From: Geomonas sp. RF6
Lineage (GTDB): Bacteria > Desulfobacterota > Desulfuromonadia > Geobacterales > Geobacteraceae
Direction of reading: 5' to 3'
Assembly (NCBI RefSeq): GCF_021044625.1
Contig: NZ_CP087999.1
Coordinates: forward strand, 1,133,001 to 1,197,000
DNA: 64,000 nucleotides
The notes under the pieces were generated by a model. The model saw only the letters and a program-made list of their open reading frames with translations. It was not told the DNA's origin and did not search any database. Shown piece by piece: positions 1 through 64,000 of the stretch. Position 1 is the stretch's first letter; each line of letters opens with the position of its first letter. The position numbers were made by a program, and so were the translations under genes.

Positions 1-1
1 G

Positions 2-562
2 GTCACCGGGCGGGAGATGGAGGATCTACGCAGCGTCTTTCCGCAGACAGAGCTTTTCGACCTCATCGTCGCGGAAAACGGGGCAGTCCTCTGCCGGCCG
101 CAGTCCGGGAGCCAGCAGGCGCTGGCCGCCCCCCCTCCGGCGATATTTTGCACGCGCCTGCGGGAGCGCGGTGTCGACTTCGCCACTGGAATCGTTATAG
201 TTGCGACCACGCGCCCTTTCGAGCGGGAGACGGCGGAAGCGCTCGCAGAGCTCGGACTGGATCTCTCCGTGATCTATAACAAGAACGCGGTGATGATCCT
301 GCCGCGAGGGGTGCACAAGGGGACGGGGCTCGATGCTGCCCTCAGCGAACTGGGAGTGGAGTGGCAGGAGACGATGGGGGTCGGCGACGCGGAAAACGAC
401 CTCGACTTCCTCTCCCGGTGCGGGTACGCGGTCGCCACCGGCAACGCCCTGCAGGTCGTCCAGGACAAGGCGCAGCTCGTCGCGGATGAAAACGGCGCAG
501 GAGTGAGGGAAGCGGCCGCCCTCCTGCGCAGGCTCAACGGAACAGTACCGGAAGGAGAGTGA
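2..562 (+). CDS. HAD-superfamily (Cof-like, IIB) phosphatase, 5' truncated
   Basis: The reading frame is open from the first bases of the window, so the start and the first DxD motif lie upstream. The first codons encode V-T-G-R-E, which fits HAD motif II (S/T-G-R) of Cof-type phosphatases. Near the C-terminus GVGDAENDLDF is a clear motif IV (GDxxND), preceded by a Lys in VHKGTGLD. These enzymes are cytoplasmic Mg-dependent phosphatases of sugar phosphates or phosphoglycolate-like substrates; the substrate cannot be told from this fragment. The stop is one base before the trmO start, so the two are probably co-transcribed. Confidence 0.8.
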   Translation, partial: VTGREMEDLRSVFPQTELFDLIVAENGAVLCRPQSGSQQALAAPPPAIFCTRLRERGVDFATGIVIVATTRPFERETAEALAELGLDLSVIYNKNAVMILPRGVHKGTGLDAALSELGVEWQETMGVGDAENDLDFLSRCGYAVATGNALQVVQDKAQLVADENGAGVREAAALLRRLNGTVPEGE

Positions 563-563
563 G

Positions 564-1025
564 ATGGAGTTCGAGCCGATCGGCGTCATCCACACGCCGT
601 TTCAGACAAAGGAAGAGTGCCCCATGCAGCCGATGTACGCACTGGGGGCGGTGGGAAAAGTGGAGGTTTTCGAGCCGTACGCCTCCGGGCTGCGGGACGT
701 GGAGCTTTTTTCACACGTCTACCTCCTGTACCACTTCGACCGTTCCGGCGAGGTGAAGATGTTCCGCCCCCCCTTTCTGGACGACCTGCCGCATGGCGTC
801 TTCGCCACGAGGCACCCGTGCAGGCCAAACGGCATCGGCATGTCCATCGTCCAGGTACTCAAGAGGGAAAATAACGTGGTGGAAGTCGCGGGGATCGACG
901 TGCTGGACGGCACCCCCCTCCTCGACATCAAGCCGTACATGCCGCGTTTCGACAAGATCGACGACGCCTCGGAAGGGTGGCTGAGCGAGAAGCCCCCCCG
1001 CCCGAAGCCGGCAGGAAGGGAGTAG
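564..1025 (+). CDS. trmO: tRNA (N6-threonylcarbamoyladenosine(37)-N6)-methyltransferase TrmO/TsaA family
   Basis: The 153-residue protein begins EFEPIGVIHTPF and carries ATRHPCRPNGIGMSIV, the TsaA/UPF0066 signature (family form ATRSPxRPNPIG). It also has the conserved ending GTPLLDIKPYMPRFD. Characterised members use SAM to N6-methylate t6A37 in tRNA. The protein is slightly shorter than E. coli TrmO and lacks its C-terminal extension. It follows the HAD gene after one base, with GGAGAG upstream of the ATG, and ends 6 bases before the convergent MFS gene. TsaA-like proteins can differ in substrate, so the exact methylation target is inferred. Confidence 0.85.
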   Translation: MEFEPIGVIHTPFQTKEECPMQPMYALGAVGKVEVFEPYASGLRDVELFSHVYLLYHFDRSGEVKMFRPPFLDDLPHGVFATRHPCRPNGIGMSIVQVLKRENNVVEVAGIDVLDGTPLLDIKPYMPRFDKIDDASEGWLSEKPPRPKPAGRE

Positions 1026-1031
1026 ATCGTC

Positions 1032-2276
1032 TCACGGCGCAGGCTCACCTTCGGCGCGGGCCATGTCCGCCTCCACGTAACGGCTGCAGACGAAGCAGAA
1101 GATCCCCGCCAGTGCCACCGCCGCCGGGGTGACCAGCAACGCGCCGCGCAGCCCCCAGTGGTCCGAGAGCCATCCAAGGATCGTGGGAGAGACGGCGTCG
1201 CCGAGGGCGTGGATGAAGAAGATATTGACCGCGAAGGCCATGGCGCGCACCGAAGGTTTCGTCACATTCACGATGACCGTGTTGAGCGGCCCGGTGTTCA
1301 GAAAGAGGAAGAACTCCGCCAGGAAGGCGGCGGCGAGGCAGCCGGCAAGGGAGTCGGCCATGATGGAGCAGGCGGTTATCGGGGTGCCGATGAGGAAGCC
1401 CCAGCCGGAAATGAAGAGATACCCCTTGCGGGTCCTCTTTTGCCAGCGGTCCCCGAGCCACCCACCGGCGGCGGTGCCGAGTATGCCGGCGAGAACGGTG
1501 ACGAGGCCAAAGAGAAAGTTCCCCTTCTCCACGTCGACGTGGTGCACCCGGTTCAGAAAGGACGGCAGCCACTGGGCGAGCCCACCCATGGCAAAGGTCA
1601 TCGCCGCCATCGCCAGCGTATTGCAGACAAAGGAGCGGTTGGAGAAAAAGGCGCCGTACCCACGACGTTTCTCCATAGAGGAGCCGACCTCGTCCCCACC
1701 CCTCGGAGGCTCCCGCAGGAGCGCCACAGGGATGGCGAGAAGAAGCCCCGGCACACCGACCATCAGGAATGCCGCGTGCCACCCGAAGCGGTGACCGAGG
1801 ACGCCGCCGAGAAGGTAGCCGAGGGCGCTCCCGACCGGGATGGCGAGATAAAACCAGGAAAGGACGCGGCCTCGTCGCTCCTTCGGGAAGAAGTCGGCGA
1901 TGAGACCTGGCGAGACCGTTCCAAAGCTCGCCTCCCCGATCCCCACGACCGTCCTCGCGGCAAGGAGGGTGCGGTACCCCGGTGCGACACCGGCAAGGGC
2001 GGTCGCGAGGCTCCACACAGTCAGCCCGGCGGAGGCGAGCCCCCGCCTGCTCCAGCGGTCCCCGAGAAAGCCGAGAAAGGGGGCGGAGAGGAGATAGCAG
2101 ATCATGAAGGAGCTCCCGAGAAAACCAAGCGCCGTATCGGAGAGTGCCAGATCCGCCTTTATAAGGGGAAAGACAGCATAGAGAACCTGCCGGTCCACGT
2201 AGTTCAGGAGGTTCACCGCCATGAGGAGCGCGAGCGCGTACCGGCTGTACGAGAGTGATTTTTCAGGGAGGGTCAT
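1032..2276 (-). CDS. MFS transporter, spinster-like
   Basis: About 414 residues with roughly 12 hydrophobic segments. The N-terminal NLLNYVDRQVLYAVFPLIKADLALSDTALGFLGSSF and the loop GDRWSRRGLA are typical of spinster-type Major Facilitator carriers, as is the ERRGRVLSWFYLAIPVGSALGYLLGG block in shortened form. I chose the ATG at 2276 because GGAG sits 5 bases upstream; the frame stays open to about 2375, but that extension is hydrophilic and lacks a ribosome site. The substrate cannot be predicted (related carriers export sugars, lipids or organic anions). It is convergent with trmO and appears monocistronic. Confidence 0.8.
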   Translation of the reverse strand: MTLPEKSLSYSRYALALLMAVNLLNYVDRQVLYAVFPLIKADLALSDTALGFLGSSFMICYLLSAPFLGFLGDRWSRRGLASAGLTVWSLATALAGVAPGYRTLLAARTVVGIGEASFGTVSPGLIADFFPKERRGRVLSWFYLAIPVGSALGYLLGGVLGHRFGWHAAFLMVGVPGLLLAIPVALLREPPRGGDEVGSSMEKRRGYGAFFSNRSFVCNTLAMAAMTFAMGGLAQWLPSFLNRVHHVDVEKGNFLFGLVTVLAGILGTAAGGWLGDRWQKRTRKGYLFISGWGFLIGTPITACSIMADSLAGCLAAAFLAEFFLFLNTGPLNTVIVNVTKPSVRAMAFAVNIFFIHALGDAVSPTILGWLSDHWGLRGALLVTPAAVALAGIFCFVCSRYVEADMARAEGEPAP

Positions 2277-2442
2277 CGGTTCTCCGGGAGCCTTCTGCGA
2301 TCTGCAACCGCTGGCGGAAAGTGCGCTCATGAAAAAGAGGTGCATCGGCTGGCGTCTTCTTATACCATGAAACATTAGCTTTACCTACTATCGCCTTTGC
2401 TTCACATCTTCAGAGTACACTCAAATCGAAGGGAGAACACCG

Positions 2443-2778
2443 ATGGCAGCAGCATTCCGCTCCCGCGGACCAAGGACAGTCCCGCCGAAGAGCGCGGAAG
2501 AGGTCGATGCGATAGTCCGGCGCATCAGGACGCAGGAGACGCGCCCGGAGAACTACCGGGAGCGCTCGCTGAAGATCCACGGCTGGATCTGCGCCAAGTG
2601 CGGCAGGGAATTCGAGCTCTCCAACCTGCACCTTTTGACGGTGCACCACAAGGACGGCAACCACAACTACAACCCTCCCGACGGCAGCAACTGGGAGAAC
2701 CTCTGCGTGTACTGCCACGACGACGAGCACAGCCGCACCATCCTGGCGGATTATCTGGCGGGCGAAGAGAAGAAGTGA
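2443..2778 (+). CDS. YajD-type HNH nuclease family protein
   Basis: 111 residues. A zinc-type CAKCGREFELS is followed by LLTVHHKDGNHNYNPPDGSNWENLCVYC with HDDEH. This is the HNH layout of the YajD family: two CxxC pairs, an HH-D-G-N block and N-L-x-x-L/C-x-x-C-H. HNH folds bind a divalent metal and cut nucleic acid; the cellular role of YajD proteins is not established. The start has AGGGAGAACACCG upstream. A small HicB-like gene follows after 33 bases. Confidence 0.8.
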   Translation: MAAAFRSRGPRTVPPKSAEEVDAIVRRIRTQETRPENYRERSLKIHGWICAKCGREFELSNLHLLTVHHKDGNHNYNPPDGSNWENLCVYCHDDEHSRTILADYLAGEEKK

Positions 2779-2811
2779 ACCGGCCGGGGCGGTGTCCAAG
2801 GGGAGAAGACC

Positions 2812-3018
2812 ATGAAAGAACTGATCTTCATCATCGAGGAAGCCTCAGAAGGGGGTTTCACGGCTCGCGCAGAAGGCGAAGCGATTTATCTTCAGGCAGA
2901 GAGCGTCCCGGAACTGCGCTACCACATCCGGGATGCCGTCACCTGCCAGAGCGGGAAGGGTGATGCGCCCAGAAGGGTCAGGCTCCACTTTGTGCGGGAG
3001 GAAGTCCTCCTCCTGTAA
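2812..3018 (+). CDS. Small HicB-like protein
   Basis: 68 residues. The N-terminal strand KELIFIIEEASEGGFTARAEG resembles the HicB/UPF0150 half-fold (a beta hairpin with G-G-F/Y-x-A), followed by a helix (SVPELRYHIRDAV) and a final strand RRVRLHFVREEVLL. Such proteins are antitoxins when a HicA toxin gene is adjacent. No HicA is visible here, so a toxin-antitoxin role is not supported; many free-standing copies are annotated only as hypothetical. GGGGAGAAG precedes the ATG. Confidence 0.65.
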   Translation: MKELIFIIEEASEGGFTARAEGEAIYLQAESVPELRYHIRDAVTCQSGKGDAPRRVRLHFVREEVLLL

Positions 3019-3061
3019 CCGGGACAAAAGGATGCGAGCGGTATCGCCGGGTGCGGAAGAA

Positions 3062-3091
3062 TTGACAACGGGACGCATCTCCCCCTAGAAT
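3062..3091 (+). promoter_or_regulatory. Probable sigma-70 promoter for the ABC-F gene
   Basis: TTGACA at 3062-3067 and TAGAAT at 3086-3091 are separated by 18 bp, about 75 bases before the ABC-F ATG. Confidence 0.5.
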
Positions 3092-3164
3092 GCCCTGTTA
3101 ATCCACCCCACGACGATACTGCTTCGCATCGGCCGGTACAGTAGCGCAAAGGAAAGACCTCATA

Positions 3165-5114
3165 ATGCTGCACCTCAAAAAGCTCTCCAAGGACTTCGCA
3201 GGAAAACCCCTTTTCACGGAAATAAACTGGCACCTCAAGAAAGGCGAGCGCGTCGGCCTCGTCGGCGAGAACGGCGCAGGAAAATCGACCTTGATGAGGA
3301 TCATCGCCGGCGAGGTGGAGACCTCCAGCGGCGAGATCCAGCTCGCCCGCGGCGGCTCCGTCGGGTACCTCCCGCAGGACGGGATCGTGGCGAAGGGGCG
3401 CCCTCTCTTTGAGGAGGTGATGACCGCCCTCGCGGAGCTGCAAAAGATCGAGCGGGAGATCGGCGAGCTTACCCGGCGGCTGGAGACGGAGCCGCACGAC
3501 GCTCCCGGCCACGAGCAGCTCCTCGACCGCTTCGGCCACCTGCAGGAGGAGTTCCGCCTGAAGGGGGGGTACGCCATGGAGTCGGAGGTCGGCAACGTCC
3601 TTGCCGGTCTCGGCTTCTCCCCGTCGGAATGGAACAAGGAGTGCGGCGAGTTCTCCGGCGGGTGGCAGATGAGGATTGCGCTGGCGAAGCTCCTCCTGCA
3701 AAAGCCGACGGTGCTTCTCCTGGACGAGCCGACGAACCACCTGGATATAGAGGCGCGCAACTGGCTGGAGGGGTACCTGCAGGGATACCCCTACTCCGTC
3801 ATGCTCGTCTCCCACGACCGCTTCTTCCTCGACCAGGTCTGCTCCCGTATCGCGGAGGTGTGGAATCACGCCATCACCGACTACCACTGCAACTACAGCC
3901 GCTACCTCGTCGTGCGGGAGGAGCGCGTCTCGGCGCTGCGCGAGGCAAAGCGCCGCCAGGACGAGGAGATCGAGAAGATCGAGGATTTCATCTCCCGCTT
4001 CCGCTATCAGGCAACGAAAGCGTCCCTCGTGCAGTCCCGCGTAAAACAGCTGGAAAAGATTGAGCGGATCGTCCTCCCGCCGGAGAGAAAGAGGATCCGC
4101 TTCAGCTTCCCCACTCCCCCCAAGAGCGGGAAGACGGTCATGGAGCTGAAGGGGGTTACCAAGGCGTACGGCGCAAACGTCGTCCTTAACGGTGTGGACC
4201 TTACCGTGGAAAGCGGCGAGCGGGTCGCCCTCGTCGGGCATAACGGCGCCGGGAAGTCGACCCTCATGCGCGTCCTTGCCGGAGGCGCGGTGACTGCGGG
4301 TGAGGTGAAGGTCGGGCACAACGTGGTGCGCGACTACTTCGCCCAGGACCAGGCACAGGAGCTCGATAAAAGCCGCACTGTCTACGACGAGATCTATTCC
4401 GCCGCCCCCTTCGACATGGTGCCGCAGCTGCGCGACATCCTCGGCGCCTTCCTTTTTTCCGGCGACGACATCCACAAGAAGGTGGAGGTCCTCTCCGGCG
4501 GGGAGCGGAACAGGCTCGCGCTGGCGAAGATCCTGCTGCGCCCGTCGAACCTCCTCCTCATGGACGAGCCGACGAACCACCTGGACCTCTTCAGCAAGGA
4601 CGTCCTTCTGGAGGCACTGCGCAGCTTCCCCGGCACCGTCGTCTTCGTCTCCCACGACCGCCACTTCATCGACGGCCTGGCGACCCGCGTCGTGCAGGTC
4701 GGGGAAGGGAAGCTGGAGAATTTTTACGGCGATTACGAGTACTACCTCGAAAAGACCGCGGGAGAAGGATCCGGAATACCCGGGGGGGCGAGGGGGAGCG
4801 GCGCCGCAAACGAAAAGGCGCAGGCCGATACCAGGAGTGCCGCAGCCAGTCCCGGCAGCTCCGACCCGGTAGACCGCCGCAAGCAGAGGGAAGAGGAGAA
4901 ACAGCGCCAGAAGGAAGAGCGTTCGAGGCAGCGCAAGCTGGAACAGCTGGAGGCCGAGATCGGCGAAAAGGAGAGCGAGCTCGCGGCGTTGGAAAGCACC
5001 ATGTCCGAGCCCGACTTCTTCAAGGATGTGGAAGCGGCGCGTCTGGCAGGAGAGCGCCATGCATCCCTCTCAGCAGAGATAGCAGAGCTTTATGAGGCGT
5101 GGGAGGCGGTCTGA
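3165..5114 (+). CDS. ABC-F family ATP-binding cassette protein
   Basis: 649 residues with two ABC domains in one chain and no membrane segments. Walker A motifs are GENGAGKST (about residues 35-43) and GHNGAGKST (about 357-365). Signature motifs are [12 protein letters not shown] and [12 protein letters not shown], and both Walker B motifs are followed by DEPTNHLD, the ABC-F hallmark. A charged linker separates the domains and a C-terminal coiled coil (about residues 570-649) resembles Uup/YheS-type proteins. ABC-F proteins act in the cytoplasm on the ribosome or in DNA-related processes. The subgroup cannot be fixed by eye, so no symbol is given. Confidence 0.9.
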
Positions 5115-5127
5115 CCGGGCCCCCTCA

Positions 5128-5156
5128 TTGACAGGGGGGGGTTCGATAGTTATCTT
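5128..5156 (+). promoter_or_regulatory. Probable sigma-70 promoter for lon
   Basis: TTGACA at 5128-5133, a 17-bp spacer containing a run of eight G, then TATCTT at 5151-5156, about 45 bases before the lon start. Confidence 0.55.
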
Positions 5157-5200
5157 TTCTTTGGATTTTCCCATCATCAACCGACAAAAGGGATCCAGGG

Positions 5201-7528
5201 ATGACTATGACCGAGAACATCACCATCAACATGCCGGAGATCGTGCCCCTCTACCCTTTGCGGGAAATCATCGCTTTCCCGTACATGGTATTCACGATCT
5301 TCTTGAAACAGGACGAACTCGCCCCTTTTGAAGAAGCCGCGCTCTTCAACAACCTCGTAGCACTCGTCAAACTGAAGCACGAGCCTGAGACCGAGCTCCT
5401 GGGTGCCCTGCACGAAGTAGGTACCCTCTGCAAGGTGATGCAGATCAACAAGCTCCCCCAGGGTGGCGCAAAGGTCGTCCTCGAAGGTGTGGTCCGAGTC
5501 AGGGTCCTCGCCATCGTGCAGCAGATGCCGGTCATTCTCTCCCGCCTCGAGCCGGTGCGCGAATTCGCCGAGAAGTCGATGGTCTCCGAGGCGCTGGTGG
5601 GAAGCCTGAACGCCCTATTGAAGATCGCTCTTTCCTACGGCAGGCCCCTTCCGGACGATGTCATGAAGATGATCGACTTCATCGACAACCCGGCCCGCCT
5701 CTCCGACCTCGTCGCCCTCTATCTCAACCTCCCGGTCGATGAACTGCAGAAGCTCCTGGAAACGGTCGACCCGCTCGAGCGCCTGAAGAAGGTGTACATG
5801 CACCTCACAAACGAGGTGCAGCGCCTGCAGATCAAGGGGGAGGTTCAGGCCGAGGTGACGAAGAAGGTCGGCAAGAGCCAGAAGGAATTCCTCCTGCGCG
5901 AGCAGATGAAGCAGATCCAGGAGGAGCTCGGCGAGGAAGATTCGCGGCACAGCGAGGTGAACGAGCTGCGCCACAAGATAGACAACGCAAAGATGCCCCC
6001 CGAGGTGCAAAAGATCGCCGAGAAGGAGCTGAAGCGGCTGGAACGTATCAGCCCCGCCTCACCCGAGTACACCGTCTCCCGCACCTATCTCGACTATCTC
6101 ACGACGATCCCCTGGCAGGTAAGCACGCAGGACAACAAGGACATCAGGCAGGCCGAGACGATCCTCAACGAGGACCACTACGACCTGAAGAAGGTGAAGG
6201 AGCGCATCCTCGAGTACCTCGCCGTCCGCGCCCTGAAGGAAAAGATGAAGGGCCCGATCCTGTGCTTCGTCGGTCCTCCGGGCGTCGGGAAGACGAGCCT
6301 TGGCCGCTCCATCGCGCGCACGCTCGGGCGCAAGTTCATCCGCATCTCGCTCGGCGGGATGCGTGACGAGGCGGAGATCAGGGGGCACCGGCGCACCTAT
6401 ATCGGCGCACTCCCCGGACGCATCATCCAGGAGATCAACCGCGCCGGGTCGAACAACCCCGTCTTCATGCTCGACGAGGTCGACAAGATCGGCGCCGACT
6501 TCCGCGGCGACCCCGCCAGCGCCCTTCTGGAAGTCCTCGATCCGGAGCAGAACTTCTCCTTCACCGACCATTACCTGGACGTCCCGTTCGACCTGACAAA
6601 CGTGATGTTCATTACCACCGCGAACCAGCTCGACCCGATCCCCGCCCCGCTGAAGGACCGCATGGAGGTCCTCACCCTTTCCGGCTACACGGACGAGGAG
6701 AAGCTGAACATCGCGAAAACGTACCTCGTGCAGCGGGAGATCGAGGAAAACGGCCTCTCCGCCACACCGCCGACCTTCACCGACGAAGCGATCGTCCGCC
6801 TTATCCGCGACTACACCCGCGAGGCGGGGGTTCGCGACCTGCAGCGAAACATCGCCTCCGTCTGCCGAAAGGTCGCAAAGGAGATCGCCCAGGCGAAAAC
6901 GCCGCGCGCGGTAATCGATCCGGAGAGCGTGGCGGAGCTTCTCGGACCGCGCAAGCACTTCGAGGAAGTCGCGGCGGAGAAGGACCGTGTCGGCGTGGCA
7001 ACGGGGCTTGCCTGGACCGAGACCGGCGGCGACATCATCTTTGTGGAGGCGACAAAGATGAAGGGGAAAGGAGACCTTCTCCTCACCGGGAGCCTCGGCG
7101 AAGTCATGAAGGAATCGGCGCGCGCCGCGGTCTCATTCGTGCAGGCGAACTGCGCCGAGCTGGGGATCCAGAAGAGGGAATTCGAGAACACCACGATTCA
7201 CATCCACGTCCCCGCCGGCAGCATCCCGAAGGACGGCCCCTCCGCCGGCATCACCATAGCGACGACCCTTGTCTCCCTCTTCTCCGGGCGCCCGGCGCGC
7301 CGCGACATCGCCATGACCGGCGAGATGAGCCTCACCGGCCGCGTCCTCGCCATAGGAGGGCTGAAGGAGAAGGTGCTGGCGGCCCGGCGGGCGGGAGTGC
7401 GCACCGTCGTCGCCCCGGCGAAGAACAAGAAGGACCTGGAGGATATCCCCGAGAACGTGCGCCAGGAGCTGGAGTTCCACTTCGTGGAGGACGTGCACGA
7501 GGTGCTGAAACTCGCACTGAAGCCCTGA
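5201..7528 (+). CDS. lon: ATP-dependent endopeptidase Lon
   Basis: 775 residues, normal for bacterial LonA. The N-terminal substrate-binding domain begins VPLYPLREIIAFPYMVF. The AAA+ domain has Walker A GPPGVGKTSLG near residue 357 and Walker B VFMLDEVDKIG. The protease domain has the catalytic Ser in PKDGPSAGITIA (about residue 680) and the catalytic Lys in GGLKEKVLAARRAG (about 722). Lon degrades misfolded and regulatory proteins in the cytoplasm using ATP. Two in-frame ATG codons (5201 and 5207) could both serve; the first is used here. A sigma-70 promoter lies upstream and a strong hairpin downstream. Confidence 0.97.
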   Translation: MTMTENITINMPEIVPLYPLREIIAFPYMVFTIFLKQDELAPFEEAALFNNLVALVKLKHEPETELLGALHEVGTLCKVMQINKLPQGGAKVVLEGVVRVRVLAIVQQMPVILSRLEPVREFAEKSMVSEALVGSLNALLKIALSYGRPLPDDVMKMIDFIDNPARLSDLVALYLNLPVDELQKLLETVDPLERLKKVYMHLTNEVQRLQIKGEVQAEVTKKVGKSQKEFLLREQMKQIQEELGEEDSRHSEVNELRHKIDNAKMPPEVQKIAEKELKRLERISPASPEYTVSRTYLDYLTTIPWQVSTQDNKDIRQAETILNEDHYDLKKVKERILEYLAVRALKEKMKGPILCFVGPPGVGKTSLGRSIARTLGRKFIRISLGGMRDEAEIRGHRRTYIGALPGRIIQEINRAGSNNPVFMLDEVDKIGADFRGDPASALLEVLDPEQNFSFTDHYLDVPFDLTNVMFITTANQLDPIPAPLKDRMEVLTLSGYTDEEKLNIAKTYLVQREIEENGLSATPPTFTDEAIVRLIRDYTREAGVRDLQRNIASVCRKVAKEIAQAKTPRAVIDPESVAELLGPRKHFEEVAAEKDRVGVATGLAWTETGGDIIFVEATKMKGKGDLLLTGSLGEVMKESARAAVSFVQANCAELGIQKREFENTTIHIHVPAGSIPKDGPSAGITIATTLVSLFSGRPARRDIAMTGEMSLTGRVLAIGGLKEKVLAARRAGVRTVVAPAKNKKDLEDIPENVRQELEFHFVEDVHEVLKLALKP

Positions 7529-7552
7529 CACCGGATGCCGCATTCACTCTTT

Positions 7553-7596
7553 GCGCCGCCCGTCTCCCGCTCCGGGAGCGGGCGGCGTTTCTGTAC
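7553..7596 (+). terminator. Rho-independent terminator after lon
   Basis: A GC-rich hairpin: GCCGCCCG, one bulged T and CTCCCG pair with CGGGAG and CGGGCGGC, followed by a short T-rich stretch. It lies 25 bases after the lon stop. Confidence 0.65.
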
Positions 7597-7739
7597 TGTG
7601 GTACTGTAGGCCGGGAGAAGCCGCAGGCGTTCCCGGCGGTCCACCGCCGGCGCCCTGATCCAGCCAAACCACGACCCCACCGTGACCGGCCCGGCCCGCG
7701 CCATCCGCGGCTTCGCCGCCATCTCCCCCCTTTTACCCG

Positions 7740-7768
7740 TTGCAAACCCCAGACCTTGGTGCTATGTT
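7740..7768 (+). promoter_or_regulatory. Possible sigma-70 promoter for the M16 peptidase pair
   Basis: TTGCAA at 7740-7745, a 17-bp spacer and TATGTT at 7763-7768, 40 bases before the first peptidase ATG. Upstream, 7633-7650 is a perfect 18-bp palindrome (CCGGCGGT/ACCGCCGG), possibly a further hairpin after lon. Confidence 0.4.
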
Positions 7769-7808
7769 TTTCGAGGCTCAGCATTAACTTCCGGATTACG
7801 AGGTCATA

Positions 7809-9305
7809 ATGAATATGCCATCGAAAGCTGCCCTCGTATGCGCCCTCCTCCTGAGTGCCGCAACCTGTTTCGGCCAGGGGCTGGCGGACAAGGTGCAGGA
7901 ACACACACTGAAAAACGGCATGAAGGTCCTCATGGTGGCGCGCCACACCTCCCCCACCGTCGCAGCCTGGATCCGCTTCAAGGTCGGCAGCGTCGACGAG
8001 CGCAGCGACGAGCGCGGGCTGGCCCACCTCCTGGAGCACATGCTCTTCAAGGGAACAAAGACGCTCGGCACCAAAGATTACGCGGCGGAAAAGCCGGTCC
8101 TGGACAAGATCGAGGAAACAGCCCAGAAGCTGATGGCGGAGGAGCAGAAAAAGGAGAAGGCGGACCAGAAGGAAGTCGCGCGCCTGAAATCCGAGCTCCA
8201 GCGCCTGGAGAAGGAAGGGGAGAAGTACGTGATAAAGGAGGAATTCGCCGACCTGTACGCCAGGAACGGCGGTTCCGGATACAACGCCTTCACGAGCAAG
8301 GACGGCACCACCTACATCATCAGTATGCCGGCGAACAAGATGGAACTATGGGCGGCGATCGAGTCGGACCGCATGCAAAACGCGGTGCTGCGAGAGTTCT
8401 ACACCGAGCGGAACGTGGTCATGGAGGAGAGGCGGCGCTCCTACGACGCCGAGCCGGAAGGGAAGCTCTGGGAGACCTTCATCGCCAACTCCTTCAACGC
8501 GCACCCGAACGGGCAGCCGACCATCGGGTGGATGTCCGACATCGAGGGACTCACCAGGACAAAGGCCGAACGCTTCCTGCACAAGTACTACGCGCCGAAC
8601 AACGCCATCATGGCGATCGTCGGGGACATCGATCCGAAGCAGACGATCGAGCTCATCGAGCGCTACTTCGGGAAGATCCCGCCGGGGACCCCCGTGCCGC
8701 CGGTGACGGTGGAGGAACCGGCGCAGCAGGGGGAGAAACGGACCGAGATCCTTGGTGACGCGGAGCCCGAGCTCCTGGTCGGCTTCCACAAGCCGACCCT
8801 CCCGGCGCCGGACGACTACGTCTTCGACGTCATCGACATGCTCCTCACCAACGGGCGCACCTCCAGGCTGTACAAAAAACTGGTACTGGAGAAGCAGCTC
8901 GCTACTTCGGTCTCCTCCTTCTCGGCGCCGGGGGACCGCTATCCGAACCTTTTCATCATCAACGCCACGCCGCGGGCGCCGCATACGGTCGTCGAGGTGG
9001 AGAAGTCGATCTATGAGGAGCTGGAGCGGCTGAAGTCCGAGCCGGTAACGGAGAGGGAGCTGAAGCAGATCCTCAACAATCTGGAATTCGAGGAGTCGCA
9101 CCAGATGGTCTCCAACAGCGGCCTCGCCAGGAACCTGACGGAATACGAGGCGGTGGCAGGAAGCTGGCGCTACCTCATAGAGCACCGCCAGAAGGTCTCC
9201 CAGGTCACGGCCGCAGACGTGCAGCGCGTCGCGCGGCAGTACTTCACGCGGGAAAACCGCAACGTCGGCTTCATTACCAAAGACACGACCGCACCCGCGA
9301 GGTAA
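7809..9305 (+). CDS. M16 family zinc peptidase, catalytic subunit, exported
   Basis: 498 residues with a signal peptide (hydrophobic residues about 8-20, then FGQG). GLAHLLEHMLFKGT holds the inverted zinc motif HxxEH, and the downstream metal-ligand Glu is expected in the N-terminal half. The chain has the two-domain pitrilysin/processing-peptidase-like layout, with an unusual Lys/Glu-rich insertion at about residues 100-145 (KEKADQKEVARLKSELQRLEKEG) between the metal motif and the rest of the domain. The role is probably periplasmic peptide degradation. The second M16 gene starts 6 bases after the stop, so the two products likely form a heterodimer. Confidence 0.9.
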   Translation: MNMPSKAALVCALLLSAATCFGQGLADKVQEHTLKNGMKVLMVARHTSPTVAAWIRFKVGSVDERSDERGLAHLLEHMLFKGTKTLGTKDYAAEKPVLDKIEETAQKLMAEEQKKEKADQKEVARLKSELQRLEKEGEKYVIKEEFADLYARNGGSGYNAFTSKDGTTYIISMPANKMELWAAIESDRMQNAVLREFYTERNVVMEERRRSYDAEPEGKLWETFIANSFNAHPNGQPTIGWMSDIEGLTRTKAERFLHKYYAPNNAIMAIVGDIDPKQTIELIERYFGKIPPGTPVPPVTVEEPAQQGEKRTEILGDAEPELLVGFHKPTLPAPDDYVFDVIDMLLTNGRTSRLYKKLVLEKQLATSVSSFSAPGDRYPNLFIINATPRAPHTVVEVEKSIYEELERLKSEPVTERELKQILNNLEFEESHQMVSNSGLARNLTEYEAVAGSWRYLIEHRQKVSQVTAADVQRVARQYFTRENRNVGFITKDTTAPAR

Positions 9306-9311
9306 CCGTAG

Positions 9312-10739
9312 ATGAAACTGATGAAGACACTTCTCATTTTCTGCCTGCTGGCGATTTCCTGCGGGGCCCCCGCCTACGGCGCGCCGCAGGGCGCCATCAA
9401 CCCGCGCACCATCACCTTTCCGCCGCTGAAGTTCCAGATACCGAAGAGCGACAGGGTTACCCTCAAAAACGGGATGGTGGTGTACCTGCTGCAGGATCAT
9501 GACCTTCCGCTGGTGAACGTCACCGCCTACATCAACGCCGGCAGCATCTTCGATCCGGCGGAGAAGTCAGGACTCGCCTCCATTACCGCCTCGGCGATGA
9601 GGAGCGGAGGATCGAAGCGGACACCGCCGGAGAAGCTCGATGCCGAGCTCGAATTCATGGCCTCCGCCATCGAGGCCGCTGCCGGGATGGAGTATGCCAG
9701 CATCTCCATGACCACCCTTACCAGTAACCTGGACCGCACGCTGCAGCTCATGACCGAGCTTCTGCTGCAGCCGGGCTTCGACCAGACACGGCTGGAAGTC
9801 CTCAGGAAGCAGGCGATCGAAGCGGTGCGCCGCGAGAACGACGACCCGAAGGCGGTGGCAGACCGGGAGCTCAGGCGCGCCATCTACCCCAACAGCCCGC
9901 TCGGGCGCACCCCCACGGTGCCGGACCTGCAAAGGATCACCCGGGAGGACGTCATCGCCTTCAAGGAGCGCTACGTCATCCCCGCCAACACCATTCTCGC
10001 CATCTCCGGCGACTTCGACAAGAACGAGATCCTGGAGTGCCTGAACCGGATGCTGGCGCAATGGCCGCAGCGCACCCCCTCCTTCCCGCAGATCGCGGCG
10101 CCGAAGGAGAGCCCGATGCCAGAGGTCCTGCACGTGCAAAAGGGGGTGAACCAGTCGGTGATCCGCATGGGGCACCTGGGGATCGAAAAGAACAACCCTG
10201 ACCTGTACGCACTGAAGGTGCTCGACTACATCCTCGGTGGCGGCTTCACCTCCCGCCTCACCCAGGAAATCCGCTCAAACCAGGGGCTCGCCTATAACGT
10301 GGAGTCCGACTTCGAGGTCGGCAGGCGCTTCCCCGGCACCTTTATTACGGAGACGGAGACGAAGTCGGGAACGACGGGGAGGGCGATCACGCTGATGCAC
10401 TCCATCGTGGAGGGGATGACGAAGGCGGAGGTGACCGACCGGGAATTGAACCTGGCAAAGGATGCCATCGTAAACTCCTTCATCTTCGGCTTCACGAAGA
10501 CTGAAGCGGTGGTGAACCAGCAGGCCCGCCTGGAGTTCTTCAGCTACCCTCCGAACTACCTGGAGACATACCGGGAGAAGATAGCGAAAGTAACGAAGGA
10601 AGATGTGCTGCGCGTGGCGCGCAAATACCTGCACCCCGAGGCGATGAAGCTCGTTGTGGTGGGGGATGAGAAGAAGTTCGACCAGCCCCTCTCGACCTTC
10701 GGGTCGGTGCAGGAAATCAAGCTGCAAAACTCACAATAG
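9312..10739 (+). CDS. M16 family peptidase-like protein, non-catalytic partner
   Basis: 475 residues with a signal peptide (about residues 1-23, ending AYG). The M16 fold is recognisable (RVTLKNGMVVYLLQDHDLPLVNV near the start, GGGFTSRLTQEIRSNQGLAYNV late). Where the active subunit has HxxEH, this chain reads SGLASITASAMRSGG, so the zinc ligands are gone. It does keep the R-x-x-x-GLAY block that completes the active site of the partner in paired M16 enzymes. It is read directly after the catalytic gene, supporting a heterodimer in the periplasm. Confidence 0.88.
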   Translation: MKLMKTLLIFCLLAISCGAPAYGAPQGAINPRTITFPPLKFQIPKSDRVTLKNGMVVYLLQDHDLPLVNVTAYINAGSIFDPAEKSGLASITASAMRSGGSKRTPPEKLDAELEFMASAIEAAAGMEYASISMTTLTSNLDRTLQLMTELLLQPGFDQTRLEVLRKQAIEAVRRENDDPKAVADRELRRAIYPNSPLGRTPTVPDLQRITREDVIAFKERYVIPANTILAISGDFDKNEILECLNRMLAQWPQRTPSFPQIAAPKESPMPEVLHVQKGVNQSVIRMGHLGIEKNNPDLYALKVLDYILGGGFTSRLTQEIRSNQGLAYNVESDFEVGRRFPGTFITETETKSGTTGRAITLMHSIVEGMTKAEVTDRELNLAKDAIVNSFIFGFTKTEAVVNQQARLEFFSYPPNYLETYREKIAKVTKEDVLRVARKYLHPEAMKLVVVGDEKKFDQPLSTFGSVQEIKLQNSQ

Positions 10740-10748
10740 GAGGTAAGG

Positions 10749-10856
10749 ATGGCAACGTGGAAGTGCAAGTCGTGTGGTTTCAGCAAGGAAGGTAGGTGCA
10801 AGCCCCAGAAGTGCCCGCAGTGCCAGGAGAAGGGGAACTTCGAGAAGGCGGAATAA
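10749..10856 (+). CDS. RCKP-type rubredoxin-like small protein
   Basis: A 35-residue reading frame, MATWKCKSC...EGRCKPQKCPQC...FEKAE, with AGGAGGTAAGG directly before the ATG. Two CxxC pairs (CKSC and CPQC) and the RCKP block match the rubredoxin-like family named after that block, common in Geobacter relatives. The four Cys probably bind Fe or Zn; electron transfer is possible but unproven. It sits 9 bases after the M16 pair and may share its mRNA, ending at the bidirectional terminator downstream. Confidence 0.75.
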   Translation: MATWKCKSCGFSKEGRCKPQKCPQCQEKGNFEKAE

Positions 10857-10888
10857 CTCCAAACGCCTGCAAAGGTGACGCAGAAATA

Positions 10889-10938
10889 AAAAAGGGCAGG
10901 CGAAACAGGGAATCACTCCTGCGGCGCCTGCCCTTTTT
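10889..10938. terminator. Bidirectional rho-independent terminator
   Basis: AAAAAAGGGCAGGCG and CGCCTGCCCTTTTT form an inverted repeat around a 21-base loop, with an A tract on one side and a T tract on the other. It can serve both the M16/RCKP genes and the convergent lipoprotein gene. Confidence 0.8.
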
Positions 10939-10974
10939 GTCCTATCTCATCTCTACCGCGACCGACGCCGCCCC

Positions 10975-11679
10975 CTACAGCTTCGAGGGGAAGGAAGCCA
11001 GCGGCAGGAGCTGGTACCCCTGAAGTTTCGGCGCCAGCACATCCTCCTCAATGGGACGGTTCACCTCCGGCTCGTCGAAGGCAATGGTTACCCTATCCCC
11101 CCCTACACCGGTGATCTCGACCCGTTCCGCGAAAGGCACCCCATCCACCTCGCGGTAATCCTTGTACAGCACCTCGACCCCGTCCGCGACCTTGCGCTCC
11201 ACGAGGCCGTTGTCGTAGAAAAACACCTGCTCCTTCCTGCCGTCAGCCGAGACCGTCTCGGTGCCGGGAGCGCCGTTTTCCGCCGTCGGCGCCGGCGCGA
11301 GCACCCATTGCAGGAGGCTCCACTCCGCCAGGAGCCCGCGAGCGGCGAGGTCCGCAGCGGTGCCGCTGTATGCCGTCATCTTCGAGGGAAGTATGCAGAC
11401 GATTTTCTCCCCTTCGCTGAAGAGCTCCAGGAGGCTCGTTCCGAAGGGGGAGAGGATGGCGACGTGCAGCCGGTCGGGGCGCTTGAAGACCAGATAGCCA
11501 CGCGCGCTGCCACTTCTGGCGCCGCTCACGGCGACTGCGACGTCGGAGCGCAGCGTCTCTACAGACACCCCGGGGGTGGCCTTCAGAGGGGGGCGCGCCG
11601 TGGCGCACCCCGAAAGTATCAATAGGAAAAGGATGAGAAGGAGGCGGTATCGCATCGGGAAACGGGGACTACACGTCAT
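10975..11679 (-). CDS. Outer-membrane lipoprotein, LolB/DUF4292-like
   Basis: About 234 residues. A hydrophobic leader RYRLLLILFLLILSGCA ends in a lipobox (L-S-G-C), so the mature protein is lipid-anchored. The rest is beta-rich: repeated strands such as RGYLVFKRPDRLHVAILSPFG and VEVLYKDYREVDGVPFAERVEI suit a LolB/LppX-like half barrel that carries hydrophobic ligands. I chose the ATG at 11679 because GGAAGG is 5 bases upstream; 11655 is an alternative. It overlaps the end of the GH13 gene by about 10 bases, so it is translationally coupled to it. The LolB function is by resemblance only. Confidence 0.65.
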   Translation of the reverse strand: MTCSPRFPMRYRLLLILFLLILSGCATARPPLKATPGVSVETLRSDVAVAVSGARSGSARGYLVFKRPDRLHVAILSPFGTSLLELFSEGEKIVCILPSKMTAYSGTAADLAARGLLAEWSLLQWVLAPAPTAENGAPGTETVSADGRKEQVFFYDNGLVERKVADGVEVLYKDYREVDGVPFAERVEITGVGGDRVTIAFDEPEVNRPIEEDVLAPKLQGYQLLPLASFPSKL

Positions 11680-14600
11680 GGGCACCTTCCAGGATTTTCA
11701 GGAAGCGGTCCAAACGGTATCCCGCCTCTTTTGCTGCGTCGACAAGTATGTCGCAAATCTGGGTCAACTGCGCCTTCGGCAGAGACGGTATCGCGGGGGC
11801 AAGGGGTGCCAGCTGCAAGAGATAGCGCAGCAGGAGCTCGAAGCGCTCCTTGTTGAACCATTCCGCCCCGCCACTGTCATGCAGCTGCAGGAAATGCATC
11901 GCAGCGGTGTCGCCGAAGAGGTTCGCGCAGGCAGCCGCCCTTCCCTTCTCCGCTACGCTGCGGAAGAAGGTCTCCTGGCTCAGCAGGGTGTGCAGCAGGA
12001 GCGCCCAGTCGCTCGGAGGAAGGGGGGTGGGGAGCTCCGGAGTTCCCGCCGCCATGCACTGGCACGCCTCCTCGAAGGGACGGGCGAGGCCATAGGCGTC
12101 GTATTGATCCGCACTCTCTCCGGGGTGAATCTTCGTCATGTGATGGAGCGCGAAGAAGGTGGTGAAAACAGTCCTGCTGAACGGATCGCGCGTCAGGAGC
12201 GGCAGGGCATCGCGGACCTCGGAGGAGAAGCGCGCCACGATCTGCGCCCTCTCCCGCTCCGGCCTGTCCGGCGCGAGCGCCGCCAGAAAGGCACTGTACG
12301 TCGACTCCAGGCTCCCCGCCAGTCCCGGTCCCACCTGCTTCAGCCCTATCAGCTTGTTCAGGAATTCGCGCAGCGCCTCGTTCTGCACCGCGTAGCGCAC
12401 CTGCTTCACCTCTTCCTCGAGGCTCCACACGCCGGTACCGTTCAGACGGTGGCAGAGCGCCCCCCAGGTGCCATATTCGTCGTCCACGATCTCCCCGAAG
12501 TCGAGGAAGGCGTAGTACTGGTAACCGGAAAGCTCGACGTAGAGCCCCTGCTCGCATAGCTGACGCCCGCTGCGCAGGTAGCTGTACCCGGAGGAGTAAT
12601 CCCTGAAACGGTAATAGTGGCGCGAGTCGGGGTTGAAGCCGAGCGCCTCCCCGAGCGTTTTCCTGATCAGCGACGATCCGCCGGAGGAGTCCTTCACCGC
12701 GATGGCGCTCGACTCCCTGATCCAGCCGCTCGTGTCCGCGAAGCGGTTGTGGTAGATGACCAGGCCGCGCTCTCCGGAGTACGACCGGTTGGAGTAGGCG
12801 AAGACATCCTCGTTTACGTGGCTGCCGCTGTAGAAGTCAAAGAGGGCGAAGTGGTCCGATCCGGAGAAGATGTGCCTCCTGCGCATGAGGGGGAAGATCT
12901 GGCACTCGTGGCGCCCCACCAGGTGCTCGTCGATCGGCTCGTCCCAGTAGGCTCTCTTGTACTCCATGCCGTACTTCTCGTGGAACCCCTCGATCTGGCC
13001 GTGACCGAACATGGGGAGCCCCGGCATGGTGACCAGGAGGACGGCGGCGCCGAAATACTTCCCTTCCTTCCCGAACTGCTCCACCGCGGTCCGCTCGTCC
13101 GGGTTGTTCATGAAGTTCACGAAGCGCTGCAGGATGCGCGGGTCGAACTCCAGCACGTTCTTCAGCGTCTGCCGGTACTTCGCGTTCTCCTCCATCTTCA
13201 GCATGTTCATGAAGGCGCTGTTGTACACCCGGTGCATCCCCAGGGTGCGCACGAAGTACCCTTCCATGAGCCAGAATGCCTCCGCCAGAAGGAGGGTGTC
13301 GGGGGCATCGCTCGCCACCCGGTCCACCACCTCGCGCCAGAACTCCACCGGGAAGACGGCGTCGAAGGAGGTGCGATCCATCCCGTGCTCGATGCGCGAC
13401 GGGACGCCGCTGCCGTGACCGGGCTGGGGGAACCAGAGGCGCTGGTAGTGCTTCTTCGCCAGCGTCATCGCCGCGTCGAAGCGGATGATGGGGAAGTTGC
13501 GCGCCACGTGGAGGATGGTGTTGATGACCGCCTCGCGCACCTCGGCGACCAGGTAGTTCAGCTGCGCCGTGTCGTTCCACGGGGTGCTGGTGCCGTCGTT
13601 GCCGTGGTAGATGTAACGGACCCTGCCGCTGCCGCGGTCCAGATGCTTGAAGACCACCGCCGCGTCCCGCTTCTCCCAGTAGCCGTCCTCGATCCAAAGC
13701 CCCACCCGCCCGTCCGGGGAGAGGTCGGGGCCGTTGTAGGAGTACCCCGGGTACGGCGGATAGTCTAGCTGAATGTACCAGTCCGGATGCTCCACCACCC
13801 ATTTGGAGTAGAGGCCGGTATGGTTCGGGACCATGTCGCTGGCGAGCCTGATGCCGCGCTGGGCGCAACGATCCTTCAGGTTCTGCAGCGCCCCCTCCCC
13901 TCCCAGGTCGTGGGCGATGATGTAGTCGTAGAGGGAGTAGGCGGAGGAGATGGCGTCGTGGTTCCCCGCGATCTGCTTGATCCTCTGCGAGGCGCTGGAG
14001 CGCTCCCAGATCCCGATCAGCCACAGCCCGGTGAACCCCCAGCGCGCCAGCTTGTCCAGCTCCTCGTCGGGAATCTGGTCCAGCCGGTGGATCTCGCGGC
14101 GATACGTCTTGGAAAGCTGTCCGAGCCAGACGTACACCATCTTCGCCAGCATCACCACGTTCGCCATCCAGTCGGCGTCGCGGGAGTAGCGCTCGTACTC
14201 CGGGTAGTCGTACCCGCCGAACTCACCGACACCCTTGCCGAACCTGAGAACCTTCGGTCGCCCCACCCCTCCGAAGAAGACGCGTCCCTCTTCGTTGACG
14301 ATCTCCTGCGCCGCGACGAGCTCCTCCAGGAGATCGGCCGGGAGGATGGAGGCCCAATTCTGCCGGATGTAGTCGATCTGACCTTCCAGCGAATTGGGGG
14401 AGGCGAGGATCGGGGCGCGCAGGAGGGCGGGGAGGGAAAGGGGCATCGACTCGAAGGGGGGGCACTCCCCCAGGAGGCGGTCGATGGTGGAGGTCACGTC
14501 GGGGTAGCTGGAGTCGCCGGCCAGTTCCTCGTCGTCGAAGAGCTGCCGGAAGCTGTCCACGGCGGGATTCTCCGCGCTCAGGCGCAGCAGGAGGCACTCC

Positions 14601-15046
14601 ATGGCCAGAAGCTGCCTGTTGCCGAGCTGCTGGTCCTCCTCGAGAAAGCGCTGAGGGTTGGTCTTCCCGAGCACCATGTCGCGTGCGGGGAAGTATTCCA
14701 TGAAAGCGGAGAACTCGCCCCTCGCTCCCCCCTCGAAGGCGGGAAAGCCTCCCCGTTCCGCCACCACCGGGAGTATCCCCGGATGCTGCTTCTGGGTGTA
14801 GTGGCCGATCAGGTAGCGGAAGACCCGGTTCAACATCCCGTACATGTGGAGGAGCCCCGGCTGGACGTATCCTTCCACGCCCCCCCCCGTATCGTTCAGA
14901 GCCCTGGCAAGACGGCGGGCGAATACCACACCGGGGACACCGTTGATATCGTCCAGCAGCTCAACAAGCCCGATCTTGTCACCGCACGCCTTGGAAATCT
15001 GAATACCGAAGGAGAAGTACCTGGATTTCATTAGTTGCTGTTCCAC
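11669..15046 (-). CDS. Very large GH13 alpha-amylase family protein
   Basis: About 1125 residues, twice a usual amylase. GH13 motifs lie in the middle: DMVPNHTG (region I), IRFDAAMTL (region II with the nucleophile Asp), LLLAEAFW (region III acid Glu) and FVNFMNNPDERT (region IV, with NNPD where most enzymes have NHD). About 330 residues precede the barrel and about 400 follow it; neither flank is recognised. No signal peptide is visible, so a cytoplasmic role in glycogen or maltodextrin metabolism is likely. The start is uncertain: GTG at 15046 has GAGG 6 bases upstream, ATG at 15031 or 15058 is possible. Confidence 0.8.
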   Translation of the reverse strand: MEQQLMKSRYFSFGIQISKACGDKIGLVELLDDINGVPGVVFARRLARALNDTGGGVEGYVQPGLLHMYGMLNRVFRYLIGHYTQKQHPGILPVVAERGGFPAFEGGARGEFSAFMEYFPARDMVLGKTNPQRFLEEDQQLGNRQLLAMECLLLRLSAENPAVDSFRQLFDDEELAGDSSYPDVTSTIDRLLGECPPFESMPLSLPALLRAPILASPNSLEGQIDYIRQNWASILPADLLEELVAAQEIVNEEGRVFFGGVGRPKVLRFGKGVGEFGGYDYPEYERYSRDADWMANVVMLAKMVYVWLGQLSKTYRREIHRLDQIPDEELDKLARWGFTGLWLIGIWERSSASQRIKQIAGNHDAISSAYSLYDYIIAHDLGGEGALQNLKDRCAQRGIRLASDMVPNHTGLYSKWVVEHPDWYIQLDYPPYPGYSYNGPDLSPDGRVGLWIEDGYWEKRDAAVVFKHLDRGSGRVRYIYHGNDGTSTPWNDTAQLNYLVAEVREAVINTILHVARNFPIIRFDAAMTLAKKHYQRLWFPQPGHGSGVPSRIEHGMDRTSFDAVFPVEFWREVVDRVASDAPDTLLLAEAFWLMEGYFVRTLGMHRVYNSAFMNMLKMEENAKYRQTLKNVLEFDPRILQRFVNFMNNPDERTAVEQFGKEGKYFGAAVLLVTMPGLPMFGHGQIEGFHEKYGMEYKRAYWDEPIDEHLVGRHECQIFPLMRRRHIFSGSDHFALFDFYSGSHVNEDVFAYSNRSYSGERGLVIYHNRFADTSGWIRESSAIAVKDSSGGSSLIRKTLGEALGFNPDSRHYYRFRDYSSGYSYLRSGRQLCEQGLYVELSGYQYYAFLDFGEIVDDEYGTWGALCHRLNGTGVWSLEEEVKQVRYAVQNEALREFLNKLIGLKQVGPGLAGSLESTYSAFLAALAPDRPERERAQIVARFSSEVRDALPLLTRDPFSRTVFTTFFALHHMTKIHPGESADQYDAYGLARPFEEACQCMAAGTPELPTPLPPSDWALLLHTLLSQETFFRSVAEKGRAAACANLFGDTAAMHFLQLHDSGGAEWFNKERFELLLRYLLQLAPLAPAIPSLPKAQLTQICDILVDAAKEAGYRLDRFLKILEGAHDV

Positions 15047-15293
15047 GAGACACCTCATAAAGTCATGGCAGATTTCGCCGAAGCCGCGCTCCCGGCGCAC
15101 CCAAAGCCATAAATATACCTTGGAAAGCCACCACTGTCTTTAAAATAATGTAATTAACCATCTGCCGAGACTGCTCTCATCCCTTTTCCTCGGCGTTCCG
15201 CGCAGATGCCCTGTGGCAGATCGCGCCCACCGCAAACGCGGCGCCTCCCTTCAGCTGTCTACTGCCGCGAGGTCGGACCCGGAGACGTTGGGG

Positions 15294-15322
15294 TTGACCT
15301 CGCGCCGGCCGCACGCTATCAT
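15294..15322 (+). promoter_or_regulatory. Strong sigma-70 promoter for mltG
   Basis: TTGACC at 15294-15299, a 17-bp spacer and TATCAT at 15317-15322. The expected transcript start is near 15329, only about 23 bases before the proposed mltG start. Confidence 0.6.
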
Positions 15323-15351
15323 GCGGCCATTACATTATCAGGATATCAGCC

Positions 15352-16440
15352 ATTAACGACCTTGCCGTCCTAAAGTACCTCAATAAACACCGCCGGAGAG
15401 CAATCTGCGTCTGCATCCTCCTGGCGCTTCTTCCCCTTGCCTCCTTCGTCCTCTTCCTCTCCATCCCCGCCGGCAACGGGAGCCGCAGCGCCATCGTGGA
15501 ACTCGGGCGAGGGTACACCCTGCGCCCCCTCGCGGCCGAGCTCGACTCCCGCCGCATCATAACCAGTGCACGGCTCTTCACCCTCTATGCACGCATGAAG
15601 GGGAGCGACAGCCGGGTGAAGGCCGGATACTACCAGTTCAACGACGGCATGCGCCCCGGTGAGATCCTGGCAAAGATGGTGGCGGGGGATTTCTACGAGC
15701 GGCTCTTCGCCCTCCCGGAGGGGTACTCCACCTACCAGATCGGTGAGATGCTGGAGAAGCGGGGGCTCTTCAAAAGGGACGCCTTCCTGGAAGCGTGCCG
15801 CGACAGGAAGCTCCTTGCCGAGCTCCAGATAAATGGGGAGAGCGTCGAGGGATACCTCCTTCCCGGCGCCTACAACGTCCTTCCCGCCATGACGGAGCGG
15901 CAGCTCCTCCGCGAGATGGTGCAGCGCTTCAACGCACGGTACCGCGCCGGAGACGCCGCGCTCGCCGCCCGGGCGCAGCGCGCCGGGATCTCCCTCACGA
16001 AGCTCCTGACCCTTGCCTCCATGGTGGACAAGGAGGCGGTCCGGCCGGAGGAGCGCCCGATAATCGCGGCAGTCTTCGCGAACAGGCTGAACAAGGGGAT
16101 GCGCCTGCAGAGCGATCCGACCGCAGTGTACGGCGTGCGCGCCTTTGCCGGCGCGGTCACCAAAAAGGACATCCTGCGCCCCTCGCCGTACAACACCTAC
16201 CTCATCGCCGCCCTCCCCCCCGGCCCGATCGGGAACCCGAGCCCGGAGGCTGCAGAGGCGGTCCTGAACCACCCCCAACTCCCCTACCTTTACTTCGTTG
16301 CCCGCGGCGACGGCAGCCATTGCTTCAGCTCGACACTGGTGGAGCATAACCGGGCCGTGTACCGCTTTCTCAAGGCCCCCTCTGCATCGTGCGCGGTGAG
16401 CGCATCCCCGCAGAATCCCCCTCCGCAGGCACGGCGCTAG
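15352..16440 (+). CDS. mltG: Endolytic peptidoglycan transglycosylase MltG
   Basis: YceG/MltG family: LTLASMVDKEAV holds the second acidic residue of the E-K-E motif (the catalytic Glu in E. coli, from memory), while the first Glu is Asp here. SDPTAVYGV, SPYNTYLIAALPPGPIGNPS and PYLYFVARGDGSHCFS are diagnostic. MltG cleaves nascent glycan strands at the inner membrane. The first ordinary start in frame is GTG at 15496, but the frame is open upstream and encodes a basic stretch and a membrane helix (CILLALLPLASFVLFLSI) that MltG needs. The only starts before it are ATT/ATC/ATA; ATT at 15352 has AGGA 8 bases upstream. The ending is certain, the start inferred. Confidence 0.85.
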   Translation: MNDLAVLKYLNKHRRRAICVCILLALLPLASFVLFLSIPAGNGSRSAIVELGRGYTLRPLAAELDSRRIITSARLFTLYARMKGSDSRVKAGYYQFNDGMRPGEILAKMVAGDFYERLFALPEGYSTYQIGEMLEKRGLFKRDAFLEACRDRKLLAELQINGESVEGYLLPGAYNVLPAMTERQLLREMVQRFNARYRAGDAALAARAQRAGISLTKLLTLASMVDKEAVRPEERPIIAAVFANRLNKGMRLQSDPTAVYGVRAFAGAVTKKDILRPSPYNTYLIAALPPGPIGNPSPEAAEAVLNHPQLPYLYFVARGDGSHCFSSTLVEHNRAVYRFLKAPSASCAVSASPQNPPPQARR

Positions 16441-16761
16441 CCTTACCGACACTGCTCCTTTTCGCTTCGCTCTAAACGTGCGGTGGCGCATTCCGTGCCC
16501 GCGCGCGCCCTGTCTGCAACTTCGCCCCCCCCTAGCCCCCCCCCTCGTACCTGCGACTCCAGCCCCCGTCCCCCTTCCATAGCACCCGCTCCGAGTTTGG
16601 AATTTTTACTTAATTTTTGTTAAAGATCTTACCGCCTGCGCCGAAAGGTTACCTTGGGGAGCCGCTCCGTTGATGGAAGAGCGAAGGGGTCTGTTTCGTT
16701 CACCTCCATACAGCTCGCGGCGTCGGCGCATTCACCTCGAATCCTAAAAGGGAGGCAGGCT
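16441..16761. other. Intergenic region without a recognisable gene
   Basis: 320 bases. The first part is C-rich (runs of 8-11 C near 16530-16550). An AT-rich stretch at 16600-16630 (GAATTTTTACTTAATTTTTG) may hold the promoter of the following transporter gene. I see no RNA gene or convincing reading frame. Confidence 0.5.
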
Positions 16762-17742
16762 ATGTCAGCTGGAGAAAAAATTATTTTGCAAGAATTGGCC
16801 GTAGATACTGGCGTTGCAGGTACTGGCGTCGTAGAACCCTCTGCGCGATCGTGGAATTTATTGTGGATCCTGCTCCCGTTTGTCGCAGTGGCAGTGGTGT
16901 TTCGCCTCTATAGCTCCCTCGATATCAAGGCTACCGTCGCCGGCTTTAGCACTGACGACATGATGCTCATTGAGACAATCCTCTTCTTTTCCGGCGTCAT
17001 GAGCGGCCTTTCCGGCTTCGGGTTTTCGGCCGTCGGCGCAGCCACGCTCCTCTTCATGAGTCCCGTTCTGGAAGCTCCGCTGCTCCAGACGCTTTCCACC
17101 TGCAACCAGCTCCTTTCGGTAAAGCAGTTACGGGCCGATATGCCGAGTTTCGGGACCCCTGAGGCGTGGAAAAATTTCTGGGACGGGCCGGGATTCTGCA
17201 TTCTGGGGGGAGTCCCAGGCTCCTGTCTCGGAATCTGGCTGCTCAGCCATCTTCCCGGACGGCAGCTAACGACCGCCTTCGGCGGGCTTTTGGTGCTGTA
17301 CGCGATCTATTCGATCTTCAAGCCGGCGGGCGCGAAGTTGAAGGGCTTTGACGGTCCCATAACAGGCACGGTAGTCGGCTTTATTGGCGGCGCCCTTGGC
17401 GGGTTTACGGCATTTCCCGGAGCGGCTGTAGTGGTCTGGACAGGACTTCGGGATCTCCCGAAGACTCAGAATCGCGCCATTGTGCAGCCGTACATCATCA
17501 TGTCCCAGCTTTTCTCGCTGGCGCTCGTCGCGACGTTGCATCCGGAATACCTGAGTCATGACTATTGGATGCTTCTCCTGGCCTCGTTGCCAGCCGTTTT
17601 GCCTGGGACACTGTGCGGGCTTTTCCTGTACAAGCGTATTTCCGACGTGAACTTCAGGCGCGTCTCGTTCCTGCTGTTGGGGCTATCGGGAATGGCCCTG
17701 CTTCTGAAGAATTTCGGATCGATCCTGACGCGGATGCTGTAA
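16762..17742 (+). CDS. Sulfite exporter TauE/SafE family membrane protein
   Basis: About 326 residues with roughly eight hydrophobic segments in two homologous halves: GVMSGLSGFGFSAVGAATLLF in the first and VVGFIGGALGGFTAFPGAAVV in the second, both Gly-rich in the TauE/SafE manner. Members move sulfite, sulfoacetate or other organosulfur anions across the inner membrane; the substrate here is unknown. The ATG at 16762 is preferred, with GGGAGG 6-8 bases upstream. The 36 codons before it are open but hydrophilic. No sulfur gene is adjacent. A hairpin follows the stop. Confidence 0.8.
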   Translation: MSAGEKIILQELAVDTGVAGTGVVEPSARSWNLLWILLPFVAVAVVFRLYSSLDIKATVAGFSTDDMMLIETILFFSGVMSGLSGFGFSAVGAATLLFMSPVLEAPLLQTLSTCNQLLSVKQLRADMPSFGTPEAWKNFWDGPGFCILGGVPGSCLGIWLLSHLPGRQLTTAFGGLLVLYAIYSIFKPAGAKLKGFDGPITGTVVGFIGGALGGFTAFPGAAVVVWTGLRDLPKTQNRAIVQPYIIMSQLFSLALVATLHPEYLSHDYWMLLLASLPAVLPGTLCGLFLYKRISDVNFRRVSFLLLGLSGMALLLKNFGSILTRML

Positions 17743-17757
17743 AGGGAACGGGGATAC

Positions 17758-17792
17758 CAAGGGTCCGAGGCCGAGTGCTTCGGACCCTTCCC
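17758..17792 (+). terminator. Hairpin after the TauE/SafE gene
   Basis: GGGTCCGA and TCGGACCC pair around an 11-base loop and are followed by TTCCCGTTT. The T tract is weak, so efficiency is uncertain. Confidence 0.5.
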
Positions 17793-18309
17793 GTTTGGAT
17801 GTATGGCGGGGCGCGTGGCGGACACAGGCAGTGTGGGTTCGTCGCTCCCCCTGCCTTAGCTTTCCCTCGTACAGCAATGCCTGCTGTGAAGGCTAACTGT
17901 CATAGCTGTCATTCACTGACTACCAGAGGAGAACTCTTTTCACTATTTCGCCTGACGCCTTCACACTGGCAGCGACATCTTCTAGGACTAAACACAGATA
18001 CTGCGTGGCTATTTCGCAGCAGGGATCTTGTAACGGTAGAGCAACTGAAAGGGCAATGAGGGGGGCGGCTCTCGCTATGTCCTAGGACGGGCGGGCTGGT
18101 TGACTTTGGTATGTTCTAATGTATTTTGACAATGTGCTTTGCTCCCGTGACTGTTGCCCCTGCACAGTATCTACTATCAGCCGAGGGTTATCGGCCGGCA
18201 TCAATTGATCTTTCCCGACCACCTGCGAATGATGAAACAACTGCTGCTTCACCCTGCTCATTTCCTGCAGGACAAAGAACGTGTCAACAACAGACATCAG
18301 GAGGGTGAC
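17793..18309. other. Intergenic region with possible promoter, no gene recognised
   Basis: About 515 bases of lower GC than the surroundings. TTGACT at 18100-18105, 16 bp and TATTTT at 18122-18127 could be the promoter of the binding-protein gene. The leader from there to the ATG is about 180 bases; I could not match it to a known riboswitch class. Confidence 0.4.
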
Positions 18310-19074
18310 ATGAAAAAACAGATTCTTTCTCTTTTCGGCATTCTGCTTCTACTGTGCCTCGGCGCCACTGGCGCTTCGGGCGAAGAGATCAAGGTTGGCG
18401 GCGGCGGGGCACCTATCGACGGCTTTTTCAAGCCGGTAAAGGAGCCGTTCGAGAAGACAACCGGCATCAATATGACCTTCGTCTTCAGCAACGCGACCCT
18501 GGCATTCAAGCAGTTGATGGCAAACGAAGTGGACCTCTGCTCCGCAGGTATGGCTTACGACGATCTGGTCAAGGCGATGGAGAAGGAAAAGATGCCGGTT
18601 GCCAACCCCGGTGCCTTCAGCGCCACCACCATCGGTGCCAGCAAGATCGCCACCATGGTCCATAAGGACAATCCGGTGAACGCCCTCACACTTGATCAGC
18701 TGAAGGGTATTTTCACCGGGAAGATCACCAACTGGAAAGAGGTGGGGGGGAAGGATGCGCCCATTCTCATCGTCCTTACGAAGATCAATCCCGCCACCGT
18801 CACCTCCTTCAGGACCCTTGCCATGAGCGGAGAGCCGTATGCCACGGACGTCCTGGATGCCGGCAGCTTCGAGGACGTGCGCGAGAAGGTGGCGGCGAAC
18901 CCGGAGGCGATCGCTTTCAATCCGGCGCCCAAGGTGGACCAGTCGGTAAAGACCGTGCAGACGCCGGAGGTTTCGCGCCCGATGATCGTCGTCACCAAAG
19001 GTGCGCCCTCGCCGAAGGTGCAGAAGCTTCTGGACTTCATGAAAGGTGAAGGGAAGAAGTACCTGAAGCAGTAG
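18310..19074 (+). CDS. PstS-like periplasmic substrate-binding protein
   Basis: 254 residues with a signal peptide ([23 protein letters not shown]). [24 protein letters not shown] starts the mature part, and [25 protein letters not shown] is the hallmark of the PBP-like/PstS family. It is shorter than classical PstS and has no pst transporter genes beside it. Instead it lies 31 bases upstream of a chemoreceptor gene, which suggests ligand sensing more than uptake. CAGGAGGGTGAC precedes the ATG. The ligand (phosphate or another oxyanion) is not known. Confidence 0.8.
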
Positions 19075-19105
19075 CCCCCAATCAGATCACTCAGATGGAG
19101 CAGAC

Positions 19106-21556
19106 ATGACCATCAAGACAAAGCTCACCCTGAATGTAGTCATCGTCATCATCATTGTGGCGGCGGTGGCGACTACCAGCATTGTAGCTATGGAGTTCGT
19201 GAAGAGCCGACTGCACGATCTGACTCAGCGCAGTACGCCCTTCCAGATGCGCACGGTGGAGTTCCAGCGTGCCATACAGGGAGCCACCGCCGATCTTACC
19301 AAAGTCAGCGCCGCCCGCACCCGCGATGAGTTCAACGGTTATAAAGCTGAGGCAGAGAAGTCCCTCGAGGACGTGCAAAGCGCGCAGACCGCGCTGCAGG
19401 CCCTTGCTGGCGACACGAAGATCGAGGCGTATGGCGCTCTGAGCAGCATCGCCAGCGAGCTCTTCACAGTAAGCGAGGGGCGCCTCAGGGCGAATGAAGA
19501 TGCTGTCGCAGCGCGCAAGGCTATAGGGGACCGTCTGCGCGAGGCCACTGCGCGCCTCAAGGAGCTGGATAAAAAAACGAAGGAGCTGCAGGGCTCTACC
19601 TCTACCTCCTACAGCAAGTCGATGACCGCGACTACCGACGTCTCCGGGCGGGTGCGGGATTTCGAAGCAACGAAGCTCATAATGAAGGACCTGCAGTTGG
19701 GGCTCCTGCAGCTCGTGCAGTCGCAGACCAAAAAAGGGGTACTGATCTCCCAGGGAAAATGCAACTCGGACATCAAGAAAGTGCAGGAGAGCGCCATCAT
19801 GAAACGCGCTCCCCTCATGGCCGCCGACGTGAAGATCGTCGCGGAGAAGTTCCCGAATCTGGTGAAGGCACAGATGGCTGTAGCGGGGCAGGCAGGTGCA
19901 GATACCGCCGCCCGGGATGCACTGGTTAACGAAATAACGGACAAGATGAATGCGGTGGTACTCTACCTGGATCAGGAAGGTGTGGTGGCGACCGACAACC
20001 TCGCGAGCGAGACCCGGAAGCAGAACTCCTATTTTGGCAATTCCACCCTCGCCACCACCATTATGGCTGCGAACTCGGAGCTCCTCTCTCTGGGGCTGAA
20101 CGCACAGGGGCTCTCCGAGCGACTTTTCTCTGCCTCAAATGTGAAGGACGTAGCCGCGGTAGAAGGAGACCTCAACCGGGTATTTTCAAGGATTGCGGAG
20201 GTGGAGGCGGAACTCGGCGCCTCCCTCAAGAAGCTTGGCGCCCGTGGCGAGACGCAGCTCCTCCTTAATGCCCAGGGGGCGTTGAACTCGGTGCATACGG
20301 GGATCACCGCCCACGGCGGCGTGGTCATGAAGATACGCAACCGCCTGGAAATGGAGGCGAAAGCATCGGCGGCGATGGAGAAGCTGCGGGAGATAGTGCT
20401 GCAGCAGGCGGAGAAGGGAAAACAGACGGTATCGGTCGCGCAGGTGGACCAGGAGAAGGCGATTTCCACCGTGAACAGGATGGCCACCTTCAGCACCATG
20501 ATCATTGGTGCCATCGGAGGGGGCGCCATCCTTTTCGGGATCCTGTTCGGCGTCTGGATCTACCGCTCCGTCTCCCGCCCACTGCACAAGTTGCTGGAGG
20601 TTTCCCACGCGGTCGCCGGCGGCGATCTTGCGGTCCATATCGACACTACCAACAATGACGAGGTGGGACAGGTGCAGATGGCGATGGCGGAAATGGTAAA
20701 GAACCTGCGGGAAATGTTCGCCAAAATCAAGGACGCGACCGGTAGCCTCGCCAGCAGCTCGGAGGAGCTTTCCGCCACCGCAACGGCGCTGCAGCGCGGC
20801 TCGGAGGAGCAGACCAGCCGCATTGACCAGTCCTCTACAGCCATGAGCGAGATGACCCAGAGTACCGTGGAGGTGGTGCAGAATTCCAGGGATACTTCCG
20901 ACGCCGCGGAAAAAATGAAGCTTTTGGCGAACGAAGGAAAGGGAGCCATGTACGTGACCGGAGACGAGCTGAACCGCTTCGCCGCCTCCGTAAAGGCTAC
21001 CGCCGACAGGGTCGAAAGTCTGGGGCAGCAGTCGGAGCAGATCACCGAAATCGTCACCCTCATCAGCGACATCGCCGATCAGACCAATCTCCTGGCGCTG
21101 AACGCAGCTATCGAGGCGGCGCGGGCCGGCGAGCAGGGGAGAGGCTTCGCCGTCGTCGCCGATAACGTGAAGCTCCTCGCCGAACGGACGAGTGAGGCGA
21201 CCAACAACATCTACGAAACGGTGAAGGCGATGCAGGAGAGCGTGAAGGCATCGATAGCGCTGATGCAGGAGGAGCGTGCTTCGGTGGATCGGGTGCAGGA
21301 ACAGGTGCAGCAGACACTGCAGGCGATGGATGAAATCACAGCCTATGTGGAGCGGGTGACGGGGATGGTGCAGCGGATTGCGGTAGCGGCAAAGGATCAA
21401 TCATCCTCGACTGAAGACGTGTCCCGCAACATCGAGGGGATCTTCACCATCGCCCGCGAGCTGCGTACCTCCTTTACCGACATCAAGAGTTCCTCCGGCA
21501 TGCTCTCCCACCTGGCCTCCGATCTCGACACCATGGTCGGGTGGTTCAAGCTCTGA
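19106..21556 (+). CDS. Methyl-accepting chemotaxis protein with a long periplasmic region
   Basis: 816 residues. TM1 is at about residues 9-28 ([20 protein letters not shown]), followed by about 440 helical periplasmic residues. TM2 is near 470-492 ([20 protein letters not shown]), then a HAMP domain ([19 protein letters not shown]). The signalling domain has the invariant tip [33 protein letters not shown] in family form. Receptors of this class signal through CheW/CheA. It directly follows the PstS-like gene, which may present the ligand. No C-terminal CheR-docking pentapeptide is seen. Confidence 0.92.
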
Positions 21557-21610
21557 TAAATCGCTCCTCATCACTTTCGCCACCGCAGGTGGCACCACAT
21601 CATCCTCAGG

Positions 21611-21642
21611 AGGCGAGGCGGGAATTCCCCCTCGCCTTTTCC
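21611..21642 (+). terminator. Rho-independent terminator after the chemoreceptor gene
   Basis: AGGCGAG and CTCGCCT pair, extended by GGG/CCC around AATT, followed by TTTTCCTTT. Confidence 0.7.
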
Positions 21643-21759
21643 TTTGCGCTCCAGCTGTCTGACCTCAGTAGTTGGTGAGCCGGAGCGGAAAAAAGTTGTC
21701 TTTTCCCTCATCATTGTCCATAAAACAAGTAAAGCTGCATAGGGGGGAGGAAGAAGGAA

Positions 21760-22365
21760 GTGCGCATAATAGGGCTTACCGGAGGGATAGCGTCGGGAAA
21801 GAGCACCGTCAGTGCCATCCTGGAGGAGGTGGGGTGCGTCATCATCGACGCGGACCTTATCGCCAGGGAAGTCGTGCAACCGGGGGAGCCTGCCTACCGG
21901 TCAATCGTGGCGACTTTCGGGGAAGGGGTACTCTCGCCGGACGGCACTCTCGACAGAAAGGCTCTCGGGCGCCTCGTCTTTTCCGACCCCGAGGCGCGCC
22001 GCGCGCTGGAGCGGATCACGCACCCGGCAATAGCGGAAAGGTCGCTCGAGCGGCTTGCCTCCTGCCGGCGGGCCGGCGAGAGCGTCGTCTTCTACGTCGC
22101 CCCTCTCCTCATCGAGGCGGGTGCACTTTCGCGAGTAACGGAGCTCTGGGTCGTCTATGTCGACGAGGAGACGCAGCTCTCGCGGCTGATGGAGCGCGAG
22201 GGGGTATCAAGGGAAGAGGCACAGGGGAGGATTTCGGCGCAGATGCCGATGGAGGAGAAGAAGGGATACGCCGCCATCGTCATAGACAACCGCGGTACGA
22301 AGGAAGCGCTCCGTGAAGAGGTGCTGCGCCTTTGGCGGGAGGAAGTGGGCGGCGAAGTGTCGTGA
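21760..22365 (+). CDS. coaE: Dephospho-CoA kinase
   Basis: 201 residues starting at GTG with GGAGGAAGAAGG upstream. IIGLTGGIASGKST is the P-loop, followed by VIIDADLIAREVVQPG, the DAD element of CoaE. SGRLVFSDP-type and ITHPAI blocks (RLVFSDPEARRALERITHPAI in pieces) are also typical. The enzyme phosphorylates the ribose 3' hydroxyl of dephospho-CoA in the last step of CoA synthesis. It is monocistronic, ending at a terminator shared with the convergent IclR gene. Confidence 0.95.
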   Translation: MRIIGLTGGIASGKSTVSAILEEVGCVIIDADLIAREVVQPGEPAYRSIVATFGEGVLSPDGTLDRKALGRLVFSDPEARRALERITHPAIAERSLERLASCRRAGESVVFYVAPLLIEAGALSRVTELWVVYVDEETQLSRLMEREGVSREEAQGRISAQMPMEEKKGYAAIVIDNRGTKEALREEVLRLWREEVGGEVS

Positions 22366-22413
22366 ACGTCCCCCTCCCCCTTCAACGGAAGGCGCGTCAC
22401 CTCCGCACCAACG

Positions 22414-22442
22414 AAAAAGGCCCCGTCTCCGGGGCCTTTTTC
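22414..22442. terminator. Bidirectional terminator between coaE and the IclR gene
   Basis: AAAAAGGCCCCG and CGGGGCCTTTTT pair around TCTC, with an A tract and a T tract on the two sides. Confidence 0.85.
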
Positions 22443-23224
22443 TACTTGTGGTAGCCGAGCTTCTGGGAGATCTCCTCCCCCGCCCTCATCACCAGCGGGA
22501 TCAGTTCCTTCTCCATCCGCTCATCGGTGAAGCGCATGGCAGGACCGGAAACACTCACCGCCCCCACGATCCTGCGGGTATAGTCCCGGATCGGCGCGCC
22601 GACGCACTTGACGCCGGGATCCATCTCCTCGTCGTCGATGGCGTACCCCTGCTCCGCGATCACCTTCAGCTGCTTCTTGAACTCGTCGCGGTCCGTGATC
22701 GTCTTCGGGGTGTAACGGTGCATCTCCTTCGTCGGGAGATAGTTCTCCAGCTCCTCGTCCGTCATGTAGGCGAGCTGCATCTTCCCGGCGGCGGTGGCGT
22801 ACGCCGGGAGCCTCGCCCCGACCCGCGGCACGACGCGGACAGTCAGGTCCGTCTCCACCACGTCGAGGTAGACGATGAAGCTGTCTTTCAGGATCGCCAC
22901 GTACGTCGTCTCGTTGCACTCCCGGACCAGCGACTCGAGGACCGGGCGGGACTGGCGCAAAAGCCCCATCTGTCTAATGAAGGTCTGCCCCAGTTCCAGG
23001 GTCTTCAGACCGAGCCGGTAGTTCTCGGTCACCTTGTTCTGCTCGATATAATTTCTCGACTCCAGCGTCGCCAGCAGTCTGAAAACGTTGTTCTTGTGCA
23101 ACTTGAGTCTCTTGGAAAGCTCGGTCACGCCGAGTTCGTCCACCTCGTCGTGAAACTGCTCCAGAAGATCAAGGGCGTGGGAGACCGCCTGTATAATGTA
23201 TTCTGATTTCTCTTTTTTTGCCAT
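22442..23224 (-). CDS. IclR-family transcriptional regulator
   Basis: 260 residues. The N-terminal winged helix-turn-helix covers VSHALDLLEQFHDEVDELGVTELSKRLKLHKNNVFRLLATLE in family form. The effector domain has YRLGLKTLELG, YATAAGKMQLAYM and GVKCVGAPIRDYTRRIVGAVSVSGP, as in IclR proteins that bind small organic acids. The ATG at 23224 has AGGTG 6 bases upstream; an in-frame GTG at 23233 is an alternative. No catabolic operon is adjacent, so the target is unknown. It is convergent with coaE and divergent from the heme-sensing kinase gene. Confidence 0.88.
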   Translation of the reverse strand: MAKKEKSEYIIQAVSHALDLLEQFHDEVDELGVTELSKRLKLHKNNVFRLLATLESRNYIEQNKVTENYRLGLKTLELGQTFIRQMGLLRQSRPVLESLVRECNETTYVAILKDSFIVYLDVVETDLTVRVVPRVGARLPAYATAAGKMQLAYMTDEELENYLPTKEMHRYTPKTITDRDEFKKQLKVIAEQGYAIDDEEMDPGVKCVGAPIRDYTRRIVGAVSVSGPAMRFTDERMEKELIPLVMRAGEEISQKLGYHK

Positions 23225-23502
23225 GAGGTGCACCTGTCCGTTGATAAAATCGCAACTGCTCTAATTAGCCCGCCTGCACACTTCTGTCAAGACAATTTAT
23301 TGCTTGATAATCTGCATTCATGTGAGTACACTCCGGCTGCCGTTCTATAACACCGTAGACCTTCGTGCCGAACAAAGGGTCAGGACGCGTACATCGGCTA
23401 AAGAGCTTCACCATTCTATAGAATAATGTTTTATCGTTGTCAAGCAGCAAAAGCCTTTAGCGCCCCGGCCTTTGCCTGCGTCACACCACAGGAGGGCCTG
23501 CG

Positions 23503-25128
<1,626 letters not shown>

Positions 25129-25171
25129 CGCCGGCGCCGTCCACCCCGTCCACCCCGTCCACGACAGACGC

Positions 25172-25203
25172 AAAAAGCCCCGCCTGCAACAGGCGGGGCT
25201 TTT
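25172..25203. terminator. Bidirectional terminator between kinase and regulator genes
   Basis: AGCCCCGCCTG and CAGGCGGGGCT pair around a short loop, with AAAA before and TTT after. Confidence 0.8.
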
Positions 25204-25231
25204 GTCATGCCACGATCTTTTCGGGGGGCGA

Positions 25232-26683
25232 CTATTCCGAAGCCTGCCCCTTTATGGAGATCCCCAGCTTCTTCACCAGCGCCTGGAAGTTCGGCCTCTG
25301 CATCCCGGTCTCCTCGGCAGCGCGGGTGATGTTCCAGTTGTTCCGCTCCAGGGCCTGCAGCGCAAATGCCTTCTCCACCGGCTCCACCGCCTGCTCCCTG
25401 ATCAGCCTCTTCGTCTGCTTCAGCTCGTCAGCGCTCTGCGGCACGAACCCCGGAAGCATCCCCCCCCCCTGCTTCTCGCCGGAGCCGTGGAGCTCCAGAT
25501 CGGAGACCTGGATCATCTCCCCGGCAGAGAGAACCACCGCGCGCTCGATGGCACCTTGCAGCTCCCGCACGTTCCCCGGGAAAGGGTACTCCTCCAGGAG
25601 AGCGAGCGCCGCGGGACTGATCCCCCTGATCTCCTTCCCGGTCTCCTCCGCAAAGACCTTCAGGAAGTGGCTTATCAGGAGGGGCTTGTCCCCCTTCCGC
25701 TCGCGCAACGGCGGGAGCTCGATGGGGATGATGTTCAGGCGGAAAAAGAGGTCCTCGCGGAAGGTCCCCTCCTTCACCATGGTGCGCAGGTTCTTGTTGC
25801 TCGCAGCGACGAGCCGTATGTCGAACGGTACCGGCTGCGTTCCCCCGATCGGAGTCACCTCGCGCTGCTGCAGCACGCGCAAAAGCTTCGCCTGCGTGGT
25901 GAGGGAGATGTTGGCTACCTCGTCAAGGAAGAGGGTACCGCCGTCGGCGACCTTGAAGAGGCCGCTCTTTGTGTGGAGCGCTCCGGTGAACGATCCCTTC
26001 ACGTGGCCGAAGAGCTCGCTCTCCAGCAGGTTCTCCACGAGGGAGGTACAGTCGACCGCCACAAAGGGGTGAGAGCGACGCGTGCTGTTCTTGTGGATGG
26101 CGCGGGCCACCAGTTCCTTCCCGGTGCCGCTCTCTCCGAGGATGAGGACGGTGCTGTCGGTCGGGGCGACCTGCATGATCCGGTGGTAGACCTTCTGCAT
26201 CTCCCGGCTCTCGCCGATGAAGGCGTCCAGCCCCTGACGATGCCTGAGGTCCTGCTTCAGCGAAAGGCTCTCCATGAGGACGGTGCGGTGCGCCAGCGCC
26301 CCCTGCACCTTGGCGAGGATCTGGTCCGGCTCGAACGGCTTCGCGATGTAGTCGAAGGCGCCGCACTTCATCGCCTCCACCGCGGTGTCGACCGTGGAAT
26401 ACCCGGTGATGATGATGACCGGCGTCTCCGGCTGGAGACCCTTGATGGCGGTGAGGAGCTCGATGCCGCTCATCCCCGGCATCTTCAGATCGGTGAGGAC
26501 GAGGTCAAACCCCTTGTTCTGCATCATCTCCAGGGCAAGATAGCCGCTGGCGCTGGTTTCCACCTCCAGGCCGCCGGTTTCGAGGGTGCGCCGCAATCCC
26601 TCCCTGATCACCGGCTCGTCATCCACCACGAGGATGCGTGCCTGAATCTTTTCACCCGATACGCCTGCGTCTGCACCTTCCAT
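25232..26683 (-). CDS. bccR: Sigma-54-dependent response regulator, BccR-like
   Basis: 483 residues from the ATG at 26683 (GGGAGGA 6 bases upstream). The receiver domain has ILVVDDEP and phospho-acceptor Asp65 in VLTDLKMPG. The AAA+ domain has GESGTGKE (183-190), the sigma-54 contact motif GSFTGA (230-235), FLDEV and NVRELQGAIERAVV. A Fis-type helix-turn-helix ends the chain (NITRAAEETGMQRPNFQALVKK). Such regulators bind far upstream and activate sigma-54 promoters with ATP. Position next to cbcA/cbcB, as for BccR of G. sulfurreducens (recalled from published work), supports the name. A -24/-12 promoter and an inverted repeat occur in the divergent gap. Confidence 0.85.
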   Translation of the reverse strand: MEGADAGVSGEKIQARILVVDDEPVIREGLRRTLETGGLEVETSASGYLALEMMQNKGFDLVLTDLKMPGMSGIELLTAIKGLQPETPVIIITGYSTVDTAVEAMKCGAFDYIAKPFEPDQILAKVQGALAHRTVLMESLSLKQDLRHRQGLDAFIGESREMQKVYHRIMQVAPTDSTVLILGESGTGKELVARAIHKNSTRRSHPFVAVDCTSLVENLLESELFGHVKGSFTGALHTKSGLFKVADGGTLFLDEVANISLTTQAKLLRVLQQREVTPIGGTQPVPFDIRLVAASNKNLRTMVKEGTFREDLFFRLNIIPIELPPLRERKGDKPLLISHFLKVFAEETGKEIRGISPAALALLEEYPFPGNVRELQGAIERAVVLSAGEMIQVSDLELHGSGEKQGGGMLPGFVPQSADELKQTKRLIREQAVEPVEKAFALQALERNNWNITRAAEETGMQRPNFQALVKKLGISIKGQASE

Positions 26684-26825
26684 CTCTATCCTCCCGCCCC
26701 AGAACGACTTTTCATGACATGAATACAATAACGGTACTGCCAAGTCAAACAAGAAATACGGCTTCCGGCGCGGCTTTGCGCCCCCCTGGCCGTTCCCTTC
26801 CCACCCTGCTACCCCTCTTATGAAG

Positions 26826-26857
26826 AAATATACAGGGTCATCCGCAGGTGTATATTT
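26826..26857. promoter_or_regulatory. Inverted repeat, candidate enhancer for the sigma-54 regulator
   Basis: AAATATACA (26826-26834) and its exact complement TGTATATTT (26849-26857) flank a 14-bp spacer. The site lies about 230 bp upstream of the -24/-12 promoter and 143 bp upstream of the regulator start, a normal place for an enhancer bound by an NtrC-type activator. A further TATACA half site is near 26968. Confidence 0.5.
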
Positions 26858-27054
26858 TTTTATGCTCCCCCGGGAACCATAAACATACTATGAAATACAG
26901 CCACATACAAGGCGGAAGCTTCATGGGGCCGCTTTTGTCAACTCCGGCACCCGTATGATTTTTTTATACACCGACTCCGTACCAGCTGCGTACCCGGCTC
27001 CATCCAAGCGTGTAATATCGGCTAGTTACAAGAATCCACAACTCCACCACGCAT

Positions 27055-27070
27055 TGGTATGCGATCTGCA
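27055..27070 (+). promoter_or_regulatory. Sigma-54 (-24/-12) promoter of the cbc operon
   Basis: TGGTATGCGATCTGCA has GG at 27056-27057 and GC at 27068-27069 with exactly 10 bases between, the RpoN spacing. The expected start is near 27081, about 50 bases before the first small gene. Confidence 0.65.
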
Positions 27071-27129
27071 GTAGGGAGGGACATCTACGCCGCACCGGCA
27101 GGAACAAGATTCATTAAAGGAGAAACACC

Positions 27130-27360
27130 ATGAAGACCTCGATCAAAGGAATCATCGCAGCCATCGCCGCCGCAACGCCGTCATACGCCTCGACAGGACA
27201 GGAAAGTGGCAACGGCATGCTGATGGCCCTTTTCTTCGGCTTTGCCGCCCTCATCATCGCGTTTCAGCTCGTCCCTGCGCTTCTGCTCCTCTTCGGGATG
27301 GTGAAGGGTCTCTTCTCCGCGGTGTCCGCCCCCGCCCAGCCGGAGGTGAAGCAGTCCTAG
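27130..27360 (+). CDS. Small membrane protein, first of a paralogous pair
   Basis: 76 residues: a signal-like N-terminus (IIAAIAAATPSYAS), then one strong membrane helix (about residues 30-60) with the motif GF-x-ALI-x3-QLVPA-x-L-x3-G-x2-KG. The same motif recurs in the gene at 27839. AAAGGAGAAACACC precedes the ATG. It is the first gene after the sigma-54 promoter. I do not recognise a named family; a role as an assembly or accessory subunit of the downstream cytochrome complex is inferred from context only. Confidence 0.7.
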   Translation: MKTSIKGIIAAIAAATPSYASTGQESGNGMLMALFFGFAALIIAFQLVPALLLLFGMVKGLFSAVSAPAQPEVKQS

Positions 27361-27403
27361 GTCGGGCCGCTTTCGCCACAACGCCAGAAAAGGGGTAGAG
27401 CAC

Positions 27404-27799
27404 ATGGTGGGACTTCTCATACTGGACAAAGACCGGAGCGCTCGGAAGATCCTCGCTGACATCCTCATCGAGGAGGGTTACGACGTCACGGTAACCGGCT
27501 CCGCTGCCCAGGCATTGCAATCCATTCTGAAAAAGAACGCCCACGTGGTGTTACTGGGAGAGCAGTTCGATGACATCTCGGCGGCAGAATTGATCCCCAT
27601 CCTGAAGCAGTGCAACAAGGAGTTGAGTATCATCCTCGTCTCCAGCGACGCATCACTGCCGCTGATACGGAAGTTGCGCAAGGAAGGGATCTTCTACCAC
27701 GCGCTGAAGCCGGTACGTGCCGAAGACCGCGAGGAGATCCGCCAGGCGGTACGCTGCGCCTTCGCCAATCTGTCCGCTGCACACTTTGCCATGCATTGA
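27404..27799 (+). CDS. Degenerate response-regulator receiver domain protein
   Basis: 131 residues of CheY fold and no output domain. LLILDKDRSARKILADILIEEGYDV starts the fold with an acidic pocket (D8, D10), and ALKP keeps the conserved Lys (about 102). The phospho-acceptor position, normally h-h-h-D, reads VVLLGEQ, with Gly52 in place of Asp. It cannot be phosphorylated in the usual way. It lies between the two paralogous micro membrane proteins in the sigma-54 operon, so it may act as a protein-binding module there. Confidence 0.75.
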   Translation: MVGLLILDKDRSARKILADILIEEGYDVTVTGSAAQALQSILKKNAHVVLLGEQFDDISAAELIPILKQCNKELSIILVSSDASLPLIRKLRKEGIFYHALKPVRAEDREEIRQAVRCAFANLSAAHFAMH

Positions 27800-27838
27800 A
27801 AGACATTGCAGATGAAATCATTACAAGGGGGAAACACT

Positions 27839-28066
27839 ATGAAAACGAAAGAATGCATGAACGCGTTGATCCTGTTGCTGGGGAGCTCCAGCAGCGCTTT
27901 TGCCGCCGGCGGCCGTGAGGACCACAGTGGGCTTCTGGTCTGGGCCTTCCTCGGCTTCTGCGCCCTTATCGTGGTGGCGCAGCTCGTCCCGGCCGTCCTG
28001 GTCATGCTCGGCATAGCCAAAGGGATGGCGCCGCAGGGAGCGCAGCAGAGCGCCTCCCACAGGTAG
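27839..28066 (+). CDS. Small membrane protein, second of a paralogous pair
   Basis: 75 residues with a cleavable-looking signal (ALILLLGSSSSAFA) and a membrane helix with FLGFCALIVVAQLVPAVLVM, LGIAKGM, the same pattern as the protein at 27130. AAGGGGGAAACACT precedes the ATG. It ends 37 bases before cbcA. Function unknown; conserved spacing of the two copies around the receiver gene suggests the three products work with the cytochrome complex. Confidence 0.7.
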   Translation: MKTKECMNALILLLGSSSSAFAAGGREDHSGLLVWAFLGFCALIVVAQLVPAVLVMLGIAKGMAPQGAQQSASHR

Positions 28067-28103
28067 ATACTTCCGTTCCACTCACATAGGAGACATTGCC
28101 ATC

Positions 28104-29144
28104 ATGCAGAAATTCGTACTAATCGCCATAGCGGCGCTCACCGTGTGGGGCTCCGCCGCAGCGCACGCAGCGCCTGCCGGAAACGGCAGCTGTCTTTCCT
28201 GCCACGGGGAGAGCAGCATGGCAAAGACCGAGCGCGGCAACCACCTCTTCATCGACCCGCTCCAGTTCGCCAGCACCTCCCACGCCCAGATCGGCTGCCC
28301 CTCCTGCCACAACGGGGTCTCCGCCGCCCACCCGAAAGACGGCATCAGGCCGCCGCGGGCCAACTGCCAGGAGTGCCACGGCGCCGTCATGCAGGAATAC
28401 GCCCAGACCCGCCACGCCCAGAAGGCAGGGTGCGCCGACTGCCACGACCCGCATCGCGCGAAGACGATCGCCTACGCCTCCGGCGCCGAGATGAACCGCC
28501 AGTGCGCCCAATGCCACGACAAGGGGAAAATGCTCGCGCTGCACGGCAGGTGGCTCCCCCAGTCCGACCTGCACATGGACGCCGTCCCCTGCATCACCTG
28601 CCACGTCGGGAGCAAGGACTACGTCATCAACCTGTACGTGGTTAAGGAAGCCGCCAAGGGGGAGCTGAAGACCGCATCGTACCAGGAGCTCGCGGCGCTG
28701 GAGCCGGGGCGCGACATCAAGGGGATGGTGGACAAAAACGGCGACGGCAACATCTCGCTGGAGGAGTTGCGCTCCTTCAACAAGTACACGAAGACGAAGG
28801 GGCTGATCCTGACCGGGATGATGGTGCCAAAGACGATGTCCCACACCTTCCAGACGATGGACAACCGCTGGGACTGCACCTACTGCCACGCAGCCGGTCC
28901 TAAGACGAACCAGGAAAGCTTCCTCGCGCTGCCGGACGCCAACGGCCAGTACCCCCGCTTCCAGGTGCAGCGCGGCGCGGTGCTCGACCTCCTGTACGGC
29001 ACCCCGGACTTCTACATGCTCGGCTCCACCCGCAGCTTCCCGCTCAGCGTCCTCGGCGGTCTCATTATCCTTGGCGGCCTCGCCATGCCGCTGGGACACG
29101 GAAGCCTGCGCTTCCTCACCAGAAAGAACAGAAAGGAGCACTGA
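28104..29144 (+). CDS. cbcA: Heptaheme c-type cytochrome of the CbcBA quinol oxidoreductase
   Basis: 346 residues. The signal peptide is about 1-22. Seven CxxCH motifs occur at about residues 30, 65, 88, 110, 134, 163 and 258. Between the sixth and seventh is a calcium-binding EF-hand loop DKNGDGNISLEE (210-221). A C-terminal membrane helix (313-331) anchors it, facing the periplasm. With the adjacent cytochrome b it should pass quinol electrons to periplasmic cytochromes. The heme count, gene order and nearby sigma-54 regulator match the CbcBA system of G. sulfurreducens, used near the low-potential limit of respiration (literature recalled). Confidence 0.85.
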   Translation: MQKFVLIAIAALTVWGSAAAHAAPAGNGSCLSCHGESSMAKTERGNHLFIDPLQFASTSHAQIGCPSCHNGVSAAHPKDGIRPPRANCQECHGAVMQEYAQTRHAQKAGCADCHDPHRAKTIAYASGAEMNRQCAQCHDKGKMLALHGRWLPQSDLHMDAVPCITCHVGSKDYVINLYVVKEAAKGELKTASYQELAALEPGRDIKGMVDKNGDGNISLEELRSFNKYTKTKGLILTGMMVPKTMSHTFQTMDNRWDCTYCHAAGPKTNQESFLALPDANGQYPRFQVQRGAVLDLLYGTPDFYMLGSTRSFPLSVLGGLIILGGLAMPLGHGSLRFLTRKNRKEH

Positions 29145-29148
29145 CGCC

Positions 29149-29802
29149 ATGAGTGATCACCACAAGGAAAAAGAATATATCTATCTCACCCCGATGCCGG
29201 TGAGGATCTGGCACTGGCTGAACGCCCTCGGCATCGTGACCCTTTGCGTCACCGGCGCGCAGATCAGGTTCCCGGACCACGTGAACGTCTTCGGCTCCTA
29301 CAAGGCGGCGATCGAGCTGCACAACACCGCAGGGATCGTGGTCTCCTGCTCCTACGTCCTGTGGATCCTCTACTACGGCCTGATCGCGAGGACGCTGGTA
29401 AAGCTCTACGTCCCGACCCTCACCGACATAAAAACGGGGCTCTTCCGGCAGGCGCTCTTTTACTTCTTCCAGTACTTCCTGGGGGGGCCGAACCCGCACC
29501 ACACCCTGCCGGAGAACAAGTTCAACCCGCTGCAGAAGACAGCCTACCTCGCCATCATGCTGGTCCTCCTGCCGCTGGTCATCGCCACGGGGTTCATGCT
29601 CCTGAACGTGGCACCGCTCAGGGAGGTCATCGCCATGCTCGGAGGGCTCAAGGTACTGGTCTCCTCCCACTTCCTGATCGCGTGCTCCTTCAACGCGTTC
29701 CTCTTTGCGCATATCTACCTGGCGACCCTGGGGCACACACCCTTCGCCCACTTCAAGCCGATGTGGCACGGGTGGGAAGAAGTTGAAGAGCATCACCATT
29801 GA
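29149..29802 (+). CDS. cbcB: Di-heme cytochrome b subunit of CbcBA
   Basis: 217 residues with about four membrane helices. The early segment MPVRIWHWLNALGIVTLCVTG fits the cytochrome b561/Ni-hydrogenase b-subunit family. His residues at about 22, 58, 174 and 188 lie in or near the helices and are the probable axial ligands for two b hemes. It starts 4 bases after cbcA. It should oxidise menaquinol in the inner membrane and hand electrons to CbcA. Confidence 0.85.
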   Translation: MSDHHKEKEYIYLTPMPVRIWHWLNALGIVTLCVTGAQIRFPDHVNVFGSYKAAIELHNTAGIVVSCSYVLWILYYGLIARTLVKLYVPTLTDIKTGLFRQALFYFFQYFLGGPNPHHTLPENKFNPLQKTAYLAIMLVLLPLVIATGFMLLNVAPLREVIAMLGGLKVLVSSHFLIACSFNAFLFAHIYLATLGHTPFAHFKPMWHGWEEVEEHHH

Positions 29803-29859
29803 CATTTAACAATGAAGAGTGTTATTGAATCGCTTCACTGTCACCCCGGAGGAGGGACC

Positions 29860-31074
29860 ATGCTTATCCGTAAAGCATTGCTGACCCTTTCCGCACTTCT
29901 TGTCGCCGTGTCATCGTACGCGGTGGATGTGAAGGATGTATCCTTCAGCACCAAGAATGCCGGAAAGGTCGTTTTCAGCCACAAGAACCATCTGAAGCAA
30001 TCGGGAATATCCAACAACTGCAAGAGCTGTCACAACACCCTCTTCAACATGAAGAAGAGGACCCCCGCCACCATGGCCGATATGGAGCAGGGGAAATCGT
30101 GCGGCGGCTGCCACAACGGCAAGGCGGCATTCCCCCTTTCCGCCTGCGTGCGCTGCCACAAGGTCGGCGACGTCATGATCCCTGTCGCCAGCACCGGCCC
30201 GGTCCGCTTCAGCCACGCCCGTCACACCGCGAAGACCGCCGACTGCGGCGCCTGCCACAACAGGCTGTACAAGACCGGCCGCAACGCCCCGGTCGGCATG
30301 GACGCCATGAAGAAAGGGAAATCGTGCGGCTCCTGCCACAACGGCAAGACCGCCTTCAGCATAGAGGCGTGCGCGACCTGCCACCCGGTGAAGGACGTGA
30401 AGTTCCAGATCAAGGAGACCGGCCCCCTCACCTTCAGCCACAAGAAGCACCTGGCGAAGAAAGGGTGCGCGGACTGCCACAACAAGGTGTACACCCTCGG
30501 CTCCAAGAAGAGCTTCTCCATGAAGGAGATGGAGCAGGGGAAATCGTGCGGCGCGTGCCACAACGGGAAAGGCGCCTTCGCCATCGCCAAGTGCGACCGC
30601 TGCCACGCAGTGAAGGACAAGACCTTCCAGATCGCGCAGACCGGCCCCCTTACCTTCAGCCATAAAAAGCACCTCGTCGGCCAGAAGTGCGATGACTGCC
30701 ACACGAAGGTCTTCCCCTTCGGCGCGAGGAAAGCGGTCTCCATGAAGGAGATGGACCAGGGTAAATCGTGCGGCGCCTGCCACAACGGCAAAAAGGCTTT
30801 CGCGGTCGCCGACTGCAGCCGCTGCCACGCCGTCATGAACGTGAAGTACAAGATCAAGTTCGCCGGCGACGTCGACTTCAGCCACAAGCCGCACCTCGCG
30901 AAGTACAGCTGCAGCGAGTGCCACACCAAGATCTTCCCCAACGGCAAGAAACGTCCGGTGACGATGGGGGAGATGGAGCAGGCGAAGTCCTGCGGCGCCT
31001 GCCACGACGGGAAGAAGGCTTTCACGGTGCAGGAAAACTGCGGCAAGTGCCACGACATGGACCCCTCGTCCTAG
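29860..31074 (+). CDS. 15-heme c-type cytochrome of c7-type repeats (OmcQ-like position)
   Basis: 404 residues with a signal peptide (about 1-21). The mature chain is five tandem repeats of about 72 residues, each with three CxxCH motifs and a FSHKxH block before the first, in the manner of triheme c7 cytochromes: 15 motifs in all. Repeat boundaries are marked by KSCGACHNGK. It directly follows cbcB, the place of the multiheme OmcQ gene in G. sulfurreducens (recalled as 12-heme). It is likely a periplasmic electron wire accepting from CbcA. GGAGG precedes the ATG and a terminator follows. Confidence 0.85.
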   Translation: MLIRKALLTLSALLVAVSSYAVDVKDVSFSTKNAGKVVFSHKNHLKQSGISNNCKSCHNTLFNMKKRTPATMADMEQGKSCGGCHNGKAAFPLSACVRCHKVGDVMIPVASTGPVRFSHARHTAKTADCGACHNRLYKTGRNAPVGMDAMKKGKSCGSCHNGKTAFSIEACATCHPVKDVKFQIKETGPLTFSHKKHLAKKGCADCHNKVYTLGSKKSFSMKEMEQGKSCGACHNGKGAFAIAKCDRCHAVKDKTFQIAQTGPLTFSHKKHLVGQKCDDCHTKVFPFGARKAVSMKEMDQGKSCGACHNGKKAFAVADCSRCHAVMNVKYKIKFAGDVDFSHKPHLAKYSCSECHTKIFPNGKKRPVTMGEMEQAKSCGACHDGKKAFTVQENCGKCHDMDPSS

Positions 31075-31104
31075 GTCGTAGCTCTCAACAACGTTCACAC
31101 AACT

Positions 31105-31144
31105 GCCCGCCCCTTCGAACCCCTGGAGGGGCGGGTTCTTTTTG
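31105..31144 (+). terminator. Rho-independent terminator after the 15-heme cytochrome gene
   Basis: CCCGCCCCT and AGGGGCGGG pair around a 12-base loop, followed by TTCTTTTT. Confidence 0.75.
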
Positions 31145-31204
31145 GAAGTGGCCCTGCCGATTCCGCCACACAGGCCACTCAACAAGAATAGGAGTACAAG
31201 CGGC

Positions 31205-32017
31205 ATGTTCAGGACACTCACAGCAAGGGCAGTGGTTCCGGTCGCAATGGCCATCACCGGCTTCGTGGTGATCTGTTGCGTGCTCCTCTACGCAGCGGTA
31301 AAGGAGGACCTGACCCACGGCGCCATCGAGCAGGAGAAAAGCCTCGCAGCCACCGTCATCAAGTCGGCGCATTACACCATGCTGAAGGCGGACCGCGAAG
31401 GGCTCAGCAACATCGTGCGCAACATCGGGGAAGGGCGCGGCGTCGAGCATGTCCGTATTGTGAATACAGAAGGGGTCGTCGCGTTCTCCAGCAGGGATGC
31501 CGAGGTCGGCACCCCCGGCCCGAAAGGTGCCGCCGAGGGCGCCCATGCGGCCACTCCCCTACCGGAGGGACGCCGCCTCGTCAATGCGAACGGCACCGAG
31601 ATCCTCGCCATCTCCGTACCGATCCCCAACGAAGCCGCCTGCTCCAACGCCTCGTGCCACGTCCACGACAAGGCGCAGCAGACGCTCGGCACCCTGGAGA
31701 TCGCGGTGTCGACCGAGCCGTTGCACCGCAGCCTCGCCCTCGTGCGCAACAGGATGCTCCTTTTCTGCATCATGGTGCTCCTCCTTACGATCGGGGGTGT
31801 CGCCGCGCTCCTGCAGAGAAACATCTTCACCCCGATCCGCCAGCTCACCGAGTACAGCGACCGCGCCGCAGCAGGCGAGACGCGGGAGCCGTTCTCCCAT
31901 CGCTGCGCCGAGATCGGCAAGTTGGCCCGAAACATAAGCACCCTCGCGGAGCGGGCGAATTCGAGCGCAGCAGGCACAGGGGCTGAAAGCCGCAAAGGGG
32001 CCGATGCTGCCAGCTAG
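31205..32017 (+). CDS. Heme-motif sensor protein lacking a kinase domain
   Basis: 270 residues. TM1 is about 11-30 and TM2 about 184-203; a HAMP domain follows (TPIRQLTEYSDRAAAGE), then a short tail. The periplasmic region is homologous to that of the kinase at 23503: compare GVEHVRIVNTEGVVAFSSRDAEVGT with GVERIRLINKTGRVIFSTKESEIGT. It keeps the CxxxxCH motif (CSNASCH, 146-152) but has lost the CxxCH one. No output domain is present. It may modulate the kinase or sense on its own. The next gene begins inside its last codons. Confidence 0.75.
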   Translation: MFRTLTARAVVPVAMAITGFVVICCVLLYAAVKEDLTHGAIEQEKSLAATVIKSAHYTMLKADREGLSNIVRNIGEGRGVEHVRIVNTEGVVAFSSRDAEVGTPGPKGAAEGAHAATPLPEGRRLVNANGTEILAISVPIPNEAACSNASCHVHDKAQQTLGTLEIAVSTEPLHRSLALVRNRMLLFCIMVLLLTIGGVAALLQRNIFTPIRQLTEYSDRAAAGETREPFSHRCAEIGKLARNISTLAERANSSAAGTGAESRKGADAAS

Positions 32018-32420
32018 CCGCGATCAATCCCAGCGGGCAAAGATCAGGGAGCTCGTGGCAATCGCACTCTTCATTGCCTCGAGTACCGTTGCCGTGCGCG
32101 GTTTCGACCTCTTCCCTCCCCTCTCCGCCCACGCCCGAGAGATCCTCGGTCCCGCACCCTCCCAGGGGATGCTGAGTCTCGCACTTATCGTGTACAGCTT
32201 CTCCGCCATCATTCTCTCCCTCGCCCGCATGATGGGGAATGCACTGAAGACCGGCGGCATCGCGCATGCCGGGTACCTCGGCGCCTTCTACGTCTTCTAC
32301 CATCTCTCCGGAGTGCTCCCCGAAAACTTTTGGGCAGTCTTTGCCGCCGGTGTCACCATCTTCTCCCTGGAGAGCTACCAGATCTGGAGCTACAACGAGG
32401 ACGAGGAGACCGAGCTGTAG
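32004..32420 (+). CDS. Small integral membrane protein
   Basis: 138 residues with about four hydrophobic segments (LVAIALFIASSTVAV, MLSLALIVYSFSAIIL, LGAFYVFYHLSGV, FWAVFAAGVTIFSL) and an acidic tail. I recognise no family. Its start overlaps the end of the kinase-less sensor gene by 14 bases, so the two are coupled; its function may be linked to that sensor or the cytochrome b. Confidence 0.7.
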   Translation: MLPASRDQSQRAKIRELVAIALFIASSTVAVRGFDLFPPLSAHAREILGPAPSQGMLSLALIVYSFSAIILSLARMMGNALKTGGIAHAGYLGAFYVFYHLSGVLPENFWAVFAAGVTIFSLESYQIWSYNEDEETEL

Positions 32421-32424
32421 CCGC

Positions 32425-32444
32425 GTCGCCAGTGGGCTGGCGAC
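32425..32444 (+). terminator. Possible hairpin terminator of the cbc region
   Basis: GTCGCCAG and CTGGCGAC pair around a short loop. No T tract follows, so this is only a candidate. Confidence 0.35.
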
Positions 32445-32467
32445 TCCCCTACCGGAATAGAAAACGG

Positions 32468-32496
32468 TTGACACGGCACAGCCAAGTTGTTAGTTT
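32468..32496 (+). promoter_or_regulatory. Probable sigma-70 promoter of the thi operon
   Basis: TTGACA at 32468-32473, a 17-bp spacer and TAGTTT at 32491-32496. About 100 bases of leader follow; I found no CUGAGA-type TPP riboswitch core in it. Confidence 0.55.
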
Positions 32497-32598
32497 GCAT
32501 TGAAATATCCCGAAGACCGCCCGCGCGGAGCAGCAGAGCCCACCACCGAAGGCGCAGCTCGCCTTAACGAATCCAAGCACGAAAAAATCGGAGCCGCA

Positions 32599-32853
32599 GT
32601 GAAGATCACGGTAAACGGCGAAGCCGTCACGATCGATCCTATTTCCGTCCAGGACTACCTCCTCTCCCTCCAGATCGACCCGGTCAGGGTTGCGGTCGAG
32701 CTGAACCGGGAGATACTCCCGAAGGCGGACTACCAGGGGACGCTCCTTCAGGACGGGGATGTGCTGGAGATAGTACACTTCGTCGGAGGGGGGGAGTACC
32801 CCGCCGGGAGAGGGGATAATGGAGATCGACAGATGATCAGGGAGAAACGATGA
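32599..32853 (+). CDS. thiS: Sulfur carrier protein ThiS with a C-terminal extension
   Basis: 84 residues from GTG at 32599 (GGAG 6 bases upstream). The ubiquitin-like fold is clear: [25 protein letters not shown] and [14 protein letters not shown]. In the working protein the terminal Gly-Gly is adenylated and thiocarboxylated for thiazole synthesis. Here 19 residues follow the Gly triplet ([19 protein letters not shown]), so the tail would have to be cut off for activity. The stop overlaps the thiG start (ATGA). Confidence 0.85.
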
Positions 32854-33632
32854 CAGAGAAGAACGACAAACTGGTCATAGCGGGACGCGAGTTCAACTCC
32901 CGCCTCATGGTGGGAACCGGGAAGTACGCCGACTTCCCCCAAATGGTGGCTGCCATCGAGGCATCGGGGGCCGAGGTCATTACCGTCGCCGTGCGCCGCG
33001 TCAACATCTGCGACCGCAGCAGGGAATCGCTGCTGGACCACATCGACCTGAAGAAATACACTCTCCTGCCGAACACCGCCGGATGCTACACCGCGGACGA
33101 CGCGGTTCGCACCTGCCGTCTCGCCCGCGAGGCGGGTCTCTCCGACTTCGTGAAGCTCGAGGTGCTGGGGGACGAGAAGACACTCTTCCCGGACAACGAG
33201 CAGCTCCTGGCGGCGGCGAAGGTCCTTGTGAAGGAAGGGTTCACCGTCCTTCCGTACACCAGCGACGACCCCATCATGTGCAAAAAGCTGGAGGACATCG
33301 GCTGCGCAGCGGTCATGCCCCTCGGCGCTCCGATCGGCAGCGGGCTCGGCATCAGGAATCCGTACAACATCCGGATCATCCTCGATACGGTGCAGGTTCC
33401 GGTCATAGTCGACGCAGGGGTCGGAACCGCTTCCGACGCCGCCATCGCCATGGAGCTCGGCTGCCACGGCGTGCTGATGAACACCGGGATCGCCGGGGCG
33501 CAGGACCCGCTCGCCATGGCGGAGGCGATGAAGCTCGCCGTGCGTGCGGGGAGACTCGCCTACCAGGCGGGTCGCATCCCCATGAAGCTCCACGCCAACG
33601 CCTCGTCCCCCCTCACCGGACTCATTGCGTGA
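32850..33632 (+). CDS. thiG: Thiazole synthase ThiG
   Basis: 260 residues. [59 protein letters not shown] and [29 protein letters not shown] are ThiG signatures; the catalytic Lys is in FVKLEVLGD. The enzyme joins DXP, dehydroglycine and ThiS thiocarboxylate to make the thiazole phosphate of thiamine. It overlaps thiS by 4 bases and thiE by 4 bases, a tightly coupled operon. GGGAGAAACG lies before the ATG. Confidence 0.95.
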
Positions 33633-34291
33633 GCATTTTCAACGAGTCATCACCGTGGATCGACTTCACGCTGTACCTCATCACGGACCGGCACCAGGCC
33701 CTCGGCCGCGGGCTGGAGTTCGTGGTTGAGGAAGCGCTGAGGGGCGGTGTGCGCGCGGTCCAGCTGCGCGAAAAGGATCTCTCCACGAAGGAGCTTTACG
33801 AGCTCGCCTACGACATGCGCCGCGTGACGGCGCGCCACAACGCCAAACTGATCATAAACGACCGCGTCGACGTCGCCCTCGCCGTCGACGCCGACGGCGT
33901 CCATCTCGGCAACCGCAGCATGCCCACCTACAAGGTACGACGCCTTTTGGGGGAGAAGAAACTGATCGGCGTCTCCTGCCACAACAAGATTCAGGCCACC
34001 TCGGCACAGGAGGCGGGCGCCGACTTCATCACCTATGGACCGGTGTACTTCACCCCCTCGAAGGCCGGGATGGGGGAACCGCTCGGCGTCGAGCGCCTGG
34101 AGGCGGTGACGAAGCTTCTGAGAATCCCCGTTTTTGCCCTCGGTGGCGTGAAGGGGGAAAACTGCGCCGAGGTCGTCGACCACGGCGCCCACGGAGTAGC
34201 CCTCATCTCGGCCGTCCTTTCTTCTCCCGATCCGCGCCAGGCCGCGCGCCAGATACTCTCCCGACTCCCCGCCCTCGACCGCAACGACTAG
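33629..34291 (+). CDS. thiE: Thiamine-phosphate synthase
   Basis: 220 residues from GTG overlapping the thiG stop. [61 protein letters not shown] and PVFALGGV are the substrate and pyrophosphate sites of ThiE. It couples the pyrimidine and thiazole moieties to thiamine phosphate. An in-frame open region runs far upstream inside thiG, but it is non-coding in that frame. Confidence 0.93.
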
Positions 34292-34294
34292 AAG

Positions 34295-35257
34295 ATGACG
34301 AACGGACTGATCCATCCGGAGCTGCGTATCAACTCGTACGGCTCCTATCTGCGCCGGCGCTTCCAGTGCCGGGTGAGCAAGGTCAACGTGGACGGCGGCT
34401 TCACCTGCCCCAACCGTGACGGCAGCAGGGGGACCGGCGGCTGCATCTACTGTGACAACAGCTCCTTTTCTCCGAAAGGGACGCAGCCGGTAATCCCGCT
34501 CGAAGAGCAGCTAGAGGCCGGGATCAGCTACCACCGCACCCGGCTTCGCAGCGACAGGTTCATCGTCTACTTCCAGAAATTCACCAACACCTACGCCCCC
34601 GTGGGGAAGCTCTCCGACCTCTACCGCCGCGCCCTCAGGCACCCCGACGTCATCGGCATATCGGTCGGAACGCGCCCCGATTCCCTCGAAGAGGAGGCGA
34701 TAGAGCTCCTCGCCGAGATAGCGACGGAGAAGTATGTGTGCGTGGAACTCGGGCTGCAGTCGATAGACGAGAGGATCCTCTCCTGGATGAACCGGGGGCA
34801 CACCCTGGACGAGTACCGCGACGCGGTGCGGCGTCTGACCGGGCGCGGCATCGACATCTGCACCCATCTCATCTACGGCTTTCCGGGGGAGACCCGGGAG
34901 GGTTTCCTGGAGGGGGCGCGCATCATGTCGGATCTGCCGATAAACAGCCTGAAAGTGCACCAGCTGCATGCGGTGCGAGGCACGCGCCTGGCGGAGATGT
35001 ACGAGAGAGGGAGCTTTACCCCGCTGAGTCACGAGGAGTATGTGGGGGGGGTATGCGATTTTCTGGAAGAGTTGTCGCCGCAGGTATCTCTGCAGCGCCT
35101 TTACGGCTCGGCACCGCTCTCCATCCGGGTGGCACCGAACTGGAACCTGAAGAACAACCAGATGTGGTACAGCGTGGTCAATGAGTTGAGAAGGCGGGGT
35201 ACCTGGCAGGGGTGCAGGTTTCGGGCCCGGCAAGCGGTTGCGGGGCGACACGGTTAA
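34295..35257 (+). CDS. YhcC/TIGR01212-type radical SAM protein
   Basis: 320 residues starting 3 bases after thiE. CPNRDGSRGTGGCIYC holds the iron-sulfur Cys cluster with the wide C-x12-C-x2-C spacing of this family. SSFSPKGTQPVIPLEEQL, YFQKFTNTYAP, ISVGTRPDSL and VCVELGLQSIDERILSWMNRGHT (in pieces) are conserved. These proteins resemble Elp3 in the core, but the substrate is not established. Placement suggests co-transcription with the thi genes, without proof of a thiamine role. Confidence 0.88.
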   Translation: MTNGLIHPELRINSYGSYLRRRFQCRVSKVNVDGGFTCPNRDGSRGTGGCIYCDNSSFSPKGTQPVIPLEEQLEAGISYHRTRLRSDRFIVYFQKFTNTYAPVGKLSDLYRRALRHPDVIGISVGTRPDSLEEEAIELLAEIATEKYVCVELGLQSIDERILSWMNRGHTLDEYRDAVRRLTGRGIDICTHLIYGFPGETREGFLEGARIMSDLPINSLKVHQLHAVRGTRLAEMYERGSFTPLSHEEYVGGVCDFLEELSPQVSLQRLYGSAPLSIRVAPNWNLKNNQMWYSVVNELRRRGTWQGCRFRARQAVAGRHG

Positions 35258-35280
35258 TCTGGAGCACCATGGTGCCGGTC

Positions 35281-35739
35281 CTATAGCAGAAAGTCGACCA
35301 CGAGCCCCTTTATCTTGATGATCTGAGCAGCGATCCTGATGTGGTCCTTCTGCTCGCGCATCACGAGGTGGTAGAGGAGATCCGCCTCCTTGTCGATGAC
35401 GGTGATAACCTCATGGCTGCGGCCGGTAAGCGGCCCCCCCACGAGTTCGACCCGGTACGCCTCGGAGGTGACCTTCCGAGCCATGGTAGCGATGAGGTCC
35501 CTGAAGACCTTGAAGTTGGCGATGGTCGGCTCCTGTTCCAGGAGTGCTCCCGCCTTGTCCAGATCCTCTTTCAACTGCTGGAGTGCCCCTGCGTAGTCGG
35601 CGCTCGTCTTCGCGACCTGGGTCAGCCTGCCGGCAAAGAGGGCGCCGTCCGTGCCTCCGACGGCACGCGGTTCTGTCCCCTTTCCGCCTTTCCCCTTCTT
35701 CGCGACCCCTCTCGATCCTGCTTTCTCGTCAATACGCAT
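35281..35739 (-). CDS. YaaR/DUF327 family protein
   Basis: 152 residues. A basic, Gly-rich start is followed by an all-helical domain: LKEDLDKAGALLEQEPTIANFKVFRDLIATMARKV and the ending DLLYHLVMREQKDHIRIAAQIIKIKGLVVDFLL match YaaR/DUF327 proteins, often coded near flagellar or motility genes. Function unknown. The ATG at 35739 is preferred over an in-frame TTG at 35763. It converges on the radical SAM gene with a 23-base gap. Confidence 0.75.
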   Translation of the reverse strand: MRIDEKAGSRGVAKKGKGGKGTEPRAVGGTDGALFAGRLTQVAKTSADYAGALQQLKEDLDKAGALLEQEPTIANFKVFRDLIATMARKVTSEAYRVELVGGPLTGRSHEVITVIDKEADLLYHLVMREQKDHIRIAAQIIKIKGLVVDFLL

Positions 35740-35938
35740 GGCTGCCCCGATTTCTGCCGGCAAAGCATCGGCCCCACGAAGGGCGTGCCCCCTCCAGAGT
35801 ACTCACTACCATTATCATCCGTTCTGCAGCACACGGTCCACTCCCGCGCCACCGCAATAATACCCGGGAGCTACCGCAGCCGTCAACAGCCCCGGCAACA
35901 GTCCCGGGCTTCCAGATCAATCTGGCGGCGGAGGGTCG

Positions 35939-36049
35939 CACCCTCCCCTTGCGGGGGAGGGTCAGGGTGGGGGGGGAAGATAACTCACCAGTTCGGAAGA
36001 TGGCAGCTTCACCCTCCCCCTGTCCCCCTCCCGTCGAGGGAGGGGGGAC
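35939..36049. repeat. Inverted-repeat element, copy A
   Basis: Two C/G-rich hairpins, CCCTCCCCTTGCGGGGGAGG at 35941-35960 and CCCCTCCCGTCGAGGGAGGGG near 36024-36045, form the arms of a larger inverted repeat. The centre contains CACCAGTTCGGAAGATGGCA. A second copy with the same arms and a similar centre lies at 51124-51225. Confidence 0.65.
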
Positions 36050-36070
36050 ACGAGAGTCACTCCACGACAT

Positions 36071-36102
36071 AAAAAAGGCCCCGGATTTCTCCGGAGCCCC
36101 CT
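36071..36102 (-). terminator. Rho-independent terminator of the cold-shock gene
   Basis: On the minus strand GGCTCCGG and CCGGGGCC pair around AGAAAT (one G-T pair) and are followed by six T. Confidence 0.75.
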
Positions 36103-36123
36103 ACACAGCATAGTCCTACCGAG

Positions 36124-36324
36124 CTAGTTGCGCACCACGTTGGCTGCCTGCGGGCCCTTGGCGCCCTGGACGACGTCGAAGCTCACAGCGTCACCCTCAG
36201 CCAGGGATTTGAAGCCGTCACCCTGGATGGCGGAGAAGTGCACGAAGACGTCCACGCCGTTTTCCTGCTCAATAAAACCGAAACCCTTTGCATCGTTGAA
36301 CCACTTCACCACACCGTTTGCCAT
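36124..36324 (-). CDS. Cold-shock protein, CspA family
   Basis: 66 residues. [14 protein letters not shown] has RNP1 and DVFVHFSAI has RNP2, the single-strand nucleic-acid faces of the CSD barrel. It acts as an RNA chaperone in the cytoplasm. GGAGAAAG precedes the start. The leader holds a GC-rich hairpin (GCCCGCCTGGG...CCCGGGCGGGT) that could regulate translation with temperature. It has its own terminator. Confidence 0.95.
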
Positions 36325-36391
36325 TACTCTTTCTCCTGGTATTGCTTTTATGCACCCGCCCGGGCAGGACCCAGGCGGGCATGAAGGTACT

Positions 36392-36420
36392 TTCCTACAC
36401 TTTTACACAGACGCTGTCAA
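36392..36420 (-). promoter_or_regulatory. Possible promoter for the cold-shock gene
   Basis: On the minus strand TTGACA (36420-36415), 17 bp and TAGGAA (36397-36392), overlapping the end of ppdK. The implied leader is about 60 bases. Confidence 0.4.
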
Positions 36421-39147
36421 GCCGATTGTTGTCGAACCCGCAGAACGTTCCTTGTTGCAACTCTCCGGAGCGGTCTTTAGCACGTTTCCGTGCTTCAGCG
36501 TCGCGTGGGCAGCTGCCAGACGGGCGATCGGCACCCTGAACGGGGAGCAGGAGACGTAGTCGAGGCCGATGGAGTCGCAGAAGATGACGGAGGCAGGATC
36601 GCCACCGTGCTCGCCGCAGATCCCCACCTTGATCCCCGGACGCCCCTGACGCCCCTTTTCCACACCGAGGCGCACCAGTGCTCCGACGCCGTTCTGGTCG
36701 AGGGTGACGAAGGGGTCGTCCTCAAGGATGCCGTTCTCCACGTATGCGGGGAGGAACTTCCCGGCATCGTCCCTGGAAAGACCGAAGGTGGTCTGGGTGA
36801 GGTCGTTCGTGCCGAAGGAGAAGAATTCCGCCTCGACTGCGATCTGGTCGGCGGTGATGGCGGCGCGGGGGAGCTCGATCATGGTGCCGATCAGGTACTT
36901 CACCTTCACGCCGTAACGTGCCTGGACATCCTCGCAGATTGCTACCGCATTGGCGCGCAGGACCGCAAGCTCCTTCGTGACAGCCACGAGCGGGATCATG
37001 ATCTCCGGAACGATCTCGTACCCTTCTTCCTTCACGAGCTGGCAGGCGGCTTCCATGATTGCCTGAACCTGCATATCGTAGATCTCCGGGAAGGTTACAC
37101 CGAGACGGCAGCCGCGGTGCCCGAGCATCGGGTTGAACTCGTGCAGGAACTCGACCTTGTGCTTCAGGGTCTGCACCGACACATTCATGGTGGCGGCGAG
37201 TGCTTCAATGTCCTTCTCCGCCTGCGGCAGGAACTCGTGCAGCGGCGGGTCGAGAAGACGGATCGTTACCGGCAGCCCCTTCATCTCCTTGAAGATCCCG
37301 AGGAAGTCACCCTTCTGCATCGGGAGGATCTTGGCGAGCGCCTTCTTGCGCCCTTCGGTGTCGGAAGCGAGGATCATCTCGCGCACAGCGGCGATACGAT
37401 CGGCCTCGAAGAACATATGCTCGGTGCGGCACAGGCCGATACCTTCAGCGCCGAACTCGCGGGCGACGCGGGCGTCGTGCGGGGTGTCAGCGTTGGCGCG
37501 GACCTTCATGCGGCGGATCTTGTCGACCCACCCCATGAGGGTGGAGAAGTCGCCGCTTACTGCGGCCGCCACGGTCGGGACGGCGCCGAGCATGACGTCG
37601 CCGGTGGAACCGTCGAGGGTGATGACATCCCCCTTCTTCACGACGGTGCCGTCCTTCGTGACGAACGCCTCGCCGCGGTAGTCGACCTTGATGTCGCCGC
37701 ACCCGGCGACGCAGCATTTACCCATGCCGCGGGCAACGACTGCGGCGTGGGAGGTCATGCCGCCACGGGCGGTGAGGATACCCTGGGCGGCGTGCATGCC
37801 GTGGATGTCCTCCGGGCTTGTCTCCACACGCACGAGGATGACCTTCTGGCCGAGCTTCGCTGCGCTCTCCGCCTCGTCGGCGGTAAAGACGACCTCGCCG
37901 GAGACGGCGCCCGGGGAAGCGGGGAGCCCCTTCGCGATCATCTTCTTCTCCGCGTTCGGGTCGAGGGACGGGTGCAGCAGCTGGTCGAGCTGGCTCGGGG
38001 CGACGCGCAAAACGGCGGTCCTCTCGTCAATCAGCCCTTCCTGCACCATCTCCACTGCGATCTTGATCGCAGCCTTCGCGGTGCGCTTGCCGCTCCTGCA
38101 CTGCAGCATGTACAGGATCCCCTTCTCGATGGTGAACTCGATATCCTGCATGTCCTTGTAGTGACGCTCCAGGATGTCGCGGATTCCCACCAGCTGCTCG
38201 TAGCACTCGGGGAGCACCTCTTCCATGGAGGGAAGGTCCCCTTCCTTGTGCTTCGCCCTGTTGATCGGCTGCGGGGTGCGGATACCGGCAACGACGTCCT
38301 CCCCCTGCGCATTGACCAGGTACTCGCCGTAGAAGTAGTTCTCTCCGGTGGAAGGGTCACGGGTGAAGGCAACGCCGGTGGCGCAGTCGTTCCCCATGTT
38401 GCCGAAGACCATGGACTGCACGTTGACTGCGGTACCCCAGTCCGCGGGGATGTTGTTCAGCTTTCTGTAGGTGATCGCCCTCTGGTTCATCCAGGAGCCG
38501 AAGACTGCGCTGATCGCGCCCCAGAGCTGATCTTTCGGATCTTCCGGGAACGGAACGCCGAGGACGTCCTCGATGCGCGCCTTGAACGCCAGAACCAGTT
38601 CCTTCCAGTCGGAAGCGGTGAGCTCGGTGTCGAGGTGCACGCCGCGGGCTTCCTTCTTCTTCTCGAGGAGGTGCTCCAGCTCGTGCTTGTCCATCCCCAT
38701 GACGACGTCGGAGTACATCTGCACGAAGCGGCGGTACGCGTCGTAGGCGAAGCGCTCGTCCCCGCTCTGCGCGATGATCCCCTGCACGGTGGTGTCGTTG
38801 AGACCGAGGTTCAGGATGGTGTCCATCATCCCCGGCATGGAAGCGCGGGCGCCGGAGCGGACGGAAACGAGGAGCGGGTTGGCGGCGTCACCGAATTTCT
38901 TCCCCATCAACGCCTCTACCTTCGCCAGGTTCTCCGCGACCTCCGCAGCAAGTGCAGGGGGGTAGTTTCTGTTGTTCTTGTAGTACTCGGTGCAGACCTC
39001 GGTGGTGATGGTAAAACCTGCGGGAACCGGCAGGCCGATGCTGGTCATTTCGGCGAGGTTGGCTCCCTTCCCCCCCAAAAGCTCCTTCATCTGCGCGTTG
39101 CCGTCAGCTTTCCCCGCGCCAAAGAAATATACGTACTTCGCTCCCAT
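36403..39147 (-). CDS. ppdK: Pyruvate, phosphate dikinase
   Basis: 914 residues from the ATG at 39147 (GGGAGGGG 5 bases upstream). YFFGAGKADG, LLGGKGANLAEM and SVRSGARASMPGMMDTILNLG belong to the ATP-grasp domain. GGMTSHAAVVARGMGKCCVAG carries the phosphorylated His (about residue 463). EGIGLCRTEHMFF, RLLDPPLHEFLP, LGHRGCRLG and the late GICGEHGGDP belong to the PEP/pyruvate domain. It interconverts pyruvate + ATP + Pi and PEP + AMP + PPi, a gluconeogenic entry in acetate growers. The C-terminus is about 25 residues longer than usual. Confidence 0.97.
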   Translation of the reverse strand: MGAKYVYFFGAGKADGNAQMKELLGGKGANLAEMTSIGLPVPAGFTITTEVCTEYYKNNRNYPPALAAEVAENLAKVEALMGKKFGDAANPLLVSVRSGARASMPGMMDTILNLGLNDTTVQGIIAQSGDERFAYDAYRRFVQMYSDVVMGMDKHELEHLLEKKKEARGVHLDTELTASDWKELVLAFKARIEDVLGVPFPEDPKDQLWGAISAVFGSWMNQRAITYRKLNNIPADWGTAVNVQSMVFGNMGNDCATGVAFTRDPSTGENYFYGEYLVNAQGEDVVAGIRTPQPINRAKHKEGDLPSMEEVLPECYEQLVGIRDILERHYKDMQDIEFTIEKGILYMLQCRSGKRTAKAAIKIAVEMVQEGLIDERTAVLRVAPSQLDQLLHPSLDPNAEKKMIAKGLPASPGAVSGEVVFTADEAESAAKLGQKVILVRVETSPEDIHGMHAAQGILTARGGMTSHAAVVARGMGKCCVAGCGDIKVDYRGEAFVTKDGTVVKKGDVITLDGSTGDVMLGAVPTVAAAVSGDFSTLMGWVDKIRRMKVRANADTPHDARVAREFGAEGIGLCRTEHMFFEADRIAAVREMILASDTEGRKKALAKILPMQKGDFLGIFKEMKGLPVTIRLLDPPLHEFLPQAEKDIEALAATMNVSVQTLKHKVEFLHEFNPMLGHRGCRLGVTFPEIYDMQVQAIMEAACQLVKEEGYEIVPEIMIPLVAVTKELAVLRANAVAICEDVQARYGVKVKYLIGTMIELPRAAITADQIAVEAEFFSFGTNDLTQTTFGLSRDDAGKFLPAYVENGILEDDPFVTLDQNGVGALVRLGVEKGRQGRPGIKVGICGEHGGDPASVIFCDSIGLDYVSCSPFRVPIARLAAAHATLKHGNVLKTAPESCNKERSAGSTTIGLTASV

Positions 39148-39257
39148 TTGAACCCCTCCCATTACGGATAGTGTGTCTACGGTATTTTCCGGAAAGTATA
39201 AAACGTAGCCTATAATTATTTTTTTTCAATACAGGAACGGAATTCGTGTCCCTGACC

Positions 39258-41320
39258 CTACGAGGAAAGCTTTGCGAAGTCCGCAACGCGGGCAAAGAGC
39301 CTGGAAATCCCGGTAAGGAGCGCCAGCCTGTTCTGGCGGACCCCCTCATCCTCCGCCATGACCATCACCTTGTCGAAGAAGAGGTCCACGGGCTCCTTCA
39401 GCGTCGCGATGTGCGTCAGGGCGCCGAGGAAGTCCCGACCGGCGACAGCTGCATCAACCTTCCCGGTAACCCCGGAAGCGGCGGAGTGCAGTTCCTCTTC
39501 GGCAGGATCCTGGAATAGTGCCGCGTCCACCGCGACGTCCACCCCTTCCTTCACTATGTTGCAGACGCGCTTGAAGGCAACGGCGAGGGGGCCGAAATCG
39601 CTTCTCTTGCGGAATTCCGCCAGCGCTGCGATCTTTGCCTCCGCTTCCACGAGGTCGTCGAAGGAGATGCTGACAACCGCATCTACCGCGTCGCCGGGGT
39701 AGCGGTCGGCGAGGAGGTTCACGAAACGCCCCCTGAAGAACTCCAGCACGTCGCGACGCACCTCGTCCGCGTTGCGGGTCATCTTCGGGCGCAGAAGCTC
39801 GAGCGCCGAGTCCACGAAGGAGGCGAGAGCGATCCGGTACTTCTTGTCCAGGATGATGTTGATGATGCCGAGCGCGGAACGGCGCAGGGCGTACGGATCG
39901 GCGGAGCCGGTCGGGATGAGCCCGACGGAGAAGCAGCCGCAGATCGTATCCATCTTGTCGGCAAGGGAGACGAAGGCGCCGATGTCGGAGGCGGGGAGCT
40001 CGCCGCCTGCCTGGATCGGCAGGTAATGCTCCGCAATGGCATTGGCGACCGCGGCATCCTCGCCGTCGTGCAGCGCATACTCGCGCCCCATGATCCCCTG
40101 CACCTCCGGGAACTCGCCGACCATCCCGGTCACAAGGTCAGCCTTGCACAGTGTCGCGGCACGCTCCACCTTGTCGAGGACGTCGGGGTTCAGTTTCTGC
40201 GACAGGGAGGCGGCCAGAGCACGGAAGCGCTCCATCTTCTCGTAGGAGGTCCCGAGCTTCTGCTGGTACACCACGCTCTTCAGCGCTTCGACGCGGGTCT
40301 CCAGGGGGTGCTTCTGGTCCTCGTCGAAGAAGAAGCGGGCGTCGGAGAGGCGGGCGCGCAGCACCCGCTCGTTCCCCTTCACCACCACCGTGGGGTCTTC
40401 CGTCAGGGTGTTGTTGATGGTGATGAAGCCGGGGAGGAGCTTCCCGTTTTCGTCCACCAGGGAGAAGTAGCGCTGGTGCTCACGCATGGAGGTGATAAGT
40501 ACCTCGCGCGGCACAGCGAGAAAATCGGGAGAGAAGGTCCCGGCAACCGCGCTCGGGTACTCCACCAGGTAGGTCACCTGCTCCAGGAGCCCTTCGTCCG
40601 CAAGGACATTCCCGCCGGCAAGCTTCGCCACCCGCTCGATCTCGCGGCGGATGATCTCCTTCCTGCGCTCCGGATCGGCTATCACGAAGTGACGCTCGCA
40701 CTCCTCCTGGTAGTGGGCGAAGTCGCGCACCTCAAAAGAGGTATTGGCCATGAAGCGGTGGCCGCGGGAGACACTGCCGCTTTGCACATTCCCGAAGGAG
40801 AAGGGGACGACGCCGCCGCCGTAGAGGGCGACGATCCAGTGCACCGGGCGGGCGAAGCGTACCTCCTGGTCCCCCCAGCGCAGCGACTTCTTGAAGGGGA
40901 TGGTGACCACCAGGCGGGGAAGGATCTCGGCCAGGAGCTCGTCCGTCCCCCTGCCGATCTCCTTCTTCACGCAGGCGAGGTACTCCCCCTTTTCCGTCAT
41001 GACCGTGGTCAGTGCCGAGACATCGACACCCTGTCCCCTGGCAAAGCCCTGGGCAGCCTTCGTAGGCGCTCCGGTCGCGTCGTAGGCCACGCTCTTTGCC
41101 GGGCCCATTGCGGTCAGCTCCGCATCCGGCTGGTGCTCGGCCAGATTCTGCACCACCAGGGCAAGGCGGCGCGGCGTCCCCTGGGTGACTATAGTGTCAA
41201 AGGAGAGGCGTGCACTCTCCAGCTCCCGCTTCATGATGGCTGCCATGTCCGCCATCGCCTTCGGCACGAAGCTCGCCGGAAGCTCCTCGCATCCGATCTC
41301 CAGGAAGAGTTCTTTTGCCA

Positions 41321-41321
<1 letters not shown>
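39258..41321 (-). CDS. glyS: Glycine--tRNA ligase beta subunit
   Basis: 687 residues, normal length. It begins ELFLEIGCEELPASFVPKA and carries GTPRRLA, AMGPAKSVAYD, EYPSAVAGTFSPDFLAVP and RRSALGIINI. The beta chain holds the tRNA-recognition and editing-related domains of the alpha2beta2 enzyme. Its ATG overlaps the glyQ stop by one base, so translation is coupled. Confidence 0.97.
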
Positions 41322-42196
<875 letters not shown>

Positions 42197-42278
42197 TGCC
42201 GTCGCCTCCGTGACTCAAAAAATTCCGGTCCGCCCGGGAATAAAAAAACCATAGCGTATACAAATAGTCAGGCTCGCC

Positions 42279-42307
42279 AGAATACAATTTTACAGTATCA
42301 CTGTCAA
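42279..42307 (-). promoter_or_regulatory. Sigma-70 promoter of glyQ-glyS
   Basis: On the minus strand TTGACA (42307-42302), a 17-bp spacer and TATTCT (42284-42279). The leader of about 75 bases is A-rich. Confidence 0.65.
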
Positions 42308-42865
42308 GGACTATCGGGGCTTAAGCCTCATATTTAAAGGGTTTTGGCCCTACCGAGCACTCGCGGAGGGAGGCGGCGGACTGCACTGCAAGCCCCTCTT
42401 CAGGGGCAAATGGATTTGCAAATTATTATTAAATCTTCCCACTTGTCAAACAACTTTTTTTTGGCTGATCTTTATGCTGACCAGGATTTTTCACCCGCCA
42501 TACGCCTGCCTCTGCCGGGCCACTTCTACGCCACGACCTTCTTCCACGTCTCCTCCCACGACACTGATTTGGACGCGCAGAGATAGGGAGCATTGTAATA
42601 GCGATTAATTTTCATCGGCCCGCCACCATGCGTCACTCTTTTCCCACCCGGGAAGGAACAGCGGGACCTGCGGCAAGCACAGCGGAAGAGCGAGCGACCT
42701 GTAGGTTCAGCGCAACCATAGACCTGGTTTAAGCGCGCCTAAAAGAGGTAGGCTTTAATTGGGGCGTTCGGGGAATTGTCACCGACACACTTTGGAGGGG
42801 GACGTGTGAGCTCCTGCGCTCCCAAACGAACATATGACCCCGAACTGGTGCTTATAGGCAAAGCT
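42308..42865. other. Intergenic region without a recognisable gene
   Basis: About 560 bases between the glyQ promoter and the first palindrome. A frame of 80 codons from about 42344 has no ribosome site and no recognisable content. No tRNA or known RNA motif was found by eye. Composition is more AT-rich than the coding DNA in places (42420-42480). Confidence 0.4.
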
Positions 42866-42883
42866 ACTTCGGCATGCCGAAGT
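42866..42883. promoter_or_regulatory. Palindromic site 1 upstream of parB-like gene
   Basis: ACTTCGGCATGCCGAAGT, a perfect 18-bp palindrome, about 505 bp before the ParB-like ATG. First of four copies. Confidence 0.75.
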
Positions 42884-42917
42884 CGATGTACACGTGTCGC
42901 CGCTTCTTAACTCCCCC

Positions 42918-42935
42918 ATTTCGGCATGCCGAAGT
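42918..42935. promoter_or_regulatory. Palindromic site 2 upstream of parB-like gene
   Basis: ATTTCGGCATGCCGAAGT, the same palindrome with one C-to-T change in the left arm. Its centre is 52 bp from site 1. Confidence 0.75.
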
Positions 42936-43000
42936 GAAGGACGGGTAGTCTACGCCCCTCACAGGTGCACCTCTACAACCTTCAGCATCATTACCTCCCC

Positions 43001-43020
43001 GACTTCGGCATGCCGAAGTC
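43001..43020. promoter_or_regulatory. Palindromic site 3 upstream of parB-like gene
   Basis: GACTTCGGCATGCCGAAGTC, a perfect 20-bp palindrome. Its centre is 84 bp from site 2. Confidence 0.75.
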
Positions 43021-43063
43021 AGCAAACACTGATCCCAACCTCTTCTCCGGCGAAATCACACCC

Positions 43064-43083
43064 GACTTCGGCATGCCGAAGTC
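43064..43083. promoter_or_regulatory. Palindromic site 4 upstream of parB-like gene
   Basis: GACTTCGGCATGCCGAAGTC, identical to site 3, also with CCC just before it (CCCGACTTC versus CCCCGACTTC). Its centre is 63 bp from site 3. Confidence 0.75.
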
Positions 43084-43271
43084 GCGTCTACCCGCCGTGC
43101 AGATCAAGCGATTCCGCCCGCCGAACGATGGAGTGCGACACACTCATCCCGGATAAACGAAGAAGCAGGCGACGCGCCCTTAGCAGCTAACGCGTTGAAT
43201 CGAAAGGAGTTTTACAAAGACTACAAGGACAGCAACGCCAACAAAAACCGAGACAGAAAGGGTTAGAGAGG

Positions 43272-43310
43272 TTGACGCTAGAGCTTATTATAGTAATTAA
43301 TATAGTTTAT
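43272..43310 (+). promoter_or_regulatory. Possible promoter of the parB-like gene
   Basis: TTGACG at 43272-43277 followed by a very AT-rich stretch with TAATTA at 43294-43299 (16-bp spacer) and TATAG repeats. The -10 element is ambiguous. Confidence 0.4.
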
Positions 43311-43387
43311 CTGCCGTGGAACGCGAGTTCCGACACCAGCGCAGCTTCTTAACTAATAACGATTGCCTGCACAATAGAGGAGGTAGC

Positions 43388-44164
43388 ATGTCCGAGGAAA
43401 ACGTCGAGTATGAAAAGGGAAAGATCTACGAGCTGAATATGTCCGAGCTGCATCTCGACGAGGGCCAGCCCCGCAAGTACTTCGATGAAAAGGCGCTCCT
43501 CGAGCTGAAAGGGTCGATCGAGAAGCACGGAGTACTGCAACCGGTTCTGGTGCGCCGCGACGAGAATGGCCGGCTTCTGGTGGTATCCGGGGAAAGGCGC
43601 TACCAGGCCTCCCTTCTGGCTGGGCGCACCACGATCCCCGCAGTACTGACGGACGGCAATCCCATTGAGATCTCCATAGTGGAGAACCTCCTGAGGGAAA
43701 ATCTCACTGCCATAGAGGAAGCAGAAGCTATCGAACGCCTCCGGGCGCAACACGACTACCAGCTTTCCGACCTCTCCATGGTGCTCGGGAAGGCGGAGTC
43801 TACGCTCTCGGAGATCCTCTCCCTGACAAAGCTCCCAGCATCGGTAAAGGAGGACTGCCGCAGCGATCCGAAGACATCGCGGGGGATCCTGGTGGAAATA
43901 GCCAAGCAGGGGAGCCAGGAAAAGATGAATTCGCTGTACGCAAAGTACAAGGAGAGCGGCCTGACCAGGGGCGAAATCCGGCACAGAAGCAGGGCTGCAC
44001 GCGGTGCCGACGGGATCAACCTGAACTTCATTTCCGCATGCGCGGCGCGCATCGAAGCGATCGACGTAGGAAAGCTGGACAAGGCCCAGGCGGAGCTCCT
44101 GGCAACAGAACTGGGGAAGCTGCGCTCGACAGCAAAGCAGAAGGTGAAATCGATCGCGACGTGA
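43388..44164 (+). CDS. ParB/Spo0J-family DNA-binding protein without ParA partner
   Basis: 258 residues from ATG with GGAGG 5 bases upstream. The ParB/Srx domain is complete: QPVLVRRDENG (C1-like), GERRYQA (68-74, the CTP-binding C2 motif, family form GERRxRA) and ENLLREN (99-105, C3). A helix-turn-helix follows (YQLSDLSMVLGKAESTLSEIL, about 124-144) and a helical C-terminus with a basic end. ParB proteins load on palindromic DNA sites as CTP-switched clamps. No parA gene lies within the window, and four palindromes sit just upstream, the likely binding sites. It could be a partition protein, a Noc-like factor or a transcription factor. Confidence 0.85.
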   Translation: MSEENVEYEKGKIYELNMSELHLDEGQPRKYFDEKALLELKGSIEKHGVLQPVLVRRDENGRLLVVSGERRYQASLLAGRTTIPAVLTDGNPIEISIVENLLRENLTAIEEAEAIERLRAQHDYQLSDLSMVLGKAESTLSEILSLTKLPASVKEDCRSDPKTSRGILVEIAKQGSQEKMNSLYAKYKESGLTRGEIRHRSRAARGADGINLNFISACAARIEAIDVGKLDKAQAELLATELGKLRSTAKQKVKSIAT

Positions 44165-44273
44165 CGGAAGGAAGTGGACACCGACCAGAGTGAGCAAAGG
44201 AGCAGGTCGGCCATCGTTGGCAGTGAGAGGGCGTGACGCAGACCAGCACCGGGACCCGGAAACCCCGTCCACG

Positions 44274-44301
44274 TTGACTATTGCCGGCGCCTCGCTATCA
44301 T
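44274..44301 (+). promoter_or_regulatory. Sigma-70 promoter of the monoheme cytochrome gene
   Basis: TTGACT at 44274-44279, a 16-bp spacer and TATCAT at 44296-44301, 30 bases before the ATG. Confidence 0.55.
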
Positions 44302-44330
44302 CTCCTCATTCCCGTTAGGAAGGAGGAGCT

Positions 44331-44651
44331 ATGAAACCAGGGAGAATACCGTCAGTGGCACTTGCCCTTGCTTTGGCGACTCCGCTGTGGGGGAGTCAGG
44401 AGACGCCGATATCGGGGAAGAACCTCGGAAGCGTCACAGGAGGGGACTTCAAGATCGCCCTCAGCGTCATCGAGAAGAAATGCACGGTCTGCCACAGTTC
44501 GAGCGTGATCAACAGCGCGCTGAAGTCCGAAAAGGACATGCTGGCGATCCAGAAGTCCATGGAGAAAAAAGGAGCGAAGCTAACCACGAACGAGCGCGAG
44601 GTGCTGGGAATTTACTGGAAGCAGCACCCGTTGAAAGAGAAGCGCCAATAG
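44331..44651 (+). CDS. Small exported monoheme cytochrome c
   Basis: 106 residues with a signal peptide (SVALALALATPLWGS) and one heme motif CTVCH at about residues 51-55, in the context IEKKCTVCHSSSVINSAL. The likely distal ligand is a Met in the following helices (MLAIQKSMEKKG), ending EREVLGIYWKQHPLK. It fits small class I-like periplasmic cytochromes. GGAAGGAGGAGCT precedes the ATG. Confidence 0.8.
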   Translation: MKPGRIPSVALALALATPLWGSQETPISGKNLGSVTGGDFKIALSVIEKKCTVCHSSSVINSALKSEKDMLAIQKSMEKKGAKLTTNEREVLGIYWKQHPLKEKRQ

Positions 44652-44742
44652 AGGCTCATCTGGTTCAGAAAAAGTTTGCTTTAGCTGCCTCCTCCCATGA
44701 CGCGAGGGGGTTTCCCCTCACAGGAGCAGGCGAGGCTATTAC

Positions 44743-44861
44743 GTTCCCCCCTTTGCGAAGGTTCTTCCGGAAATTCCGGGGGAGCGTGGGTGCATTGCCA
44801 CGAAGCACTGCAGAAGGCCTAAGGTTCCCCCCTTTGCGAAGGGGGGGCAGGGGGGATTTGA
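44743..44861 (-). repeat. Composite inverted repeat, left arm
   Basis: Two copies of an 80-81 bp unit in minus orientation, each bounded by CCTTTGCGAAGG (ending at 44761 and 44842). The inner edge, GGGGGGCAGGGGGGATTTGA, is the complement of TCAAATCCCCCCTGTCCCCC in the right arm. Confidence 0.7.
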
Positions 44862-45039
44862 TCTTCAAGTCTCCTCCAGAACCGCAGCCCGTTTAACAGT
44901 ACATCTCGGTCTTCGAACCGCAGTGCTGCGGCAGCTAAAGATCAACGACATAGGCTCCACCAGTTTTCTGCAAACTGGTATCAAGGGAATTGCTCGAGAC
45001 CACAGCAGTTGCGCACTTTGCAGGACGGTGTTGGCCGAG
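44862..45039. other. Spacer between the repeat arms
   Basis: About 178 bases with no reading frame of note. It contains CCAGTTTTCTGCAAACTGG (a hairpin near 44960-44978) and GCAGTGCTGCGGCAGC. It has no transposase and is not recognised. Confidence 0.4.
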
Positions 45040-45258
45040 TCAAATCCCCCCTGTCCCCCCTTCGCAAAGGGGGGAACGCTAGGCCTCGTGCGGCCTTTCA
45101 TTGAACATACTACAGCTTCCCCGGAATTCTCGGATGAGCCTTTGTAAAGGGGGGACGCGAGGCCTCATGCGGCCCTTCATTGGAACATCCTACGGCTTCC
45201 CCACAATTCCCGGAAGAGCCTTCGCAAAGGGAGGGACGCCTGTTCTCGTGCAGCGGCC
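45040..45258 (+). repeat. Composite inverted repeat, right arm with tandem 80-bp units
   Basis: Units start with CCTTCGCAAAGG or CCTTTGTAAAGG at 45059, 45139 and 45219, exactly 80 bp apart; the third is partial. Each contains GGCCTCxTGCGGCC and CTTCCCCxxAATTC. They are inverted relative to the units at 44743-44861. Confidence 0.75.
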
Positions 45259-45361
45259 GTGGGAGTCTACTGTACGTTCATCGTACTTTCGGATGAGGCC
45301 CAGATCAGGCCGTGCTCAACCGGCACAGCCAGCCCACCCTCCGGTCTGGGACGCCCCCTCC

Positions 45362-46273
45362 TCATTCGCGTCCAGCTCCGATCATCGCCGCTCCGAAGAC
45401 ACCGGCGGAATCGCCGAGGCGGTTTTTCAGTATGGGCGTGCACAGATCATCATGAAAGGCGTAGTGCCGTACCCGCGCCACCCCGGCACCGTAGAGCTCC
45501 TCTATGTTCGATAGACCTCCCCCCAGAACGACTGCGTCGGGATCCAGAAGGGAAATGAGACCACCGAGGCATCTCCCGAAATCGTCGAGAAAGCGCTCGA
45601 AGGCAGCTTTGCATCGGGGCTCCCCCTCCCGTGCACCGGCTACTATCCTGTCCATCGACAGTTCGACTCCGGTGTCTCTGAAGAAGGAAGCCTCGACTCC
45701 CGATCCGCTGATCTTCGTCTCCACGCAGCCGCGATTACCGCAATAACAGGGGGCGCCGAAGGGGTCGACCGAGAAGTGCCCCCACTCCCCGCAGATCCTG
45801 TGCGGCCCTTCCCGCACATCTCCATCGATGCAGATGCCGCCGCCGCACCCTGTCCCCATTATCACGCCAAAGACGAGACCGTACCCTGCGCCTGCTCCGA
45901 GGCGGCACTCGGCGAGGGTGAAACAGTCGGCATCGTTTCGCACCCCAACCGGCCGCCCCAGATGACTCTCGAGATCCCGCTGCAGGGGCTTTCCGATGAG
46001 GCAGGTGGAATTGGCGTTGCGCACAAGCCCGGTTACCGAGTCGATCGAACCCGGTATCCCCACCCCGATCGTGCAGTCGTGCCCCGACGGAACGCCGGAT
46101 GCGGCGTGCCGGGCCATCGCTGCTACAGCGTCGATGACCCCGCTGTAGCCAAGCGCCAGGGGGGTCGGCTGCCTCCGGCGGTCGAGGAGCGTGCCATCCG
46201 GAGCGAGCAAAACCGCCTCGGTCTTCGTCCCCCCCAGATCTATCCCGATCCGGTACTTCTCCTCCCGGCTCAC
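45362..46273 (-). CDS. ROK-family sugar kinase
   Basis: 303 residues. IGIDLGGTKTEAVLLAPDG is the phosphate-1 ATP site; GVGIPGSID, VRNDADCFTLAE and GTGCGGGICIDG follow. CYCGNRGCVET with the preceding GEWGH is the zinc-binding ROK motif. It phosphorylates glucose, fructose or an N-acetyl amino sugar; the exact sugar is not clear. Its ATG overlaps the stop of the TfoX-like gene (ATGA), so the two are coupled. Confidence 0.9.
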   Translation of the reverse strand: MSREEKYRIGIDLGGTKTEAVLLAPDGTLLDRRRQPTPLALGYSGVIDAVAAMARHAASGVPSGHDCTIGVGIPGSIDSVTGLVRNANSTCLIGKPLQRDLESHLGRPVGVRNDADCFTLAECRLGAGAGYGLVFGVIMGTGCGGGICIDGDVREGPHRICGEWGHFSVDPFGAPCYCGNRGCVETKISGSGVEASFFRDTGVELSMDRIVAGAREGEPRCKAAFERFLDDFGRCLGGLISLLDPDAVVLGGGLSNIEELYGAGVARVRHYAFHDDLCTPILKNRLGDSAGVFGAAMIGAGRE

Positions 46274-46644
46274 GGCCGCCCCCTTCTGCTCGTAGCGGGC
46301 CTCGTTTTCGGAGGAAGGGACGCGGCATAGCGATGGGAGCTGGTGAGCCAGCGGGTGAGTTGCGGGGGTGCATCAGCAAGCGCCGCTGGAACGAGGAGGT
46401 ACTCCCGCATGCGCCTCCCCGGCATCGGCTCGAAGGGGGGAGCATCCGGGTGATCTTTTAGAAATGCATCACGGTCGGAAGACGAGAGGCGCAGAAAGAT
46501 CCTCCCTTCGTGGACGCCGGCAAAGAGGGCGCCATTTGTGAAATAGACGGGGCAGCCGAACATCTTCTTTTTCTCGCAGGAAAGGTCGCACAGAGCAGCC
46601 TCGAGGAGGGAGACTATCTCGGGTGAGGATGGTTTCCAGGGCAT
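46270..46644 (-). CDS. TfoX N-terminal domain-like protein
   Basis: 124 residues from ATG with GGAGG 5 bases upstream. SCEKKKMFGCPVYFTNGALFAGVHEGRIFLRL has the MFGG-type core of the TfoX/Sxy N-terminal domain, and a PGRRMREYLLVPAAL block follows. The helix-hairpin-helix C-terminal half of full TfoX is missing, as in many environmental homologues. Known TfoX promotes competence genes; a role for this short type is not shown. Confidence 0.75.
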   Translation of the reverse strand: MPWKPSSPEIVSLLEAALCDLSCEKKKMFGCPVYFTNGALFAGVHEGRIFLRLSSSDRDAFLKDHPDAPPFEPMPGRRMREYLLVPAALADAPPQLTRWLTSSHRYAASLPPKTRPATSRRGRP

Positions 46645-46684
46645 GCGGGCCTCCAATGGCATCGGCATCATAAAGCGGCAAAGG

Positions 46685-47443
46685 CTACGGGAGCGATAAA
46701 CGGAATTGAAACGTTGCAGTCGAGGATTCCAAGGTGCCGTCCCTGAAGCTCCGCTCCACAAAAGTGAGCGTCCCCTCCCGGTCGAGAAGCAAGACGGTGG
46801 AGCAGCGGGTACCAAAGGCAGCGCCCCGCATGAAGATCGGCGAGCGCTGCGTCTCCCCCTCTTCCTCGCCCCCCGCCGTCGCAGAGTCGGGGATCGTGGC
46901 GTCGGAGAGTATGGCGAGGAGATCCTCCACGGAGAAGGGGGCCGCCAGCGCCTGCGCCAGAAGGCGCACCCCCCGCATCGTCTTTGGCCACGGCGCTTCC
47001 ACCCCGTGGTTGCTGATGCCATGGAACCCCGGGGTGAGCCTCACGCTGCTGTCGGCGCTGTTGCTATATAGATACAGGTCGGATCGGTCGCCGAGCAGGA
47101 GATTGAAGCCGTTATAGTTCCCCCCTCGCCTTCCGAGTTCTTCGACATATGCCGGAGGGGGCTCAGCGCTGAAGAGGAAATCGGTGACCAGGTTGCCGCG
47201 GGTGGGGGCGTCGGCACGGAACGGACGGCCGTCCCGGAGATTGGTCACCGCCGCAAGACGCCCCTGCCGGGTCACCCCGAGCCACGTCCCCCCCTGCAAC
47301 AGGTCCTTTCCCGCCAGCACCCCCGGTGCATCCTCCCAGAAAGCGGCTGGAGCGGACGGACGGGCATACAACTCGTCGCGGTTCGCGGCAAGGACCAGCG
47401 GGTAGCGCGGATGAACCCGATTCGCCAGCAGGATCAGACACAC
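46685..47443 (-). CDS. NRDE (TANGO2-like) family protein
   Basis: 252 residues. The family motif is in LVLAANRDELYARPSAPA. I place the start at GTG 47443, with GGAGG 5 bases upstream, so that Cys becomes residue 2 (CLILLANR), the conserved N-terminal Cys of NRDE/TANGO2 proteins. An ATG at 47467 would give a longer, non-conserved start. GGTWLGV, AVTNLRDG, GGNYNGFNLLLGD and GISNH are also conserved. The family may handle heme or lipids; the function is not settled. Confidence 0.85.
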   Translation of the reverse strand: MCLILLANRVHPRYPLVLAANRDELYARPSAPAAFWEDAPGVLAGKDLLQGGTWLGVTRQGRLAAVTNLRDGRPFRADAPTRGNLVTDFLFSAEPPPAYVEELGRRGGNYNGFNLLLGDRSDLYLYSNSADSSVRLTPGFHGISNHGVEAPWPKTMRGVRLLAQALAAPFSVEDLLAILSDATIPDSATAGGEEEGETQRSPIFMRGAAFGTRCSTVLLLDREGTLTFVERSFRDGTLESSTATFQFRLSLP

Positions 47444-47593
47444 GAGAGAGCCTCCATGTGCGCTCATGGTATCTCGTTGCCCCCTTTTTGCCAAGCACGG
47501 ACGGAGGTGCCGCGGCAGAAGACGCGGTTGCAGGGATGGCGGGCAGTTTACCCGCGCGCGGCTTCACGGTACACTGTGAGCGGGGGGGCGGAA

Positions 47594-49000
47594 ATGGACA
47601 AGGGGAAGGAGATCATCATCGTCGGATCGGGCTCCACCGCCTTTGCCGCGGCCTTGCGGGCCCAGGCGAAGGGTGCACAACCGATCATGATCGAAAAGAG
47701 CATGCTGGGGGGCACCTGCATCAACTGGGGGTGCATCCCCAGCAAGACGCTGATTCACGCCGCCCTCCTGCGCCACGAGGCGAAAAAGGGAGGGGGGATC
47801 GGGGTCGGGACCGGCACCGGCGACGTCGACTTCACCAGGGTGAACGCCCACAAGGCGGCCGTGGTGAAGCACCTGCGCAAGACCCGCTACCTCGACGTAC
47901 TGGAGAAGGTTCCCGACCTCAAGCTCATCAAAGGGAGTGCCCGCTTCCTTTCGAACGATACGCTGCAGGTCGGCAGCACTCTCCTCAAGGGGGACAGCTT
48001 CATCGTAGCCGTCGGCGGCGCCCCCCGCGTCCCAGCCATTCCTGGCCTCGAGACAGTCCCCTATCTCACCAGCAGAACAGCCCTCCTTCTGAAGAAACTC
48101 CCCTCGTCCCTCACCGTCATCGGCGGAGGAGTCATAGCGCTCGAGCTCGGGCAGATGTTCAGCCGCCTCGGGGTCCCCACCACCATTCTGGAGCACGGCG
48201 CGAGGCTCCTCCCGGGAGTGGAGGAAGAAGTGGTACTGGCGCTGTACCATTCCCTCGCCCAGGAGGGTCTGAAGATCGTGGTAAGGGCGGGCGTGGTGAA
48301 CGTGGAGCAGCGCGGCGGAGTTTGCATCGTGCAGGCCGAGGTGGACGGAACGGAGAAGGAATTTCTCTCCGACACCATTCTTGTAGCCACCGGGACCGCG
48401 CCGGCGACTGCCGGTATCGGGCTTGAAGCCGCGGGGGTGGAGCTGAACGGCAGGGGGTACATCAAGGTGGACCCGCAGATGCGCACCACAGCCCCGGGAA
48501 TCTGGGCCGCGGGGGATGTCACGGGGGGGATGCAGCTGGCGACGGTCGGCGCCCGCGAGGGGATAGCCGCAGTGGACAACATCCTGACGCCGGAATGCCG
48601 CTGCACCGTCGACTATCGCTCCATCCCCATGGCAATCTTCACAGATCCGGAGGTCGGAATGGTGGGGTATGGTGAAGGGAGCGCCAAGGAGGCGGGATTC
48701 GATGTCATCACCCACACGATCTCCGCCTCCGCGATCCCGAAGGCCCACGTCACCAGCGAGACGCGGGGGGCGATCAAGATCATCGCCGACAAGGTGAGCG
48801 GCAGGATCCTCGGGGTGCACCTCTGCTGCCACCGCGGAGCCGACATCATCAACGAGGCGGCGCTGGCGGTGCGCTTCCGCCTCACCGTTTCCGACCTCGC
48901 CGACACGCTGCACGTCTACCCTTCCATGGGGGAAGGTCTGAGACTCTGCGCCCAGGGGTTCCGCAGAGACCTCGACCGCCTCTCCTGCTGCGCCGAATGA
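47594..49000 (+). CDS. MerA-like pyridine nucleotide-disulfide oxidoreductase
   Basis: 468 residues. FAD site IIIVGSGSTAFAAALRA, redox disulfide GGTCINWGCIPSK, NAD(P) site TVIGGGVIALELGQMF, and GIWAAGDVTGG. The ending HVYPSMGEGLRLCAQGF with LSCCAE closely resembles mercuric reductase, which uses a terminal Cys pair to hand Hg(II) to the active site. The N-terminal metal-binding HMA domain is absent, and no merR, merT or merP is near. It is probably a chromosomal Hg(II) reductase; dihydrolipoamide dehydrogenase is less likely because of the CC tail. Confidence 0.8.
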   Translation: MDKGKEIIIVGSGSTAFAAALRAQAKGAQPIMIEKSMLGGTCINWGCIPSKTLIHAALLRHEAKKGGGIGVGTGTGDVDFTRVNAHKAAVVKHLRKTRYLDVLEKVPDLKLIKGSARFLSNDTLQVGSTLLKGDSFIVAVGGAPRVPAIPGLETVPYLTSRTALLLKKLPSSLTVIGGGVIALELGQMFSRLGVPTTILEHGARLLPGVEEEVVLALYHSLAQEGLKIVVRAGVVNVEQRGGVCIVQAEVDGTEKEFLSDTILVATGTAPATAGIGLEAAGVELNGRGYIKVDPQMRTTAPGIWAAGDVTGGMQLATVGAREGIAAVDNILTPECRCTVDYRSIPMAIFTDPEVGMVGYGEGSAKEAGFDVITHTISASAIPKAHVTSETRGAIKIIADKVSGRILGVHLCCHRGADIINEAALAVRFRLTVSDLADTLHVYPSMGEGLRLCAQGFRRDLDRLSCCAE

Positions 49001-49140
49001 GGCTGCAGGGGGAGCACCCACCCCTTCTTTTGCGCCGACCAATGCGGACATTCTCATTGACAAGGCGTTTACGACAGCCTACGATATGCCGCGCTGCGGT
49101 TGACTGCGGCGGGGGCGTTCGCCCCGGGGAGGGATGTTTG

Positions 49141-50178
49141 ATGGGTGCGGAGATTCTCTTTGTCGACGACAACCGGCTGATCCTCGAGATCGCCAAGGAC
49201 CTCTTCCTGGAAAGGGGAGTCAGCATCCTCACCGCCTGCAACGCGGCGGAGGCGCTGGAGCTCTTCCAGGAGAAGGAGATCGCGGTCGTCGTCTCCGACA
49301 ACCACATGCCCGGGATGTCCGGGCTCGAGTTTCTCTCCGCGCTGAAAGAAATCTCCCCCGAGACGATAAAGGTTCTCATGTCGGCGTATGCGGACCTCGC
49401 CACCGCACTCGCGGCGATAAACAGCAGCGAGGTATTCCGCTATCTCCTGAAACCGTGGAATGAAGAGGAAGTGATCGAGGTGGTGGAGGAGGGGGTGCGC
49501 CGCTACCACCTGATGAACACGGTGAGGCGCGAGGACGACAACGTGCTGCGCTCCCTGGCGCAGACGATAGAGCTGAAGGACCCGAGCACCCGCGGACACT
49601 GCGACCGGGTGGCGATCTACGCCCTGAAGATCGCGGAGTACATGCGCCTTCCAAAGGAAGTCCAGAGGCAGATAAAGTACGGCAGCTGGCTGCACGACTG
49701 CGGCAAGATAGGCATCTCCGAATTCATCCTGAACGGGGAGAGGACCCTCACGGACGAGGAGTTCGAGACGATGAAGATGCACGCGGTGTGGGGCGCCGAC
49801 GTCGCGGCGAAGGCGGAGCTCTCCGCGGTAGCCCGCAACATCATCCAGTACCACCACGAAAAGTACAACGGCACCGGCTACCCCGACGGTCTTTCCGGCA
49901 CCGGCATCCCGCTGGAGGCGCGGATCGTGGCGGTCGCCGACGTCTACGACGCCCTCACCATGGACCGCCCCTACCGCAAGGGGTATCCGGTCCCGGAGGC
50001 GAGGGAGATCATCAGGCGACAGGGTGGCATCGACCTCGATCCGGAGGTGGTGGAGATCTTCCTTTCCGTGGTGGATAAGGAGCAGATACCGCTGGCGAAG
50101 GAAAACCAGGAAGAGATCGGCCTCGTACTTTCCCATGAGCGCGGCACTCCCCACCCCCACGGCGGCGCTACCGCCTGA
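49141..50178 (+). CDS. Response regulator with HD-GYP phosphodiesterase domain
   Basis: 345 residues. The receiver has ILFVDDNR and the Asp in VVVSDNHMPGMSG. The HD-GYP domain has GHCDRVAIYALKIAE, LHDCGKIGI and HHEKYNGTGYPDGLSG, with all metal and GYP residues present. It should hydrolyse cyclic di-GMP (or another cyclic dinucleotide) when phosphorylated. GGGGAGGG lies 8 bases before the ATG. The partner kinase is not adjacent. Confidence 0.92.
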   Translation: MGAEILFVDDNRLILEIAKDLFLERGVSILTACNAAEALELFQEKEIAVVVSDNHMPGMSGLEFLSALKEISPETIKVLMSAYADLATALAAINSSEVFRYLLKPWNEEEVIEVVEEGVRRYHLMNTVRREDDNVLRSLAQTIELKDPSTRGHCDRVAIYALKIAEYMRLPKEVQRQIKYGSWLHDCGKIGISEFILNGERTLTDEEFETMKMHAVWGADVAAKAELSAVARNIIQYHHEKYNGTGYPDGLSGTGIPLEARIVAVADVYDALTMDRPYRKGYPVPEAREIIRRQGGIDLDPEVVEIFLSVVDKEQIPLAKENQEEIGLVLSHERGTPHPHGGATA

Positions 50179-50225
50179 CCCGGGAAGCCGCTCGCGCGGA
50201 GCTTCGCGCCCCCCTCATCCCGCCC

Positions 50226-51068
50226 TTACTGCGGGAACCACCTTCTTACCACGAAACCTTTCCTCCCCGGCGTATCCGCCACCCAGGCGTCCAGCGGCTG
50301 CCGGCTCTTCATCAGCTTGGCCAGAGCCCCCTTCAGCGGCGCCCTGTGCACACCTCCCCCTCCCGCACAACCCATGGTGCTCTCGATCAGTGTCTCCCGG
50401 TCGAGCACGATCATGACATGACCTTTCCACACCAGTAGATCGAGAGGACGCAGCCGGCGAGCGAGCTCATCGGCGGAGAGCCCCGCTGCCGGCACGGCGC
50501 TGCCGTACGAGGTGAGGGCGGAGGTGTTTCTCGGCGTGTACCCGCCGGTCGCCTCATAGAGCAGGCCGGAGCAGTCGACACCCGCCAGGGGGTCTCCCTT
50601 CGGATAGTAGCGGGCAAGGAGGGGGACGCCATCCTTCACATTCCCCCCCCACACATACGGCTTCCCGAGAGGGGCGAGAAGCGCGCGCTGCACCTCGGAA
50701 AGGGGGGGGAGACGGCGGGGGCGCTCGGAGTGACCCTCCTCAACCGGCGCGACAAAGCGGGCATCGACATAGTAGCCGGTAGAGGTCGGATAGGGGTAGT
50801 CGCTGGTGGTGACGCGGTAGACGCGGACGCCGCCGGTGGTCTCCTCACCCTCGACCCGGAAGAGGGTGCCGGTGAGCGCGACGAACTCGATCGGGCGCAC
50901 CCCGCGGCAGGGGTCGAGTTCCACGGAGCCGCCGAAAACGGTGGCGAAGTCCGGGGTGTTGAGGACCGGTACCGGCGAGGTGGCTACCGCGTATCGGGGA
51001 GCGCCCCCCGCAGCGGCACTCGCAGCGAACGCCAGGAGAAGAAGAAGGGAAAGGAAAAGGGATTTCAT
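50226..51068 (-). CDS. Exported NlpC/P60 family peptidoglycan hydrolase
   Basis: 280 residues with a signal peptide (LFLSLLLLLAFAASAAAG). An SH3-like region (about 30-110) is followed by an NlpC/P60 domain: YVWGGN, the catalytic Cys in LAGVDCSGLLYEA, and the His in WKGHVMIVLD. This arrangement resembles YkfC-type gamma-D-glutamyl-diamino acid endopeptidases. It probably trims wall peptides in the periplasm. A repeat element lies just upstream. Confidence 0.85.
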   Translation of the reverse strand: MKSLFLSLLLLLAFAASAAAGGAPRYAVATSPVPVLNTPDFATVFGGSVELDPCRGVRPIEFVALTGTLFRVEGEETTGGVRVYRVTTSDYPYPTSTGYYVDARFVAPVEEGHSERPRRLPPLSEVQRALLAPLGKPYVWGGNVKDGVPLLARYYPKGDPLAGVDCSGLLYEATGGYTPRNTSALTSYGSAVPAAGLSADELARRLRPLDLLVWKGHVMIVLDRETLIESTMGCAGGGGVHRAPLKGALAKLMKSRQPLDAWVADTPGRKGFVVRRWFPQ

Positions 51069-51123
51069 ACGCTACCTCCGGCTAAAAAGAGGTTCTCCAG
51101 AAAAGGAGAGAGTCAGTCCGAAC

Positions 51124-51225
51124 GTCCCCTCCCCCCTTGCGGGGGAGGGACAGGGTAGGGGGGAAGGTGCCACCATTCCGATAGATGTCAACGTGCCCTG
51201 TCCTTCTCCTGTCAAGGGAGGGGAA
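51124..51225. repeat. Inverted-repeat element, copy B
   Basis: CCCCTCCCCCCTTGCGGGGG starts the left arm (51127-51163), and CCCTGTCCTTCTCCTGTCAA begins the right arm (51196-51224). The centre CACCATTCCGATAGATGTCA resembles that of copy A at 35939. It lies between two divergent-looking, same-strand genes and has no reading frame. Confidence 0.65.
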
Positions 51226-51262
51226 CTTCCTGACGCAGGCCCTCCGGCATTGCACGATGAGC

Positions 51263-52330
51263 CTAAAAAGAAGCCTTTGGGGGCGTGACGGTGGCACCGC
51301 GGGGGACGGAAGCGGCCTCCTGCGGCAGGGGTCGCAGATTGGGGACGGGGCACTGGTCGTTTGCGAAGGCGGCAGCGAGCGGTAGGAGGCGCCAGCGCCC
51401 GGTGCGCAGGATGGGGAGCGCGAGAGCGATCCCTTTCGGCTCGTTGCCGTTCCCGTGCACCAGCACGATGCTCCCCTGCCGCGGGTGCTCTCCTTTGGCA
51501 AGCCACGCCTCGCTCCCCACCGGAATGAGGGAGAGCTCGCGCAGGCGCTTCATGGTGGCGGTGTCGGCAACGAGACCCGGAAAACGGAAGAAGGGGGAAG
51601 GGGTCAATCCGTGCGCCAGGAGGAGCCGCTCCAGTTCCAGAACCTCGGCATCGAAATTTGTGCCCGGGGTGAGGAGGAAGTTTCGCTCCAGCGGCGTCTT
51701 CGGCGCGTACACATGATGGTACGAGTGGTTCACCCAGGTGATGGAAAGCCGTCCCGCTGCGCTCTCACCTTTCAGAAAGGCGAGCTCCTCCGGATGGTTC
51801 TCCAGCCACAACCCCGAGATCGCCACCGCCACCGGTGCACCTTTCCCGTACCCGTGCGCCTGCGCCGCCGCCTCGGCGGCAAGGAAGAGCTCCCGCTCGA
51901 ACTGCCGCTTCGAGGGACAGAGATCGACGGTGAGGAAGATGCCGTCCCCCGCGCCGCGGACCGCGCCATGGTTCTGCAGCCGGCACGGAGGGGCGGTGCC
52001 GTGCTCGAGCGCCGTCAGGTACGGCGTGCCCGAAAGCGTCTCCCAGGGGGGGGCGGGAAGGAGGGAGACCTGCGACACCGGACGGAGCGCCGTCTCCAGT
52101 GTGTACGGGTCGACGGTGAGGAAAAGGGGAATGCCGTCGCGGCGCAGACTCCGTATCGCCACCAGCGGCTTCCCCCCCGGTCCGACACCTGTCTGCGATA
52201 TGACCCGGTAATCGGTAATGGCTGAGACATCTGCATACCCTGCACGAGGGGCAACAAAAAGAGCGCACAAAAGCAAACCGGCAAGGGCAGCTGCGCTGAG
52301 CAGGCTCCTTGCCGGACACAGCAGTTTCAT
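51263..52330 (-). CDS. Exported polysaccharide deacetylase-like protein
   Basis: 355 residues with a signal peptide (about 1-33). NodB-homology features are present but degenerate: VDLCPS where TFDDGP is usual, the metal pair in NHSYHH, and FFRFPGL with the conserved Arg. A late SIVLVHGN fits motif 5. An N-terminal region of about 120 residues is unmatched. It may remove acetyl groups from a wall or capsule polymer, or be inactive. It is followed by the NlpC/P60 gene, so both may act on the envelope. Confidence 0.75.
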   Translation of the reverse strand: MKLLCPARSLLSAAALAGLLLCALFVAPRAGYADVSAITDYRVISQTGVGPGGKPLVAIRSLRRDGIPLFLTVDPYTLETALRPVSQVSLLPAPPWETLSGTPYLTALEHGTAPPCRLQNHGAVRGAGDGIFLTVDLCPSKRQFERELFLAAEAAAQAHGYGKGAPVAVAISGLWLENHPEELAFLKGESAAGRLSITWVNHSYHHVYAPKTPLERNFLLTPGTNFDAEVLELERLLLAHGLTPSPFFRFPGLVADTATMKRLRELSLIPVGSEAWLAKGEHPRQGSIVLVHGNGNEPKGIALALPILRTGRWRLLPLAAAFANDQCPVPNLRPLPQEAASVPRGATVTPPKASF

Positions 52331-52339
52331 GGTTCTCCT

Positions 52340-53110
52340 TTAAACGAGTACGGAGCGGAGGGCTTCTTCGATTTTTGCGACATCAACCTTCGTATTGAAG
52401 CAGGGGCCGAAGGGGCGGTCGTTCAGGACACCTATAACGGGGAGGGGGTAGCAGTCCTTGATGCCGGAGGTGAGGTCGCGCTCGCACGCCACCGCCAGCA
52501 CCAGCTTCGGACGCTTCTCGATGATGACCTTTCGTGCCAGGGTCCCCCCGGTGGCGACCGAAATGTCCACGCCGTACTTCTGGGCGAGGTCGGCAAGTCC
52601 CATAATGTCGCACCGCCCGCAGCGCAGGCATTTGCTGATCTCGCCGGTAACCTTTATCTCGCACTCGGAGAGCTGCAGGCAGTGGGGGAGGAGGATCAGG
52701 ATGCGGTCCGGCTTGATCTTCAGCTTCTGGCTCGCCACGAGGCTGTTGTTCATGGCGACGAAAGACTGGCGGATGGAGTCCTTGGAGATGCCGCACAGCC
52801 TGCCGATCTGCTCGATGAGCGGCAGGAGGAACTTGATCACCACCCCGCGCATGAAGCGGGTGAAGAGGATGTCCTTCCCGAGAGCGGTGGTCAGAACCAG
52901 GAGGAGCGTCCCGAGGAGTGCTATCCCCGAGAGGACGCTGAAAAGGACCCCGATCAGACGGGGGAGGTCCGGATGTATGTTGGCAAGCCCCTTGGTGGGG
53001 ATCCACCATCCGAGATAGATGAGCCCGACCAGAAGAAGGCAGGTGCCCCCCATCAGGGCCACGAAGATCCTCTTCTTGGGCGGTTGCGGAGGCGATGCGG
53101 TTCCTGTCAA
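52340..53110 (-). CDS. DUF116 family membrane protein
   Basis: 256 residues. Two membrane helices (about 14-36 and 50-72), then a soluble domain with conserved Cys: LLPHCLQLSEC, KCLRCGRCDI, AVACERDL and CYPLP with GPCFNT. The arrangement fits DUF116 and suggests an iron-sulfur or zinc site. Function unknown. Its start overlaps the fmt stop by 4 bases, placing it in the def-fmt operon. Confidence 0.88.
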   Translation of the reverse strand: MTGTASPPQPPKKRIFVALMGGTCLLLVGLIYLGWWIPTKGLANIHPDLPRLIGVLFSVLSGIALLGTLLLVLTTALGKDILFTRFMRGVVIKFLLPLIEQIGRLCGISKDSIRQSFVAMNNSLVASQKLKIKPDRILILLPHCLQLSECEIKVTGEISKCLRCGRCDIMGLADLAQKYGVDISVATGGTLARKVIIEKRPKLVLAVACERDLTSGIKDCYPLPVIGVLNDRPFGPCFNTKVDVAKIEEALRSVLV

Positions 53111-54057
53111 GCTGCTACCTCTTTCCGTTCAAGTCGTACACCCGGCTCCATCTTGCAGCCGGCCAAAAATTGCGCCGCGTCGAGCCGCTTCTTCCCTTCA
53201 AGCTGCAGCTCTTCGATAACGACGCTCCCGCTGCCGCAGGCGACCGTGATCCCGTCGCGCCCCGCGCAAAGGACAACCCCCGGCTCTCCCCCCTCGCTGG
53301 AGGTCCGCACCCGGTACACCTTCAGGAGCTTGTCGCCGAGATAGCTGTAGGCGCCGGGCCACGGAGTCATGCCGCGCACCAGGTTCTTCACCGCAACCGC
53401 GTCCCTGCTCCAGTCGATGAGGCCGTCCTCCTTCTTGAGGATCGGCGCGTAGCACGACAGGTCGTCGCACTGCGGCTCCGGCTGCAGCTCCTCCTGAACC
53501 AGGGCATCCAGAGTCTCCGCGAGGGCGTCGGCGCCGATCTGCGCCAGCCGATCGTGCAGGCTCTGGGTATCCTCGTCCGGGTCGATCGGGGTGGTCTTCT
53601 TGAGGAGCATGTCCCCGGTATCGAGCCCCACGTCCATGAGCATGGTGGTGACACCGGTCTCCTGCTCGCCGTTCACGATGACCCAGTTAAGCGGCGCGGC
53701 GCCGCGGTAGCGCGGGAGGAGTGAGGCGTGGACGTTGATGCAGCCGTAGCGGGGGATGTCGAGAAGCGCCTTTGGCAGGATCTGCCCGAAGGCCACCACC
53801 ACGATCAGATCGGGGGCGAGAGTCCGGATCTCCTCTATCGCCTCGGGGTGGCGCACCTTCACCGGCTGCAGGACAGGGATACCAGCCCCTTCGGCAAGGA
53901 CCTTCACCGGCGGCGGGAGGGTCTGCTGCCCCCTCCCCTTCGGGCGGTCCGGCTGGGTCACCACCGCGACGACGTTCTCGCCGCGGTCGATCAGCTTTTG
54001 CAACGTGGGACAAGCGAAACCGGGGGTTCCCATGAAGATGATACGAAGTCCTGTCAT
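53107..54057 (-). CDS. fmt: Methionyl-tRNA formyltransferase
   Basis: 316 residues. IIFMGTPGFACPTL, TQPDRPKGRG, VVVAFGQILPK and the folate site INVHASLLPRYRGAAPLNW with the following MLMDVGLDTGDML are diagnostic. The C-terminal domain has TPWPGAYSY. It formylates Met-tRNA for initiation. It overlaps def by 4 bases and DUF116 by 4 bases. Confidence 0.97.
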   Translation of the reverse strand: MTGLRIIFMGTPGFACPTLQKLIDRGENVVAVVTQPDRPKGRGQQTLPPPVKVLAEGAGIPVLQPVKVRHPEAIEEIRTLAPDLIVVVAFGQILPKALLDIPRYGCINVHASLLPRYRGAAPLNWVIVNGEQETGVTTMLMDVGLDTGDMLLKKTTPIDPDEDTQSLHDRLAQIGADALAETLDALVQEELQPEPQCDDLSCYAPILKKEDGLIDWSRDAVAVKNLVRGMTPWPGAYSYLGDKLLKVYRVRTSSEGGEPGVVLCAGRDGITVACGSGSVVIEELQLEGKKRLDAAQFLAGCKMEPGVRLERKEVAA

Positions 54058-54566
54058 TCGACTTCCTTATCTTCGAGGAGGCGGGACTGCCGCTTGCGGA
54101 ACATGCTGCGCTTCAGAGGGGAGAGGTGATCCACAAAGAGGACACCGTCCAGATGGTCGATCTCGTGCTGGAAGGCGATCGCCAGGAGGCCGTCGGCGCG
54201 GTAGGTGACCTCTTCCCCTTCCAGGTTGAGGGCCTTCGCCACGACGCGGGCATGCCTGCGCACGTTCGCTGCGTACTTCGGCACCGAAAGGCACCCTTCC
54301 TCTTCGTACGACTCACCTTCGGCGTGGACTATGACCGGATTGATGGCCACTATCAGGTCCGAAGGCTCGTCCTGCCCAGAGATGTCGATCACCACGACGC
54401 GCTGGTGCACCCCGATCTGCGGTGCGGCGAGGCCGACCCCGGGGGCAGCGTACATGGTCTCAGCCATGTCGCGGACCAGTTCCCTTATCTTGTCATTTAT
54501 CACCGTTACCGGATGCGACAGCTTTTTCAGCTCCGGGTCGGGATAGGTAAGAATAGTGCGTATCAT
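54054..54566 (-). CDS. def: Peptide deformylase
   Basis: 170 residues. The three catalytic motifs are present: GVGLAAPQIG, EEGCLSVP and FQHEIDHLDG (HExxH metal site). It removes the formyl group from new proteins. It is first in def-fmt-DUF116 and perhaps continues to the envelope genes downstream. Confidence 0.97.
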   Translation of the reverse strand: MIRTILTYPDPELKKLSHPVTVINDKIRELVRDMAETMYAAPGVGLAAPQIGVHQRVVVIDISGQDEPSDLIVAINPVIVHAEGESYEEEGCLSVPKYAANVRRHARVVAKALNLEGEEVTYRADGLLAIAFQHEIDHLDGVLFVDHLSPLKRSMFRKRQSRLLEDKEVE

Positions 54567-54843
54567 AACTGTCCTTTTCGTCGGTTTGAGCTCGAAACAC
54601 TATATACAAGTTGGTGCTGAAAAATCAATTCTATTCCTCATGAAGGAACCGGCCTGCGCCTTTGCAAGGAGGGTGCGGAACTGCAGTTAAAACGGGGAGT
54701 GAATATCACACAGCAATTTTAGCATTGCAGCAAGGGGACAACCTTGGTAAGCTCACATCCGCCTCTTCGGCACGTTACATCGGCAGCGGGCGGAGGATTG
54801 CCGCAAACACCTTCAACACAGCATCTCATGGAGATACAGAGGA

Positions 54844-55464
54844 ATGAGCGAAACAGGAAGAGGCAAGGAACTCGGAGCACGCCTGCGCAGCGCGCGGCTC
54901 GCCCTGGGGCTGACCCAGAAGGAGTTCGCAGCTTCGCTCGGCATCGTACAGGGGTTTTTGAGCGGCATAGAATGCGGCAAGAAATACCCTTCCGATACCC
55001 TCCTCATTGCGCTCACCCACTGCTACGGCATCAATGCCGGGTGGCTGTCGGACGGGTCCGGGGAGATGTTTTCCGGTCGCGCGCCCGCCCCGCGGCACAA
55101 GGGGATAGCGCCGCTGCTGCACACCATACCGGAGGAGTTCCCCCCGGCAGCGGCGGGTGCTGAGTACGTCACCCTCCCCAACCTTCCCGACGGGTGCTAT
55201 GCCATCGTATGCTACGGCGACTTTATGGCGCCGACCATCCGGGATGGGGATCTCGTCATCTTCGCCCCGGAAGGGGAAAAGAAGAGCGGCGACATCCTCC
55301 TTGTCAACAATCGCTGGGGGGAGCCGATCCTGCGCAGGTTCCGGGTGAAGGGGGAGCAGGTGTACCTGGCACCGGACAACCCCTCCTATGCCCCTTTCAT
55401 CCCCGACGCCGGCACCCGCACCATAGGCGTGGTCGTGGAGGTATGGCGCAAGGTGCGAATCTGA
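54844..55464 (+). CDS. CI/LexA-like repressor with a degenerate S24 domain
   Basis: 206 residues. The N-terminal XRE helix-turn-helix (about 9-68) includes LGLTQKEFAASLGIVQGFLSGIE in family form. The C-terminal S24-like fold has GDFMAPTIRDGDLVIF: where active repressors have GDSM, this protein has Phe127 in place of the Ser nucleophile. The later region PILRRFRVKG has Arg where the general-base Lys is expected. Self-cleavage is therefore unlikely. It may act as a stable repressor or bind a partner. No phage genes are nearby. Confidence 0.82.
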   Translation: MSETGRGKELGARLRSARLALGLTQKEFAASLGIVQGFLSGIECGKKYPSDTLLIALTHCYGINAGWLSDGSGEMFSGRAPAPRHKGIAPLLHTIPEEFPPAAAGAEYVTLPNLPDGCYAIVCYGDFMAPTIRDGDLVIFAPEGEKKSGDILLVNNRWGEPILRRFRVKGEQVYLAPDNPSYAPFIPDAGTRTIGVVVEVWRKVRI

Positions 55465-55743
55465 GCTACGCCTCCCCTTTGTAGTACTGCATCGCCGAAA
55501 CCGGGCCCCGAAGCTCCCCCTTCAATCTCCCCCTCACGCCCCCCTCCCCCCGTCGTCCCCTCCGGCTGAGTATTTTAAAGACCACTAACTTTTGTAGTTG
55601 AAAAGAGCCGCAGCCTCCGGTATTTTAGCGCCCACTAACGTTGGGGGCGCCAGAGCAGCGAAGCCCTTGGGACGCATCCACCCGGCAGACGAAAGTAGAC
55701 CAAGTGAAGCAGCTCGTTCAAACCGTGTGAGGGGGGACCTGAC
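55465..55743. other. Intergenic region with a spaced direct repeat
   Basis: About 280 bases. No gene seen. The repeat at 55571-55647 is listed separately. Confidence 0.4.
55571..55647. repeat. Imperfect direct repeat, two units 50 bp apart
   Basis: TATTTTAAAGACCACTAAC (55571) and TATTTTAGCGCCCACTAAC (55621) share 16 of 19 positions; both are followed by a T-T-x-G stretch. The second unit is part of a hairpin (GCGCCC with GGGCGC). It lies between the repressor gene and a small gene, so operator sites are possible. Confidence 0.5.
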
Positions 55744-56001
55744 ATGACGGGGAGCGCACGCAGGGAAAGAGGTCTTTCGGAAAAGGTGGCACTGGCGGTA
55801 AAGGCGGTTTTTGTGGCGATCATCGGGTCGGCACTGCTGCGGCTCAGCTCGGCCGGACCTCCGTGGGGGGGACTCACAATGGTAGGGGCCCTATCGGTGG
55901 TCATGCTCGCGTTGGCAGCGTGTCTCGACAGAGCGCAGTGCGCAGATGACCGCGCTCGGAAGAGTCGCACCCTTGCCCCGACCGGGACTCGCCCTTCCTG
56001 A
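55744..56001 (+). CDS. Small hypothetical membrane protein
   Basis: 85 residues with two hydrophobic stretches (VALAVKAVFVAIIGSALLRL and MVGALSVVMLALAACLD) around a short loop and a basic tail. GGGGGGA lies 7 bases before the ATG. No family recognised. The coding character is moderate, so it could be spurious. Confidence 0.45.
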   Translation: MTGSARRERGLSEKVALAVKAVFVAIIGSALLRLSSAGPPWGGLTMVGALSVVMLALAACLDRAQCADDRARKSRTLAPTGTRPS

Positions 56002-56110
56002 CGATGCGCGATTCGGAACCCGCATCAGCAGGCGGGGGAACAGACGCCGGATCAGCAGAATCTATCAGCAAATTCTAACACTTCCACATCAATCTCTTCC
56101 CCGCATTTCC

Positions 56111-56139
56111 TTGACACTCCCAGAGCAGGCAGGTACGAT
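56111..56139 (+). promoter_or_regulatory. Sigma-70-like promoter with unclear product
   Basis: TTGACA at 56111-56116, a 17-bp spacer and TACGAT at 56134-56139. The next convincing gene starts 300 bases further on (56448). The stretch between contains a hairpin CGGGGGAATCTCCCG. Confidence 0.45.
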
Positions 56140-56447
56140 AATATTAACAATGGCACATAATGAGCAGCGGGAACGGGGGAATCTCCCGGGACCGGGCGCT
56201 GTTGTTAAAGTGGCTGTTAATTTGCTGAGAAAATGGTTTTCAGGAGGCAGTCAGCAAGATGATTACTCCAACACTTCAAACCTCAGCCGCGCACCGCGGG
56301 CTCCATGGAGGCTTGCCGGAGCTCGCAGGAAGCGGCTTTAAAAACAGACAACCCTCATGTGCGAGGCGTTGTACCGAGCCCGTTGTGACGGCTGCAACAG
56401 CATCAAGGATGTGGGAACCGGACATAACGGACGGTTAAGGATTAGGC

Positions 56448-56663
56448 ATGCTAATCGAACAGTTGATGAAAAAGGCCGAGCAGGACCATGATTCGGAACA
56501 TGACTGGGACGCCTATTATCGATGGCTTTATAGTGAGTTAGCCGGACGCGAGGCGACTGACATGAAGTTCTGGATCTGCAAAAATTGCCTGACGGTCAAT
56601 GTTTTCTTCCCGCCTGCACGCTACGGCAAGTGCCGTGACTGCAAGCTCATCTACATGGCCTGA
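56448..56663 (+). CDS. Small zinc-ribbon-like protein
   Basis: 71 residues. A helical acidic N-terminus (HDSEHDWDAYYRWLYSELAG) is followed by FWICKNC and GKCRDCKLIYM, two CxxC pairs that suit a zinc ribbon. AAGGATT lies before the ATG. No named family recognised. A long hairpin follows the stop. Confidence 0.65.
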   Translation: MLIEQLMKKAEQDHDSEHDWDAYYRWLYSELAGREATDMKFWICKNCLTVNVFFPPARYGKCRDCKLIYMA

Positions 56664-56684
56664 CGTCGGGCCAATGAGGTCGTA

Positions 56685-56710
56685 CAGCGGCTGCCTAAAG
56701 GCAGCCGCTG
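56685..56710. terminator. Strong hairpin between convergent small genes
   Basis: CAGCGGCTGCC and GGCAGCCGCTG form an 11-bp perfect stem around TAAA. No T tract is attached, but the position between two convergent genes fits termination. Confidence 0.55.
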
Positions 56711-56716
56711 ACGGCT

Positions 56717-56878
56717 TCAGCCATGATTTTCGTCTTCCCTCTCGCGCGCCTTCTGCCGCGCCTCCCGCTCCAGGCGGCGCCTGCGGCGCCCCCCCAGCAT
56801 CGTCTCCTCGACGGCGATAGCCACACAACATATTAGAAAGATCAGGCACAGAACGCCGAGTATCTTGAACCAGATCAT
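56717..56878 (-). CDS. Very small single-pass membrane protein
   Basis: 53 residues from ATG, with AAAGGAGG 4 bases upstream. A membrane helix FKILGVLCLIFLICCVAIAV is followed by a highly charged tail with a run of five Arg (GGRRRRRLEREARQKARER). This layout fits a small inner-membrane protein with a cytoplasmic basic tail. No family recognised. It lies just downstream of the GGDEF gene on the same strand. Confidence 0.6.
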   Translation of the reverse strand: MIWFKILGVLCLIFLICCVAIAVEETMLGGRRRRRLEREARQKAREREDENHG

Positions 56879-56938
56879 AGAACCTCCTTTCGTCGACTTC
56901 GTGGACTTGGTGCGTCGTGGACGATCGCTGCGGGTGCA

Positions 56939-58180
56939 TCAGGTGGAGAGCTGGTTTCTTCCTTTCTGCTTCGCGCGGTACAGCGCCTTGTCCGCGGCTT
57001 TCAACACCTCGGCGGCGCTGCGCACGTCGAGGGCGGAACTTGCCACACCTATGCTGATCGTCACCGATACTGTCTTCCCCCCACTACCCCCACCGGAGCT
57101 CTTGCGCTGCGCCACCCCCTGCGACTGCTCTTTCGGCCGCTCCGTGCTCCGCAGACGCAACTGGTACGAGCCGATCGCCTGACGCAGCTCTTCCAGGTGC
57201 GGGGTGACTTCCTTCACTTCCTTCCCTGGGAAGAGTATGGTGAACTCCTCCCCGCCGTACCGGTACGGCTTTCCACCCCCCTTTACCGTCAGCAACTTCG
57301 CCCCCACCATCCTGAGTACCTGATCCCCCACGTCATGACCGTACGTATCGTTGAAACGCTTGAAATGGTCGACGTCCAGCATCGCCACCGTGTACTTTCG
57401 CCCGAGCCCCATGGTGTGCTCGTTCAGCGCCCGTCGCGACGGGAGCCCCGTCAGGTCGTCGCTGAAGGCCATGCTGTGTGAATCCTGCAAAACGGCGACG
57501 CTCAGAAGAATCGCTGCTGCGGCGACGAAGAGCGCGGGGGTGTAAGGGGTGCCGATGCGGTCGCAGGCGATGGCTGTGGCGATGAGAGCCCCCAGAAGCG
57601 CGGCGTCTATCGGGTATCGCCTCTTCACCGCGCGGATGGAGACGAGAAAGCCTGCGATCAGAAAGGAGAAGAAACCTGACTGCGGCAGCGTGAGGTGACC
57701 GAGCCCCGCGAAGATCGGACGCGCCAGGAGATCGGGAATCGCAGCATAGTCCTGACGAAACCTCGCTACCCAAAAAAGCGCCACCACCTGCGCAATCAGA
57801 AAGGCGAGGCGCAGTTTCCCTGCATGGGTGAAGATGCCGCGCTCCCGCATGAAACAAAAGAGCGCGAAGTCGAGCGGGATGAGGATACAGACGCCGATAT
57901 AGAGCGTGCGCGCCCCGTATTGCATGAGATCGGGCTGCAAGGTGTTGCGCCAGAGGAGGTAAAAGAAGGCAAGCACAAGGAGGGAGAAGAAGACGCGGCC
58001 GCGCTTGAAGGAAAGACTGAGGGCGAGTCCGGCGGCGATGGCGAGATAGGGGGCCTGGAAGGCAAGTTCCCTCTGTGGAGCGGGAAGAAGCGGAACCCTC
58101 TGCAGCGCGGCAAAAGCGAGGCACAACAGGAGACAGGGGAGCACCAGGACGCTCAATCTTTTAACGAGAACATACGGCAA
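56939..58180 (-). CDS. Membrane-bound GGDEF diguanylate cyclase
   Basis: About 413 residues. Six or seven membrane helices fill the first 240 residues; the GGDEF domain follows: DDLTGLPSRRALNEH, AMLDVDHFKRFNDTYGHDVGDQVLR and the active loop YRYGGEEF. The RxxD inhibitory site is absent five residues before it (KGGGKPYRY). A low-complexity stretch rich in Gly/Ser (about 365-380) interrupts the domain. It makes cyclic di-GMP. The start is uncertain: TTG at 58180 has AGGAG about 10 bases upstream; TTG at 58267 is also open. Confidence 0.87.
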   Translation of the reverse strand: MPYVLVKRLSVLVLPCLLLCLAFAALQRVPLLPAPQRELAFQAPYLAIAAGLALSLSFKRGRVFFSLLVLAFFYLLWRNTLQPDLMQYGARTLYIGVCILIPLDFALFCFMRERGIFTHAGKLRLAFLIAQVVALFWVARFRQDYAAIPDLLARPIFAGLGHLTLPQSGFFSFLIAGFLVSIRAVKRRYPIDAALLGALIATAIACDRIGTPYTPALFVAAAAILLSVAVLQDSHSMAFSDDLTGLPSRRALNEHTMGLGRKYTVAMLDVDHFKRFNDTYGHDVGDQVLRMVGAKLLTVKGGGKPYRYGGEEFTILFPGKEVKEVTPHLEELRQAIGSYQLRLRSTERPKEQSQGVAQRKSSGGGSGGKTVSVTISIGVASSALDVRSAAEVLKAADKALYRAKQKGRNQLST

Positions 58181-58459
58181 GACTACGGGGTCTCCTGCAA
58201 TGCCACCCGGGGCTCTGCTACTGACGCGGGATCCCGGACGGGATCCCCATGGGAGTTGCGACAACAATGTTCTTTTCAGAAAAGCGGAGGGCGCGTACGC
58301 CCCATCACGTCACGGGGGAGCCGCGCACTTCGCGCTTGCCAGCCCCGGTTCCCTCTGCTATGAAAGGAGCCTGCGTAAGATACCATCATGGCAACCAAGA
58401 TGGTAGAAAAAATGACTGCGAGCCCCCGGCAGCGGGAGGTTTGCAGCGAGGGAGGGGTG

Positions 58460-58924
58460 ATGATTGTCATCGACCAGCAATTTCTGGACGAGATTACCGA
58501 GGAGGCAAAGGGGTCTCCGCGGCTGCGCAAGAACCGCAACCTGCACCACGGCGACGAGGCCCCCTGCCACCGCCTCCTGAACGCGATGGAGCCCGGCTCC
58601 TACATCATGCCGCACCGCCACCTGAGCGAGTTTAAGGACGAATCGCTGGTGATCGTGCGCGGGGCGCTCGGGGTCATCAGCTTCGACGAGGCAGGGAACG
58701 TCGTCGATGCCGTCCGTCTCGAAGCGGGCGGCAACGGGGTGGCGGTGAACATTCCGCACGGCTCCTTCCATACGGTGGTGAGCTTTGCCAGCGGCTCCGT
58801 CTTCTTCGAGTCGAAAGGGGGCCCCTACACCCCCATCGCCGCGGCGGAAAAGGCTCCCTGGGCTCCGGAGGAAGGGTCCCCCGATGCACCCCTTTTCCAC
58901 CAGCGCCTCCTGGAGTGTTTCTGA
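58460..58924 (+). CDS. WbuC-type cupin protein
   Basis: 154 residues from the ATG with GGGAGGGG upstream. IDQQFLDEITEEAKGSPRLRKNRNLH, CHRLLNAMEPGSYIMPHRHLSEFKDESLVIVRG (in pieces) and NIPHGSFHTVVS fit the WbuC cupin family; PHRH and the later His give a metal site. WbuC genes usually lie in O-antigen clusters, which is not the case here. Function unknown. An open frame continues upstream to 58388. Confidence 0.82.
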   Translation: MIVIDQQFLDEITEEAKGSPRLRKNRNLHHGDEAPCHRLLNAMEPGSYIMPHRHLSEFKDESLVIVRGALGVISFDEAGNVVDAVRLEAGGNGVAVNIPHGSFHTVVSFASGSVFFESKGGPYTPIAAAEKAPWAPEEGSPDAPLFHQRLLECF

Positions 58925-58926
58925 TC

Positions 58927-59493
58927 ATGCGCCGCCTCGCCACCGCACTCCTCCTGGTCCTCTCCCTCGCGGGGCTCGATGCCCACGGTGCGCCCCCCCC
59001 TCGCCCGCTGAGCGGCTGCGCCCTCCTCACCGCACCCCGGACGGCGGAGGAGATAGCCGTGTACGCGGAGCCGGGGGTGCAGCGGGTGGCTCTCCTGCCG
59101 CTCGAGCGGATCCCGCGCATCTCCCGCGACGATGCGCAGACGACGCTGGCGGCCCTCACCCGCAAGGGGCGCTGGATAAAGATCGCCTACGACGATGCCG
59201 AACGGCAGGGGTGGATCGAGGCGCCGCGCTCGTGGGAGTACCTGCCGTGGAAGGATGCCCTGGCCGGACGAGAGGCCCGCCTCCTCCCGGCGATGAAAAA
59301 GGGGGTCTACGCCCTGCGGCCGGCTCCTGTCGACGGGGGCGCCGAAACGGGGCAACTGGCGAAAAACCAGCTGGTCCGCATAGTATCGGTGCAGGACGAC
59401 TGGGCCCTGGCGGAAAAGCCGTCCGGGTGGTTCAGGTGGCGCGACGCGGAGGGGCGGCTCACCATATCCCTCGACCCGTTCCCGCTCCCATAA
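58927..59493 (+). CDS. Exported SH3-like hypothetical protein
   Basis: 188 residues with a signal peptide (LATALLLVLSLAGLDAHG). Two stretches resemble bacterial SH3 repeats: VYAEPGVQRVALLPLERIPRI and KNQLVRIVSVQDDWALAEKPSGWFRW (in pieces). It starts 2 bases after the cupin stop. It has no identified partner. A GTG at 58915 is an alternative start. Confidence 0.7.
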   Translation: MRRLATALLLVLSLAGLDAHGAPPPRPLSGCALLTAPRTAEEIAVYAEPGVQRVALLPLERIPRISRDDAQTTLAALTRKGRWIKIAYDDAERQGWIEAPRSWEYLPWKDALAGREARLLPAMKKGVYALRPAPVDGGAETGQLAKNQLVRIVSVQDDWALAEKPSGWFRWRDAEGRLTISLDPFPLP

Positions 59494-59498
59494 AAACG

Positions 59499-59671
59499 TT
59501 GACGACCCCCTCTTTTCATGATATTGGAACCGAATGAAAAGCACCCGGTATACAATCCAACGACATTATCAGCACGCGGCGGCGGCAGCCAGACCTTTAC
59601 CGAGCCGCCACTGCTGATTCAGAACTAGATAAACACCTGAAGGCCGTGGGGGATTCCCGCGGCCTTTTTTT
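59499..59671 (+). promoter_or_regulatory. Candidate leader-peptide attenuator of the aminotransferase gene
   Basis: TTGACG at 59499-59504 starts a possible promoter. Two short overlapping frames follow: 59534-59617 (27 codons, M-K-S-T-R...H-A-A-A-A-A-R-P, with five Ala codons in a row) and 59518-59628 (36 codons, R-G-G-G-S...P-P-L-L-I-Q-N). Then a strong terminator at 59641-59671 (AGGCC/GGCCT extended by GTGGG/CCCGC, then seven T), 42 bases before the aminotransferase start. TTCAG (59618) can pair with CTGAA (59637), and CCAC with GTGG, instead of the terminator. A sRNA is an alternative. Confidence 0.45.
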
Positions 59672-59712
59672 ATTCGCAACGAGGGGAACAAAAGTCTTTC
59701 TGGGGGATTGAG

Positions 59713-61017
59713 ATGCGCAACGAGATTGTCGCTCCCGGCGCGGGAGAGTTGACATACGAGATCAGGAACATCGTCACTGTCGCCGAAAAGGTGCAGAGCC
59801 TTGGGGTGAAGATCAACTGGGAGAACATCGGCGACCCGATCGTCAAGGGGGAGTCGATCCCTCTGTGGATGAAGGAGATCGTGGCGGCCGAGGCGATGAA
59901 CGACGAGAGCTACGCCTACTGCCCGACCCGCGGCGTCTTGGAGACCCGCCACTTCGTGTGCGACATCACCAACCGCAGAAACGGCGCCCAGATAACCCCT
60001 GACGACGTTATCTTCTTCAACGGCCTCGGCGACGCCATCGCGAAGGTGTACGGAAACCTCCGGGCCGAGAGCCGGGTCCTCATGCCGGCGCCGACCTACA
60101 CGACCCACTCCCTCGGCGAGGCGATCCACGCCAACGCCATCCCCGTCTGCTACCGCCTGAAACCGGAGGACAACTGGTACCCCGACATGGAGGACCTGGA
60201 GTGTCACGTCAAGTACAACCCCCAGATCTCCGGGCTCATGATGATCAACCCGGACAACCCCACCGGGATGGTGTACCCGCCGGAGATCCTCAAAAAGATC
60301 GTGGCGATCGCCAAGGCGTACGACCTCTTCATCATCGTGGACGAGGTGTACAGCAACATCGTGTACAACGGCGAGAGGACGGTGCCGATCTCCGACCTCG
60401 TCGGCGATGTCCCCGCCATAGCCATGAAGGGGATCTCGAAGGAACTCCCCTGGCCCGGCTCCCGCTGCGGCTGGATCGAGTGCTACAACTCCGACAAGGA
60501 TCCGCGCTTCAAGAAGTTCATCAACGCGATCCTCTCCTCCAAGATGAACGAGGTCTGCTCCACGACGCTGCCGCAGCGCTGTCTCCCCGCGATCCTGACC
60601 CACCCGGGGTACCGCGAGTACCTCGACGAGAGGATCGCCCGCTACGAGCGGATGAGCAACATCACCTACGACTACCTGAAGCAGGTGCCGGGGCTGATCG
60701 TCAACAGGACAAACGGCGCCTTCTACATGGCGGTGGGCTTCGAGCCGGGGCTCCTCACCAACCGCCAGTCCCTCCCCATCGAGAACCGCGAGGTGCGGGA
60801 GCTGGTGGAGGGGATGGTGAACGTTCCGGGGGTCGCGCCTGACAAGAGATTCGTCTACTACATCCTCGCCCACACCGGGATCTGCACGGTCCCCCTCTCC
60901 TCCTTCAACACGGAGATGCTCGGGTTCCGGGTCACCCTCCTGGAGAAGGACGAGCAGGAGTGCCGCAGGATCTACACCATTCTCACCGAAAAGATCGCGG
61001 AATACCTCGCGTCATAA
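59713..61017 (+). CDS. Class I/II PLP-dependent aminotransferase
   Basis: 434 residues. INPDNPTGMVYPPEIL, VDEVYSNIVYNG and the PLP Lys in GISKELPWPGSRCGW (about residue 242) are the fold-type I signatures, and the late FRVTLLEKD holds the substrate Arg. The overall form resembles alanine/aspartate aminotransferases. The substrate is not certain; an Ala-rich leader frame upstream, if real, would favour alanine. It is followed by a terminator. Confidence 0.88.
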   Translation: MRNEIVAPGAGELTYEIRNIVTVAEKVQSLGVKINWENIGDPIVKGESIPLWMKEIVAAEAMNDESYAYCPTRGVLETRHFVCDITNRRNGAQITPDDVIFFNGLGDAIAKVYGNLRAESRVLMPAPTYTTHSLGEAIHANAIPVCYRLKPEDNWYPDMEDLECHVKYNPQISGLMMINPDNPTGMVYPPEILKKIVAIAKAYDLFIIVDEVYSNIVYNGERTVPISDLVGDVPAIAMKGISKELPWPGSRCGWIECYNSDKDPRFKKFINAILSSKMNEVCSTTLPQRCLPAILTHPGYREYLDERIARYERMSNITYDYLKQVPGLIVNRTNGAFYMAVGFEPGLLTNRQSLPIENREVRELVEGMVNVPGVAPDKRFVYYILAHTGICTVPLSSFNTEMLGFRVTLLEKDEQECRRIYTILTEKIAEYLAS

Positions 61018-61033
61018 TGAAAGAACACACAGA

Positions 61034-61063
61034 GCCCCGCCCCCCAGGCGGGGCTTTTTCTTT
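61034..61063 (+). terminator. Rho-independent terminator after the aminotransferase gene
   Basis: AGCCCCGCC and GGCGGGGCT form a 9-bp stem around CCCCA, followed by TTTTCTTT. Confidence 0.85.
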
Positions 61064-61070
61064 GCCGGAT

Positions 61071-61099
61071 TGACTTTTACGGCGCAATTTGCTATCCAT
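61071..61099 (+). promoter_or_regulatory. Sigma-70 promoter of the che operon
   Basis: TTGACT at 61071-61076, a 17-bp spacer and TATCCA at 61094-61099, about 50 bases before cheR. Confidence 0.5.
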
Positions 61100-61149
61100 G
61101 CCGAGTTTCCGCCCCTTCTCATTATGAATAAAGGTAATAAGGTTTCATT

Positions 61150-62028
61150 ATGACGGCATCTCCTACCCACCCCGCACAGGGCGCGCCGGCCGCCGCAGCG
61201 CCGGAACTCGCCCAGGGTGAGGAGATGAGCCAGGAGGTGTTCCGCTCCATCGGTGCCGTGCTGAAGGAGCATGACGGCTTCACCCTGGAATGCTACAAGG
61301 ACAAGTGCGCGAAGAGGCGAATCGGGATCAGGATACGCGCCACCGGGTCCGCGTCCCCGGAGGACTATTGCGAGCTCCTCGCCAGGGACGGCGTGGAGCG
61401 CGACGAACTGCTGCGGGTCCTCACCATTCACGTCTCCCACTTTTTCAGAAACCCCTCCACCTTTGCGAAGCTGAGCCGAGAAATACTCCCCCCCCTCCTG
61501 AAGGGGCGCGGGGACGGCGAGGAGGTGCACCTCTGGAGCGTGGGGTGCGCCGCCGGGGAGGAGCCGTACACTCTCGCGCTGATCATGAAGGAGCGCTTCC
61601 CCTCCCAGCTCGCCCGCCTGAAGCTCTCCATCACCGGAACCGATGTCGATGCCGCAACGCTCAAGGCCGCAGCAGGTGCGCGCTACGGGACGGAGCGCCT
61701 GGAGGAGGTGGAGAGGCGGCTCCTGGAGCGCTGGTTCACCCCCGCCGCGGGGAAGTATGAGCTCGCCGACGAGATCCGGAAGATGGTAGCCTTTAGAAAG
61801 GGCGACCTGAACGACCCGGGAAGCTACCTGAAAAGCGACCTCATACTGTGCAGGAACGTCCTCATCTATTTCGAGCGTGCGCGCCAGGAAGAGATACTTT
61901 TGCGCTTTGCCGACGCACTCTCCCCCGGAGGGGTGCTGGTGCTCGGAAAGTCGGAAACGCTGGTGGGGCAGGCGCGGCGCCGCTTCGCCACCGTATGCCC
62001 GGTGGAGCGCATCTACCGCGTCGTGTGA
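61150..62028 (+). CDS. cheR: Chemotaxis protein methyltransferase CheR
   Basis: 292 residues. A 25-residue Pro/Ala-rich lead is followed by the CheR N-domain (YKDKCAKRRIGIRIRATG) and the SAM domain: THFFRN-like VSHFFRNPSTF, WSVGCAAGEEPYTLA, ITGTDVDAATL and DLILCRNVLIYF. It methylates Glu residues of chemoreceptors. It heads an operon with an MCP, CheW and CheY-like gene. Confidence 0.95.
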   Translation: MTASPTHPAQGAPAAAAPELAQGEEMSQEVFRSIGAVLKEHDGFTLECYKDKCAKRRIGIRIRATGSASPEDYCELLARDGVERDELLRVLTIHVSHFFRNPSTFAKLSREILPPLLKGRGDGEEVHLWSVGCAAGEEPYTLALIMKERFPSQLARLKLSITGTDVDAATLKAAAGARYGTERLEEVERRLLERWFTPAAGKYELADEIRKMVAFRKGDLNDPGSYLKSDLILCRNVLIYFERARQEEILLRFADALSPGGVLVLGKSETLVGQARRRFATVCPVERIYRVV

Positions 62029-62088
62029 TCCCCCGGCGCCCCCTCGTGCGCGTGGCACGGCAGGGAACGCCCCCTACAGGAGCAAGGC

Positions 62089-63363
62089 ATGTACATCCAG
62101 ATCGGGTATAAGTTCATCCTCGGCTTTCTCACCGTCGTCGCCGCCGTAGCGTTTGTTCCCGCCTGGGTGCAACGCCTCGGCTACCCCCCCGAGATCACCA
62201 GCATCCTCTCCTACGTGGTGGCGCTCACACTGGGGCTCATCATGGGCTCCATCTTCACCAAGAGCTTCACGCGGAACATCTCGCTGCTGCGCGCCTCCAC
62301 GGAAGCCATCAGCCAGGGTGACCTCACCAACGAGGTCGCCGTCTCCGGATCGCGCTTCCCCGACGAGACAAACGACATGGCCGCCTCGGTGAACCGGATG
62401 CTGGAGAGCCTGAGAGGGCTGGTGCGCCAGATCCGCGAGACCTCCGAGCAGGTGTCCCGCTCCTCCCGCACCCTCTCCTCCTCCGCACTGGAGGTGAACG
62501 GCTCGAGCGAGGAGATCGCCCAGGCGGTGGAGCAGATCTCCCGCGGCGCGGAGAGCCAGGCGGAGATGGTATCGAAGACCTCCAAGGTCATCCACGACAT
62601 GGCGATCTCGGTGGACCTCGTCGCCCGCCGTGCGAAGGAGACCGCGAAGGCGGCCCGCGAGACGAGCGCCACCGCCCAGCGCGGCGGCGAGCTCGCCAGC
62701 GATTCGCTGGAGCGGATGAAGAGCTTCTTTGACAGCGTCGAGCTCATCAGCATGCAGTTCATGGATCTGAACGCGAAGCTGCAGCAGGTCGGAAAGATCG
62801 CGGACTTCATCGTGGACATCGCCCGGCAGACGAACCTCCTCGCGCTGAACGCCTCCATCGAGGCGGCTCGCGCCGGCGAGAACGGCAGGGGATTCGGGGT
62901 CGTCGCGGAAGAGGTCAGAAAGCTCGCAGACGGCAGCGCGAAATCCGCCACGGACATCGTGGAGCTCATCGACGTCGTGAAGGTGGAGAGCCAGAGGCTG
63001 CAGGAGACGATCAACGAGAGCTCCCGCAACGTGAGGGCCGGAAAGCGCAACCTCGACACCACCGCCGCCTCATTCCAGGAGATACTGGGGGTGGTCACCG
63101 AGACGGAGAGGAAGGCAAACAGCATCGCCGACCTCTCCCAGATGCAGACCGACGGCGCGACCCGCATGGTGAGCATGGTGGACGAGATCGCGCGGGTGGC
63201 GGAGGACAACGCGGCCGCGACCGAGGAAGTCTCTGCCTCCACGGAGCAGCAGTCCGCAGCGATGCACGAGATGGTGTACGCCACAAAGGAGCTCTCGCAG
63301 CTCGCAGACGAGCTCCTGCAGTCGGTGGAGAAGTTCCGCATCGGCACCGACGGGACCGCCTGA
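62089..63363 (+). CDS. Methyl-accepting chemotaxis protein, small sensor region
   Basis: 424 residues. TM1 about 7-25 and TM2 about 35-56 with only about ten residues between them, so there is no large periplasmic sensor. HAMP follows ([16 protein letters not shown]), then the signalling domain with the tip [38 protein letters not shown] in family form. It may sense membrane or cytoplasmic signals. Its stop overlaps the cheW start. Confidence 0.93.
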
Positions 63364-63812
63364 TGCCCCGGCGCTTCCTCACCTTCCATGCGGGCGGCGA
63401 GCGCTACGCCCTGGAGCTTTCCGACGTGGCGGAGGTGACGGAGCCGCGGCAGACCTTCCCGCTCCCGGTGGCGCCGGAGTACTTCGCCGGGATCTTCAAT
63501 TCCCACGGGACCCTCACCGCGGTCGTCGATCTTTCCCGCTACCTCGGGCGCGGCGGCCGTGCCGCGGAGGGGAAGTTTCTCCTGCTGGACAAAAGGCTCG
63601 CAAGCCTGGCGCTCTGGGTGGACGAGGTGGGGGCGATCGTGAGGGAGGACCCCTCCCTGTCACGGGAACCCGCCGAAGACCCTCTCCTGGAGGCGCTCCT
63701 TCAGACAGAGGACGGGGCGGTGAAGCTCATCCGGATCGAGGCTCTGCTGGCCCTCCTGGAGGAGGGGGTGGCGGCGGCCGCGCCGGAGCAGAACCACAAC
63801 CACAACAGTTGA
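63363..63812 (+). CDS. cheW: CheW-like chemotaxis coupling protein
   Basis: 149 residues. FHAGGERYALELSDVAEV, YFAGIFNSHGTLTAVVDLSRYLG and KFLLLDKRLASLALWVDEVG fit the CheW SH3-like fold. It links receptors to CheA. The start overlaps the MCP stop, and a CheY-like gene follows 20 bases downstream. Confidence 0.9.
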   Translation: MPRRFLTFHAGGERYALELSDVAEVTEPRQTFPLPVAPEYFAGIFNSHGTLTAVVDLSRYLGRGGRAAEGKFLLLDKRLASLALWVDEVGAIVREDPSLSREPAEDPLLEALLQTEDGAVKLIRIEALLALLEEGVAAAAPEQNHNHNS

Positions 63813-63832
63813 ACGAATACCGGGAGGTAGCG

Positions 63833-64000
63833 GTGGCTGCCAAGGTCATGATAGTCGACGATTCACTCTTTATGAGGAAGATGCTGCGGGACATCGTGGA
63901 GAACGCGGGGTACCAGGTCGTAGCCGAAGCCGCCGACGGCGCCGAGGCTGTGGCCAAATTCTCCGAGATCCGCCCCGACCTCACCACCCTCGACATCGTC
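63833..64000 (+). CDS. CheY-like response regulator, 3' truncated by the window
   Basis: 56 codons from GTG at 63833 with GGGAGGTAGC upstream. KVMIVDDSLFMRKMLRDIVENAGYQVV starts a receiver domain in family form, and DLTTLDIV holds the expected phospho-acceptor Asp at the edge. The rest lies outside. Context points to a chemotaxis CheY. Confidence 0.88.
   Translation, partial: MAAKVMIVDDSLFMRKMLRDIVENAGYQVVAEAADGAEAVAKFSEIRPDLTTLDIV

Follow-up and report, generated by a model that had tools for sequence, protein, structure and literature searches.

An orphan ParB of Geomonas sp. RF6 with candidate parS-like sites of its own and a residue that tracks the site bases across its relatives

The window analyzed here is a stretch of 64,000 nucleotides from Geomonas sp. 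RF6, whose genome is a single contig of 5.26 Mb in which the window occupies positions 1133001-1197000. The open reading frame at 43388-44164 of the window was found to encode a complete ParB protein of 258 amino acids with an ATG start. Four parS-like sites lie 306-522 nt before its start codon, between parB and glyQ, the latter being on the other strand. The features of the locus are as follows.

42866-42883, no strand assigned: parS-like site 1, ACTTCGGCATGCCGAAGT, exact match
42918-42935, no strand assigned: parS-like site 2, one mismatch in 18
43002-43019, no strand assigned: parS-like site 3, exact match
43065-43082, no strand assigned: parS-like site 4, exact match
43376-43383, forward strand: ribosome-binding site AGAGGAGG, read from the sequence
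43388-44164, forward strand: orphan parB; ParB_N CTPase fold (residues 12-101), HTH_ParB (residues 104-160) and a helical C-terminus
43589-43609, forward strand: CTP-binding motif GERRYQA, residues 68-74, from sequence and alignment
43682-43702, forward strand: CTP-binding motif ENLLREN, residues 99-105, from sequence and alignment
43796-43831, forward strand: predicted recognition helix, residues 137-148, from the helix in the AlphaFold model and co-variation
43796-43798, forward strand: codon of E137, the predicted specificity residue, from co-variation

The array was searched for with ACTTCGGCATGCCGAAGT, allowing up to 3 mismatches, and 100 shuffles served as the control. Three exact matches and one match with a single mismatch were found, compared with a maximum of 1 in any shuffle, which upholds an earlier note on this DNA that had credited the gene with a site array of its own. 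The only reading frames listed over the array are of 98 and 63 amino acids. Downstream of parB, an open reading frame at 44331-44651 encodes 106 amino acids with a CxxCH motif, perhaps a small heme protein, and has no Pfam match. Further on, at 44742-45254, related repeats cluster around CCCCCCTTTGCGAAGG in both orientations.

The window protein exceeds the curated Pfam cut-off for ParB_N by a wide margin (76.8 bits vs 26.3) and also passes that for HTH_ParB (35.3 bits). All three CTP-binding motifs are whole, namely Q27 P28 R29, GERR at residues 68-71, and ENLLR at residues 99-103 with E99, N100, and R103 in place. The CTP-binding motifs and the helix-turn-helix are thus intact, as had been claimed from the sequence. 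The AlphaFold model has a mean pLDDT of 89.1, and its best structural matches are tied: Noc (7nfu, Z 15.9), Caulobacter ParB (6t1f, Z 15.8), and KorB (8qa9, Z 15.7). Residues 1-12 form no helix in the model, which is of low confidence there. The LG[KR]G tail that binds ParA is absent from the window protein; its tail is MSEENVEYEKGKIYEL.

A search of the whole genome with AAA_31 (ParA type) gave 10 matches, none of them within 1133001-1197000, in agreement with the earlier statement that no ParA is coded in the 64 kb. The genome-wide search that had been proposed for a canonical parAB pair located one at 2067357-2068965. The two genes adjoin, with parB directly behind parA and carrying an LGKGM tail, and are followed by genes that read as ATP-synthase genes. 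The canonical parS, GTTYCACGTGRAAC, has 2 exact matches, at 1929235 and 1929394, ~5 kb from dnaA at 1934128. Given this parAB pair of the canonical type elsewhere in the chromosome, with parS near dnaA, the window ParB is a true orphan that stands outside that ParABS system. In all, five ParB_N genes are present, the canonical one included, which excludes the case that the window protein is the sole ParB and pairs with a distant parA.

The remaining three are further orphan ParBs. Two are close paralogues of the window protein, to which they are 61% and 57% identical across most of the sequence, and the third shows 38% identity over residues 4-199. A copy of the site with two mismatches lies just past the stop codon of a paralogue, at 2837245, and no recognizable site was found near the paralogue at 1848172. 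The orphan ParB at 3843652-3844431 has Q137 and is followed by GGATCGGCATACCGATAC; this stretch has low third-position GC and looks island-like.

Relatives were gathered by whole-genome searches and by a scan of named genomes, the latter covering records titled Geobacter, Geomonas, Trichlorobacter, Pelobacter, Syntrophus, Desulfarculales, Magnetococcales, and others, mostly MAGs. Among the 80 rows from the named genomes, the final 15 are canonical. The 141 candidate loci reduced to 101 unique orphans, and 23 canonical loci were used as a control. Within the order, 44 of 141 genomes contain an orphan-type match (E < 1e-39), some as many as 8, as counted by eye. The fetched stretches contain a ParA motif in none of the 101 orphans and in 23 of 23 canonical loci, the median stretch being 4.8 kb, so that a distant parA is possible. 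Likewise, the LG[KR]G tail is found in 0/101 orphans vs 23/23 canonical proteins.

No neighboring gene is conserved in general. The largest cluster of neighbors covers 6 of 101 loci, many flanks being only 1.2-1.5 kb long, and because no neighbor is conserved, the gene plus its site is the unit. Viral contigs yielded only 6 remote matches to the orphan ParB, and therefore there is no sign of a phage family. In one genome (G071), four closely similar orphan ParBs have GYRR in place of GERR, and next to each is a divergent gene whose translation resembles a REP-associated transposase. In another genome, G003, an open frame of 716 codons joins the orphan ParB to an upstream protein, and its N-terminal portion resembles a radical-SAM enzyme on reading. 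An apparent in-frame TGA in G399 was rejected, being the genes' own stop codon that the search had read through.

Palindromes are a common feature of the DNA just behind the orphan genes. Of 91 orphans, 44 have a perfect palindrome of at least 14 bp in the 150 nt that follow the stop codon, vs a mean of 1.35 (maximum 7) in shuffled sequences and 0 of 21 canonical genes. At a length of at least 20 bp, 17 of 91 orphans retained one, vs none in shuffles. A common half-site rule, fixed after such sites had been looked at, was then applied to a window of 200 nt past the stop codon. By this rule a downstream site is present in 51 of 95 relatives, compared with a shuffle mean of 0.8 (maximum 2) and 1 of 21 canonical parB genes. 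Four further loci, including the window gene, have a site upstream only, and 42 of 97 relatives have no site by the rule. The distance from the site center to the stop codon ranges from 11 to 143 nt with a median of 48 (50 sites, L317 left out).

The half-site bases at positions -7 and -6 from the dyad track residue 137, the first residue of the predicted recognition helix, among 52 loci that have both a site and sufficient protein. D137 goes with TC (11/11), R137 with G at -7 (9/9), Q137 with A at -7 (6/6), and other residues with TT (26/26). L317 (spurious site), L323, and L141 (partial protein) were left out of this count. When held-out palindromes are added, the code is right in 62 of 63 loci, the restored L323 being the one misfit, and in 62 of 66 if the misfitting held-out palindromes L100, L120, and L322 are counted. 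No label shuffle scored above 31 in the first case or 33 in the second. Where residue 137 of a held-out locus is D, R, or Q, the code was right for 7 of 7 loci with a palindrome, and no palindrome was found at 9 more such loci. In a later draw from the phylum, 35 loci were examined, 3 of them already known, and 6 of 8 new loci with a downstream candidate fit the code (misfits L345 and L367; upstream candidates L342, L346, L347, and L351 uncounted).

Where the half-site has G at -4, residue 139 is T in 48 of 50 loci and residue 142 is E or D in 50 of 50. Two loci in which this base is C carry alanine at both positions, A139 and A142. In a third such locus, L048, the residues are N139 and E142, and therefore the change at -4 is followed by residue 139 only.

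The code was also viewed on a tree from which the recognition helix had been left out. This tree was made by a quick method; 41 of its 97 branches are open, and some are long. Independent pairs across well-supported branches, drawn from the 63 loci, gave 3, 2, and 3 concordant pairs, none discordant, and one not differing; with the three misfits included, the counts were 4, 1.5, and 3 concordant, none discordant, and 2, 0.5, and 1 not differing, each test being too small for significance alone.

In solved structures, the counterparts of residue 137 by alignment are R in Myxococcus ParB (GKERST) and Q in Geobacillus Noc (GKGQST). PMC7383237 (section 12) reports that R173 bonds guanine 1 of parS in ParB-parS and that Q158 bonds adenine 1 of NBS in Noc-NBS. 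The canonical pair of the RF6 genome fits the code, with G at -7 in its parS, and R is found in 23 of 23 canonical rows. The window protein has E137, which is neither the canonical R nor the Noc Q at the contact position. Because residue 137 predicts the bases and contacts the outer base in published structures, the palindromes are very probably the cognate binding sites of the orphan ParBs. Binding at such a cognate site can be predicted with high confidence.

Where else do these sites occur? In the RF6 genome, the 18-mer is found at 11 exact and 4 one-mismatch places. One of the latter, at 1908913, is deep in a predicted gene, and the others make up eight clusters, at 0.510, 0.845, 1.176 (the array), 1.221, 1.258, 1.693, 2.723, and 3.343 Mb. 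A simple call of reading frames places the clusters outside the window in intergenic DNA in 5 of 7 cases, and those at 509785 and 3342697 are 69 and 181 nt into predicted reading frames whose starts are perhaps wrong. With up to 3 mismatches the 18-mer has 47 places vs 78 for a reversed control, and therefore only sites with 0-1 mismatch are meaningful. A 14-mer at 0 mismatches has 20 places (5 of them within coding genes) vs 0 for its control. The neighbors show no demonstrable theme; mtaB-, glgA-, priA-, and ruvA-like genes are among them, named from their translations only.

In other genomes, sites of the TTCGGCRYGCCGAA class are present in 19 of 23 genomes that contain an orphan-type match vs 13 of 35 that do not, as counted by eye and with G027, which has a broken orphan, placed in the latter group. 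Coding coincidences inflate both groups, the site falling inside accA-like and cheB-like genes (read names) in 6 genomes each. A strong dispersal of TTCGGCRYGCCGAA in many relatives was rejected, since several cases are coding coincidences or longer repeats (G035, G038, and G041), and therefore the claim of dispersal rests mainly on the RF6 genome itself. The TTCCSG-type palindrome TTCCSGNNNNCSGGAA has 52 places in 8 genomes with D137-type orphans and 22 in 6 genomes without (controls 3 and 3). The only clear difference is in perfect palindromes of this type, with 26 in the 8 orphan genomes vs 1 in the 6 without, counted by eye. Each of these 8 genomes has one to four perfect sites per palindrome, usually one of them beside the gene. 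For TGYCGGNNNNCCGRCA, 60 places in 11 orphan genomes compare with 26 for the control, which is the larger in 2 of the 11.

No dispersed site position was seen to be shared with the RF6 genome. Besides coding cases and sites at the genes themselves, two dispersed places are common to G039 and G051 (L192 with L183 and L198 with L187). G143 has 10 sites of the GAGCTC-centered class, counted by eye. In G023, which is 70% complete, 4 copies of TTCGGCATGCCGAA with 36-80 nt spacing stand at a contig end, and no orphan ParB was found in that genome despite the four-site array.

A quite different reading of the palindromes is that they are terminators or REP-like repeats unrelated to ParB. A T-rich tail at 10 of 50 downstream sites is in keeping with terminators. 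In addition, the palindrome core lies within a longer repeated element in G035, G038, and G041, where many copies (L163-L182, L203-L212) have flanks that resemble one another across much of a 94-nt stretch, and therefore the site may have spread with the repeat. However, a recognition-helix residue predicts the palindrome bases, the sites are rare by canonical parB genes (1/21), and the flanks of the copies in the RF6 genome look unrelated by eye. Taken together, this reading is very improbable.

The placement of the sites in the RF6 chromosome bears on a Noc-like or nucleoid-organizing role, in which the protein would coat many origin-side loci and affect division or the layout of the chromosome instead of genes. 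A GC-skew fit puts the origin near 1.88-1.90 Mb and the terminus near 4.5-4.6 Mb. All 8 clusters are within 1.424 Mb of dnaA (range 0.24-1.42 Mb), which is 54% of each arm, and none is near the terminus. The clustering has P ~0.007 if a uniform distribution is assumed, but this is a post hoc test with three clusters within 82 kb, and the fit to a Noc-like role is weak. The lack of a common target gene beside the sites, which include convergent regions, also suits such a role. Bacillus Noc is likewise a ParA-less relative of ParB with dispersed sites of its own, and the origin-side bias of the sites here is a weak point of likeness.

The window protein itself is less like Noc. It scores 122.6 bits against the NCBIfam Noc model TIGR04285, far under the cut-off of 315 and below the canonical ParB of the same organism (252.6), and it has E rather than Q at the contact residue. 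No membrane tail is visible in its first 12 residues on inspection, the model being of low confidence in that part. The window protein is not a Noc by sequence. The few perfect sites per palindrome in the eight D137-type genomes also speak against a Noc-like role. The earlier note had proposed an orphan ParB system with its own sites and a role other than chromosome partition, such as Noc-like occlusion or gene silencing; the orphan and the site family are borne out, and the likeness to Noc is not, at the level of sequence. A Noc-like role is unlikely on balance, yet it keeps a real chance because of the origin bias.

Canonical ParB recruits SMC, and the CTP motifs of the window protein are those of canonical ParB. 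It could therefore be proposed that the private-site clamps recruit condensin without ParA, as a secondary SMC/MksB loader or an accessory centromere. A precedent for ParB and parS sites without ParA is found in S. pneumoniae, as stated in the available part of PMC7022226. However, the sites are few and stand 0.24-1.42 Mb from dnaA, and either function appears improbable.

How would the orphan ParB act? The best explanation, to which about an even chance is given, is a ParA-independent ParB clamp that acts at its own palindromes and brings about KorB-like regional repression, its own gene included. The clamp would dock at its own parS-like palindromes (ACTTCGGCRYGCCGAAGT in the RF6 genome) and not at canonical parS. 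By analogy with the biochemistry of ParB, Noc, and KorB, a CTP-bound dimer would load at the site, close, and slide over neighboring DNA, and CTP hydrolysis would release the clamp. CTP-gated loading and sliding of the window protein is likely by this analogy because the CTP motifs and the fold are conserved. The dispersed sites would be further targets.

Regional repression as the main effect is the least certain step; self-regulation or regional silencing as the main role is put at slightly less than even. It is suggested because no feature of the family is more common than a site beside the gene itself, and because the neighbors are unconserved. One to four perfect sites per palindrome, with one by the gene, also fit local regulation better. 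KorB, a CTPase clamp, slides to promoters up to 1.5 kb away, according to the abstract of PMC11790492. KorB of plasmid RK2 is one of the three tied fold matches of the window ParB and is a ParB-type sliding clamp used for repression; it differs in being a plasmid protein with another operator, and it has a KorA partner. Several observations speak against the best explanation: 2 of 8 clusters (1220554/1220611 and 1258199) fall in gaps toward which two predicted genes converge, a setting in which a promoter would not be expected, another 2 of 8 are in the 5' part of a predicted reading frame, perhaps one with a wrong start, and the sites are biased toward the origin. The paralogue at 1848172 and the 42 relatives that have no site by the rule also count against it, as do the TTCGGCRYGCCGAA sites in genomes without an orphan-type match.

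Alternatively, the family could be left over from the partition system of a plasmid or mobile element and serve no function in the host today. Its patchy distribution (44 of 141 genomes, with up to 8 in one), the lack of conserved neighbors, the four copies by a transposase-like gene in G071, and the low third-position GC around the Q137 paralogue in RF6 are all in line with this. Residue and site, however, change together across the family, for which continuing selection for binding would be needed, and the CTP motifs are kept in most members. A remnant is quite improbable.

Sister lineages display traits that the window protein lacks. An N-terminal tail motif, Q[LMY]x[LMFI]F (16) or QQSLF (2), is present in 18 of 98 orphans (L050-L060, L062-L066, L100, and L308) vs a mean of 0.11 (maximum 2) in shuffled tails and 0 of 23 canonical tails, the pattern having been fitted after the tails were seen, QQSLF in particular. 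The motif resembles the consensus by which bacterial proteins bind DnaN (beta clamp). In 15 of 92 orphan rows another residue stands in place of the GERR glutamate; 8 of these rows belong to the 18 motif bearers and 7 do not, and 4 of the motif bearers have GQRR. In B. subtilis ParB, E78Q abolishes measurable CTP hydrolysis, as reported in the available part of PMC8494293; by its place between G77 and R80, it is the same change as in GQRR. The window protein has neither the DnaN-like motif nor the glutamate loss.

These traits allow a further reading, a doubtful one, in which each gene with its own loading site, a one-residue address, and in part of the family a DnaN motif in place of the ParA-binding tail would serve in replication-coupled marking or occlusion. 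If so, several addresses would coexist per genome in a system unlike ParABS and Noc. Clamps that have lost the catalytic glutamate would be expected to stay closed, and the DnaN part would concern sister lineages and not the window protein.

The orphan ParB shares with canonical ParABS the CTPase fold, the helix-turn-helix, a palindromic site, and a specificity residue at the same position, which is R there. In contrast to the canonical system, the window ParB has no ParA and no LG[KR]G tail, carries E137, and is matched with ACTTCGGCRYGCCGAAGT rather than GTTYCACGTGRAAC. The available part of PMC12704722 reports that orphan ParBs are widespread, with homologues outside parAB and scattered ones that lack a ParA-binding motif; the window ParB is alike in both respects, and therefore an orphan ParB as a kind is already known. 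The words Geobacter and Desulf- are absent from the main text of that survey, and private sites or a residue code were not found in its available part. Likewise, the available text of the open-license literature searched gave no mention of the private-site architecture, of the T or TC base classes, or of the tail motif, and no match to the site letters or to a ParB with QLSLF.

The family appears to offer natural ParB-site pairs that are apparently orthogonal and have a readable one-residue specificity code. This code extends the known contacts of ParB (R to G) and Noc (Q to A). Members without the glutamate are natural candidates for clamps that bind CTP but do not hydrolyze it, and the new pairs may be useful to label loci in live cells. 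Because the sites are known, the function of chromosomal orphan ParBs is now testable.
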